Source: Bacteroidales bacterium
Lineage (GTDB): Bacteria > Bacteroidota > Bacteroidia > Bacteroidales > UBA12077
Direction: 5' to 3'
DNA length: 39,983 nucleotides
Assembly: GCA_027859205.1 (NCBI GenBank)
Contig: JAQIBH010000002.1
Span: 1-39,983, forward strand
Part shown: in pieces, positions 1 through 39,983 of the stretch
Layout: each line of letters starts with the position of its first letter
Numbering within the stretch: position 1 is the first letter of the stretch
Notes under the pieces: generated by a model
The model's input: the letters and a program-made list of their open reading frames with translations, nothing else
What the model was told of the DNA's origin: nothing
The model's database searches: none
Made by a program: the position numbers and the translations under genes

Positions 1-150
1 AAATAAAGGTGCGAGATATTTAAATCCTTTAGCAGCGTAAATTAACCTGATTGTACCTATTGTTTGATCGGTGATACGAGCAAGAAAAATAAGTAGAGGG
101 AGTATCAGATAATTAAAAAGCGGAGTATCAATGCCTGATAGAAAATCCAT
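1..150 (-). CDS. UPF0316 (DUF5698/DUF2179) membrane protein, N-terminal part
   Basis: The first 50 codons are visible, starting at ATG 150; the rest lies beyond the window edge. The N-terminus has a short lead, then a hydrophobic stretch (LILPLLIFLAR) followed by ITDQTIGTIRLIYAAKGFKYLAPLF. This is the typical opening of the UPF0316 family: a membrane segment ending in an Arg-Ile-x-Asp motif, then a T(I/L)R-I loop and a G-x-K-Y-LAP second segment. The family has three N-terminal membrane helices and a soluble C-terminal domain, and its function is unknown. A promoter-like TAAATTTG lies about 55 bases upstream, so it probably has its own transcript. Confidence 0.8.
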   Translation of the reverse strand, partial: MDFLSGIDTPLFNYLILPLLIFLARITDQTIGTIRLIYAAKGFKYLAPLF

Positions 151-203
151 AGTTAAAGTTATATTTTCGGGTAAAATTAATCAAATAATTTATATGAACC
201 GCC

Positions 204-211
204 CAAATTTA
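204..211 (-). promoter_or_regulatory. Bacteroidota -7 element for the UPF0316 gene
   Basis: Read on the minus strand the sequence is TAAATTTG, which matches the phylum consensus TAnnTTTG. It lies about 55 bases before the ATG at 150. I see no clear TTTG at the -33 position, so only the -7 box supports the call. Confidence 0.45.
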
Positions 212-235
212 AACTAACAAGATACATTTCACATA

Positions 236-847
236 TTAAAAAGGTGCGGTTGTTTGTTTCCTGTAAATTTGTAAAGCCATTGATTTCCCGGCTATTAAAA
301 CCTTTTTCTCTAACAAAAACTGATTATTGCTAATCAATTTATTTGTGCATTCGTTTTTATGATATTCTTTAAAATTTTTGAAATGTTCTTTTCCTGCCAA
401 AAATTCTATTGCATTAATAACATATCTGGAAGATGATTTTGTCTTTTCGTTTATTTCATAATCAACTATTAACAAATGACCATTATTTTTAATAATTCTA
501 TAAGCTTCAGCGATAATCTCTTTTTGATCGTCGAAGGACTTTTCATGTAGCGCGAGTTGAATCATTGCTAAATCAAATGAATCATTTGGAAACGCCATAT
601 TTCTTGCGTCTTGTTCGTAACAATCCATGTGTTTTGCAACTTCTAGCATTGCGGGAGAAAGATCAACACCGGTTAACTTGATATCCGTATTCTTAAGATA
701 TTGTAGTTGATTTCCTGTACCACAACAAATATCAATTACTGAGTTTGGATTTAACTGAATTATTATTTTAGCAGTTTTTTTCCTGATATTGTGTAAAAAG
801 GGGTGAAGTAGAAGGTCGTATGCTTTAGCCACCGCGTAACTCGCCAT
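236..847 (-). CDS. class I SAM-dependent methyltransferase (Methyltransf_11 type)
   Basis: 203 residues. SAM-binding motif I is VIDICCGTG at residues 37-45, followed by an acidic residue at the end of strand 2 (TGVDLSP) and a motif II/III region (DLAMIQLALHEKSF). This is the standard Rossmann layout of small UbiE/Methyltransf_11-like enzymes. The substrate cannot be read from the sequence; such single-domain enzymes act on small molecules, lipids or quinones. It stands alone, with a promoter box 23-30 bases upstream of the ATG at 847 and a structured repeat beyond that. The fold is well supported; the specific activity is unknown. Confidence 0.85.
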   Translation of the reverse strand: MASYAVAKAYDLLLHPFLHNIRKKTAKIIIQLNPNSVIDICCGTGNQLQYLKNTDIKLTGVDLSPAMLEVAKHMDCYEQDARNMAFPNDSFDLAMIQLALHEKSFDDQKEIIAEAYRIIKNNGHLLIVDYEINEKTKSSSRYVINAIEFLAGKEHFKNFKEYHKNECTNKLISNNQFLLEKKVLIAGKSMALQIYRKQTTAPF

Positions 848-869
848 TGTTTCAAAATATTAATTCAAA

Positions 870-877
870 CAAAAATA
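870..877 (-). promoter_or_regulatory. -7 element for the SAM methyltransferase gene
   Basis: The minus strand reads TATTTTTG, fitting TAnnTTTG, and is followed by the ATG at 847. The transcript leader would be very short (about 15 bases), which is common in this phylum. Confidence 0.5.
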
Positions 878-897
878 GGATATTTAATGATATAAAA

Positions 898-1052
898 AAG
901 AGTGTGTCCAAAAAGAATCAGGAGTTGTCATTCTGAGTTATGCCTGTCGGCAGACAGGTTTATCGAAGAATCTATCACTTTTAAAATGAGATGTTTCGAC
1001 GGGCTCAATATGACATATAAAAATAAAAACATTACTTTTTGGACAAGCTCTT
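898..1052. repeat. structured intergenic repeat A with outer inverted arms
   Basis: The outer arms at 898-915 and 1035-1052 match at 16 of 18 positions as an inverted repeat (arm word GTCCAAAAAG). Inside lies a second imperfect inverted repeat: TGTCATTCTGAG at 926-937 against CTCAATATGACA at 1004-1015. The left half also carries a GC-rich hairpin, CCTGTC/GACAGG, at 943-958. The whole would fold as a stem with branches. It has no coding capacity and sits between two minus-strand genes, so it could act as a terminator or be a non-autonomous mobile repeat. Element 1621-1759 has the same architecture. Confidence 0.7.
938..963. repeat. GC-rich palindrome copy 1, nested in repeat A
   Basis: The core is GCCTGTCGGCAGACAGG, bracketed by TTAT at 938-941 and 960-963. 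Removing the 22 bases restores CTGAGTTATCGAAGAATC, a continuous version of repeat A's left half. The sequence differs from copy 2 at only a few positions when copy 2 is read on the minus strand. Confidence 0.75.
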
Positions 1053-1070
1053 AAAGTTTATATAACTGTA

Positions 1071-1550
1071 TTAATGTTCATGCTTATGAAAATACGATTC
1101 TTCAAAATTATTAATAGTTTGGTTTAATTTTTCAATATAAGTTAAATCTGTAGTTTGCTTTGCTTTCATTGAATAAACCAACAATTCATGGAGTAGGGTA
1201 AGTTGTTTTATATACTTATTATATTGTTCAGTATTCTGCTCATTTATAGGCTTTATACGTTGATTTAAAAAGTATTGTGTTACAATGTCTTGTAATTTAT
1301 TTGCATGATCTTCTTTGTTATTTACCCATCGAACAAGTTGATTGTAGTTTGGAGTTTCTTCATCGGATAACTCAATAATCATTTTCATCGATTTTTCAAT
1401 GGTTACAATATGTTCCTGTATTAATTTAATTCTTAAGGTATCTTCATAAATTCCGCAAGGAATTTCGCAGTGAGCATAAGACTTATTAGAAATGCTTAAA
1501 CTTATAATGGTTAATAATACCAGGATTGCAAATTGGTTAATTTTCTTCAT
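1071..1550 (-). CDS. sodN: nickel-type superoxide dismutase with Sec signal peptide
   Basis: 159 residues. An N-terminal signal peptide (basic MKK, hydrophobic core, then NKSYA) is followed at residues 27-35 by HCEIPCGIY. This is the nickel-hook signature of Ni-SOD: in the family the free amino group and side chain of His1, plus Cys2 and Cys6, bind nickel. Cleavage after Ala26 would expose exactly that His. The remaining 124 residues are helical and match the size of the four-helix Ni-SOD domain. It converts superoxide to oxygen and hydrogen peroxide, here probably outside the cytoplasm. In Streptomyces the leader is removed by the SodX peptidase; no such gene is adjacent, which fits Sec processing. 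It stands alone between two structured repeats. Confidence 0.88.
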   Translation of the reverse strand: MKKINQFAILVLLTIISLSISNKSYAHCEIPCGIYEDTLRIKLIQEHIVTIEKSMKMIIELSDEETPNYNQLVRWVNNKEDHANKLQDIVTQYFLNQRIKPINEQNTEQYNKYIKQLTLLHELLVYSMKAKQTTDLTYIEKLNQTINNFEESYFHKHEH

Positions 1551-1620
1551 GATTTTAGATTTTTAATTGATATTCAATGTATAAGCAATTGAAAATCTAT
1601 TTTGTTCAATTTAAAATGAA

Positions 1621-1759
1621 AAAAGAGACCGTCTCAAAAGTAACAAAACTGTCATTCCCTTGAAAAAGGGAATCTCATACTTATCATATAAACAAATAGA
1701 TTACGAGATCTCCAATCAAGTTGGAGATGACAAAAGTGACTTTTGAGACTGCCTCTTTT
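1621..1759. repeat. structured intergenic repeat B with outer inverted arms
   Basis: The arms at 1621-1641 and 1739-1759 agree at 19 of 21 positions as an inverted repeat (core GTCTCAAAAGT). The interior begins TGTCATTCCC and ends AGATGACA. Each half has its own hairpin: TCCC/GGGA at about 1655-1671 and TCTCC/GGAGA at about 1709-1727. The expected fold is a long stem carrying two hairpins, the same plan as the element at 898-1052, though the outer arms differ in sequence. It lies between the Ni-SOD start and the PQQ-propeller stop. Confidence 0.7.
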
Positions 1760-1777
1760 AATTTAATTAAGTAAAAA

Positions 1778-3730
1778 CTACAATTTATAAGATGTTATTT
1801 GTGTTTCTGCAGTTTTTTTGAATACTTGACCAGTTACATCATCAACGGCGTATTTAGGATCTTTCTCGTTTCCGAGATTAATTTCTCCATCAACTTTGCC
1901 TGTATCTTTATTTACTTTAAGTAGCGCGTTATTTTTTTCTATTTTACCAAAAATAATGATAAAGTCGCGACCCTCAGCAGTTGCTTTGAATCTTGCATTA
2001 GCTTGTTGGAATGATTGTTTTGCAAAATCAGAAGCTGCATCACCCAGTTCATCATAAACCATTCCGAATCCTTCAACTATCGCACCACTAACTGCATCTT
2101 CTTGTTTAACATCGGGTGCGGCCGATTGTAAAACTCCTGCTGCATAATATGAACTTGCACCTATATAAGCCGCTCGGGCAGCTTGTGCATATAATAAAGC
2201 TCGCTTTAGTCCTGGTTCACGTGGTGCTGTATAATATTTCTGGAATATTTGTGTTCCAGAATAATCGTATAATGCAACATTCTGATCTGAAGAAATAAAT
2301 ATTCCTTTTTCACGAAGTTCAAGTTTACCTGGAATTTCTTTACCTTCAAATTTTAATTTAGTGTTGGTTATGTTTTTAATTGTTGCGGTATTAATATCGA
2401 TTAATTTTATAATTCCGTCTTTTGTGTCAAAAGCATAAATTGTATTCTCTTTTTGTTCCAATAAACCTGGACTTGTAGGTATTGATTTATCAAATACCAA
2501 TTCCCCCGTTGTTGGATTTAATATATTGATTTCATTTGTTGTAATAAATAAAATTCCTTTTTCGGACTCAATAGTCCTCACAACTTCGCCATTAATTTTA
2601 ACAGGTTTTTTGAATGTGATTAGACCTTGAGCAGGATCTAGAAAATTTAAATAATTCTTTTCTCTTGATCGAGAAATAAGTAAAATACCTTTTTCAGTTT
2701 TAAGATGATTGTAGATTCCACCTTTTATAGCAATACCTCTACCTTTTTTACCCCATTTGCCAGTTGCTGTTTCCAAATCAAAAAAGTTAATTTTAGTTCT
2801 ACCACCATTGTTAGGTAATATAATTATACCATTTTCATAAAATGCTAAATCGCCCAATTGGCCATTCATTTGAATGGGATTATTCCACAGTCTTGAACCA
2901 TCGACAATATTAAAAGCTGTATAATTATTATCGTAACTAATAGAAGTTTGGCCACTGCTTGTTTGACTTTCTTTTTTATTTTCAGCGCCTATTATAAATA
3001 TATCTTTGGAATGATGTTTATAAAAATTAATTACAAAATCTTCATTTGCAACAGCCTGCTCAGCTACACCTTGTAATAAACTTCCAAAAGCGCCCATTCC
3101 TTCTAATTGCTCAGCTTCTTTCGATGTTGAATTTTTCCAGATTATCTCACCTGTTTTACTATTTAATTTATAGTTTTTAAATAATGTAACAATAAGTAGC
3201 TCTTTATCCGAAAGTTCACTTAAAGTTACTATTCTTCCAAATTTTTCTTCTATTTGCCAAACCGTTTTACCAGTTTCCATATCAACCATAAGCATAATTG
3301 GATCTCCACTTGTGGTTTTACCGGCAATTAGAATTCCATTTGCTTTATATAAAACTTGTTTTGTTTTTAAATCAGCAACACCAGCTAGTGTTGAATTAAA
3401 TTTTACAACTCCACTAAATGGATCGAGCATAGATATATTTTCACCCTGATTAATTGATATCAGAGGAGATTCACTCATTTCTTCGATTTGTTCATTTGCA
3501 ATATTTGCAAATTGTTGATCGGACCAAAGTTTTTCGCCTGTTTCAGGATTATAAGCAGCAAATTCAGAATCAGTGCACACAAAATAGTTTCCATAAGAAT
3601 TAACTTGTTGCCATAATACCGATCCGGAGAGGTCAGTTTTCCATATTTCATTTACCTGGGAATGACTAACATAAAATGTGCAGCTTATTAAAGCTAAGGC
3701 AAGTACAAATTTCAATTTATTTTTAAACAT
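1778..3730 (-). CDS. secreted PQQ-like beta-propeller repeat protein
   Basis: 650 residues. A Sec signal peptide (residues 1-24, ending SHSQ) is followed by repeated blades of the type GETGEKLW, METGKTVWQIE, KTGEIIWKN, VDGSRLWNN and PTTGELVFD. These are the tryptophan-docking turns of PQQ_2/WD-like eight-bladed propellers related to BamB and quinoprotein dehydrogenases. There is no dehydrogenase catalytic Asp/Ca motif that I can recognise and no haem motif, so a scaffold or binding role is more likely than an enzyme. Residues about 500-590 (many Ala, Tyr and Gln) interrupt the propeller pattern and may be an inserted helical region. Exported, probably periplasmic. Function unknown. Confidence 0.75.
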   Translation of the reverse strand: MFKNKLKFVLALALISCTFYVSHSQVNEIWKTDLSGSVLWQQVNSYGNYFVCTDSEFAAYNPETGEKLWSDQQFANIANEQIEEMSESPLISINQGENISMLDPFSGVVKFNSTLAGVADLKTKQVLYKANGILIAGKTTSGDPIMLMVDMETGKTVWQIEEKFGRIVTLSELSDKELLIVTLFKNYKLNSKTGEIIWKNSTSKEAEQLEGMGAFGSLLQGVAEQAVANEDFVINFYKHHSKDIFIIGAENKKESQTSSGQTSISYDNNYTAFNIVDGSRLWNNPIQMNGQLGDLAFYENGIIILPNNGGRTKINFFDLETATGKWGKKGRGIAIKGGIYNHLKTEKGILLISRSREKNYLNFLDPAQGLITFKKPVKINGEVVRTIESEKGILFITTNEINILNPTTGELVFDKSIPTSPGLLEQKENTIYAFDTKDGIIKLIDINTATIKNITNTKLKFEGKEIPGKLELREKGIFISSDQNVALYDYSGTQIFQKYYTAPREPGLKRALLYAQAARAAYIGASSYYAAGVLQSAAPDVKQEDAVSGAIVEGFGMVYDELGDAASDFAKQSFQQANARFKATAEGRDFIIIFGKIEKNNALLKVNKDTGKVDGEINLGNEKDPKYAVDDVTGQVFKKTAETQITSYKL

Positions 3731-3772
3731 AGTTCGTAGGGTTTGGTTAATATTTTATTTGTAAAAGTTATA

Positions 3773-3780
3773 CAAAGTTA
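3773..3780 (-). promoter_or_regulatory. -7 element for the PQQ-propeller gene
   Basis: The minus strand reads TAACTTTG, a match to TAnnTTTG, 43 bases before the ATG at 3730. A TTTG further upstream is spaced about 25 bases away, wider than the usual 19-21, so the -33 box is uncertain. Confidence 0.45.
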
Positions 3781-3866
3781 CATAATATATAGAGTTTGCT
3801 ATAATCAAAACAATGCGATATACTTCCAATAATGGTGAGATATATCATTTTCTTAATAAATTTTTA

Positions 3867-5069
3867 TCATTCACTTGTCATGATAAATAATGGCTGTAAC
3901 TCAAAGCTTTTGTAGAAAGGCCTTAATCTTTCTGTATTGTAGTGTTTTTGTACATTTACTATTTTTTTGGAATTTTCGACTACATCAATGGGTAGATTAT
4001 CATATCTGCCATTTTTTAGTGCAACTAATCTACCATGTATACCTTTTAATACCAGGTCTAAAGCTAAGTTTCCGTAAGCCATAGGAACAATGGAATCAAT
4101 GGCATCCGGATCACCGCCCCTTACTAAATAACCAAGTTTTTGATTAATGACTCCAATCGGTCGTCCTTTGCAGCAATTTGCAGAATGTTCAATGAGTTTG
4201 GCTGAAACCAAATCTCCAATTCCTCCTAGTTTTGCATGACCAAAGGCATCTTTGGAATCATTTTCAAAAATCATGTCTCCTCCCTCGAACATTGCACCTT
4301 CTGAAACTAATACTACTGAATATTTACTGGGATTATTCATGCGATCTTCTATAAGTAGTTCAGTAAGGTTTTCAATTTTAAATTTGTATTCTGGAATTAC
4401 GCAGCGATTAGCTGATCCGGCTATTGTTGGTAGCATTGCCGTAAATCCTGCGTAACGGCCAAATACTTCTAAAACCATAAAGCGCTCATGTGAGCCTGCG
4501 CTTGTGCGCAGATTATTTGTTATTTGAATAGTTCGGGTAATGCAGGTGCTAAATCCAATACAATAATCTGTGCCAGGAACATCGTTATCCATTGTTTTAG
4601 GGATGCCTACAACTTTAACACCTTCGCGATAAAGACGTACTGCATAACTTAAAGTATCGTCGCCACCAATAGGAATGAGATATTCTATTCCCAGGAACTC
4701 AAGATTTTTTAGAACTTCGGGAGTGAGATCGTTTCTTTGCTTATTATATTTTTCTTTTAAATGTTCTGGGACATTCCAGTTTGCTACCCGACTTGGGTTT
4801 GTTCTTGATGTATGTAAAAAAGTTCCTCCAGAGCGCCCGGCTTTATCAACTCTGTTTTCTGTTAAAACTTCATAAAACTCTGAATTATCGGCATTTTTAT
4901 CTCTTATCATATCAACTAATCCTAACCAACCCCGACGTATTCCTATTACTTCGAAACCTTCGCGAAGCGCTCTAATTGTTACCGCTCTTATTGCAGGATT
5001 TAACCCAGGAACATCACCACCACCCGTTAGAATAGCTATTTTACCTTTGCGTTTTTCTTTTTTTGCCAT
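3867..5069 (-). CDS. pfkA: 6-phosphofructokinase, residues of the pyrophosphate-dependent type
   Basis: 400 residues. The N-terminal nucleotide loop is GGGDVPGLNPAIR (residues 17-29). The catalytic region contains GGDDT at 135-139 and PKTMDND at 157-163. In ATP-dependent PFKs these read GGDGS/T and PGTIDND; Asp in the first and Lys in the second are the residues known to mark pyrophosphate use. The enzyme phosphorylates fructose 6-phosphate to the 1,6-bisphosphate in glycolysis, reversibly if pyrophosphate is the donor. The length and insertions suggest the group III / long PFK branch rather than E. coli PfkA. The gene is monocistronic. A perfect 8-bp palindrome lies in its leader (5083-5100). 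Confidence 0.9.
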   Translation of the reverse strand: MAKKEKRKGKIAILTGGGDVPGLNPAIRAVTIRALREGFEVIGIRRGWLGLVDMIRDKNADNSEFYEVLTENRVDKAGRSGGTFLHTSRTNPSRVANWNVPEHLKEKYNKQRNDLTPEVLKNLEFLGIEYLIPIGGDDTLSYAVRLYREGVKVVGIPKTMDNDVPGTDYCIGFSTCITRTIQITNNLRTSAGSHERFMVLEVFGRYAGFTAMLPTIAGSANRCVIPEYKFKIENLTELLIEDRMNNPSKYSVVLVSEGAMFEGGDMIFENDSKDAFGHAKLGGIGDLVSAKLIEHSANCCKGRPIGVINQKLGYLVRGGDPDAIDSIVPMAYGNLALDLVLKGIHGRLVALKNGRYDNLPIDVVENSKKIVNVQKHYNTERLRPFYKSFELQPLFIMTSE

Positions 5070-5082
5070 AACTATAGATGTT

Positions 5083-5100
5083 AAGCATTTGGAAATGCTT
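5083..5100 (-). promoter_or_regulatory. short palindrome in the leader of the phosphofructokinase gene
   Basis: AAGCATTT and AAATGCTT (8 bp each, two-base gap) form a perfect inverted repeat 13 bases before the ATG at 5069. It could be an operator or a small leader hairpin. Nothing else supports either reading. Confidence 0.3.
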
Positions 5101-5328
5101 ATGAAAATTACGAAAAAAAGAAAGCGAAGTAAAGTAAATTGCTAATTATTACAGAAATAATAAAAAACAGATTGCATAATGAAATATAATAATAACAAAA
5201 TCATTAGAAATGATTAAGAATGCATTTATTTAAACAATTTTCTGAAGATATTGATGCTATCTTGCTTATTATTAATTTTTAAGGTAATAATAACTACTAA
5301 CTATAATAGGTTTAGAGAATTGAATTTA

Positions 5329-7329
5329 TTAGTTGCCAAAAATTAATTTTTGAATATATATTTTATTTTTAATCGTAATTCTTATAATAAATACTTTAGT
5401 AGAATTATTTAGTTCTATTATATGTTTAGGATAATTTAAAACTTCTTTATATAAAATGGTACCTTTCATTGAATATAATTCCACAAAACCATCATCCTTT
5501 GAATATTCATTGTTTAAAAGTTCAATAATAATTGCCCCATTTGATGTATACACTTTAATATCATCGCTATGAATTATATTAATATCTGCAGTGGTTTGGT
5601 ATGTGATACTTAATAGTTCAGATGCTTCATTTTGATTTTCTGATAAATCTTTTACAACATTTGCTGCAATGGAAATATCTACTGTTCCTTCACCAAGGGC
5701 TTCAATAACTGCAGTATGATTTATATTATCAGAAGAATTAACTGAGTTTACCGTACCATTTGTAATGGTAATATCCGATTTTTCAAACCCGGTAACTTCT
5801 TCCGAAAACTCAATATCTATTTCAAATTGCGAATTCGTAACAATTGTATCTTCAATACTTAATGTAATAGTAGGAGCTTCAATATCAACAGTTTTAAATG
5901 TCCAATAATCCTTGGACAAAACTCCGGCAAATTCATTTCCGTCTGAACCTATAACAGCATTCTCATCAATTAAAATGTAGTATTCTGTTTTACTTTCTAA
6001 ATCATTTGATGGATCAATGATAAGGGTTTGTGTATTATTCCCGGTAACTTTTCCAGATGTAATATTTATTTCTTCAAAAATACTATCATCATTAGATCTT
6101 TTTATGTAAATATTACCGGTATTAATATTCACAGTCTCATTAAAATAAATGCTTAGGTTTTGTTCAATTGGTATGTTAATTGAATCATTAAAGGGTTCAA
6201 TACTTATAATTCTTATAGCTACATTTTTTGGGGTAATGCCATATAATATATTGGGGAGTTGGTAGTTAAGAAAAATTTCAAATTCAGTAGAGTTTCCATC
6301 AATATGTAATGATAATCCTTTGTTATTATGCGCAATTGCAGGCATTATTGGTGGTATATCTGCACCATTACTAGTAGTTATTGTAAAATAAAGGATACTA
6401 TCATCGGGGTTTGTTGTATAGTAATTTAAAGAATCCAAATCATCTGTGAAACTAACTCCATCTAAATTTAATTTATTACCAAAGCTTTGTAATCCATCTG
6501 AAAATAGAAAAATTAATTTTTTATAATCAGGAGGATTATTTATTGCTAGTTTATTTTTAGCATCCTTTAGACCGTCTCCCATGGCAGCCAAACCTTCCGG
6601 GAATTTAGCCGGATTATTCATATCCGTATTAATATTTAAAAAATCGGTTATAGATATAAAACCATTAATATTTACAGGATCCGGATTAATAACATAATTG
6701 TCATAGTAATTTAATCCAATTGAATCACCTGTTTGTTTTAAATTATACAAGTGCTCATTTAAAACTGAAACTGATTGTTTAAGGATATCCTATTTTGTGC
6801 CTCCGGTTAATGATTGTGACATACTTTCAGATTTATCTAAAACAAGCATTGCTTTTATAGGATTCCTTGTAAATTCTATATAAAAGTCTTTATCCTCTGA
6901 ATTTGGTGGAAAAGCAATTTCTGTACCTGTGATTGTAAAGTTTATGTAGTACGTTGAACCTAACATAAAACACAATTCTTCAAAATTAACTTTTATATAA
7001 CTTTCAGTTCCGGTATTTTCTATGTATACATTCGACATTATACCTTCGGGATTAGTACATGTCAGAGTTTGATGTGAAACTGAAAATGTTACTTCCGATG
7101 GGTTAATAGCAGGATCTACTGGTATGAGAAAGGAATAGATGTTGTCTTCGTAATTTACCATTGGTAAATGACATCGGCCGGAAACAAAAGTGCAGCCAGG
7201 GTAATTGCTTTCAACCGGATCAAATATCTGTGCAAATAAGTTGGTGTTTATTCCAAAAACCAAGTGAGAAATTAAGAAAACAAGCAAGAATCTTAAAACT
7301 GATTTTAAAAATTGAGTGAAATTTTTCAT
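5329..7329 (-). pseudogene. secreted VWA / Ig-like T9SS protein interrupted by an in-frame amber codon
   Basis: Two open frames, 6790-7329 (179 codons) and 5329-6787, lie in the same reading frame, separated only by TAG at 6790-6792. Joined, they give 666 residues: a Sec leader (ending NLFAQ), a beta-rich domain, then a von Willebrand A domain whose MIDAS motif LVLDKSESMS lies just before the stop. It resumes after the stop with DILKQSVSVLNEHLYNL and an acidic loop ending in LFSDGLQ. Then follow a Big_5-type Ig-like domain (IRIISIEPFNDSINI), a second Ig-like domain (SIEDTIVTNSQFEIDIEFSEEVTGF) and a C-terminal sorting domain of the type IX secretion kind (IKVYTSNGAI... IQKLIFGN). Related VWA domains have Trp at the stop position (TKWDxLK), so TGG to TAG is the simplest explanation. 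A restart at TTG 6750 would lack a signal peptide. Confidence 0.8.
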
Positions 7330-7370
7330 CGATAATTTTATAATTAAAATAGAAAATATTGCATTAAAAT

Positions 7371-9119
7371 TTATCTTAAAATTTTACGAACAAAGGCAAC
7401 CGTGAAGTACGACATTAGGAATAATCCTACAAAACCTTCAAGACCTGAAAGCCACCTAAAAACTCCCGAAGGATAATAATCGCCATAACCAATTGTCAGA
7501 AAAGTTATAGCACTATGGTAAAATGCAACCGCAACCGATCCTAATTTATCAGGATCGCCAATCGATGACACAATTTTTGCATCAATAAAGAACGGCATAA
7601 CTACATAAATTAAAGAGAAGAAAACATACCCAAATAGCATGCTTGTTAATACTCGTAAGGGGTTTGTCGCATATAAGCCAATTTTATCGAAAACTAACCA
7701 TTGAAAAACATAGGATGGAAGTTTCCATATTCGACTGAATGGATTTTCTTTAACCGCATCTTTTAAATCGGCTTTTAACTCATTACGTTTAAATTCAACA
7801 TAGGCTTTATCTTCATCAGCATATTGTCCTGTTGTGCTAAAATTCTCTTTTAGAATTCGAAATTGTTCAGCAAATTCACGCTTGCTTTTATTTTGCTGAG
7901 AGTAAATAAGATTTTTAACATTATTAATTACCCAATCGACATAAATTCTTCCAATTAAGCGCATTCCAGTAAAATTGATAGTTTCTATTTCGACAGTGAA
8001 ATCATATGGTTTAATATCTATTATATCCCGTGCTACTGTATCGGAAAGATCGATTGAATTACATTTAGATAATCTTAAATCAACATAATAATCTAAATGA
8101 CAGGACTTAAGCGAAAGTTCTTTAATATGAGACTTACTAAAACTGAGGTTTCCTTTTCCAAAGTCAGCATTGTCAAGAAATAAAATAGAATTATTAAATT
8201 CAACCTGTTCGAATGATACATTACCATTACCCCAAATAGTTTTTCTAAATGTTAATTTACCAGCTTTATGCTGGGATGCTTCAAAAGATTTATCGCCATT
8301 CCCAAATACTGCACGATTAAAACTAACTTTTGCATCGGCAAATTCAGTGGTGCGAAAATCGACTTTCCCATCTCCAAACTCAGTTCTTTCAAAAATTAAT
8401 TCTTTACAATGAAATCTTGCAAAATGAAATCCAACTTTACCTTCAAGAAAACTTGCTACTTTAAATGAAACACGCTTAGATTTAAAAACTGTATTAACAA
8501 ATGTTACATCACCCTTATTGAACTCGGTATTTACAAATAGCACATCACCTTCGCCAAAAAGAGCATCTTGAAAATTCTTATGACCTGTTCCAAACCATGA
8601 GTTTTTGAAGTTTAGCTCTCCATTTCCAAAATTGGCATTCGAAAAATCTATATTTCCATCATTAAAATAGCTGTAACTGAAATTTACACCACCCTGATGA
8701 AATTTTGCAGATTGAAAGGAAACCGATCCATTGAGAAAATGCGCATTTTCGAAATTCTTATATTCATCATCAAATTCAACAAAGGAAAAATCTGTTTCTA
8801 TTCTGGAATCGAAAAAAGTATGATATGCTGAAAAATTATGGATTTTTACGTGGCTTTTTCTTTCTATATTTCTGCTTTCCCGATATTCGGTTAATGAAAA
8901 ATTCTCAATATAACAATCATCAAGATTAACAGGTTTTTCTTGCTCAATCAAATGATATATTTCCTCTTTGTATAAAAAACCAAGTTCAAAGTAAGAAATC
9001 TCTTTTTTATTTTCATCTAGTAAGGAAACGGCTGCCGTATTTTCATAAACTTTACCAGAATCTGTTTTAAATGGTGTATCTTTTATTTTGACTTTATAAT
9101 TAAAATAATTTTTAATCAT
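7371..9119 (-). CDS. potassium channel fused to a 12-residue-repeat solenoid
   Basis: 582 residues from the ATG at 9119. A GTG further out at 9143 is unlikely to be the start because it lies immediately next to the promoter box. Residues 116-332 contain about 18 uninterrupted repeats of exactly 12 residues with the pattern F-x-x-G-x-x-x-F-x-x-x-x, for example FGNGELNFKNSW and FGEGDVLFVNTE. The leading aromatic falls at 128, 140, 152 and so on without a single register slip to 320. This resembles a beta-solenoid and is not the five-residue pentapeptide repeat. A helical linker follows, then two transmembrane segments around a pore loop with the K+ selectivity filter TIGYGD at 542-547. It is predicted to be a two-TM K+ channel with a large cytoplasmic N-terminal sensor or scaffold. 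No RCK domain is present. Confidence 0.85.
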   Translation of the reverse strand: MIKNYFNYKVKIKDTPFKTDSGKVYENTAAVSLLDENKKEISYFELGFLYKEEIYHLIEQEKPVNLDDCYIENFSLTEYRESRNIERKSHVKIHNFSAYHTFFDSRIETDFSFVEFDDEYKNFENAHFLNGSVSFQSAKFHQGGVNFSYSYFNDGNIDFSNANFGNGELNFKNSWFGTGHKNFQDALFGEGDVLFVNTEFNKGDVTFVNTVFKSKRVSFKVASFLEGKVGFHFARFHCKELIFERTEFGDGKVDFRTTEFADAKVSFNRAVFGNGDKSFEASQHKAGKLTFRKTIWGNGNVSFEQVEFNNSILFLDNADFGKGNLSFSKSHIKELSLKSCHLDYYVDLRLSKCNSIDLSDTVARDIIDIKPYDFTVEIETINFTGMRLIGRIYVDWVINNVKNLIYSQQNKSKREFAEQFRILKENFSTTGQYADEDKAYVEFKRNELKADLKDAVKENPFSRIWKLPSYVFQWLVFDKIGLYATNPLRVLTSMLFGYVFFSLIYVVMPFFIDAKIVSSIGDPDKLGSVAVAFYHSAITFLTIGYGDYYPSGVFRWLSGLEGFVGLFLMSYFTVAFVRKILR

Positions 9120-9144
9120 TTTATTTGATTTTCGCAAATTCACT

Positions 9145-9152
9145 CAAATATA
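9145..9152 (-). promoter_or_regulatory. -7 element for the K+ channel gene; decides its start codon
   Basis: The minus strand reads TATATTTG (TAnnTTTG). A T-rich TTTT lies 20 bases upstream in the -33 position. Transcription would begin near 9138, downstream of the GTG at 9143, so the first usable start is ATG 9119. Confidence 0.55.
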
Positions 9153-9235
9153 ATAAAATTTACTTACAGGTTAAAAGTTTTAGATTGACTAAAAGTTGTT
9201 ATGCTTTGTACATCTATCAAATATTTTTGCAATAA

Positions 9236-9265
9236 AAAAGGCGTAACTAAAATGCTACGCCTTTT
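9236..9265 (-). terminator. intrinsic terminator of the HAD-CAT-AcuI-methyltransferase operon
   Basis: A 10-bp perfect stem (AAAAGGCGTA / TACGCCTTTT) with a 10-base loop is flanked by an A run on one side and T run on the other, 18 bases after the stop codon at 9283. The symmetric A/T runs would let it work in both directions. Confidence 0.85.
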
Positions 9266-9282
9266 ATTGAGTTTTATATATT

Positions 9283-10395
9283 CTATTTAGTATTAGTAAT
9301 TTTCAATACCCACAATTCTACCAATTCAGAAGAACGCCAGTTTTGATTTCTTCGTGTATTTTTAGAAGCTTGGTCAACTTTTTTCTGTATAAATAATTCT
9401 TTTTGGAAACGACCTCCCTTGGATAATTCTTCCTCGATTGGATGATTTTCACCAACTTTTGTTATTTGTGCTAAGTTCGAAAATAGAAGAACAATTCTTC
9501 CATTGGGTTTAAGATGCTTTTCTGCCTCAGAAAAAAATCGAGGGAACAAATCATAATCATAATATATGGCTTTATCTATTCCTTCCAAATCATGAGAAGC
9601 AGGAATCCATGGCGGATTAAATACAATTAATTCTGTTTTTACATTACAATTGGCAAATAAATCACCATGTAATAAATCAATTTTTGAATTCAGCTTATTC
9701 TTATTTAGACTTTCGTTTAAGCCAATAATTGCATTCGGATTCGTATCTGTACCATAAACTTTTTCGAAACCATGTTTCAACATTTGTAAAGAGAGCACGC
9801 CACTGCCAATTCCAATATCTATTGCTGATTTTTTATCTCCTTTATATTGTTTTAACCAGTTTTCAAAAAGTTTCAAATGTTCGAATCGGGTTGGAAAGTA
9901 AGTTCCAAAAAAGGGATGTATTTTCTTTTCTAAACCCGGAATAGAAATACCTTTTTCGTACCATTGCCATGAACTATTTAAACCTTGAACTTGAGGAAAG
10001 GGCAATAAAAACTCATTTAATTCTGGGTATAGTGTTTTAAGCCAGCCAATTTCTGGTGCTTTTCTTACAACTAATTTATTGTTGTTTACTAATAATAATA
10101 ATCGATGCGAAAGTTCTCGAAATTCTGATCGAAAATCACGCTGTTCCCGAAATGATTGGTCAGTATATTTGTTTTTAAGATAGTTCTTTAGCTCGCTCAA
10201 TATTGTTAGGCCGCTACTATAGAAATCGACTATTAAAACATGGTATCCATCAACAAGTGCTTCAATAGCAATTTGTGGATCCATACGGCGCTTATATGGA
10301 ACTACATCAATATTCGATGTAATAGGCTCCGGACGATCAGCTTGTATTTTCTTTCCTGAAATTGTAGATACTAATCCTGATTCGTTTTTTAACAT
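9283..10395 (-). CDS. class I methyltransferase with NPPW motif (MTS/RsmC-PrmC-like)
   Basis: 370 residues. An N-terminal domain of about 180 residues without a recognised motif precedes a SAM-binding domain: motif I AIDIGIGSG (191-199), an acidic strand-2 end (YGTDTNP) and motif IV NPPW (260-263). The (N/D)PPY/W motif marks enzymes that methylate planar nitrogens: N6-adenine, N2-guanine of rRNA, or glutamine in release factors. The substrate is therefore probably a nucleobase or Gln, but which one cannot be told. Last gene of a four-gene operon (14 bases after the acuI-like gene), followed by a strong terminator. Confidence 0.8.
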   Translation of the reverse strand: MLKNESGLVSTISGKKIQADRPEPITSNIDVVPYKRRMDPQIAIEALVDGYHVLIVDFYSSGLTILSELKNYLKNKYTDQSFREQRDFRSEFRELSHRLLLLVNNNKLVVRKAPEIGWLKTLYPELNEFLLPFPQVQGLNSSWQWYEKGISIPGLEKKIHPFFGTYFPTRFEHLKLFENWLKQYKGDKKSAIDIGIGSGVLSLQMLKHGFEKVYGTDTNPNAIIGLNESLNKNKLNSKIDLLHGDLFANCNVKTELIVFNPPWIPASHDLEGIDKAIYYDYDLFPRFFSEAEKHLKPNGRIVLLFSNLAQITKVGENHPIEEELSKGGRFQKELFIQKKVDQASKNTRRNQNWRSSELVELWVLKITNTK

Positions 10396-10409
10396 TTCCT
10401 AAATATATT

Positions 10410-11405
10410 TTACGCTTCCAGATTCAATACCGTTCTACCTATTAATTTCCCTTTTAATATTAAATCAATTTTATCATTCAATTCTTCAAATTTAATTTCG
10501 TTATAAGTTTCTGATAATTGTTCTGGTTTCCATTCTTCCGCCAATTTGCTCCAAACTTGTTTTCTATATTCCATTGGATAATCTTGAGAGGCGATTCCAA
10601 TTAATGAAATACCTCTTAAAATAAATGGAAATACTGTTAAATCTAGTTTTGGAGAAGCAACATTCCCGCAACATGTAACAACACCCAGTGGTTGAGTAGA
10701 TTTTATAATATTATCTAGAATATTTCCTCCAACAGTATCTATAGCCCCAGCAAAAAAAGCTTTTAACATTGGTCTATTCTCAATTACTTCAAAATCTTTT
10801 CTAAAAATAATTTCTTTTGCTCCAAGATTTAACAAATAATCTCGTTCTGTTTCTTTACCCGTAATTGCTGCAATGTTGTAACCAAGTTTTTTTAAAATTG
10901 AGATGCTCATTGATCCCACACCTCCGGTTGCGCCTGATACAATTATTTTTCCATCCGTGGGTTTTACTGTTTCTGAAAGCTTTAATATCGCTATCCCAGC
11001 GGTTAAACCTGCAGTTCCTAAAATCATCGATTCTTTCATTGTTAGATTTTTAGGCAACTTGATCGCCCAATCTGAAGGAACTCTTATATATTGGCCAAAA
11101 CCGCCATCTGTATTCATTCCTAAATCATAACTTGTAACAATTACTTTGTCATTAATTTTAAATTTATCGGTGTTAGATGATATTACGGTTCCAACAGCAT
11201 CAATACCAGGAGTATGCGGATATTTTCTTGTAATACCTTTATTCCCACTTGCAGAAAGAGCGTCTTTATAATTTAAAGATGAATAGTGTACTTTAATTAG
11301 TACATCTCCAGCAGGCAAATCATTTATGAACTTAGTTTTTATTTCTCTGATAAAACTTCCATTTTGTTCTTCTACAACAAATGCTTTAAATTCTTTTTGT
11401 TCCAT
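10410..11405 (-). CDS. acuI: YhdH/AcuI family NADPH-dependent acrylyl-CoA / quinone reductase
   Basis: 331 residues, the family length. The GroES-like N-terminal domain carries YSSLNYKDALSASG (41-54) and HTPGIDAVGTV. The Rossmann domain has the glycine loop SGATGGVG (157-164) and continues with the AGAIDTVGG signature of the YhdH/YhfP branch. No zinc-binding cysteine set is present, as usual for this branch. Members reduce acryloyl-CoA to propionyl-CoA with NADPH; other substrates are possible. The gene is 16 bases after the CAT-like gene and 14 bases before the methyltransferase. Family assignment is firm, the exact substrate is not. Confidence 0.88.
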   Translation of the reverse strand: MEQKEFKAFVVEEQNGSFIREIKTKFINDLPAGDVLIKVHYSSLNYKDALSASGNKGITRKYPHTPGIDAVGTVISSNTDKFKINDKVIVTSYDLGMNTDGGFGQYIRVPSDWAIKLPKNLTMKESMILGTAGLTAGIAILKLSETVKPTDGKIIVSGATGGVGSMSISILKKLGYNIAAITGKETERDYLLNLGAKEIIFRKDFEVIENRPMLKAFFAGAIDTVGGNILDNIIKSTQPLGVVTCCGNVASPKLDLTVFPFILRGISLIGIASQDYPMEYRKQVWSKLAEEWKPEQLSETYNEIKFEELNDKIDLILKGKLIGRTVLNLEA

Positions 11406-11421
11406 AATTTCTTATTTATAT

Positions 11422-12051
11422 CTATCTTTCGTTCAATAATTCCTGAAGTAATTCTAAGTATTTTGCAACATGCAAGGCATCCATTAGTCCATGATGAGCG
11501 TTTATTGCAATTGGCATAATCATTTTATTGCCGATTGTAGACGCCTTCCCGAAAGCTATTTTGGGTACACAATCTGGAAATTTAAAATTCCTTGCATGTG
11601 TTACTCCTGTAAACTTAAACCATGGAACTGCTGAAAAGTGGACTACATCAGTTCGAATAGCATTTTCGCCTAGTCTAAGACCATTTGAATCTTTAACTTT
11701 ATTAATTTCTTCTGATAATGAGTTGTTAAACGTCACTAAATCTTCATTGTATAGAACAAATCCAAATCCAAAAGTCCCATCATCCCTGGCAATTGTGGTC
11801 GAAGCATTTATTTTGTCGTAAATGATTACTTCATTTTCTTTTGTACGATATTTAAATTCTTGTATTTGATTAACTGCAACAATAGATTTATGAAGATAAA
11901 GAGCAAAAAATGAATGATTATTCTGTTTTGCAAATTTATATGCCTTTGTACAATCAATTTCGCTGACAATTCCGAAAAATGGTTCGTCAAATTGTGAGAA
12001 AAATTCGAAATGCTCTTTCCTTTTCCATGTATTAAGGTCAACAGTTTTCAT
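11422..12051 (-). CDS. chloramphenicol acetyltransferase-like acyltransferase
   Basis: 209 residues, close to the 213-219 of CAT trimers. It opens with W-x-R-KEHFEFF, as in CAT enzymes, and ends with HHGLMDALHVAKYLE, where HHxxxD at 186-191 is the catalytic His motif. The usual DG is DA here. CAT enzymes transfer acetyl from acetyl-CoA to a hydroxyl of chloramphenicol. Whether this copy does so is unknown: it lies in a housekeeping-like operon, not a resistance cassette. Its ATG overlaps the HAD gene's TGA as ATGA, implying translational coupling. Confidence 0.82.
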   Translation of the reverse strand: MKTVDLNTWKRKEHFEFFSQFDEPFFGIVSEIDCTKAYKFAKQNNHSFFALYLHKSIVAVNQIQEFKYRTKENEVIIYDKINASTTIARDDGTFGFGFVLYNEDLVTFNNSLSEEINKVKDSNGLRLGENAIRTDVVHFSAVPWFKFTGVTHARNFKFPDCVPKIAFGKASTIGNKMIMPIAINAHHGLMDALHVAKYLELLQELLNER

Positions 12052-12761
12052 AAGCCAAATAGTGTTATAATTTCAGAGATCTGTTTAATTTCCCAGAAGT
12101 TATTTAAGTCTGTAGTTTTTTCAATATTTTCATGTGCCCAGTTTGTATGATAAGGAATATGTAATCCGTAAGCACCTATATTTAATACAGGAATAATATC
12201 TGATTTCAAAGAGTTACCTATCATTAAAAATTCTTCTGGAGCTATATCTAAATGTGATAATAATTTTAAGTAGTTTGATTCTTTTTTGTCACTCATAATT
12301 TCTATATGGCTGAAGTATTTTTCAATGTTTGATTTTAATAATTTCCTTTCTTGATCAAGCAAATCTCCTTTTGTTGCTAAAATTATTTTGTATCCATTAT
12401 TGCTAAGTTTTTCTAATACCTCTTGAATACCATCAATTAGTACAACAGGCTTATTTAATAAGTCTTTTCCTAATAATATAATTTTATCAATAACCGAGTT
12501 GTCAATTTTATTATTACTTACTCTTAATGCCGTTTCTATTAAGGAAAGCATAAATCCTTTTGCACCATATCCGTATAAATTTAGATTCTGTATTTCAGTT
12601 TTTAATAGCTCTTGTGAAATTATCTCTGATGATTGAAAATCGGATAGCAAGTTGCAAAATAGTTTTTCTGTTTCTTGATAGTAAGGCTCATTAACCCAAA
12701 GAGTATCATCTGCATCGAATCCTATTATTTTAAAATTTTTCTTCATGTTCGGTATAGACAT
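12048..12761 (-). CDS. HAD-superfamily hydrolase
   Basis: 237 residues. Motif I is GFDADDTLW with the nucleophile Asp16 and the general acid Asp18. A helical cap follows, motif II is ILATKGD, and motif IV is IGNSLKSDIIPVLNIGAY. This is the YjjG/phosphoglycolate-phosphatase-like group, acting on small phosphorylated molecules; the substrate is unknown. First gene of the HAD-CAT-AcuI-methyltransferase operon; its stop overlaps the next start. A second in-frame ATG at 12746 (MKKNFKII) is an equally plausible start and is closer to the conserved motif. Confidence 0.85.
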   Translation of the reverse strand: MSIPNMKKNFKIIGFDADDTLWVNEPYYQETEKLFCNLLSDFQSSEIISQELLKTEIQNLNLYGYGAKGFMLSLIETALRVSNNKIDNSVIDKIILLGKDLLNKPVVLIDGIQEVLEKLSNNGYKIILATKGDLLDQERKLLKSNIEKYFSHIEIMSDKKESNYLKLLSHLDIAPEEFLMIGNSLKSDIIPVLNIGAYGLHIPYHTNWAHENIEKTTDLNNFWEIKQISEIITLFGL

Positions 12762-13146
12762 AATTAAACCTTTGTTTTGCAGCTATGTTTAGCAGCCACT
12801 TTTTGAATCGTGTATTATAAACTTTTACATTGTTTAAATTTACAAATAATTTTTCCATGAATTGGAGCTTGGGTTTTTCATATAAAGAGTGATTATCAAA
12901 GTAAGGGGTTTGTTATATAAAAAGATAACGATTATTAAATTTATTTTTTAAAAAATGTCGTGTCTGGCTCTTCCAGTATTTTTCTCATAATTTGATCAAA
13001 ATTATCAAAATCTTTAGTCCAGTGATATTCATCTGCAATATTTAATATCTCATGATGCTTAAAAATATAATTTCGATTTCATAATTGATTTAACAGATGT
13101 TATAATTTAAATCTTATTAAAATTGTCAATTATAATAATCATGAAC
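12762..13146. other. gene-poor stretch upstream of the HAD gene
   Basis: 385 bases without an intact gene. The half next to the saccharopine-dehydrogenase-like gene holds the decayed scrap described at 12941-13066. The half next to the HAD gene holds a 42-codon frame on the minus strand (12730-12858) that overlaps the HAD start out of frame and resembles nothing I know. I see no strong promoter, hairpin or repeat. Confidence 0.5.
12941..13066 (-). pseudogene. decayed 3' end of an unidentified gene
   Basis: On the minus strand a protein-like stretch reads KHHEILNIADEYHWTKDFD and then NFDQ. If one A of an AAAA run at about 13001 is dropped, it continues as IMRKILEEPDTTFFKK and ends at a TAA at 12941. 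There is no start codon upstream, because a TGA closes the frame. The composition is protein-like rather than random, but I do not recognise a family. Probably the remnant of a small deleted gene. Confidence 0.3.
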
Positions 13147-14463
13147 TTACAAGACAATTGTTTCCTTTTTAAATGAAAATCCAAAAGTTTCCATTTCTTC
13201 TAAAATAGGCTCATACATTTCTTTTTTAGATGGTATACAGACTCCTTTACTTGTAATTTTACCATCTAAAATTAGTTTTGTAGCAATAGCAGGGGGTAAG
13301 GAAACAGCTCTTGCCATAGCAGAATCACCGTAAGGTATACCTTCTACAACCATGCTTGAAATTCGTTTTTCTTTTCTATCAGGAAATTCAACAAGCATTT
13401 CGTTGTGAACGATTATCATATCTTTTTCATACGGTTGGTATTCCATTTTTTTCAGCATTAGGTCTACTAGTAAATTTGAATTTGTACCATTATTTAATGA
13501 TATCTGTACATCATCAAATAATCCTAGCCAATCTAATTTCTTAACAAAATCATCTTTAATATCCATTTTCATAGCCTTAGCAAATTTACTTTTGATATCC
13601 TTGGCACTTGCAGAACCTATGAGATTAGCAATAAACTGGCTATATGTTGTGTTTTCAAAATTATTTTCTTTGGAATTCTCTATCAGTTTAATTTTTAAGA
13701 GATTTACCATAGTATTACAATATCCGATATAGCGTAATAATCCCTTGTAGATTGTAAGATTCTTATCTAAACCAAATTCTTTTAAATATCGAGTACTATC
13801 GTTGCTCGGATAGGTTTCAAAAGTTCCGATTCCATACACATCAACTAATCTGTGATGTTCAAATTTTGCAGGTACTTCAATTATTTTACCATCTATTTGA
13901 TAAGTTGCGGGTGATACTGCTGAACGCATAAGTCCATTAGGATCCCAAGAGAATTTATAACCCCAAGGATTTCGATTATGCTCATACGATGGTATACCAG
14001 ACCCAAATGAATCAATTCTAGTAACTTTCCCACCTTTAGTATGTACTTCGTCTATCATTTGTTTTAGACCCATGTTGTCAAGACCTGGATCCTCGCCAAG
14101 TTCAGTAAGAATAAGTGTTTCTTGTTTTTTTGCTTCTTCATCAAAACATTCAATACCAGGATGCTTAAAGTCAGTAGTTATCATAGCAGTTTTGTTTTTC
14201 AGACAAAGCTCAGCGACAATGGTATGACATGATCGTGGTATCATTACAACAACAACTTCGACATCTTGGATTATCTTCTCCAAAGCATCAACTTGATCAA
14301 TTGTCCAACTAATTGAAGTACCAAGTGGTCTTCCTGCAATTATTTTCTCTGCTTTTGAAACGGTTCGGGTTGCTACAATAACTTCATATTTACAAGTATC
14401 AATGAAATAATCTATCATTGGCTTAACTACATAACCTGCTCCTAAAACTGCAACTCTTCTCAT
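13147..14463 (-). CDS. saccharopine dehydrogenase-like oxidoreductase
   Basis: 438 residues. The Rossmann start is VAVLGAGYVVKPMIDYF, with the dinucleotide loop GAG at 8-10, followed by ATRTVSKAEKI for the cofactor ribose. The middle region LGEDPGLDNMGLKQMID and GSGIPSYEHNRNPWGYKFSW matches the Lys9/LYS1-like saccharopine dehydrogenase (glutamate-forming) fold, with its characteristic PWGYKFSW substrate segment. Saccharopine is a glutamate-lysine adduct intermediate; related enzymes make or split other amine-2-oxoacid adducts. It lies 49 bases after an ATP-grasp gene on the same strand, suggesting that the two act on one amino-acid-derived compound. Confidence 0.82.
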   Translation of the reverse strand: MRRVAVLGAGYVVKPMIDYFIDTCKYEVIVATRTVSKAEKIIAGRPLGTSISWTIDQVDALEKIIQDVEVVVVMIPRSCHTIVAELCLKNKTAMITTDFKHPGIECFDEEAKKQETLILTELGEDPGLDNMGLKQMIDEVHTKGGKVTRIDSFGSGIPSYEHNRNPWGYKFSWDPNGLMRSAVSPATYQIDGKIIEVPAKFEHHRLVDVYGIGTFETYPSNDSTRYLKEFGLDKNLTIYKGLLRYIGYCNTMVNLLKIKLIENSKENNFENTTYSQFIANLIGSASAKDIKSKFAKAMKMDIKDDFVKKLDWLGLFDDVQISLNNGTNSNLLVDLMLKKMEYQPYEKDMIIVHNEMLVEFPDRKEKRISSMVVEGIPYGDSAMARAVSLPPAIATKLILDGKITSKGVCIPSKKEMYEPILEEMETFGFSFKKETIVL

Positions 14464-14512
14464 CTTTAATCCCGTCTTTAATTAATCAAATTTTGTCATA
14501 AATGTTCTTTAA

Positions 14513-15679
14513 CTAATCAGTACTAATATATTTCTTTAAATCGGAATTAAGTATTTTATTTAGCTCTTTTTCATTATCTAAGCTTGTTTCGGTAAATATG
14601 AAGCCAAATAATGGATATTTTTTAATATCTAACTTTCTTATAATTAAAGCATTCTCAAAGTCTTGAGCAATTAGGTCATAGTTAAAGTTAGTAATTTCAG
14701 AAGTCGTAAAACCAGAATTATTATCTAATATAACTACACTATATTTTTTATTGCTTTTGTTTTTAAAAATTTGTTCCCAATTTGGTTTTTGATTATTAAT
14801 AAAATAGTCATAAGAATTAATTCCATAAGCGTACCATGATAAATCACCTGTAGTACACCAGCCTCCAAATCTCAGAGGGTTAATCTCTATTGGACTGATT
14901 CGTCCATTTAAATCGATTCTTATTTCAACATGTAAAGGGAAATTTTTTATACCAGTTTTATCACCAATAGCTTGTAAAAATTCTTCAATATCATCTTTAA
15001 ATTTAAGAATAATGTCTTTTGAAGTTGAATATACTCTATCACTTATGTCTGTTCCGGATGAAAATTTGTGGTGGAGAATGTTTAATATCACCACTTCACC
15101 CTCGTTATTGAAATAGCTATCAATAGCATACTCTTCTCCTTCGATATACTCTTCGATTATAAAGTTGGATGTGTCCAGTACTTCTGTAGGATATATACTT
15201 TGTAAAGTTTTAAAGTTCAATTCATTTTTTACAATATTCCATTCTTTTAAATTGTGAACGATATGAACCCCTAAACTGAAAAACCCCAATGAAGGCTTAA
15301 TTACAAAAGGGAAATTAATGTCTTCTAAACTTAATTCTTGAACTTCATCTAATCTAACAGATTTATAGAAAAAGCCAGGAAATGAGTCTTTAACAAGTTC
15401 TCTGAATTGAAATTTGTCTTTAAATAAGTGAATTTGACTTAAGAGATTAGAAGATCCAAAATTTTTCGCAATCCACGCTATTGCATTTTCTGAATTTAAA
15501 TATATAGGTGTGTTTGGATTTTTTTCAATGATGCCAGTTGCTTTTTCTTCTGAGATCCAATTTAATGAATCATCTGAAATTAATTCTTTAGCTTCTTTAG
15601 TTGAAATAATCTTGTATTTATTGTCTTTTATAGTCTTTATTAGAAAATCTGAAACAAAAGGGTAGTCTATTAGAAACAT
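14513..15679 (-). CDS. ATP-grasp ligase
   Basis: 388 residues. The central domain shows the ATP-grasp pattern: a binding lysine in FPFVIKPSLGFFSLGVHIV (about 124-141), the acidic hinge FIIEEYIEGEEYAIDSYF (173-190), and the metal-binding end RISPIEINPLRFGG (260-273) with the conserved Glu265 and Asn267. ATP-grasp enzymes join a carboxylate, activated as an acyl-phosphate, to an amine or thiol. The N-terminal 120 residues look like the usual pre-ATP-grasp fold and the last 80 have no known motif. Upstream partner of the saccharopine-dehydrogenase-like gene. Product unknown. Confidence 0.82.
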   Translation of the reverse strand: MFLIDYPFVSDFLIKTIKDNKYKIISTKEAKELISDDSLNWISEEKATGIIEKNPNTPIYLNSENAIAWIAKNFGSSNLLSQIHLFKDKFQFRELVKDSFPGFFYKSVRLDEVQELSLEDINFPFVIKPSLGFFSLGVHIVHNLKEWNIVKNELNFKTLQSIYPTEVLDTSNFIIEEYIEGEEYAIDSYFNNEGEVVILNILHHKFSSGTDISDRVYSTSKDIILKFKDDIEEFLQAIGDKTGIKNFPLHVEIRIDLNGRISPIEINPLRFGGWCTTGDLSWYAYGINSYDYFINNQKPNWEQIFKNKSNKKYSVVILDNNSGFTTSEITNFNYDLIAQDFENALIIRKLDIKKYPLFGFIFTETSLDNEKELNKILNSDLKKYISTD

Positions 15680-15931
15680 TTTTTATTATTATTAGTTATT
15701 AATGATTTTAGTGATTTAATATGCTATTTAATTAACTTATTCTTATTTAAATATTATTGAGTTAATGATGGCTTTTGGTAACAAAAAAATAACAAATAAG
15801 ATAATTAAACAAGATAGCTTTCAAAAAGTTTTGTAGATTAGAATTTAAGTTCAGAAGCTTGCAAAGAGCTCTCTTCTTTTTACTCAAAGCGATAATTCAT
15901 ATTTTATACATTGATAAGAAGGAGCTTGAAA

Positions 15932-18808
15932 CTATCTGTGGCAAATTTTACGGTAGGCACAGTATTCGCAATTTCGGTTATCTTCAGTTTGCGAAAAGCT
16001 AATCTCAGAATTAAAAATATCACTTATTAATTGTTTTAAGTTTTCGAGATAATTGTCCGCAACTGTATTGTAATCATTTATATATGATTTGGAATCTTTA
16101 TTGTAAATTCGGTAATCAAAATTATTGTCATATAATTTACGAGCAGAATATACTCCTGCAGTTATTGGTAATTGTGGTTTTTTAGTATCCTTATAAAACT
16201 TAGAGTACAAAAAGGCTTGAAAAACTGCAGAGTTTTGATCCGTTTTTTTATCTGAAAACAGAGCTTCAATATTTTTATATTCCAGTTTATCACTGCCTGT
16301 TTTGTAATCGATTATTCGAATGCGATTGTTTTGTTTATCAACTCGGTCTATTTTCCCGCCTAGCTTAATAAGCTCAAATGTTCCGTTTTTTGCAATAGGA
16401 ATTTCAATGATATATTCATTTTCAAGGGATAAAATTTCAAAAGGAGTAAAGCGCTCATCAACCTTAAGAATCTGATAAATATATTTTTCGATTAATTCAC
16501 GAATAATAATATTTTTGCCCGTATAATTTATCTTGCTAGCGGACATGAAATATTCATCTTTAAAGGCTTGGTCGATATGTGTTGCTATTTTTGCTTTATC
16601 CTTTAAAATATTTTTAATGATTTCCTGATTTACTTCTTTACCAATAAAATCGAGGTATACATAATTCATTGCCTGATGTAGAATATTCCCAAATAGAGGC
16701 GCATCGATTTCTTCCGTCAGCTCATCTTTTTCTCGCAATTCGGCTACATAACGAAAATAAAACTGTAGGTGGCAACGCAAATATGTGCTTAATGCACTTG
16801 GGGATAAGTATTTAGATTTCTTAGATGCTGACTGAAATTTAGTAAGTTTATCAATTATTTCGACGGTTTTTTTAATATTAATCTCTTTGGTTTGTGTAAT
16901 GTTAATATCGTATCGTAGATTTTTTTCTTTAATTTCAAAATCTGATTCGAACTTGATCTGATACAAGAAACGGCTCATCTCGCCTGTTTGCATTCCATCT
17001 GTGCTAGAATTGTAAAGTAAGTAAATGTTCTTAGAACGCTGTATTAATCTGTAAAAATAATAGGCATAAATAGCATCTTGATGTTCAATAGTAGGTAATA
17101 CGAATCCTCGTCGTAAATTATAAGGAATAAATGAAAGAGCAGCATCTGTTTTTGGAAAAACACCCTCGTTAACCGATGTTATAAACAAATTCTCAAAATC
17201 GAGCAAACGGGTTTCCAGTATTCCCATAATTTGTAATCCTGAAAGGGGCTCTCCCGTAAATGGTATTCTTAAATTCTTGATAATCTTTCGTATAAGTCGA
17301 ATATAGGTTTCTGTTTTAATTCCGATTTGCTGTTCTTGCAAAACATCTTTAACTCTATTTATTGAAAGGTAAATATGATAAATGTATTCTTTCTCGAGCG
17401 AAGTGGTGTGAATAGTATTTTGTGCCCCTTGTTTTCCTAATGAGTTGTATATTGTATGTAGGATATTTAAAATGTACTCCGATAATTCAAGATAGGTATT
17501 AATTTTGGTAAAAATCTTTTTAAAGAAATCACAATTAGCTAATTCGCTGGCAGTAATCACGATTCTATTGTTCTTTTTTATGAACTGCAAAAGTTTGTTT
17601 GATTCATCTTTAAATTGAGTATTTACATATTGATGACTAAGAATTGCAACTATGTTTTTATGATAAAAAGTAATTTCTTTTTTAGTTTCTTTGGCATTTT
17701 TTTGTAACTCAATTATATGTTCCAAGAGACTGTAAATAGGAGTGTTATTCACAGGATATCCCATTGTAATATTTACTTTGTCAATGGTATCTGGTACTGA
17801 ATGCAATACGGGAACCAGTAATTCTTCGTCGGCTAAAACAATGGCTGTTTTATTGGGCGACTCGGCAATATTATCGCCAAGTTCTTTCAGTTTTTGAGAA
17901 ATTACTTTTGCTTGAGCTACATCCGATGGAACAGAAATTATTTCAATGTGCTTTTTCTGTGCTAAGGTTTTGAATATATCTTGATTAGATATGCTTAACG
18001 GTTGTTTATATTGATTAATATTCTCACGTAAAAATAATCCTGCTTCGTGATGTTGATTATTAACATAGCTCTGATCGTAATCCCAATAAAAATCCGCTGC
18101 TTTGATATTTTGCAGATAATCGAAGAATTTTTTTTCGCAATTGTTTAGCGCATTAAATCCTACAAAAACATATTTTTTGTGTGATAAATCAATTTTATCA
18201 TTTCCTTTAATTTTATCCGCAACTGCTCTGTAAATCATTCCTTCATACGCAATACTAAGCTCATTTAACTTTTTATTGAATTCTTTATAAATCTCAAGTA
18301 GAATATTCCAAATGCTAATGAAATCATCCTGATGATTAGATTGTTTTTCGAGATTGAAACTTTGCCAAAACTTCTTTATCGCCTTAATCTGTTCATCCGA
18401 CAAATAATTAAATTGATCTTGAATTGATTTTAGTGATTTCAGATTCTTAAATAAATCTTCCGGATTTATAAGATATTTATCAATATCATCGAAATCGTTA
18501 AGCATCATTTCGCCCCAGAAATAGAAATCGTCAAAGCTTTCTTCCGACTTTTTAATAGGTTTATAAATTCGATATAATTCAAATAAAAGTTTAATATTAT
18601 CGGCAGTTGTTAAACCCGAAATTTCTTGCATTAATTCATTAATGGTAGTAGTTTTTGGCGACCATATTGGTTTGTTAGTCAGCTCCGAAAGGTATTTCTT
18701 AAAATATAAACTTGCTCTACGATTAGGAAAAACAATACATAGGTCTGAAATTTTATCTTTGTACTTTTTATAGAGGTCAGTTGCTATGTATTTAAGAAAT
18801 GAGTTCAT
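15932..18808 (-). CDS. addB: AddB-like subunit: PD-(D/E)XK nuclease with iron-staple cysteines
   Basis: 958 residues. The N-terminal half is a degenerate helicase domain without a good Walker A, as expected for AddB. The C-terminal nuclease domain begins LSPSALSTYLRCHLQFYFRY, with Cys679, and contains RIRIIDYKTG with the catalytic Asp834 and Lys836. It ends NCEYCAYRKICHR with Cys947, Cys950 and Cys956. One cysteine before and three after the nuclease core form the 4Fe-4S staple known from AddB and Cas4-like nucleases. It works with AddA (20401-23667) to resect double-strand breaks for RecA loading. Unusually, two unrelated genes lie between the subunits. Confidence 0.87.
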   Translation of the reverse strand: MNSFLKYIATDLYKKYKDKISDLCIVFPNRRASLYFKKYLSELTNKPIWSPKTTTINELMQEISGLTTADNIKLLFELYRIYKPIKKSEESFDDFYFWGEMMLNDFDDIDKYLINPEDLFKNLKSLKSIQDQFNYLSDEQIKAIKKFWQSFNLEKQSNHQDDFISIWNILLEIYKEFNKKLNELSIAYEGMIYRAVADKIKGNDKIDLSHKKYVFVGFNALNNCEKKFFDYLQNIKAADFYWDYDQSYVNNQHHEAGLFLRENINQYKQPLSISNQDIFKTLAQKKHIEIISVPSDVAQAKVISQKLKELGDNIAESPNKTAIVLADEELLVPVLHSVPDTIDKVNITMGYPVNNTPIYSLLEHIIELQKNAKETKKEITFYHKNIVAILSHQYVNTQFKDESNKLLQFIKKNNRIVITASELANCDFFKKIFTKINTYLELSEYILNILHTIYNSLGKQGAQNTIHTTSLEKEYIYHIYLSINRVKDVLQEQQIGIKTETYIRLIRKIIKNLRIPFTGEPLSGLQIMGILETRLLDFENLFITSVNEGVFPKTDAALSFIPYNLRRGFVLPTIEHQDAIYAYYFYRLIQRSKNIYLLYNSSTDGMQTGEMSRFLYQIKFESDFEIKEKNLRYDINITQTKEINIKKTVEIIDKLTKFQSASKKSKYLSPSALSTYLRCHLQFYFRYVAELREKDELTEEIDAPLFGNILHQAMNYVYLDFIGKEVNQEIIKNILKDKAKIATHIDQAFKDEYFMSASKINYTGKNIIIRELIEKYIYQILKVDERFTPFEILSLENEYIIEIPIAKNGTFELIKLGGKIDRVDKQNNRIRIIDYKTGSDKLEYKNIEALFSDKKTDQNSAVFQAFLYSKFYKDTKKPQLPITAGVYSARKLYDNNFDYRIYNKDSKSYINDYNTVADNYLENLKQLISDIFNSEISFSQTEDNRNCEYCAYRKICHR

Positions 18809-18823
18809 TTTACAAGTTTGAAT

Positions 18824-18879
18824 AAGAATAAAGATAAAAGTAAAAAGATAAAAGTTTAAAAAATTAAAGATTAAGGATT
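18824..18879. repeat. AAG-type heptamer array, downstream side of the four-helix-bundle gene
   Basis: Eight consecutive seven-base words, nearly all starting with AAG or AAA (such as AAGATAA and AAGTAAA), run in exact 7-nt phase from 18824 to 18879. The array overlaps the last codons and stop of the four-helix-bundle gene. The segment 18837-18853 recurs, inverted and without mismatch, at 19270-19286. Confidence 0.75.
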
Positions 18880-19235
18880 ATTTTTTTGAACTTGATTTTG
18901 TAACAATTGAACCTAATATCTTTTTTAATTCTGGATTCATTTATTAAGCATTCTAATTCATTATTATCATAAGCCTTTTCAATTGTAGCTTTAATTAATC
19001 TTAACCAATAATTTGATTCTCTCATTTCTCTTAAAGAGATTCTTACTTTATTTGTAAAGTCAGCCCTAGATGAGCCAGCTTGTGCTTCTTCATAGTTTGC
19101 TCCTGAAGATGAAGAACTTTTTGTAAGTTGGTATCTATATATTTTTACTTCAGGCGAATCTGATAATGTTTTTAGAAATTTAATTGTTCTTACTGCAAAT
19201 TTAAAAAGCCGTTGAGTTAATTCGTTTTCAGCCAT
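18864..19235 (-). CDS. four-helix-bundle protein of the S23 / IVP / Avd-like family
   Basis: 123 residues. It is all helical, with the family hallmarks LFKFAVRTIKFLKTL, YRYQLTKSSSSSGANYEEA and RISLREMRESNYWLRL (TIGR02436-type). Relatives are encoded in intervening sequences inside 23S rRNA genes, and others (Avd) assist diversity-generating retroelements. They bind nucleic acid; the function of free-standing copies is unknown. Here it is inserted between addB and yhcC with no rRNA or reverse transcriptase nearby. On both sides it is bordered by AAG-type heptamer arrays in inverted orientation; the upstream array runs to within one base of its ATG. This suggests the gene and its borders arrived as a unit. 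Confidence 0.85.
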   Translation of the reverse strand: MAENELTQRLFKFAVRTIKFLKTLSDSPEVKIYRYQLTKSSSSSGANYEEAQAGSSRADFTNKVRISLREMRESNYWLRLIKATIEKAYDNNELECLINESRIKKDIRFNCYKIKFKKIILNL

Positions 19236-19236
19236 T

Positions 19237-19320
19237 ATTGTATGTTTATATATTTGTTTTACTTCTAATTTTTATCTTTTTACTTTGGTCTTTTGTCTTT
19301 TTACTTTATCCTTTTATCTT
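19237..19320. repeat. AAG-type heptamer array, upstream side of the four-helix-bundle gene
   Basis: Read on the minus strand, twelve seven-base words run in strict phase from 19320 to 19237, and seven of the first nine start AAG (for example AAGTAAA twice and AAGATAA twice). The outer three words fall in the last codons and stop of the yhcC gene (encoding its DKRIK tail). The inner end stops one base before the ATG of the four-helix-bundle gene at 19235. Confidence 0.75.
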
Positions 19321-20260
19321 GATATAGTCTTCCTTGCCACGTATCCAACTCTTCCAGTCGTTTTTCAAATTTATTTAATATCTGATCATTTCGAATTAAT
19401 CCCCAACCCGGGCCTGCTAAAAAGCGCGGAGGCACCTCTCCGGCAAATCGCTCAACCACAAATTTAGGATTTAATCGTTCCAAGTATTGAATAAAAAACT
19501 CAATATATTCAGGTAATTCATAAAAATTGAAATTCTCAGGATTTTCTTTATATTCTTTTTCCATTGCTGTGTTTTTAATAATCTGTAACTGATGAAATTT
19601 AACAGTATCTAGAGGGAGAGAGGAGATTGTTTTTGCCTCGTTTAGAAGGTATTCTTTTGATTCCCCAGGTAATCCGAAAATGAAATGCGCTCCTGTTTTT
19701 AATCCATATTGCTTGGTCTTTTCCAAAGCTTCAACTGCTTCTTCGAAAGTATGACCACGATTAATACGTTTCAAGGTATCATTATTGCACGATTCAATTC
19801 CATATTCCAAAATGATATAATATTTCTCAGAAAGTTTTTGAAAATACTCTAGTTTTTCATCATCAATACAATCTGGACGTGTGCCAATAACCAGACCTAC
19901 AATGCCTTCCATTTGTAGCGCTTCGTCGTATATCTTTTTTAGTTCTTTGAGAGGTTTATAGGTGTTCGAATATGCCTGGAAATATGCTAAGAATTTATTT
20001 GCTCGTCGGTATCGTTTTTCATGAAATTCAATTCCTTCGTTAATTTGCTGACTTACCGATTTTTCGGGAGTACAATATGAAGGATTAAAAGCATCATTAT
20101 TGCAATAGGTACATCCACCGGTTCCTTTTGATCCATCACGATTCGGACAAGTAAATCCCGCATCAATTGTAACTTTTTGTACACGCTCGCCAAACGTACG
20201 TTTAAAGTATTCGCTGTATGAATTAAATCGTCTGTTATGATCCCAAGGGTAGTCTGTCAT
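19301..20260 (-). CDS. yhcC: YhcC-type radical SAM protein (TIGR01212)
   Basis: 319 residues, the family length. The cluster motif is unusual for radical SAM enzymes: Cys38, Cys50 and Cys53 (C-x11-C-x2-C within TCPNRDGSKGTGGCTYC). This, with the start YPWDHNRRFNSYSEYFK, is diagnostic for the TIGR01212/YhcC group. The enzyme uses a 4Fe-4S cluster and S-adenosylmethionine; relatives are Elp3-like in the core, and the substrate is not established. The last five residues lie inside the heptamer array that borders the four-helix-bundle gene, so its C-terminus may have been rewritten by that sequence. Confidence 0.88.
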   Translation of the reverse strand: MTDYPWDHNRRFNSYSEYFKRTFGERVQKVTIDAGFTCPNRDGSKGTGGCTYCNNDAFNPSYCTPEKSVSQQINEGIEFHEKRYRRANKFLAYFQAYSNTYKPLKELKKIYDEALQMEGIVGLVIGTRPDCIDDEKLEYFQKLSEKYYIILEYGIESCNNDTLKRINRGHTFEEAVEALEKTKQYGLKTGAHFIFGLPGESKEYLLNEAKTISSLPLDTVKFHQLQIIKNTAMEKEYKENPENFNFYELPEYIEFFIQYLERLNPKFVVERFAGEVPPRFLAGPGWGLIRNDQILNKFEKRLEELDTWQGRLYQDKRIK

Positions 20261-20319
20261 TATTCTTCGTTGCTGTTAAATAGTTTTGTTTCTATTTTTT
20301 TGTTTCGTCCCTTTTTGAA

Positions 20320-20397
20320 ATTAGCTTCATGCTTTTTGCTACTTGCTACAAGTTTAAAATCAGAATACTTGTAGCATGTAACTTTTGACTTGAAGCT
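20320..20397. repeat. heptamer-phased hairpin between addA and yhcC
   Basis: Read on the minus strand, eleven seven-base words run in register (20396 down to 20320). The first words begin with G (GCTTCAA, GCTACAA) and the last four with AGC (AGCAAGT, AGCATGA). The same stretch forms a long imperfect hairpin: arms 20323-20353 and 20367-20397 pair at 22 of 31 positions, with a perfect inner 9 bp (GCTACAAGT / ACTTGTAGC). It begins four bases after the addA stop and could end or shield its transcript. Confidence 0.7.
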
Positions 20398-20400
20398 GTT

Positions 20401-23400
20401 TTATTCGATCTTTCGAATAAAATTCAAATCCACATACCAAAGAAACCCTTCAACTACTTTATCTTCCATTTCCTTCAATATCTTCATATACGCTTTTACC
20501 TGTTTGTGGTGCTTTTCTTCTTCTTGTTCCCCAAATTTATAATCAATCACAATTGTTTTTTCATTATTACTGATTACTCTATCGGGGCGTGATGTTTTAC
20601 CGTTTGTTAAAATGATCTCAGCTTCGTTTCTTACTATCCAGTCAATACTGTACCAACTTTTTATTTGTTTATTCTTAAATATATCTTCAATCCTAGTTTT
20701 AATTTCAAGTTTTTCGTTTGGAGATATTTTGCCTTCAAAAATTAATTTGTCAATTGCTTTTGGAATATCTTTTTCAGTATTAATATTTTCAAATACCTCA
20801 TGCATAACCTTTCCGTGATTTACTTTCTCGAAAGGAGCGCTATCATGTCCGGTAAAGAAAGAATTATCGTGCAATTTTAAGCGGAGTTTATTCTTAATAT
20901 CAAATGATTCAAACTGATGTAATTCAAATTCATCGGGCAAATTTCTCTTGCTTTCTTTTACCTGTTTTAACTTACCTAATTCAAGAGTTTTGGTTTGATC
21001 ATCCCAATAATTGGAAAGTTCAATTAGTGATTTGTTCGTTGGGAATTTTTTATAGTTTTCGTAAGTATGATGGAGTAGTTCTCCTATATTTTTAAGCGAA
21101 TTTGTTTTTTCCTTAATCGGAGTAAAAGTAAAAAGGTTCTCTACGGCACGCGTAAATGCAACATACAATAAATTCAAATTGTCAATATAAGCATGTAGCT
21201 TCTCTTTTTGATATTCATTCTTAAACACAGTATTTGCTAAGTTTTTAGAATATTTTATTGGAATCAAATCTAATTTATTAAATGGTTCTACATTTGTATT
21301 ACACCACAAAATGTTAGTTTGGTTTGATTTATGATCAATCTCCCAATTGCAAAAAGGTATAATCACATTTTTAAACTCAAGTCCTTTTGAACTATGAATA
21401 GTTATTATCCGAATTGCATCTTGATTTTCCGAAACTGATAAGGTTTTTTTATTTCCGGTTTCTTCCCACCAATTAATAAAAGTATGAATGTCGGAGGCTG
21501 ATTTTTTACTGAAATCAAGCACTAAGTCTAAAAATGCATTTAAATAGGGGAGTTCGGTTTTTATTTTGTTAAGTCCAAATAATCGAATAATACGATCTAT
21601 TAATTCATAAATAGGAAGTTGTTTTATTTGATCAATTGATTCAATAAATTCTTTTGGAAATATTTTTTTTAACTGAGTTTCCTGTTCTTCTTTGCAATGA
21701 TTTCGTAAGAGCTCATGAAGATTAAGTTTCGATAATTCCTTAGAATTTATATAAGAATTATATTCGTGAGCAATAAATGATAAGTTTATTTTATCATCGG
21801 GATTAAGTGTATATTCCAAAATGGATAAAATAAACTGAACCAACGATGAACTAGCTAGAAACAGTGAATCGTTTGAAATAAAATCAAACTTGTAATTTGA
21901 TGTAGTTTGATTTTTAAACTCGATAAGCGTATTTGCAATATCCTGTCCTTCTTTTCCAGATCTTACTAGAATTGCAATATCATTTAAGTGATGTCCTTTT
22001 TCCTGTAAATTTTCTAATATTTTTGGCAATCTCAATTTTACCTCATCTTTCCATGAATCATAATCTTTTTCCGATAAAAAAGTATGATTTACATATCCCC
22101 CCTCTTTATTCATTTTTGAAGGAATGTTTTGGAAAACATCTTTGTATGCATCTGATATTGTGGTGCCATAAGGATTTAAGGATTCATCGGATTCAGCAAA
22201 ATTTTCATTAAAATTTTGCTGAATAATTTGTGAAGAATAGCAAAAAACAGCATTGTTATAATCGATAATATTTTTTTTACTTCTCCAGTTTGTACTCAAG
22301 GATTCTGTTTCCGGATTGAATTGTGCAAATTCAGTTTGAATTTTATCCGAAAGGATTTTCCAATCTCCGTTTCGCCAACGATAAATCGATTGTTTAATAT
22401 CTCCAACAACCAAATTCTTATTCCCTTGTGCCAAGCTGTTACCAATCAAAGGCTTAAGATTAGACCATTGTGTTTTTGATGTATCCTGAAATTCATCAAT
22501 CATAAAATGTCTGTAAATGCTTCCTGCTTTTTCGTAAATAAAAGGAGCATCGTTTTCGTCAATTATGATTTGGAGAAGTTTTGCAGCATCAGAAATAAGG
22601 AACATATTTTGTTCTTCGCAATATTGGTGCAGCTTTACCGAAATATCAGTCAGAATACCCAGTGTATGTACGAATTTTAGAATTTCAACCGAAGAATTGT
22701 AGTTAATGTTATTTTTTTGATAAAAATCGACAGCTTCAACAAGCAAATCAAATAAACCATTATTTAACGTTGATTGAATGATCTCTTTCTTAGGACTCTT
22801 TTGAGTAAACCATTCATCAATGCTTTCAGCTCCTTTTAATGTTCTGACTTTTGGCTCAAAATCTTTATTATTAATGATTTTATTAAAATAGTTAGGAACA
22901 CTGGACTTTCCCCATTTAAAATCATCAATTTCTAATCCCGTATTTTGAATTAAACTAAGTGCTTTTTTCGCAAGATCATTTAAGTTATTTTCAAATTTAG
23001 ACTTGATCTGCTTTAACTCTTTTATATAATATTTTAGTAAATCTTTATTACTCATTTTATTAATGAGATCTTCATCGAAAGTTTTATAGCTTTCCTTAAA
23101 AATTTCTTGAGACAGTTTCAGAATATCATCTTTAAAATCCCACTTACTGCCTTGTTCAATGCTATCGGATGCTAAATCTGACAACCAATTACGCAGGTCG
23201 CTATTCTTATCTAAGTCTAAAAGTAATTCATCAACAACTTTAGATAAAACTTCGTTTTGATTTAATTCGATGGAATAGCCAGGCTGTATGCCAATCTCAC
23301 GAGTAAATGATCTAATAATTTTCTGAAAAAACTTATCGATGGTACTTACCGAAAACTTGGAAAAATCATGAAGAAGAAAAGATAAAATCTTACTTGCTTT

Positions 23401-23667
23401 GAGTTTTATTTCTGATTCGGATAAATTAAATTCAGTTTTTAGCCCAAACATATAATCCGATTCAATTCCTTTTGCTAATTTGTTTAGTTCACTAAGAATC
23501 CTGTTTTTCATCTCGGCAGTTGCTTTATTAGTAAAAGTAACAGCCAAAATTCGACGATAATTTTCAGGATATTTAATTAATAGATGCAAATACTCTTCAG
23601 TAAGTTTAAATGTTTTACCAGAACCTGCAGAAGCTTTATATATAGTTAATTGAGACATTTTTTTCAT
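20401..23667 (-). CDS. addA: AddA-like helicase-nuclease subunit
   Basis: 1088 residues from ATG 23667 (another ATG three codons on, at 23658, is equally possible; an in-frame start further upstream at 23718 would add a non-conserved tail). Motif I is KASAGSGKTFKL with Lys18, motif Ia ILAVTFTNKATAEMK, motif II FMIDEFQDTSKTQW, motif III VVGDIKQSIYRWR, motif V IHSSKGLEFKNVIIP and motif VI LLYVAFTRAVENL, all of the UvrD/Rep type. The C-terminal nuclease domain carries SRPDRVIS and TIVIDYKFGEQ. With AddB it forms a dual nuclease/helicase for double-strand break repair. Confidence 0.9.
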   Translation of the reverse strand: MKKMSQLTIYKASAGSGKTFKLTEEYLHLLIKYPENYRRILAVTFTNKATAEMKNRILSELNKLAKGIESDYMFGLKTEFNLSESEIKLKASKILSFLLHDFSKFSVSTIDKFFQKIIRSFTREIGIQPGYSIELNQNEVLSKVVDELLLDLDKNSDLRNWLSDLASDSIEQGSKWDFKDDILKLSQEIFKESYKTFDEDLINKMSNKDLLKYYIKELKQIKSKFENNLNDLAKKALSLIQNTGLEIDDFKWGKSSVPNYFNKIINNKDFEPKVRTLKGAESIDEWFTQKSPKKEIIQSTLNNGLFDLLVEAVDFYQKNNINYNSSVEILKFVHTLGILTDISVKLHQYCEEQNMFLISDAAKLLQIIIDENDAPFIYEKAGSIYRHFMIDEFQDTSKTQWSNLKPLIGNSLAQGNKNLVVGDIKQSIYRWRNGDWKILSDKIQTEFAQFNPETESLSTNWRSKKNIIDYNNAVFCYSSQIIQQNFNENFAESDESLNPYGTTISDAYKDVFQNIPSKMNKEGGYVNHTFLSEKDYDSWKDEVKLRLPKILENLQEKGHHLNDIAILVRSGKEGQDIANTLIEFKNQTTSNYKFDFISNDSLFLASSSLVQFILSILEYTLNPDDKINLSFIAHEYNSYINSKELSKLNLHELLRNHCKEEQETQLKKIFPKEFIESIDQIKQLPIYELIDRIIRLFGLNKIKTELPYLNAFLDLVLDFSKKSASDIHTFINWWEETGNKKTLSVSENQDAIRIITIHSSKGLEFKNVIIPFCNWEIDHKSNQTNILWCNTNVEPFNKLDLIPIKYSKNLANTVFKNEYQKEKLHAYIDNLNLLYVAFTRAVENLFTFTPIKEKTNSLKNIGELLHHTYENYKKFPTNKSLIELSNYWDDQTKTLELGKLKQVKESKRNLPDEFELHQFESFDIKNKLRLKLHDNSFFTGHDSAPFEKVNHGKVMHEVFENINTEKDIPKAIDKLIFEGKISPNEKLEIKTRIEDIFKNKQIKSWYSIDWIVRNEAEIILTNGKTSRPDRVISNNEKTIVIDYKFGEQEEEKHHKQVKAYMKILKEMEDKVVEGFLWYVDLNFIRKIE

Positions 23668-23746
23668 GCTTATTGTAGTATAAAAGTAATTAATTTTCAA
23701 TGTTATCAAGTTATGCAATTAGATATTTTAATTAATAAGTTATAGG

Positions 23747-23795
23747 CTTCTCGCCGCAAGCTTCATGGAAAAGCATGTAGCATGCAGCAGTAAGC
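23747..23795. repeat. GCT-type heptamer array between addA and mnmA
   Basis: On the minus strand seven seven-base words run in phase, the first four starting with GCT (GCTTACT, GCTGCAT, GCTACAT, GCTTTTC). The wording is related to the array at 20320-20397, which also has AGCTTCATG. It lies in the divergent space between addA and mnmA, upstream of the mnmA promoter. Confidence 0.6.
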
Positions 23796-23862
23796 ATTAA
23801 TATAAAAATTCAGATTAGAGCATATATTAAACTTGTGAGAATTATAATATCTAAAAAAATAA

Positions 23863-23870
23863 TAACTTTG
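23863..23870 (+). promoter_or_regulatory. -7 element for mnmA
   Basis: TAACTTTG matches TAnnTTTG, 26 bases before the ATG at 23897. No convincing TTTG is seen about 20 bases upstream. Confidence 0.45.
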
Positions 23871-23896
23871 CACCTGATTTTGAAACTGAGCGAATT

Positions 23897-25066
23897 ATGA
23901 AAGGAAAAGTAGTTATTGGAATGTCGGGTGGGGTGGATTCAAGTGTTGCTGCATATCTATTAAAACAACAAGGATATGAGGTGATTGGCTTGTTTATGAA
24001 AAATTGGGACGATTCATCAGTTACTTTAACTAGCAATTGTACTTGGGAGGATGATTTACTTTTTGCAGATATGGTTTCCAAGAAGTTGGATATTCCTTTA
24101 CATACTGTGGATTTAAGTGATTATTATAGAAAGAGGGTAGTAGAATATATGTTTTCCGAATACGAACGTGGGAGAACTCCGAATCCAGATGTATTGTGTA
24201 ATCGTGAAATTAAATTTGATGTATTTATTGATGAATGTTTAAAGCTTGGAGCAGAACATGTAGCTACTGGTCATTATTGCCGACAAGAAAGCGTAGAAAT
24301 TGAAGGTAAAAAAATTTATAGATTATTAGCGGGAGCTGATCCAAATAAAGATCAGAGTTACTTTTTATGTCAGTTAAGTCAAAAGCAAATATCAAGGGCA
24401 TTATTTCCGATCGGAAACATTTTAAAACCGGAGGTTCGCAGAATAGCAGACGAACAAGGTTTAGCAACTGCAACACGTAAAGATTCCCAGGGAATTTGTT
24501 TTGTTGGTAAGGTTGATCTTCCTACATTTTTACAACAAAAACTAAAAGCACAAAAGGGCGATATAATTGAAATTCCAGAATCGTATTACGAAAATTTAAA
24601 TATTTCGGATGAATTAAGTAATCTCTCAAAAGCCTATCAATATGAGCGTGAGGACGGAAAAGTTATGGCCGAACATCGTGGAGCACATTTTTATACCATC
24701 GGTCAACGTAAAGGTTTAAATATAGGTGGTACAGGAAAACCTATGTATGTAATAGCAATTGATGTAGTAGAAAATGTTGTGTATGTTGGTAGGGGAGATG
24801 AACATCCCGGATTATACAGAAAAGCATTATTTATTTCTAATGAAGAAATGCATTGGGTAAGACCTGATCTTAAATTGCAGCTAGATGATTCAAGAGATTA
24901 TTTGGTTAGAATCAGATATCGTCAGCCATTACAAAATGGCACTTTAATTTCAAAGTCTGAAGGTTTTTATATAAAATTCGATGTTCCACAACGAGGTATT
25001 GCACCAGGTCAGTTTGCGGCTTGGTACGATAAGGATGAGTTGATAGGATCGGGGGTTATTGCTTAA
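23897..25066 (+). CDS. mnmA: tRNA-specific 2-thiouridylase MnmA
   Basis: 389 residues. The PP-loop is MSGGVDSS (9-16). The two catalytic cysteines are in NPDVLCNREIKF (Cys101) and DSQGICFVG (Cys201), and LLAGADPNKDQSYFL follows the tRNA-binding region. The enzyme adenylates and thiolates uridine 34 of the Lys, Glu and Gln tRNAs using sulfur relayed from cysteine desulfurase. Length and all motifs are intact. Monocistronic, divergent from addA and convergent with the YciI-like gene. Confidence 0.95.
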   Translation: MKGKVVIGMSGGVDSSVAAYLLKQQGYEVIGLFMKNWDDSSVTLTSNCTWEDDLLFADMVSKKLDIPLHTVDLSDYYRKRVVEYMFSEYERGRTPNPDVLCNREIKFDVFIDECLKLGAEHVATGHYCRQESVEIEGKKIYRLLAGADPNKDQSYFLCQLSQKQISRALFPIGNILKPEVRRIADEQGLATATRKDSQGICFVGKVDLPTFLQQKLKAQKGDIIEIPESYYENLNISDELSNLSKAYQYEREDGKVMAEHRGAHFYTIGQRKGLNIGGTGKPMYVIAIDVVENVVYVGRGDEHPGLYRKALFISNEEMHWVRPDLKLQLDDSRDYLVRIRYRQPLQNGTLISKSEGFYIKFDVPQRGIAPGQFAAWYDKDELIGSGVIA

Positions 25067-25092
25067 TAAATCTTTATTTTAAAATATTGGAT

Positions 25093-25581
25093 TTATTCGG
25101 CAACATTAATCAGCTCCAGCTTCTTATGTAATTCGGGAATTGCCATAACTGCAGCACTACCATACCACGAATGCAACTCCATAATTAAACTTCCTTTTTG
25201 AATAGCGGGATCTGTTTCTGTTAGTTTTTGAGCTTCTTCAATAGTTCGAACATTAAAAATATAAATGCCGCGTAAATCTCCGTCATCTAAAAAAGGTCCT
25301 GCGAGAACCAATTTGCCTTCTTCAGCTAGTTGATTAATGTTTTCTAAATGTGCTTTTTGAAGTTGGGCTGCTTCCAGTGAATCCTGACCACGATTTGGAC
25401 CACGTTTTAAAAAAGCAATAACATACTTTCTCATTCCATATTGATCGGCTCCGTATTTTTTGACTAATAAAGAATCGTAAGCAACATCATCATTTGATTC
25501 ATGTATTACTACTTCTGAATTTTCAGAGTTACATGAAAAAAAGAAAACAATAATTAGTAATATTAAATTAAGTTTTTTCAT
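25093..25581 (-). CDS. YciI-like domain lipoprotein
   Basis: 162 residues from ATG 25581. An earlier start at 25599 would overlap the alkD-like stop and put extra residues before the lipoprotein leader. The signal ends IVFFFSC, so Cys17 is the likely lipidated residue. The rest is an alpha-beta ferredoxin-like YciI/YCII domain: YVIAFLKRGPNRGQDS, KAHLENINQLAEEGKLVLAGPFLDDGDLRGIYIFN and AQKLTETDPAIQKGSLIMELHSWYG, with the conserved His and Asp of the family. Probable cell-envelope protein of unknown activity. The start lies 11 bases after the alkD-like stop, so the two are co-transcribed. Confidence 0.78.
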   Translation of the reverse strand: MKKLNLILLIIVFFFSCNSENSEVVIHESNDDVAYDSLLVKKYGADQYGMRKYVIAFLKRGPNRGQDSLEAAQLQKAHLENINQLAEEGKLVLAGPFLDDGDLRGIYIFNVRTIEEAQKLTETDPAIQKGSLIMELHSWYGSAAVMAIPELHKKLELINVAE

Positions 25582-25592
25582 AGTTTGTAGTT

Positions 25593-26321
25593 TTAACAAA
25601 AAGAAGTTTTACGTTTCACACCGATTCGATTCATATTTTCAACTTTTTTTATATAATTAGTTGCTAATGGAACTTTACAAGATGTGCCACCCATTTCTAC
25701 ATTTACTTTACCAATTTTTTTTGCAATAAGTTTTGACTTATCATGTAAGGGTTGGAAATAAGTTCCCACTGATATAACAAAGCCATTCATTGTGTATTTA
25801 ACTCTGTTTTTAGAATTGTGGATATTATTTGAAACGAAATTAAGGAGATCTTCAATTTTAGTAATACTAATTTCTTCATCTTTTTTTAAAGCAAGTAACG
25901 AAGACAAAGTAGCCCAGCCAGATGATGCAATATTTTCTTTTTCAGATTTTATCCACTCTTCTGAGAGTTCCCAGGCAAAATTACTTTCTGCCGTTGCCCA
26001 TGTTACTGGGTATTCACTTAACATATACCAATTTGCATTTTCTACCCAATTTTGTAGCTGGGCTTTTGTCATTTTCTTTGGCTCAGAAATTAAGCCAGCG
26101 AGATACATGGCATCTGAATTTCCAGTATCAAATAATTCTAAAGCCAATTCATGGTTCTTTCCTGCTTGCCGGCAGGCATGGTTTATTTTTTTTTGAATCT
26201 TTTTAAGATCTTGAACTTTTACACCATAAATAGGTTCTTGTGCGCCATGTCGCATAAAAATCTTTTTGGTTTGTTCGTTGCCAAATTCTTTAAGTTGACC
26301 GAGTATTTCTTGTGTTGTCAT
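25593..26321 (-). CDS. AlkD-like DNA alkylation repair (HEAT-like) protein
   Basis: 242 residues. HEAT-like helices with the family sentences RHGAQEPIYGVKVQDLKKIQKK, ELALELFDTGNSDAMYLAGLI and SEYPVTWATAESNFAWEL. AlkD relatives remove bulky or cationic alkyl bases without flipping; this branch (DUF/AlkD2-like) has not been proved to be a glycosylase. Residues around HACRQAGKN do not belong to the family: they come from a 27-base in-frame insertion (direct repeats at 26150-26156 and 26177-26183) of the GC-rich palindrome. Removing it restores IQKKINHELALELF. The frame is kept, so the protein may still work. Confidence 0.82.
   Translation of the reverse strand: MTTQEILGQLKEFGNEQTKKIFMRHGAQEPIYGVKVQDLKKIQKKINHACRQAGKNHELALELFDTGNSDAMYLAGLISEPKKMTKAQLQNWVENANWYMLSEYPVTWATAESNFAWELSEEWIKSEKENIASSGWATLSSLLALKKDEEISITKIEDLLNFVSNNIHNSKNRVKYTMNGFVISVGTYFQPLHDKSKLIAKKIGKVNVEMGGTSCKVPLATNYIKKVENMNRIGVKRKTSFC
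26150..26183. repeat. GC-rich palindrome copy 2, inside the alkD-like gene
   Basis: The core is TGCCGGCA (26167-26174), in wording close to the copy at 938-963. It is flanked by a perfect 7-bp direct repeat CATGGTT at 26150-26156 and 26177-26183. The unit is 27 bases, so the reading frame is preserved. Confidence 0.8.
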
Positions 26322-26382
26322 TAATATTTTTTAATAAACAAAAAAAACATGATACAAGTTTAAATTAAATATAAAAAACAAA

Positions 26383-26390
26383 CAAACTTA
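26383..26390 (-). promoter_or_regulatory. -7 element for the alkD-like / YciI operon
   Basis: The minus strand reads TAAGTTTG, fitting TAnnTTTG, about 60 bases before the ATG at 26321. Confidence 0.35.
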
Positions 26391-26538
26391 AACAGAATGA
26401 TGATAATAAATTAACTATCAATAATATAATTCGTTGATTGTTATACTTAACTGCAAAAAGTAAAAATTCTTTCAAATGCTTTTTCACCTAGCGATTCAAT
26501 TTTTAAGTAAAAATTTATTGAGAATATATTAATAATTA

Positions 26539-26570
26539 TTTGGATTATGCACATATGTTCATTAAATTTG
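26539..26570 (+). promoter_or_regulatory. Bacteroidota promoter of the DUF134/MinD/NifX cluster
   Basis: TTTG at 26539-26542 and TAAATTTG at 26563-26570, separated by 20 bases, match the phylum's -33/-7 consensus with correct spacing. The start would be near 26577, giving a 20-base leader before ATG 26597. A palindrome ACATATGT (26551-26558) lies between the boxes and could be an operator. Confidence 0.7.
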
Positions 26571-26596
26571 TACCGAGATTATTTTAATAATATATT

Positions 26597-27061
26597 ATGT
26601 CACGACCAGAAAATAATAGAATTGTACATGAACCTCCGGTTTTCACTGATTTTAAACCAGTAGGAGTAAGAGGTGTTTCCCTGGAACAGGTGGTTATGAG
26701 CTTAGATGAATATGAAGCTTTTAGATTAGCCGATCATATTGGCCTTTCTCACGAGGAAGCTTCTGAAGAAATGGAGATTTCGCGTTCTACATTTACCAGG
26801 TTAATAGAAAAAGCACGTGCAAAATTAGCCGAATTTATTATTAATGGTAAAATATTAAATATTGATGGTGGCAATATTCATTTTCGTAAAAATATTATTC
26901 GTTGTCAAAGTTGTGGACAAATGTTCAGAATGAAATTTAATGAAACTATTGACGAGTGTCCTGCTTGTCATTCAAAAAACATTTTGAATCTAGCAGGAGG
27001 TTTTGGTCATGGTAAATGTTGTAATCATAAAAATAAAGGAGGTAATTATGCCAAGAAATGA
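26597..27061 (+). CDS. DUF134 DNA-binding protein
   Basis: 154 residues. It starts MSRPENNRIVHEPPVFTDFKP, the DUF134 signature, followed by SLDEYEAFRLADHIGLSHEEASEEM and a sigma-70 region 4-like helix-turn-helix (EISRSTFTRLIEKARAKLAEFI). The C-terminal half is a zinc ribbon, IRCQSCGQMF and DECPACHSKN, and then GHGKCCNHK. DUF134 proteins sit next to NifX/NifB-like and MinD-type genes in many anaerobes and are presumed regulators. First gene of the cluster. Its last 14 bases overlap the start of the DUF5320 gene. Confidence 0.88.
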   Translation: MSRPENNRIVHEPPVFTDFKPVGVRGVSLEQVVMSLDEYEAFRLADHIGLSHEEASEEMEISRSTFTRLIEKARAKLAEFIINGKILNIDGGNIHFRKNIIRCQSCGQMFRMKFNETIDECPACHSKNILNLAGGFGHGKCCNHKNKGGNYAKK

Positions 27062-27317
27062 CAAATCAGGACCTGCGGGTTTAGGTCCATTAACTGGCCG
27101 ACGTTTGGGAAATTGCGCCGGAAATACAAATCTGGAATCAAATAGTCTTTTCGGATTTGGAAGAGGAATGAGAAACGGAAACGGAAGAGGCTTTGGAAGA
27201 AATTCTGCTTATTCGGTTAATCAAAATTTTTCTACTAAAGAAGCAATTGAATCTGAAATGAATGTGCTTAAAGAACAATTGTCGAATTTAGGAAAAAAAC
27301 TTGAAAATCTAAGTTGA
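27048..27317 (+). CDS. DUF5320 small Gly-rich protein
   Basis: 89 residues from ATG 27048: MPRNDKSGPAGLGPLTGRRLGNCAG is the DUF5320 N-terminal signature. A Gly/Arg/Asn-rich middle and a short C-terminal coiled-coil (SEMNVLKEQLSNLGKKLENL) follow. The start is set by AAAGGAGGT at 27035-27043, a strong Shine-Dalgarno rare in this phylum, lying inside the last codons of the DUF134 gene. A start at 27003 in the same frame would add 15 residues unlike the family. Regularly found with DUF134, NifX-like and MinD genes; function unknown. Confidence 0.85.
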   Translation: MPRNDKSGPAGLGPLTGRRLGNCAGNTNLESNSLFGFGRGMRNGNGRGFGRNSAYSVNQNFSTKEAIESEMNVLKEQLSNLGKKLENLS

Positions 27318-27330
27318 TCCATAGTTTGTA

Positions 27331-27409
27331 AATAAGACCATAAGTCTATAAATACGTGATTAATATATTTTGGTTTAGTTTGTATGTTTTTATAACTAAT
27401 GGTCTTATT
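27331..27409 (+). promoter_or_regulatory. long stem-loop between the DUF5320 and zinc-ribbon genes
   Basis: Inverted arms AATAAGACCATAAGT (27331-27345) and ACTAATGGTCTTATT (27395-27409) pair at 14 of 15 positions around a 49-base AT-rich loop. It lies in the only wide gap (127 bases) of an otherwise tight cluster. Possible roles are an attenuator, an mRNA processing or stability element, or a regulator site. No T run follows, so it is not a classical terminator. Confidence 0.55.
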
Positions 27410-27444
27410 TCATTGCTAATTTAAAAATATTAAAAATAAATAAA

Positions 27445-27672
27445 ATGAAAAATTTAAGCAAAGGTCAAGGTCTGGGACAGGGTAGTGGAAAAGGATTAGA
27501 TCGCGGAGGCGGAAGAGGTCGTAATAGTGGCGGAGGTTTTGGTGTAGGTGGCGATTGTGTTTGTGCTAAATGTGGTGAGAAAGTTTCTCATCAACAAGGA
27601 GTGAAATGTACAACATTTAAATGTCCTGAGTGTGGACATACAATGATTAGAGAAGAATTATTAAACAAATAA
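27445..27672 (+). CDS. Gly-rich zinc-ribbon protein of the DUF134/NifX cluster
   Basis: 75 residues. The first 37 are Gly/Arg/Lys-rich low-complexity sequence; then Cys38, Cys40 and Cys43 (DCVCAKCGEKV), Cys55, and Cys60 and Cys63 (FKCPECGHTM) form a probable zinc ribbon or small metal site. Similar proteins with CVCxKCG-x-K-V-xHQxGVxC accompany NifX-like and MinD-type genes in anaerobes. Likely a metal or Fe-S handling partner; activity unknown. Confidence 0.75.
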   Translation: MKNLSKGQGLGQGSGKGLDRGGGRGRNSGGGFGVGGDCVCAKCGEKVSHQQGVKCTTFKCPECGHTMIREELLNK

Positions 27673-27688
27673 AATTTATAAGTAGAAA

Positions 27689-27877
27689 ATGAAATTTAAA
27701 ATAAAAAGTGAATTGTGTCGTGGCTGTGGAGTATGCGAGGCTGTATGTCCAAATGTATATCAAATGGATAGTAGTAGGGTAGCTAAAGTAGTGACAGAAT
27801 CTGTTTCAGTAGATTTAATAGAATGCGCAATGCATGGAGAAGAAGTATGTCCTGTGAGAGCCATAATACATAATTAA
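27689..27877 (+). CDS. small [4Fe-4S] ferredoxin
   Basis: 62 residues. Cysteines at 10, 13, 16 and 20 (LCRGCGVCEAVCP) and at 46 and 54 (ECAMHGEEVCPVRAI). The arrangement C-x2-C-x2-C plus the late C-P gives one 4Fe-4S cluster; the two extra cysteines (20 and 46) may form a disulfide, as in single-cluster ferredoxins of the Thermotoga/Desulfovibrio type. An electron carrier for the cluster, 16 bases after the zinc-ribbon gene. Confidence 0.85.
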   Translation: MKFKIKSELCRGCGVCEAVCPNVYQMDSSRVAKVVTESVSVDLIECAMHGEEVCPVRAIIHN

Positions 27878-27908
27878 TTAAGAAATAATTACTAAAAAAT
27901 AGAGAATT

Positions 27909-28247
27909 ATGAAAATGAAATTTGCTATACCTGCTTTAGGTAATCAGCTAACAGCACATTTTGGCCATTGTGAAAAATTTGCAATTGTTAATGTCCTGGA
28001 TAATAAAGTTATAAACGAAGAATTTGTAACTCCTCCTGTGCATCAACCAGGTGTTTATCCAAAATTTCTAGCTGATATGGGAGTACACGTAATTATAGCA
28101 GGCGGAATGGGACAAAAAGCACAAGATCTGTTTGCACAGAATAATATTGAAGTTCATATGGGAGTTCAGGATGGTACTCCATCAGAATTAGTTGAGCACT
28201 ATTTAAACGATCAATTACAAACAGGTCAAAATTTATGTGATCATTAA
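27909..28247 (+). CDS. NifX/NifB-type dinitrogenase-cofactor-like protein, copy 1
   Basis: 112 residues of the Nitro_FeMo-Co domain: KFAIPALGNQLTAHFGHCEKFAIVNV, then DMGVHVIIAGGMGQKAQDLF, the GG(M/I)G(x)(R/K)A loop typical of NifX/NafY/NifB C-termini. In nitrogen fixers this fold carries Fe-S or FeMo cofactor precursors. There are no nitrogenase genes in this window, so a general metallocluster carrier is more likely. ATG at 27909 or two codons later. The C-terminus ends in a Cys-His tail (NLCDH). Confidence 0.85.
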   Translation: MKMKFAIPALGNQLTAHFGHCEKFAIVNVLDNKVINEEFVTPPVHQPGVYPKFLADMGVHVIIAGGMGQKAQDLFAQNNIEVHMGVQDGTPSELVEHYLNDQLQTGQNLCDH

Positions 28248-28266
28248 CCTTAGAGGTTACAAAAAA

Positions 28267-29127
28267 ATGAAAATAGCTATTGCAAGTGGAAAAGGTGGAA
28301 CAGGTAAGACAACATTGTCAACAAACCTTACTGCCCTTTTTGCCGAAACAGAAAATGTGGTTTTAACTGATTTGGATGTAGAAGAACCAAATTCGGGCTT
28401 GTTTATTAATGGAATACTTATTAAGGAAGACATAATGTATAAGATGATTCCAAATTGGAATGAAAGTACTTGTTCATTGTGTGGTGCATGTCAGAAGAAT
28501 TGTAATTTCCATGCTGTTATTCAATTAGGTCCTCAGATACTAGTGTTCCCCGAATTATGTCATAGTTGTTATGCTTGTTCTGAACTTTGTCCTACAGATT
28601 CTTTGCCTATGATAAAACAAAGAATGGGTCAGTTAAAACAATTTAAAAAAGATAAAATAACATTTGTAGAAAGCCGGTTGGATGTTGGACAAGAACAGGC
28701 TGTTCCTTTAATCGGGCAAACTATTGAATATATTGAGAAGAATTTTCCGTCAGATATTGTTAGAATATTTGATTCACCTCCAGGAACTTCATGTCCGGTA
28801 ATCGAAGCAACTAAAGATGCTAATTTTATAATTTTAGTTACAGAACCAACTCCTTTTGGATTGCACGATATGAAACTAGCCGTAGAAACAATGAAAGAAT
28901 TAAAAAAGGATTTTGGAGTAGTTGTTAACCGATATGGGATTGGTAATGATGAAGTTATTGATTATTGTAAAGAGAATAATATTCCAATTCTTGCAAAAAT
29001 TCCTAATACTAGAAAAGTGGCTGAATTATATTCAAAAGGAGAATTAGTTTATACTGAATTGCCAGAAGTTAAATTGGAACTTCAGAAGATTAAGAACTAT
29101 ATTTTAAATTTAAAAATTAATAACTGA
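28267..29127 (+). CDS. MinD/Mrp-type P-loop ATPase with two inserted 4Fe-4S motifs, copy 1
   Basis: 286 residues from ATG 28267 (an in-frame start at 28237 would overlap the previous gene and add ten unlike residues). The deviant Walker A is SGKGGTGKT, switch I LTDLDVEEPNS and Walker B-like IFDSPPGTSCP. Between them lies a ferredoxin-like insert: STCSLCGACQKNC and LCHSCYACSELCP, two full four-cysteine sets. This is the family of paired MinD-like ATPases near NifX-like proteins; Mrp/Nbp35 relatives build or transfer Fe-S clusters. It forms a tandem with the next gene, one base away. Confidence 0.88.
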   Translation: MKIAIASGKGGTGKTTLSTNLTALFAETENVVLTDLDVEEPNSGLFINGILIKEDIMYKMIPNWNESTCSLCGACQKNCNFHAVIQLGPQILVFPELCHSCYACSELCPTDSLPMIKQRMGQLKQFKKDKITFVESRLDVGQEQAVPLIGQTIEYIEKNFPSDIVRIFDSPPGTSCPVIEATKDANFIILVTEPTPFGLHDMKLAVETMKELKKDFGVVVNRYGIGNDEVIDYCKENNIPILAKIPNTRKVAELYSKGELVYTELPEVKLELQKIKNYILNLKINN

Positions 29128-29128
29128 G

Positions 29129-30010
29129 ATGAAGGAAATTGTTGTTATTTCCGGTAAAGGAGGAACAGGAAAAACATCTGTTACGGCTACTTTAGCAGTT
29201 TTGGCAGGGAATGATGCTATTGTTGCTGATTGTGACGTTGATGCAGCGGATATACATTTACTAATGAAACCAATAGTTGAAAAATCAGAGAATTTTTTTA
29301 GCGGTGTAGCTGCTAAAATAGATGAAGACAAATGTACTAACTGCGGAATATGTGCTGATGTTTGCCGTTTTAATGCTATTCCTGTGATAGATAATCAACA
29401 TTCTATTAATTCTTTATATTGCGAAGGTTGTGGCTATTGTGAAAAAGTTTGCACGGTCGAAGCAATTACTATGAATGAAATGAATGTAGGCGACTGGTAT
29501 ATATCTAAAACAAAAATTGATAATACCTTGGTGCATGCAAAGCTTGGAATTGGAGCTGAAAACTCAGGGAAATTGGTTGCAAAGGTTAAGAATGAAGCAA
29601 AACGTTTAGCCGTAGAAAACAATAAAGATTACATTATTGTAGATGGATCTCCAGGAATAGGCTGTCCTGTTGTTTCATCCCTTTCAGGAGCAAATTTTGC
29701 AGTACTTGTTACAGAACCTTCATTATCGGGTTTGCACGATTTAAAACGAGTGTTTGAGTTAGTAAAAAAGTTTAATTTAAAAGCTGGTTGTATTATAAAT
29801 AAATATGATATTAATAAAGAAGTAACAAACGAAATAATCCAATTTCTTGACAAAGAGTCAATTGAATATATAGCAAGTTTTCCATATGATGAAAATTTTA
29901 CAAAAGCAATGACTTTTGGCAAAACAATAGTTGAATATGACACTGGTGAGTTAAAGGATTTGATGGTAAGCAGTTGGGAAAAGATTAAAGGATTGATAAA
30001 ATCAAATTGA
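29129..30010 (+). CDS. MinD/Mrp-type P-loop ATPase with two inserted 4Fe-4S motifs, copy 2
   Basis: 293 residues. Walker A SGKGGTGKTS, switch I ADCDVDAADIHLL, ferredoxin insert DKCTNCGICADVCRF and YCEGCGYCEKVC, and Walker B-like IIVDGSPGIGCP. It is a paralogue of the preceding protein with the same layout but clearly diverged, so a heterodimer is likely. The start codon comes one base after the previous stop, so translation is coupled. Confidence 0.88.
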   Translation: MKEIVVISGKGGTGKTSVTATLAVLAGNDAIVADCDVDAADIHLLMKPIVEKSENFFSGVAAKIDEDKCTNCGICADVCRFNAIPVIDNQHSINSLYCEGCGYCEKVCTVEAITMNEMNVGDWYISKTKIDNTLVHAKLGIGAENSGKLVAKVKNEAKRLAVENNKDYIIVDGSPGIGCPVVSSLSGANFAVLVTEPSLSGLHDLKRVFELVKKFNLKAGCIINKYDINKEVTNEIIQFLDKESIEYIASFPYDENFTKAMTFGKTIVEYDTGELKDLMVSSWEKIKGLIKSN

Positions 30011-30039
30011 GAAAAGGAGACTTTTTAATAATTAAAAAT

Positions 30040-30144
30040 GATACAAGATACAGGATACAGGATACATTGGCAGTAATCAATTGGCAGTGGGCAGATTGAA
30101 ACTTTTAGCATGAAGCATGTAGTTAATAGCTAGCAGCTTGTCTT
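30040..30144. repeat. mosaic heptamer array of three word families in one 7-nt phase
   Basis: Fifteen seven-base words without a phase break. Four GATACAx words come first (30040-30067), then TGGCAGT words at 30068 and 30082 with GGGCAGA at 30089. After a transition follow words ending in AGC or AGT, such as ATGAAGC at 30110 and TAGCAGC at 30131. The array fills the gap between the second MinD-like gene and the second NifX-like gene. It has no coding frame of note. Confidence 0.75.
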
Positions 30145-30213
30145 TAAATGAAATAAGATTGATAAAGTTTATAACATTAATTAGAAAAATAAATTATAAA
30201 AACTATATAAAAA

Positions 30214-30552
30214 ATGAAAATAGCATTTACAACAAAAGGAGCTGAATGGGATTCAGAAATGGATCCACGATTTGGAAGAACTGAATTTATTTTGGTTTAT
30301 GATGATGAAAAAGATGAGTTCACATCATTCGATAACAGAGAAATTGAAAATGAAGCTCATGGAGCAGGACCTAAAACATCACAAAAGTTATTTGAATTGG
30401 GTGCAAATGTATTAATTACAGGCAATGGTCCAGGTGGAAATGCTTCTGCAGTATTAGAAAAAGCAGGAATTAAAATTTATATTGGTGCAGGACAAATGTC
30501 TGTAAAAGATGCTTACGAAGCATATAAAAATAATAGTTTGAAAGAATTTTAG
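30214..30552 (+). CDS. NifX/NifB-type dinitrogenase-cofactor-like protein, copy 2
   Basis: 112 residues: MKIAFTTKGAEWDSEMDPRFGRTEFILVYD followed by GAGPKTSQKLFELGANVLITGNGPGGNA. This is the same Nitro_FeMo-Co fold as the protein at 27909, but of the branch with DPRFGR and no Cys-rich tail. Probably another metallocluster carrier that works with the MinD pair. It ends in TAG, which shows that TAG is used as a normal stop here. It is separated from the MinD genes by the heptamer array. Confidence 0.85.
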   Translation: MKIAFTTKGAEWDSEMDPRFGRTEFILVYDDEKDEFTSFDNREIENEAHGAGPKTSQKLFELGANVLITGNGPGGNASAVLEKAGIKIYIGAGQMSVKDAYEAYKNNSLKEF

Positions 30553-30602
30553 TAATCAGTGTATAGATAATTATATCAATAAGTAAAGAAAAATCTAAGC
30601 AT

Positions 30603-31013
30603 ATGAAGTTATTAATGATTTACATGAATCGATTTTCGTATAAACCCACAATAAAAACATTGGAATCGATGCCCGATTTTATTGAAGGAAAAGAATATGA
30701 GAACGTTCAGGCAGCATTTATTCAGATCGAAAAAGAAGATGAAGAAAAGGAAAGTGAAGTAAAAAAGAAATTACTGAAAAATTTAAAATGGATTGCAGGA
30801 AAAAATAATACGAAACATATTGTTTTACATTCGTTTGCACATTTATCAGAAAGTAAAGCTGAACCTGAATTTTCAAAAGCATTATTCGATAATATTGATG
30901 AACGCTTAACCGGTTCAGGATTTACTGTAGAACAAACTCCTTTCGGATATTTTCTGGATTTAAATGTTGAAGCACCAGGATTTTCATTAGCACGAGTATT
31001 TAAAGAATTTTGA
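30603..31013 (+). CDS. free-standing archaeal-type threonyl-tRNA synthetase editing domain
   Basis: 136 residues. It matches the N-terminal editing domain of archaeal ThrRS (PF08915 type, D-aminoacyl-tRNA deacylase fold): an N-terminal MKLLMIYMNRFSYKP strand, AAFIQIEKEDEE, the KHIVLHSFAHLSESKAEP block with the HLS motif, and FTVEQTPFGYFLDLNVEAPGFSLARV at the end. In archaea this domain removes serine mischarged on tRNA-Thr. Bacterial ThrRS normally carries a different editing domain, so a free-standing archaeal-type copy in this cluster is unexpected. It could be a trans-editing factor or a binding protein that has lost tRNA function. Last gene of the cluster. Confidence 0.8.
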   Translation: MKLLMIYMNRFSYKPTIKTLESMPDFIEGKEYENVQAAFIQIEKEDEEKESEVKKKLLKNLKWIAGKNNTKHIVLHSFAHLSESKAEPEFSKALFDNIDERLTGSGFTVEQTPFGYFLDLNVEAPGFSLARVFKEF

Positions 31014-31046
31014 AAATTATAGAAAATGGAAAGATTGTGTTCTGAC

Positions 31047-31714
31047 TCAGGGGTAGAGTTGTCGGAATTTATTGCAAAAAATTACGACAAAGTAATTAAC
31101 ATTGCTTCCTTTGGTAAATATAATGGATTTGTTATTAAAGAATAATTTGATTTCACCTGTATAAATGTAAAATCCATAAAAATTGAATTTTGTATTTATA
31201 TTAATACTTTTTGCATTTTTTAATACAATAGCTTCAATTTCTCCTGTTGCATTACCTTTTGTCATAAGATTACAATCAGTTGCTATTCCATAACTTTTTG
31301 TTTCCCAATCGCCAGAAAATTGGTCTTGCTCAAATTTCTTCAGAACTTTTGAGTATTGATTTTGATGTTCAATTTTAATCAAGAGAATTCCTTGAGGCTT
31401 ACCTCGGGGTAAAGAGCTGAAAAGTTTGAAAAACGGCAGGTTTTTCATAAAATAAAACAAATATTCCGCTTGATACCTCTGAGTTTGCTCCGGGGTCATT
31501 CATTTTCGCCATTCAGAATCATTAATTTACGCGATACGCCTGGAAGTTTAGTAAATACAGATTCTTCGATTTCGACTGTTGCTGTGCTTATTCTGAACTG
31601 AAAATTTTGTTTTTTGTAATTAGCATCCTTAGGATATATTGCAAGTTGGGTTGTTATTCCTCCTGACCAGTTGTTTATTATTAAGTCTGAATTTTTGTAA
31701 TGTTCTATAGTCAT
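31047..31714 (-). pseudogene. hutD: hutD (Ves/HutD cupin) split by a repeat insertion
   Basis: The N-terminal part (ATG 31714 to TGA 31496) reads NWSGGITTQLAIYPK, FRISTATVEIEESVFTKLPGVSRKLMILNG, the first half of HutD. The second half resumes at about 31379 with IKIEHQNQYSKVLKKFEQDQFSGDWETKS and TDCNLMTKGNATGEIEAI, in another frame. Between them about 125 bases of foreign sequence code for MTPEQTQRYQAEYLFYF and similar. The two frames meet in ATGA (31496-31499), so a coupled second product is possible, but the bicupin fold would be in two pieces. HutD proteins are linked to histidine use; none of those genes is near. Confidence 0.75.
31380..31504. repeat. structured repeat inserted in hutD
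   Basis: About 125 bases, not a multiple of three. On the minus strand it starts near TGACCCCGGAG and ends near AAGGAATTCTCTTG. It contains the hairpins GAAAAAC/GTTTTTC and TACC/GGTA (within TACCCCGAGGTA), and internal near-repeats of GAGGTA and GGAAT. Its base composition and hairpins are unlike the flanking coding sequence. It has no transposase and no clear target duplication. Confidence 0.65.
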
Positions 31715-31797
31715 AATTTGTATATAAAAAACAGGCAAACTTTAAAAGAATGCCTGATAAAATGAGTATTAGGTTTTATTTTTTCAACTTATTCTTA

Positions 31798-32850
31798 TTA
31801 TAGGTATAATTCTTTATTAACATCCTCTTTTAAATCAAATAATTCATGACGTTTTTGATTTGATAAAAGAATAATAAATAAGTCATTTTCAGTATCAAAT
31901 TGATTGTATGCAGCAAATGATGCTAAACCTCCGGAATGAGATACAATATTCTCATTTTTAGAATTTCCCATAATTAGATCAAAAACTGATACTGGACTAT
32001 TTAACTTTAATTCCCAACCAAAACCATAACTATTTATTTCTCCATTATTTAATTCGCATGGTTCGAACATTTTATTTTTACTTTCTTCGGTAAGTATTGT
32101 ATTTTCAGATAAAGCAATATCCCATAATAATAGATCATCAATAGTTGAGATAATTCCACCGTCAGCTGTTGTTATTAGATAATCATTAATATTTCCAGCT
32201 TTATCATATCCAATCGCTCTATCGTATTCTTTGCCATCATAAACAAAAGTGCTATTCATTCCTGTTGGCTTAAATATGTTCTCAGTTAAGAAATCATTAT
32301 AAGTCATTACTGAAACTTGTTCAATTAATAATCCTAAAAAGAAATAATTTGAATTACAGTAATGATATTTAGAATTCACACTAAAATATAAGGTATCACA
32401 ATTATTATGGAATTTTAAAATAGAATCTTTGTTACTCTCAATGTTGTTTTCTAAATAATTAAATATACCTGAGGTATGATTCATAAAGTTTTTTATTGGA
32501 ATATCTTGCATTATTTTATTTACCTCTAAATAATTTCCAATTCTATCGTTAATATTTAATTTCCCTCTTTCTTGCAATATCATTATTGCCGTTGAAGTAA
32601 ATTGTTTTGTTAATGATGCTATTGGGAAAAGAGTCGATGAACTAATTGTATCAATTGTTTCAATATCAGCATATCCAAATGATCCTTTGTAAATAATACT
32701 ATCTTTATGTGCAATCACTATTGAGCCATTAAAGTGACCTCTGGCAGCATATTCTTCTACGGTTTTTTGAATCCGTTCGTTTACAGCTTGTTCTTCCGAA
32801 CATGAGCTTAGAATTATAGCTAGAATAATTATGTTGAATATTTTTTTCAT
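31798..32850 (-). CDS. serine hydrolase, class C beta-lactamase fold, lipoprotein
   Basis: 350 residues. Lipoprotein leader MKKIFNIIILAIILSSC (Cys17). The catalytic motifs are all present: S79-L-T-K82 in FPIASLTKQFTS, Y164-C-N166 in the second motif, and HSGG near residue 308 in place of KTG. This is the penicillin-binding-protein-like/esterase family; most members are peptidases or esterases rather than antibiotic-degrading enzymes. Membrane-anchored, facing the periplasm. It starts 32 bases after the slipin stop on the same strand, so read-through from the GntR promoter is possible. Confidence 0.85.
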   Translation of the reverse strand: MKKIFNIIILAIILSSCSEEQAVNERIQKTVEEYAARGHFNGSIVIAHKDSIIYKGSFGYADIETIDTISSSTLFPIASLTKQFTSTAIMILQERGKLNINDRIGNYLEVNKIMQDIPIKNFMNHTSGIFNYLENNIESNKDSILKFHNNCDTLYFSVNSKYHYCNSNYFFLGLLIEQVSVMTYNDFLTENIFKPTGMNSTFVYDGKEYDRAIGYDKAGNINDYLITTADGGIISTIDDLLLWDIALSENTILTEESKNKMFEPCELNNGEINSYGFGWELKLNSPVSVFDLIMGNSKNENIVSHSGGLASFAAYNQFDTENDLFIILLSNQKRHELFDLKEDVNKELYL

Positions 32851-32882
32851 ATTATATGTCTCCGGATTTTCAAGATTTTGAT

Positions 32883-33763
32883 TTACTTTTCGTTTGTTTT
32901 AGCTAATGAAACTAATCCACCCATTGCACCAAGATTCATTGAATCTAATGCCGAACTCGGAACTATGACCATTGAACCTTTTTCTTTTAAACCTTCAAAC
33001 AACATATTCATACCACGTAGATGCAAAGCAACAGGGTTATCGCGATACTGCTCACTTGCTTTAGCGAATTTTAACGCAATCTCTGTTTCAGCAGTTCCCA
33101 AAATAACTCTGGCTCTTCTTTCTCTTTCTGCCTGAGCTTCTTTGCTCATTGCATCAGCTAGTGCTGGAGGAATTATAATGTCTTTTATTCCTACAGTTTG
33201 GCAAGTAATTCCCCAAGGATTGGTATTGTTGTCAAGTATTTTTTGTAAGTCTTCAGCGATTTTGTCTCTTTCTTGTAAAAGCTCAGCCAATTCATGTTTG
33301 CCTATAATGTCTCTTAATCCTGTCTGAGCAATATACGATATAGCCTTTTCATATTCCTGAACTTCGAGTGCTGCTTTTTCAACATCCCAAACTGTCCAAT
33401 ATACAACAGCATCAACATTAACAGGAACTGTATCTTTTGTCAAAGTTTGTTCGGCCTTAAAATCCGTAACGCGAATCCGTTGGTCAATATAACTATCTAT
33501 TCTGTCTATTATAGGAATTATAAGGAATAAACCAGGCCCTTTAAGACCATTATATTTCCCCATTCTTAATACAACCGCTTTTTCCCATTGATCAGCTATA
33601 TTAATTGCACTTGAAATAAATATAGAAAGAGAATGGACGGTACTAAAATGGATATGCCAATTAATTCCAACAGGAACAATCCAATTGAAACAGTTAATAA
33701 TGTTATTAAGACTGTTAAGGAGATTGGATTAAAAAAGTTCTTAGTAATTGTGTTCTTTTTCAT
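32883..33763 (-). pseudogene. slipin (SPFH/band 7 protein) with a one-base frameshift
   Basis: The intact downstream frame (226 codons from ATG 33563) contains GKYNGLKGPGLFLIIP, DQRIRVTDFKAEQTL and LRDIIGKHELAELL, which are the slipin/stomatin domain. The proper start is ATG 33763, two bases after the GntR stop, which opens a transmembrane stretch (LTVLITLLTVSIGLFLLELI). The frame is lost near 33618-33620. Adding one T to the TATATTT run restores LYFISSAINIADQWEKAVVLR, the conserved link between membrane segment and SPFH domain, giving 293 residues. Either a true mutation or a sequencing slip in a short T run. Slipins form oligomeric membrane scaffolds. Confidence 0.8.
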
Positions 33764-33765
33764 AA

Positions 33766-34140
33766 TCATTTTTGTTTTTGTTTTTGAAGTTCGTTAATAA
33801 TGTCATTTATCGAAAACCCATAACTGAATGCTATGGTACAGTATTCATTACAGATGTCCTGTAATTTCTTATTCCTTTCTTTTTCTGATATCTGGATTTC
33901 AATTTTGTTAATAAATGTGCCGGTACCCTGCTGAGTTTCCAATACACTTTGAATTTCCAGTTCTTTATATGCTTTTGCAACTGTATTTAAATTTACTTTT
34001 AATTCAACAGCTAATGCACGAACGGTAGGTAATTGTTCTCCAATTTTAAGATTACCTATTGCAATCCCAAATTTAATTTGGTCGATGATTTGTCTGTAAA
34101 ATGGAGATCCCGCTTTAGGATCGAGTTTAAAATTTATCAT
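33766..34140 (-). CDS. GntR family regulator (YtrA type)
   Basis: 124 residues from ATG 34140. The in-frame start at 34185 is excluded because it lies within the promoter. The winged helix is GSPFYRQIIDQIKFGIAIG then LPTVRALAVELKVNLNTVAKAYKEL, with the wing QQGTGTFI. The short C-terminal part without a ligand-binding FCD or UTRA domain marks the YtrA branch. These usually repress their own operon. The gene is directly followed by the slipin gene. A perfect operator-like inverted repeat lies 16 bases upstream. Confidence 0.9.
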   Translation of the reverse strand: MINFKLDPKAGSPFYRQIIDQIKFGIAIGNLKIGEQLPTVRALAVELKVNLNTVAKAYKELEIQSVLETQQGTGTFINKIEIQISEKERNKKLQDICNEYCTIAFSYGFSINDIINELQKQKQK

Positions 34141-34155
34141 TGTCGTAATGTTATA

Positions 34156-34177
34156 TTGTACTATAAGAATAGTACAA
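34156..34177 (-). promoter_or_regulatory. operator of the GntR-slipin operon
   Basis: A perfect 9-bp inverted repeat TTGTACTAT / ATAGTACAA with a four-base gap. It overlaps the downstream end of the -7 box and covers the expected transcription start, an ideal site for autorepression by the GntR protein encoded next to it. Confidence 0.8.
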
Positions 34178-34205
34178 ACATACAACTAATATTTGTATTT
34201 GCAAA
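34175..34205 (-). promoter_or_regulatory. promoter of the GntR-slipin operon
   Basis: On the minus strand TTTG (34205-34202), 19 bases, then TATGTTTG (34182-34175). Both boxes and the spacing match the Bacteroidota consensus exactly. Confidence 0.8.
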
Positions 34206-34382
34206 TTATTTAACATTATTTTTATATAAATGGTTTAAATACCTGTTAATTAGGATTAATCCTGTGATTCATAGAGTGTGTATTCTAATCTTTTTTAATA
34301 TTGAAATATAAAATGTTCTATTCTCGTTAACCGTAAATAAATAAACAGGCAAGCTTTAAAGATGAAGCTTTAAAAGATTATC

Positions 34383-34835
34383 TTAATATCTCGGTAAATT
34401 TTTTATTTCATTATAATAACCTTCAACACCTATCTTTCTCATTTTAGTTTGGATAGATAACCATCGTTTTTCAAGATGTTCATCAAAACCATGTTTTGAA
34501 CAAGGAAATTCGGAGCATTCGAAACAAAACTCAACAGTCTGATCTTTTGAACAATGTTTTACTTTACAGCTTAAAAAAAGTTTGCATTCATCTTTCCTAC
34601 ATCCATTACATTCAACATTCGAGAAATGATTAAGTATTTCTTTAAAATCAGAATATTTCTTAAAAATAAGTTCATCTAGCAATTCAACAAAACGTTTCGC
34701 GTAAATATCAAAATTGCCAAGATTTTCTTTCAACTCCAAACTTAATTGTTTTATTGCACCATTTTTAAATGCAAAACATTTTGAGCAATTTAATCCACAA
34801 GGACCTAAACTGTTTAAAATATTATTATGTTTCAT
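34383..34835 (-). CDS. DUF3795 cysteine-rich protein
   Basis: 150 residues with about 13 cysteines: GPCGLNCSKCFAF at the start, then CNGCRKDECKLFLSC, HCSKDQTVEFCFECSEFPC. This spacing is typical of DUF3795, a probable zinc-binding family common in Bacteroidota and anaerobes. No catalytic motif is apparent. Monocistronic; a -7-like TATTTTTG lies upstream, about 60 bases from the ATG. Confidence 0.8.
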   Translation of the reverse strand: MKHNNILNSLGPCGLNCSKCFAFKNGAIKQLSLELKENLGNFDIYAKRFVELLDELIFKKYSDFKEILNHFSNVECNGCRKDECKLFLSCKVKHCSKDQTVEFCFECSEFPCSKHGFDEHLEKRWLSIQTKMRKIGVEGYYNEIKNLPRY

Positions 34836-34983
34836 TATAATTGACTTTGGACATGTTGTTTCGTAAATTTGTAGAACAACTTATCAAAAATACGTAAAGA
34901 AATCCTACAAAACTCTTCTTCGTTATAAGAATATTATAACGTAAATGAAAGTGTATATTTTTTCTGATTAATAAGATGTTATT

Positions 34984-35451
34984 ATGCCAATAAAAAAAGT
35001 AAAAGATTACTTAAATAGTAACGATATTAAGTATGTTATTATTAGCCATTCTCCTGCTTATACTTCAATGGAAGTGGCTGCTTCTGCGCATGTGTGTGGT
35101 CATGATCTTGCTAAAACTGTTATGGTAAAGATCGATGGGAAAATGACAATGGTCGTATTACCTGCGTCATATAAAATTGATTTTGGGCTTTTAAAGGAGT
35201 TAACGGGAACCAATAATGTTGAGCTTGCCGAAGAAGATGAATTTAAGGTAATGTTTCCTAACTGCGAGGTAGGAGCTATGCCTCCATTTGGGAATTTATA
35301 CAATATGGAGGTTTTTGTTTCTGAGACTTTAACTATGGATATAGAAATTGCTTTTGCTGCAGGCTTTCATAATGAATTAATTAAAATGACCTATAAAGAT
35401 TTTAAAAACTTAGTAAATCCAATAGTCATGAAAATTTCAGTTCTAGCCTAA
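34984..35451 (+). CDS. YbaK/EbsC-type aminoacyl-tRNA deacylase
   Basis: 155 residues. The YbaK fold is shown by YVIISHSPAYTSMEVAASAHVCGHDLAKTVMVKIDG with the conserved active-site Lys (AKTVMVK). LPASYKIDFGLLKELTG and CEVGAMPPFGNLYNMEVFV follow, the GAMPPFG loop being a hallmark of the ProX/YbaK group. Relatives hydrolyse mischarged tRNAs in trans (Ala- or Cys-tRNA-Pro, Ser-tRNA-Thr/Ala). Which tRNA is served here is unknown. It ends at a strong bidirectional terminator. Confidence 0.85.
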   Translation: MPIKKVKDYLNSNDIKYVIISHSPAYTSMEVAASAHVCGHDLAKTVMVKIDGKMTMVVLPASYKIDFGLLKELTGTNNVELAEEDEFKVMFPNCEVGAMPPFGNLYNMEVFVSETLTMDIEIAFAAGFHNELIKMTYKDFKNLVNPIVMKISVLA

Positions 35452-35476
35452 AGTGAATTTTTTTAATAATAATTTT

Positions 35477-35505
35477 AAGGAAGTAATTACGAATTTTACT
35501 TCCTT
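35477..35505 (+). terminator. bidirectional intrinsic terminator
   Basis: A perfect 10-bp stem AAGGAAGTAA / TTACTTCCTT with a 9-base loop, followed by a T run and preceded by T/A-rich sequence. It lies between two convergent genes (YbaK-like and the second AlkD-like) and can serve both. Confidence 0.85.
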
Positions 35506-35522
35506 TTTTGATTGTTTATTAA

Positions 35523-36239
35523 TTACTTTTTGTCTCTTCTAAATTGTAATCTTTCCTCTTTACTCATTTTCTCGGTTGCATACTGAATAATTAATCGGGC
35601 ACAATCGTTTTTCCATTTCAATAGAAAATCTTCAGTTACTTTCCTGTTTCGCTTCCAACATTCACGCAAAAACCAACCTAATCCTTGGTGAACTTCGCGT
35701 TCCGGATCCATCATCAATGAATCGATGAAATTGAACATAGTCTTAAAGTCATCACTATGCTTTAAATATTTTATCATGGCAACAAGAACACATCTCCGTT
35801 GAAACTTATTTTCAGCGGTACGCCATTTCGATAAATCCTCAAGTTCTATGATTTCTTTTTTCCATAGAACAGGAAAAAAAAGCTGAACTATTCCATCAGT
35901 ATGTGCCCAATTATTTATTCCAGGTGAGAACCATGTTTCAATTATTTCAAATGTTTTGTAATCTAACTCTTTATTAAATTCATTTAACAGATTAAATGCA
36001 AAAGAGGGGAGCTCGAATTTTTTTTCCGGAACAAGAAGTTTTGATACTTCATAAACAAGATCAATTGTGCACCAGCCCTGGTTCGCATATTCTTTAACTT
36101 TGCTCTGAATCAAGCCATTTGCCAGTCCATAGCCGTAAAATCCGTCTTTAAAATAACGCGAATACTTTTTTACAATTTCATCATCTGCATTCTGTATACA
36201 AAAGTTCTTAACGTCTTTATGTAGTTCTGCTGCTTTCAT
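35523..36239 (-). CDS. DNA alkylation repair enzyme, AlkD family (second copy)
   Basis: 238 residues. HEAT-like repeats with the AlkD family segments DGFYGYGLANGLIQSKV, ETWFSPGINNWAHTDG (the conserved W-x-x-x-D region that contacts the lesion) and RRCVLVAMIKYLKHSDDF, then EREVHQGLGWFLRECWKRN. AlkD removes 3-methyl- and 7-methylpurines and bulky adducts. It is closer to the classical family than the paralogue at 25593-26321 and has no insertion. Monocistronic. Confidence 0.85.
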   Translation of the reverse strand: MKAAELHKDVKNFCIQNADDEIVKKYSRYFKDGFYGYGLANGLIQSKVKEYANQGWCTIDLVYEVSKLLVPEKKFELPSFAFNLLNEFNKELDYKTFEIIETWFSPGINNWAHTDGIVQLFFPVLWKKEIIELEDLSKWRTAENKFQRRCVLVAMIKYLKHSDDFKTMFNFIDSLMMDPEREVHQGLGWFLRECWKRNRKVTEDFLLKWKNDCARLIIQYATEKMSKEERLQFRRDKK

Positions 36240-36328
36240 AATCTATTTTAATTTAGGTCAATAAAGTAATAAATATAAGGGTTATATAATGTTCTTGAAA
36301 TTATTTAATCAAAAATATTGAAAAAAAC

Positions 36329-36394
36329 TTGACATACGTATATAAAATTACGTTATTTGTACGAATAAGGTAATTTATTACAATAAACGTATAC
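36329..36394 (+). promoter_or_regulatory. possible control region of the TetR operon
   Basis: TTGACA at 36329 and two ACGTAT half-sites, the palindrome ATACGTAT at 36334-36341 and ACGTAT at 36387-36392 next to the ATG. TetR-type repressors bind such symmetric sites, but spacing and symmetry are imperfect. No TAnnTTTG box fits. Confidence 0.35.
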
Positions 36395-36400
36395 TTGGCG

Positions 36401-36979
36401 ATGGAAAGTATAGATGATCAAAAATTAAGGGAAATTTTAATAGCAGCAAAAGAACTTTTTTGGAAACATGGTTTTAAGAGAGTTTCAATTGAGGAAGTGT
36501 GTCGTGAAGCAAATGTTAGCAAGATGACTTTTTATAAGCATTTTAAAAATAAAATAGAGCTCATAAAATATCTTCTAAATTTTATTTTTGATATCTCCGT
36601 TAAAAAATATCGTGAAATTATGGATAGCGATATCCCTTTCCCTGAAAAAGTAAAGAAAACATTAGATTTAAAAATGGAGCAAACTCAAGATATAAGTAAC
36701 GAGTTTATGAACGACTATATGCGACATGCTGATCCGGAAATGATGGAGTTTTTAAATAGGTTAAAAACAAAAAATCTCACTATGATTGTTAACGATTATA
36801 CTGAAGCACAAAAGAAAGGCGATATTAGAAGTGATATTAAACCTGAATTTATAATGTACTTTTTAAATCAAATGTTTGTGATGACCGAAGATGAAAATCT
36901 GGAAAGGATGTATCCTAATCCACAAGATTTGATTATGGAGTTTACTAATTTCTTTTTTTATGGCATATTGCCTCGTTAA
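36401..36979 (+). CDS. TetR family transcriptional regulator
   Basis: 192 residues from ATG 36401. The N-terminal helix-turn-helix is LREILIAAKELFWKHGFKRVSIEEVCREANVSKMTFYKHFKNK, the textbook TetR_N motif. The ligand-binding C-terminal part is unlike named families. It lies upstream of an outer-membrane barrel, ABC ATPase and permease on the same strand, so it probably controls that export operon. The next gene's ATG lies 16 bases after its stop. Confidence 0.9.
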   Translation: MESIDDQKLREILIAAKELFWKHGFKRVSIEEVCREANVSKMTFYKHFKNKIELIKYLLNFIFDISVKKYREIMDSDIPFPEKVKKTLDLKMEQTQDISNEFMNDYMRHADPEMMEFLNRLKTKNLTMIVNDYTEAQKKGDIRSDIKPEFIMYFLNQMFVMTEDENLERMYPNPQDLIMEFTNFFFYGILPR

Positions 36980-36995
36980 AACAAAAGGAAAAACA

Positions 36996-38135
36996 ATGCT
37001 GAATACAAAACTGATCATATTCTTTATATTGTTAATGTTAGCTAATTTGAAAATATCAGCTCAGTTTATGGATAAACAGGGACAGTTGATTAACAGAGTC
37101 ACGATTAATCCTGAAAAGCCATTTGAAAGTCAGGTGGGGGTACAATATTTTCCTTCACTTTTATTTAATAAAGATTTAAATGATACTTATTCTTTTAATT
37201 GGGAGTTTACATTAAATATGTATTCAACACTTCTTTTGGCAGATGAATCCACTGATTTAGATGCAAAAATTAAACCTTATCGTGGCTGGGTTAGTTTTTC
37301 AGGTAATCAACTGGATTTACGTTTGGGTTTACATAAAATAAATTTTGGATCGGCTAGTCTGTTGCGTCCTTTAATGTGGTTCGATAAAATTGATCCGCGC
37401 GACCCTTTACAAATGACCGACGGAGTTCATGCAATACTTGGAAGATACTATTTTTTGAATAATGCTAATATTTGGTTTTGGTTTTTATATGGAAATGATG
37501 ATACAAAAGGTTGGGAAATTTTCCCGTCTGATATGGAAAAACCCGAAATCGGCGGGAGAATACAATTACCGTTCTTAACAGGCGAAATAGCCGGAACTTA
37601 TCATTATCGTGAGGGAGTATTTGACGGAACTTTTGCCGATACATTATCGAATCGAACTGGTTTCTCAGAAAACAGATATGCAATTGACGGGAAATTCGAT
37701 TTGGAAATCGGCCTTTGGTTCGAAGCTGCATTAATTCATCAAAATCTGGATTTTACAAAGCAACAATTTCAACGATTAATTAATGTAGGAGCAGATTATA
37801 CCTTTGGAATTGGTAACGGATTAAATGTTATTGCCGAATATTTTACTTATCAGCAAGCAGAAAGTGTTTTTGGAAATGGCGACGGAATAGAATTTGGTGC
37901 AATGTCATTAAGTTATCCTTTAAACATAATAAATAACTTACAAGCAATTGTTTATTACGATTTTACAAATAATGATTTTTATCGATTTGTGAATTTTTCG
38001 TGGACATATGATAACTGGATAATTTATATCATGGGATTTTGGAATCCTGATAATTTTCAGATATATCAGAATGTTGGAGATGCAAATATTTTTGGTGGAT
38101 ATGGTGCCCAACTGATGCTTGTTTTTAACAACTAA
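36996..38135 (+). CDS. outer-membrane beta-barrel (porin-like) protein
   Basis: 379 residues from ATG 36996. The start is chosen because a Sec leader MLNTKLIIFFILLMLANLKISAQ begins there and ends at a typical A-Q cleavage site. The mature part alternates polar and aromatic residues (FNWEFTLNMYSTLLLA, GLWFEAALIHQNLDF, NIFGGYGAQLMLVFNN) and ends in an aromatic-rich strand, as expected of a barrel. KINFGSASLLRPLMWFDKIDPRDPLQMTDG resembles alginate-export/porin-like proteins. No TonB plug or box. Probably the outer-membrane partner of the adjoining ABC exporter. Confidence 0.65.
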   Translation: MLNTKLIIFFILLMLANLKISAQFMDKQGQLINRVTINPEKPFESQVGVQYFPSLLFNKDLNDTYSFNWEFTLNMYSTLLLADESTDLDAKIKPYRGWVSFSGNQLDLRLGLHKINFGSASLLRPLMWFDKIDPRDPLQMTDGVHAILGRYYFLNNANIWFWFLYGNDDTKGWEIFPSDMEKPEIGGRIQLPFLTGEIAGTYHYREGVFDGTFADTLSNRTGFSENRYAIDGKFDLEIGLWFEAALIHQNLDFTKQQFQRLINVGADYTFGIGNGLNVIAEYFTYQQAESVFGNGDGIEFGAMSLSYPLNIINNLQAIVYYDFTNNDFYRFVNFSWTYDNWIIYIMGFWNPDNFQIYQNVGDANIFGGYGAQLMLVFNN

Positions 38136-38193
38136 TAATGATTAAAAATGTAAAATGATATGTATTTGAACCATTTGAATTAAAAATATTTTT

Positions 38194-38250
38194 AACTATA
38201 AAACACGAATATATAAACTATGAACTTTTAACTCAGAACTATAAACTAAT
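38194..38250. repeat. AACT-type heptamer array before the ABC ATPase
   Basis: Eight seven-base words in phase, many containing AACT at a fixed place (AAACTAT, GAACTTT, GAACTAT). The array runs from 38194 into the ATG of the ATPase gene, so it forms the whole 5' leader between the barrel and ATPase genes. Confidence 0.65.
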
Positions 38251-38953
38251 GTATATGGAACGAAATTCTTTAATTAGTATTAACAATCTTGTAAAGCGTT
38301 TTCCTGTTGGAAAAGGGGAGTTTACGGCTTTAAATGGTATAGACCTGACTTTCAATACTGGTGAGTTTACAGGAATTGTTGGACCTAGTGGATCGGGAAA
38401 AACTACATTGCTTAATATTATTGGCTCGCTAGATTCAGCTACTGAAGGAAAGGTTGTTGTAATGGAACAATCAACCGGTGATCTGACTACTAAAGGAGCA
38501 GCGAAACTTCGAAGAAAGCATTTGGGTTTTATTTTCCAAACCTATAATCTGCTTCCGGTTTATACTGTATATGAAAATGTTGAATTTCCATTGTTGTTAC
38601 TTAATATGAATGGTTCAGATCGCAAAAAAGCTGTAATGGACGCTTTGAATTGGGTTGGATTAACCGATAAGATTAAATCGCGCCCGGCACAACTTTCCGG
38701 TGGAGAATGTCAAAGAGTTGCCATTGCGAGAGCAATGGTAAAAAAACCGGGGATTGTATTAGCTGATGAACCTACGGCAAATCTCGATGCAGCTAATTCT
38801 CATAATATACTAAAAATGATGCTGAAGCTTAATGAAGAGCTTAAAACGACTTTCATTTTTGCTACTCACGACGATAAGGTAATAAAATATCTTAAACGTA
38901 AAATAAGTCTTGAAGATGGAAAGGTTGTCCAGAATGAGTTTATTACTAAATAA
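38249..38953 (+). CDS. ABC transporter ATPase, MacB/LolD type
   Basis: 234 residues. Walker A GPSGSGKTT, Q-loop FIFQTYNLLPVYTVYENVEFPLLL, signature LSGGECQRVAIARA, Walker B IVLADEPTANLD and the switch His in FATHD. The sequence class is that of LolD/MacB ATPases that pair with FtsX-type permeases. The ATG at 38249 sits at the end of the heptamer array; ATG 38255 is also possible. Followed after 14 bases by the permease. All motifs are intact. Confidence 0.93.
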   Translation: MYMERNSLISINNLVKRFPVGKGEFTALNGIDLTFNTGEFTGIVGPSGSGKTTLLNIIGSLDSATEGKVVVMEQSTGDLTTKGAAKLRRKHLGFIFQTYNLLPVYTVYENVEFPLLLLNMNGSDRKKAVMDALNWVGLTDKIKSRPAQLSGGECQRVAIARAMVKKPGIVLADEPTANLDAANSHNILKMMLKLNEELKTTFIFATHDDKVIKYLKRKISLEDGKVVQNEFITK

Positions 38954-38967
38954 AGGAGGCTTAAGTT

Positions 38968-39983
38968 ATGATAGCAATTAAATTAGCTTATCGAAACCTG
39001 GTTGGTGCGGGATTACGAACATGGCTCAATGTAATAGTATTGGCATTTGTCCTGTTTATGATCATCTGGCACTATGGAATTCTTGATGGATGGAACGAAC
39101 AGGCAAATAGAGATATGAAAGCCTGGGAGGTCGGAAATGGACAATACTGGCAAGAGAATTATGATCCTTATGATTTTTTTACTTTAGAAGAAAGTCATGC
39201 TAAAATTCCTGATGTGTTACAAAATGCTACTACAGATGGAATTATAACACCAATATTATTATCACAGGCATCGGTTTACCCCGATGGTAGAATTCAAAGT
39301 ATGCTGCTTAAAGGAATTTATCCCGATCAAAAAGTTATTGCACTTCCAAGCTCTGAATTAAGCATCATATATGAAACCGTGCCTGCCGGCAGCCCGCCTG
39401 CCGGACGGACAGGGCAGGAAATACCTGTTATTATTGGTAAAAGAATGTCAAAAAACTGCAAATTGAATGTAGGGGATGTAACAACAATTAGATGGAGAGA
39501 TGTGAATGGAACTTTTGACGCAATCGAAGTAGAAATTGTAAAAGTGTTTGATTGCAATGTTCCTTCAATTGATGCTGGTCAAATGTATATTCATATAAAT
39601 ACACTTCAGGAAATGATGCAAGCTCCTAACGAAGCTACTATGTTTGTTATTGGTGAAGATTACAAAATGAACGAAGAAGTCTCAGGATGGGTATATAAAG
39701 ATTTAGATTTCTTAATGACAGAAATGAATGAGATGATGAAAATGAAAAAAGTGGGAGGCTCATTTCTGTACGTTATTCTTATGCTATTAGCAATGTTAGC
39801 AATTTTTGATACTCAGGTTTTGTCGATTTTTAGAAGACAAAAAGAAATTGGAACATACATTGCTATGGGAATGACTCGAACACAGGTTGTTAGTTTATTT
39901 ACTGTTGAGGGAGCAATGCATGCTATTCTAGCAGTTATATTCATAGCAATTTTTGGAACACCATTACTTCTCTGGCTAATGTC
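38968..39983 (+). CDS. FtsX/MacB-type ABC permease, N-terminal 338 codons
   Basis: It starts MIAIKLAYRNLVGAGLRTWLN, the permease entry motif (A-x-R-N-L), then a transmembrane helix (VIVLAFVLFMIIW). A periplasmic domain of about 215 residues follows, then a second helix (SFLYVILMLLAMLAIFDTQVLSIFRRQKEIGTYIAMGMTR), the FtsX core motif. The window ends inside the third helix. A strong Shine-Dalgarno AAAGGAGG (38952-38959) lies 8 bases before the ATG, unusual for the phylum. Residues 135-149 (TVPAGSPPAGRTGQ and neighbours) come from a 45-base in-frame palindrome insertion; removing it gives SIIYEIPVIIGKRM. Confidence 0.88.
   Translation, partial: MIAIKLAYRNLVGAGLRTWLNVIVLAFVLFMIIWHYGILDGWNEQANRDMKAWEVGNGQYWQENYDPYDFFTLEESHAKIPDVLQNATTDGIITPILLSQASVYPDGRIQSMLLKGIYPDQKVIALPSSELSIIYETVPAGSPPAGRTGQEIPVIIGKRMSKNCKLNVGDVTTIRWRDVNGTFDAIEVEIVKVFDCNVPSIDAGQMYIHINTLQEMMQAPNEATMFVIGEDYKMNEEVSGWVYKDLDFLMTEMNEMMKMKKVGGSFLYVILMLLAMLAIFDTQVLSIFRRQKEIGTYIAMGMTRTQVVSLFTVEGAMHAILAVIFIAIFGTPLLLWLM
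39373..39421. repeat. GC-rich palindrome copy 3, inside the ABC permease
   Basis: It contains the core GCCTGCCGGCAG (39381-39392) followed by a second half-copy (CGCCTGCCGG). It is bracketed by GAAA at 39373-39376 and 39418-39421. The insertion unit is 45 bases, so the frame is kept. The GC content contrasts sharply with its surroundings. Confidence 0.75.

What the first reader, a model, noticed from the sequence alone, without database searches (positions are those of the whole stretch)
18824..19320. Four-helix-bundle gene enclosed by inverted heptamer arrays: a possible mobile unit
The S23/IVP/Avd-like gene is bordered on each side by seven-base words that start AAG and never leave 7-nt phase (8 words downstream, 12 upstream), in opposite orientation. 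A 17-bp perfect inverted repeat (18837-18853 and 19270-19286) is included. The upstream array starts one base from the ATG and runs into the last codons of yhcC. The unit separates addB from yhcC and addA. Known relatives live inside 23S rRNA intervening sequences or help diversity-generating retroelements, and both systems involve moving or templated nucleic acid. I infer that the protein and the heptamer arrays form one system, perhaps the protein acting on RNA or DNA of the arrays. The arrays are low-complexity, so some of the inverted match may come from composition.
Basis: partly seen in the sequence, partly recalled or inferred. Interest (0 to 1): 0.8.

Follow-up and report, generated by a model that had tools for sequence, protein, structure and literature searches.

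The report
Mobile four-helix genes with mirrored seven-base arrays
A small gene of unknown function sits in many bacterial genomes between two mirror-image arrays of seven-base words, and the evidence suggests that gene and arrays travel together as one tiny mobile element, which may help explain the heptamer repeats scattered through bacterial genomes.

Summary
In the window's genome, its genus, its phylum and about ten other phyla, S23/IVP-family genes (TIGR02436) tend to lie between inverted arrays of short words, mostly of period 7, sometimes 8 or 9. Most loci have their own word, yet the two arms of one locus match each other far better than arms of different loci: 27.3 against 16.0 over 72 independent sites, 0 of 20000 permutations; 42 of 72 stand out singly. 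Other genes of the genome show no significant effect. Gene plus arms behaves as a unit: copies at unrelated sites share arms when their proteins are close, filled and empty sites exist, and one site holds arms without the gene. In three of four genomes predicted from arm words the word also forms dispersed arrays. The protein is under purifying selection. The published Coxiella 23S rRNA intervening sequence has the same layout, heptamers included. I read this as a family of transposase-free mobile elements of about 0.5 kb, of which rRNA intervening sequences are one outcome. How they move is inferred; no insertion was caught and no target duplication seen. Searches of open-licence papers found no report linking these genes to heptamer arrays outside rRNA.

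The parts
18864..19235 (-). S23/IVP (TIGR02436, PF05635) four-helix-bundle gene; the window copy looks frameshifted near its C-terminus (the reading departs from relatives at about residue 101 of 123)
   Evidence: TIGR02436 57.8 bits over cut-off 24; PF05635 43.5 bits over 33.8; C-terminal tail unlike copies at the same site in relatives (by eye)
19257..19320 (-). 5' arm: AAG-type heptamer array on the coding strand (AAGATAA AAGGATA AAGTAAA AAGACAA AAGACCA AAGTAAA AAGATAA AAATTAG AAGTAAA), overlapping the last codons of yhcC
18824..18880 (+). 3' arm: inverted array (AAGAATA AAGATAA AAGTAAA AAGATAA AAGTTTA AAAAATT AAAGATT AAGGATT on the + strand, i.e. opposite to the gene)
18837..18853 (+). left half of the 17-bp perfect inverted repeat
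19270..19286 (-). right half of the 17-bp perfect inverted repeat
19301..20260 (-). yhcC-like radical-SAM gene, upstream neighbour (host gene, not part of the element; the name yhcC is the finding's); its stop codon lies inside the 5' arm
15932..18808 (-). addB-like gene with a PD-(D/E)XK domain, downstream neighbour (host gene, not part of the element; the name addB is the finding's)

Best explanation
The window holds one copy of a small mobile element (about 0.5 kb): a single S23/IVP four-helix-bundle gene between two inverted arrays of 7-9 nt words that serve as its ends. Shown: the arms go with the gene, are matched within a locus, differ between loci, are shared by close relatives at unrelated sites, and can remain without the gene; the protein is conserved by selection. 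Inferred: the basic protein, a ring of five subunits in its solved relatives, binds the repeated words (perhaps one word per subunit, as TRAP reads NAG triplets; recalled), brings both ends together and lets host enzymes do the cutting and joining. Arrays grow and shrink by slippage, and one arm is corrected from the other, so the word drifts while the two ends stay matched. In Bacteroidota, insertions persist mostly in the short gaps between co-directional genes. Copies that lose the gene leave single or paired arrays behind. 23S rRNA intervening sequences are copies that landed in a tolerated loop of rRNA.
For: One locus per independent site group (72): same-locus arm score 27.3 vs 16.0, 42 above the 95th percentile of between-locus scores, 0 of 20000 permutations. 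Own genome, 15 copies: 30.0 vs 20.1, 0 of 100000. 125 elements: 27.4 vs 18.4 for same-genome pairs, direct orientation at background 18.9, each of 7 multi-copy genomes significant. Flank autocorrelation peaks at lags 7 and 14, absent inside the gene and 390-500 nt away. Other phyla: 26 loci 31.7 vs 15.9; 20 further elements 37.0 vs 15.4. Control: 72 other genes 19.0 vs 18.4, 433 of 5000. Periods of the two arms agree in 48 of 55 elements with both arms periodic. Arms co-vary within orthologous sites, p = 0.00065. Non-orthologous copies share an arm in 6 of 7 pairs at 70-80% and 6 of 6 above 80% protein identity; a pair of assemblies titled Nitrospirae and Desulfobacteraceae matches from -34 to +22 around the gene and no further. 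Filled and empty sites in Nostocales plasmids, and arms without the gene at one of them. Arm word dispersed: AGGGRACAGGGRACAG 101 hits in G222, 0 in 17 others; AGTGRTTAGTGRTTAG 98, 12 and 7 hits in three predicted genomes. dN/dS about 0.1-0.2. Coxiella IVS: 28-bp terminal stem and GACAGAT heptamers before the S23p start (passages of PMC4990558).
Against: No transposition event was caught; no target-site duplication is visible at the sites looked at. The closest non-orthologous pairs in the genus are about 80-85% identical in DNA, so no recent movement was seen there. 68 of 125 elements do not exceed the 95th percentile of same-genome between-locus scores. 5 of 16 orthologous clusters show no arm matching above between-species pairs, the 11-species C75 site among them (20.4 vs 21.0). 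In G222, 19 of 20 sampled arrays away from the element are one-sided, 1 is an inverted pair, and the reversed control pattern also has 8 hits there. In G221 the word occurs only in the element itself, and G226 (21 hits) and G015 (1) were not predicted. Intergenic regions not next to these genes show a mild lag-7 excess (5.03 against about 4). Presence at yhcC-addB does not follow the (weak) yhcC tree (5 changes, shuffled 5.15), which fits repeated loss as well as gain. The gene stays under selection at fixed sites, which a merely parasitic resident would not need. Nothing shows that the protein binds the arrays.
Confidence: 0.68

Rival explanations
1. RNA-level element or mRNA processing cassette: the arms pair in the transcript into a long stem that RNase III cuts, as in rRNA intervening sequences; selection on the RNA stem keeps the arms matched.
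For: Gene co-directional with both neighbours in 113 of 120 Bacteroidota loci, opposite to both in 1 (31 of 35 independent site groups with both neighbours called, 1 opposite); the window element folds better than shuffles, z = -2.65, with the arms paired; RNase III excision is published for IVSs (PMC4990558 passages).
Against: Mismatches between arms are not biased towards G-U-compatible ones: 89 compatible vs 129 incompatible in 114 elements (partly confounded by the A-rich upstream arm). Antisense insertions exist: Nostoc edaphicum nrdB/nrdA, Calothrix PCC 7716; the orientation bias is weaker outside Bacteroidota (13 of 23; 21 of 27). No RVT_1 reverse transcriptase in 13 of 19 genus genomes, the own among them (some of these assemblies are incomplete).
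Confidence: 0.17
2. The arrays are made by an unrelated genome-wide process (each genome has its favourite heptamers) and the S23/IVP gene merely sits in or is attracted to them.
For: Arrays without the gene are common and mostly one-sided in G222; different words appear at the same junction in relatives without the gene (by eye: G007, G005, G009, G002, G008; site D); intergenic regions away from these genes show a mild lag-7 excess, 5.03 vs about 4.
Against: A gene dropped into an existing array would have the same orientation on both sides; here the array flips at the gene and the direct-orientation score is at background. Several words coexist in one genome, one per element. Arms follow the protein's relatedness across genomes.
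Confidence: 0.1
3. A resident regulatory or structural device useful to the host (for example intercistronic control), inherited vertically and lost often, not mobile.
For: dN/dS about 0.1-0.2 between copies at the same site (89 and 189 pairs by two selections); one site is shared by 11 species.
Against: Neighbouring genes differ from site to site; same-family copies occur at different sites of one genome and in assemblies of different phyla with their arms; up to 19 copies per genome; broken copies occur (2 of 15 with an internal stop, 3 more partial).
Confidence: 0.05

Closest known systems
23S rRNA intervening sequences (IVS) with an S23p ORF (Coxiella, Leptospira and others)
   Same: Same protein family; inverted repeats at both ends; in Coxiella also tandem heptamers (GACAGAT) directly before the S23p start, with copy number varying between strains (passages of PMC4990558)
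   Different: The window copy lies between protein-coding genes, not in rRNA; about 200 such loci were examined here, most with their own word; the IVS passages seen do not mention dispersed copies outside rRNA
GGGAATC repeats of Xanthomonas, GGGGA(T/C)T repeats of Nostoc, TAACTGA repeats of Beggiatoaceae (and cyanobacterial STRR repeats, named from recall)
   Same: Heptamer period, largely intergenic, in Xanthomonas often as convergent pairs (70 cases in Xcc; passages of PMC4692102); G593, found by its GGGAATC arrays, carries a broken S23/IVP gene with GGGAATC words before it and their complement after it
   Different: The passages seen describe no partner gene; PMC4692102 reports no general association with mobile elements, and only few inverted pairs in Nostoc; PMC6344855 states there is 'no clear clue' to the heptamer period. 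Xanthomonas itself could not be tested here
Avd accessory protein of diversity-generating retroelements
   Same: Structural similarity of BPP-1 Avd (4DWL) and a PF05635 protein (2GSC) is stated in PMC10053308 (passage)
   Different: No RVT_1 reverse transcriptase found in the own genome; inverted heptamer ends are not a recorded feature of these retroelements (recalled)
REP elements with RAYT transposases (recalled)
   Same: Single-gene element flanked by inverted repeats, with dispersed non-autonomous copies of the same repeat
   Different: No nuclease or transposase domain found here; the ends are tandem arrays whose word differs from copy to copy
GxxExxY (PF13366) genes
   Same: In the same genus also flanked by matched inverted sequences: 29 of 30 fetched loci usable, 22.8 vs 18.4, 0 of 20000 permutations; co-directional with both neighbours in 24 of 27
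   Different: Weaker periodicity, and period 8-10 in 9 of 15 loci with a clear one, 7 in 1 (7 against 8 or 9: Fisher p = 9e-5 versus S23/IVP loci of the genus; wider upstream stretch used); a different protein family

Membership tests
S23/IVP protein family (TIGR02436 / PF05635) | Profile match above the curated cut-off | tested here: met
   57.8 bits vs 24; 43.5 vs 33.8
S23/IVP protein family (TIGR02436 / PF05635) | Homopentamer of four-helix bundles | not testable with these tools
23S rRNA intervening sequence | Lies within a helix of 23S rRNA | tested here: not met
   Window copy lies between yhcC and addB; no Rfam hit in the window; no rRNA in the 20 related loci searched
23S rRNA intervening sequence | S23p ORF between complementary ends | tested here: met
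23S rRNA intervening sequence | Heptameric repeats before the S23p start (Coxiella) | tested here: met
   for the present loci; for the published case
23S rRNA intervening sequence | Excision from RNA by RNase III | not testable with these tools
   needs RNA data
Diversity-generating retroelement | Reverse transcriptase next to Avd | tested here: not met
   RVT_1: 0 in own genome (95.5% complete); 6 of 19 genus genomes have any
Diversity-generating retroelement | Template and variable repeat pair | not tested
   -
Classical transposon / IS / MITE | Transposase encoded (autonomous copy) | tested here: not met
   Only the S23/IVP ORF lies between the arms in the window
Classical transposon / IS / MITE | Target-site duplication | tested here: inconclusive
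   None visible at sites A and B, by eye; flanks have diverged by about 5-10%
Classical transposon / IS / MITE | Multiple copies and presence/absence at a site | tested here: met
   1-19 copies per genus genome; yhcC-addB and plasmid sites

The most novel reading that the evidence does not exclude
A previously unrecognised class of mobile element, spread over many bacterial phyla, whose only gene is the S23/IVP ring protein and whose ends are not a fixed sequence but a pair of matched, freely drifting 7-9 nt word arrays. It is a main source of the long-unexplained heptamer arrays of bacterial intergenic DNA (GGGAATC and its like), and rRNA intervening sequences are its copies trapped in ribosomal RNA.
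Probability: 0.5. Interest if true: 0.92.

Novelty: new variant of a known kind. Interest (0 to 1): 0.86.

Why it matters
Two old puzzles would meet: what the S23/IVP proteins of rRNA intervening sequences are for, and why heptamer arrays are so common between bacterial genes (PMC6344855 calls them the most abundant tandem DNA repeats in intergenic regions, with no clear clue to their function; passage). The finding gives each puzzle a partner and a testable mechanism, and offers a mobile element whose recognition ends drift in sequence while staying matched to each other, which no element known to me does.

Tried and rejected
Tried and set aside. (1) First relatives analysis ignored the strand of many loci; discarded and redone. 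(2) First arm-versus-protein binning did not exclude orthologous sites among the named loci (L286 is identical to a G017 copy at the locus); discarded and redone. (3) Does the protein set the period? Period clusters on the protein tree (9 changes vs 14.1, none of 300 shuffles as low), but pairwise concordance clearly exceeds chance only above about 60% protein identity, so inheritance explains it; rejected as evidence of reading. (4) Retroelement model: 13 of 19 genus genomes have no RVT_1 match. (5) RNA-stem selection: wobble test negative. (6) Arm covariation at the C75 site alone: not seen. (7) rRNA around 20 related loci: none. (8) Phage records: no match of one S23/IVP query in 50,697 records, although 20 viral contigs of IMG/VR carry such a gene; 13 non-duplicate ones with full flanks give 29.5 vs 15.4, 8 above the 95th percentile. 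(9) Presence at yhcC-addB on a yhcC tree: 5 changes, no better than shuffled labels (5.15), on a weakly supported tree. (10) The idea of a TRAP-like ring reading NAG every 7 nt rests on 97 of 132 heptamer words containing AG; TRAP is recalled, the idea untested. (11) dN/dS: the first estimate, about 0.10, used pairs chosen at 75-98% protein identity, which favours low values; with a wider choice the medians are 0.17 (189 same-site pairs) and 0.19 (26 different-site pairs). Pairs are not independent.

Full report
WHAT IS THERE. The window gene at 18864-19235 (-) is an S23/IVP family protein between yhcC and addB homologues (gene names from the finding). On its coding strand it is preceded by AAG-type heptamers (19320 down to 19257) and followed by their inverted counterpart (18880 down to 18824), with a perfect 17-bp inverted repeat. 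The arm match is beyond composition: 42 against 20.0 +/- 3.3 in shuffles, 0 of 2000. The count of AAG words in the finding is too high (6 of 8 and 8 of 12). The window copy looks frameshifted near its end compared with copies at the same site in relatives (by eye).

IT IS A RULE, NOT A CURIOSITY. The own genome has 15 S23/IVP matches. Aligning every upstream flank with every reverse-complemented downstream flank gives 30.0 for the same locus and 20.1 for different loci; 0 of 100000 permutations do as well. Each of 20 genus genomes has 1-19 matches, and 153 of 198 phylum genomes have some. I collected 127 gene hits of the genus and phylum (two are fragments of a gene already counted; many are orthologous sites). 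Their flanks repeat at lag 7 (6.80 upstream in 127, 6.85 downstream in 125, against 3.8 and 3.7 shuffled) and lag 14, weakly at 8 and 16, and not inside the gene or 390-500 nt away. For 125 with full flanks, the same-locus score is 27.4 against 18.4 for other loci of the same genome; 57 exceed the 95th percentile of the latter; the direct orientation stays at background (18.9); all seven multi-copy genomes are significant on their own (0 to 41 of 20000 permutations). Flanks of 72 other genes of the own genome give 19.0 vs 18.4 (433 of 5000) and no lag-7 peak, although 58 intergenic gaps not next to an S23/IVP gene show a mild lag-7 excess (5.03 against about 4).

ACROSS PHYLA. A scan of named genomes (80 loci kept of at least 589) gave 75 with full flanks: 49 Bacteroidota (28.7 vs 16.4; 33 above the 95th percentile) and 26 others by record title, among them Desulfobacteraceae, Nitrospirae, KSB1, Clostridia, Anaerolineae, Acidobacteria, Gammaproteobacteria and a Nomurabacterium (31.7 vs 15.9; 17 above; lag-7 9.6 and 10.2). 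Ten of these genomes searched whole gave 29 usable elements, 38.9 vs 15.8; the 20 not already counted give 37.0 vs 15.4, 14 above the 95th percentile, 0 of 20000 permutations. Taking one locus from each of 72 site groups without shared neighbour families: 27.3 vs 16.0, 42 above, 0 of 20000. The sets above overlap; this last one does not repeat a site. Plasmids: 28 records carry a match, mostly cyanobacterial; of 9 cyanobacterial loci looked at, 6 have clear arms (two of them near-identical plasmids) and 3 do not, with words such as GGGAGTA, GGGAACA and GGGTGTA.

THE ARMS. In 55 of 200 elements both arms are strongly periodic; the period agrees in 48 (7 and 7 in 35, 8 and 8 in 10, 9 and 9 in 3). 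72 strong 7-nt upstream arms have 62 different words; 97 of 132 words contain AG; C is rare on the upstream coding strand (8.5%). Across 16 groups of orthologous sites the arms match better within a species than between species (p = 0.00065), though 5 of the 16 groups do not (one group holds two fragments of one gene). Thus the word drifts while the match is kept.

GENE AND ARMS ARE ONE UNIT. I grouped 207 sites into 76 sets without shared neighbour families. Between sets, arm similarity is at background below 60% protein identity; in 6 of 7 pairs at 70-80% and 6 of 6 pairs above 80% at least one arm is clearly shared, while flanks 385-500 nt away stay near background (17.7 and 19.3 against about 15). 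Examples are L081/L092 and L162/L163 in one genome, and L221 (titled Nitrospirae) with L222 (titled Desulfobacteraceae), 301 of 436 identical from -34 to +22 around the gene; both are metagenome assemblies. At yhcC-addB, of 17 genus genomes with both genes readable, the own included, 6 hold the element or a remnant (whole or nearly so in G000, G015, G016, G017, a broken gene in G018, an internal deletion in G014); the other 11 lack it, several with other short-period arrays in its place by eye. Two further genomes could not be read there. In plasmids of Nostocales the contrast is sharp: a TraM gene and the next gene are separated by the element in two plasmids, by plain sequence in two others about 95% identical, and in a fifth by arms of the same kind without the gene, apparently the same insertion; an integrase gene has the element in two plasmids and a 3-nt gap in three others. 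No target duplication is visible.

ARRAYS WITHOUT THE GENE. GGGAATC repeats, known from Xanthomonas (PMC4692102, passages), were searched as an exact triple in 369 genomes of the class of Thiohalocapsa; whether Xanthomonas is among them is not told. The single hit, G593, also has one S23/IVP gene, broken, with GGGAATC words at its start and their complement after its end, and gene-less inverted GGGAATC pairs elsewhere. G381, noticed through hits of the reversed control pattern, has one such gene between AGGGCCA arms. Two arm words were then searched in 18 genomes. AGGGRACAGGGRACAG gave 101 hits in the predicted genome G222 and none in 17 others; the pattern read backwards has 8 hits in G222. 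AGTGRTTAGTGRTTAG gave 98, 12 and 7 in the three predicted genomes, 21 and 1 in two unpredicted ones and 0 in 13; the 7 hits of G221 all lie in the element. So dispersal is shown in three of the four predicted genomes; in G199 two S23/IVP copies were not located, so a few of its arrays may flank those. Of 20 arrays sampled in G222 none had the gene and only 1 was an inverted pair.

SELECTION AND CONTEXT. dN/dS has a median of 0.10 in 89 same-site and 9 different-site pairs of 75-98% protein identity, and 0.17 and 0.19 with a wider choice (189 and 26 pairs): purifying selection, so the protein works. Its median isoelectric point is 8.8 in 108 proteins. In Bacteroidota both neighbours, called mechanically as ORFs, point the same way as the gene in 113 of 120 loci and both the opposite way in 1; ordinary ORFs of the own stretches give 62 and 4 of 84. 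Outside Bacteroidota the bias is weaker (13 of 23). Antisense insertions exist, for example between nrdB and nrdA of Nostoc edaphicum.

MECHANISM. Two facts weigh against RNA as the matched molecule: wobble-compatible mismatches are not favoured (89 vs 129; partly a matter of base composition), and RVT_1 reverse transcriptases were not found in 13 of 19 genus genomes, the own among them. I therefore favour a DNA element whose ring protein gathers the repeated words of both ends and borrows host enzymes; binding, synapsis and strand transfer are inferences. Slippage and correction between arms would explain drift with matching.

KNOWN OR NEW. The Coxiella 23S IVS has an S23p ORF, a 28-bp terminal stem and heptamers before the ORF (PMC4990558, passages): the same layout inside rRNA. 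The window copy fails the IVS test of lying in rRNA, so it is not filed as an IVS. Heptamer arrays are called the most abundant tandem DNA repeats in intergenic regions of many prokaryotes, with no clear clue to function (PMC6344855, passage). I found no paper connecting them with S23/IVP genes outside rRNA in searches, which cover open-licence papers only and of which I saw listings and, for some papers, passages.

Noticed in passing
window 30011-30213: Gene-less composite heptamer array (GATACAGG words, then TTGGCAG words) in an intergenic region.
   Followed up: partly
window 38212-38249: Another period-7/14 array (TATAAACTAAGAAC), listed by the tandem-repeat finder.
   Followed up: no
L119-L148 (genus genomes), e.g. 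L127, L133, L145: GxxExxY (PF13366) genes also sit between matched inverted sequences, with weaker periodicity of 8-10 nt: possibly a second gene family using the same kind of ends.
   Followed up: partly
L031 upstream arm; also L128, L136: A GC-rich hairpin repeat (gcctgcctgtcggcag...) sits inside or near arms; it looks like a separate dispersed repeat of these genomes (by eye).
   Followed up: no
L315 (Pseudanabaena), L221 (Nitrospirae): Elements inside CRISPR-cas operons: between cas6 and cas4 (annotated), and just before a Cas2-like start (read by eye).
   Followed up: no
G017 contig C122, L179-L181: Three related S23/IVP elements lie within about 4 kb of each other, with similar arms.
   Followed up: partly
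L219 2486-2531 and 3059-3104: Two Acido-Lenti-1 RNA matches (Rfam RF01687) near a KSB1 element.
   Followed up: no
L326 (Pseudanabaena ABRG5-3) 900-1010: The 'empty' cas6-cas4 junction holds an AATTACG heptamer array of a different word, as at yhcC-addB in Bacteroidota relatives without the gene: the same junctions seem to attract arrays repeatedly (by eye).
   Followed up: partly
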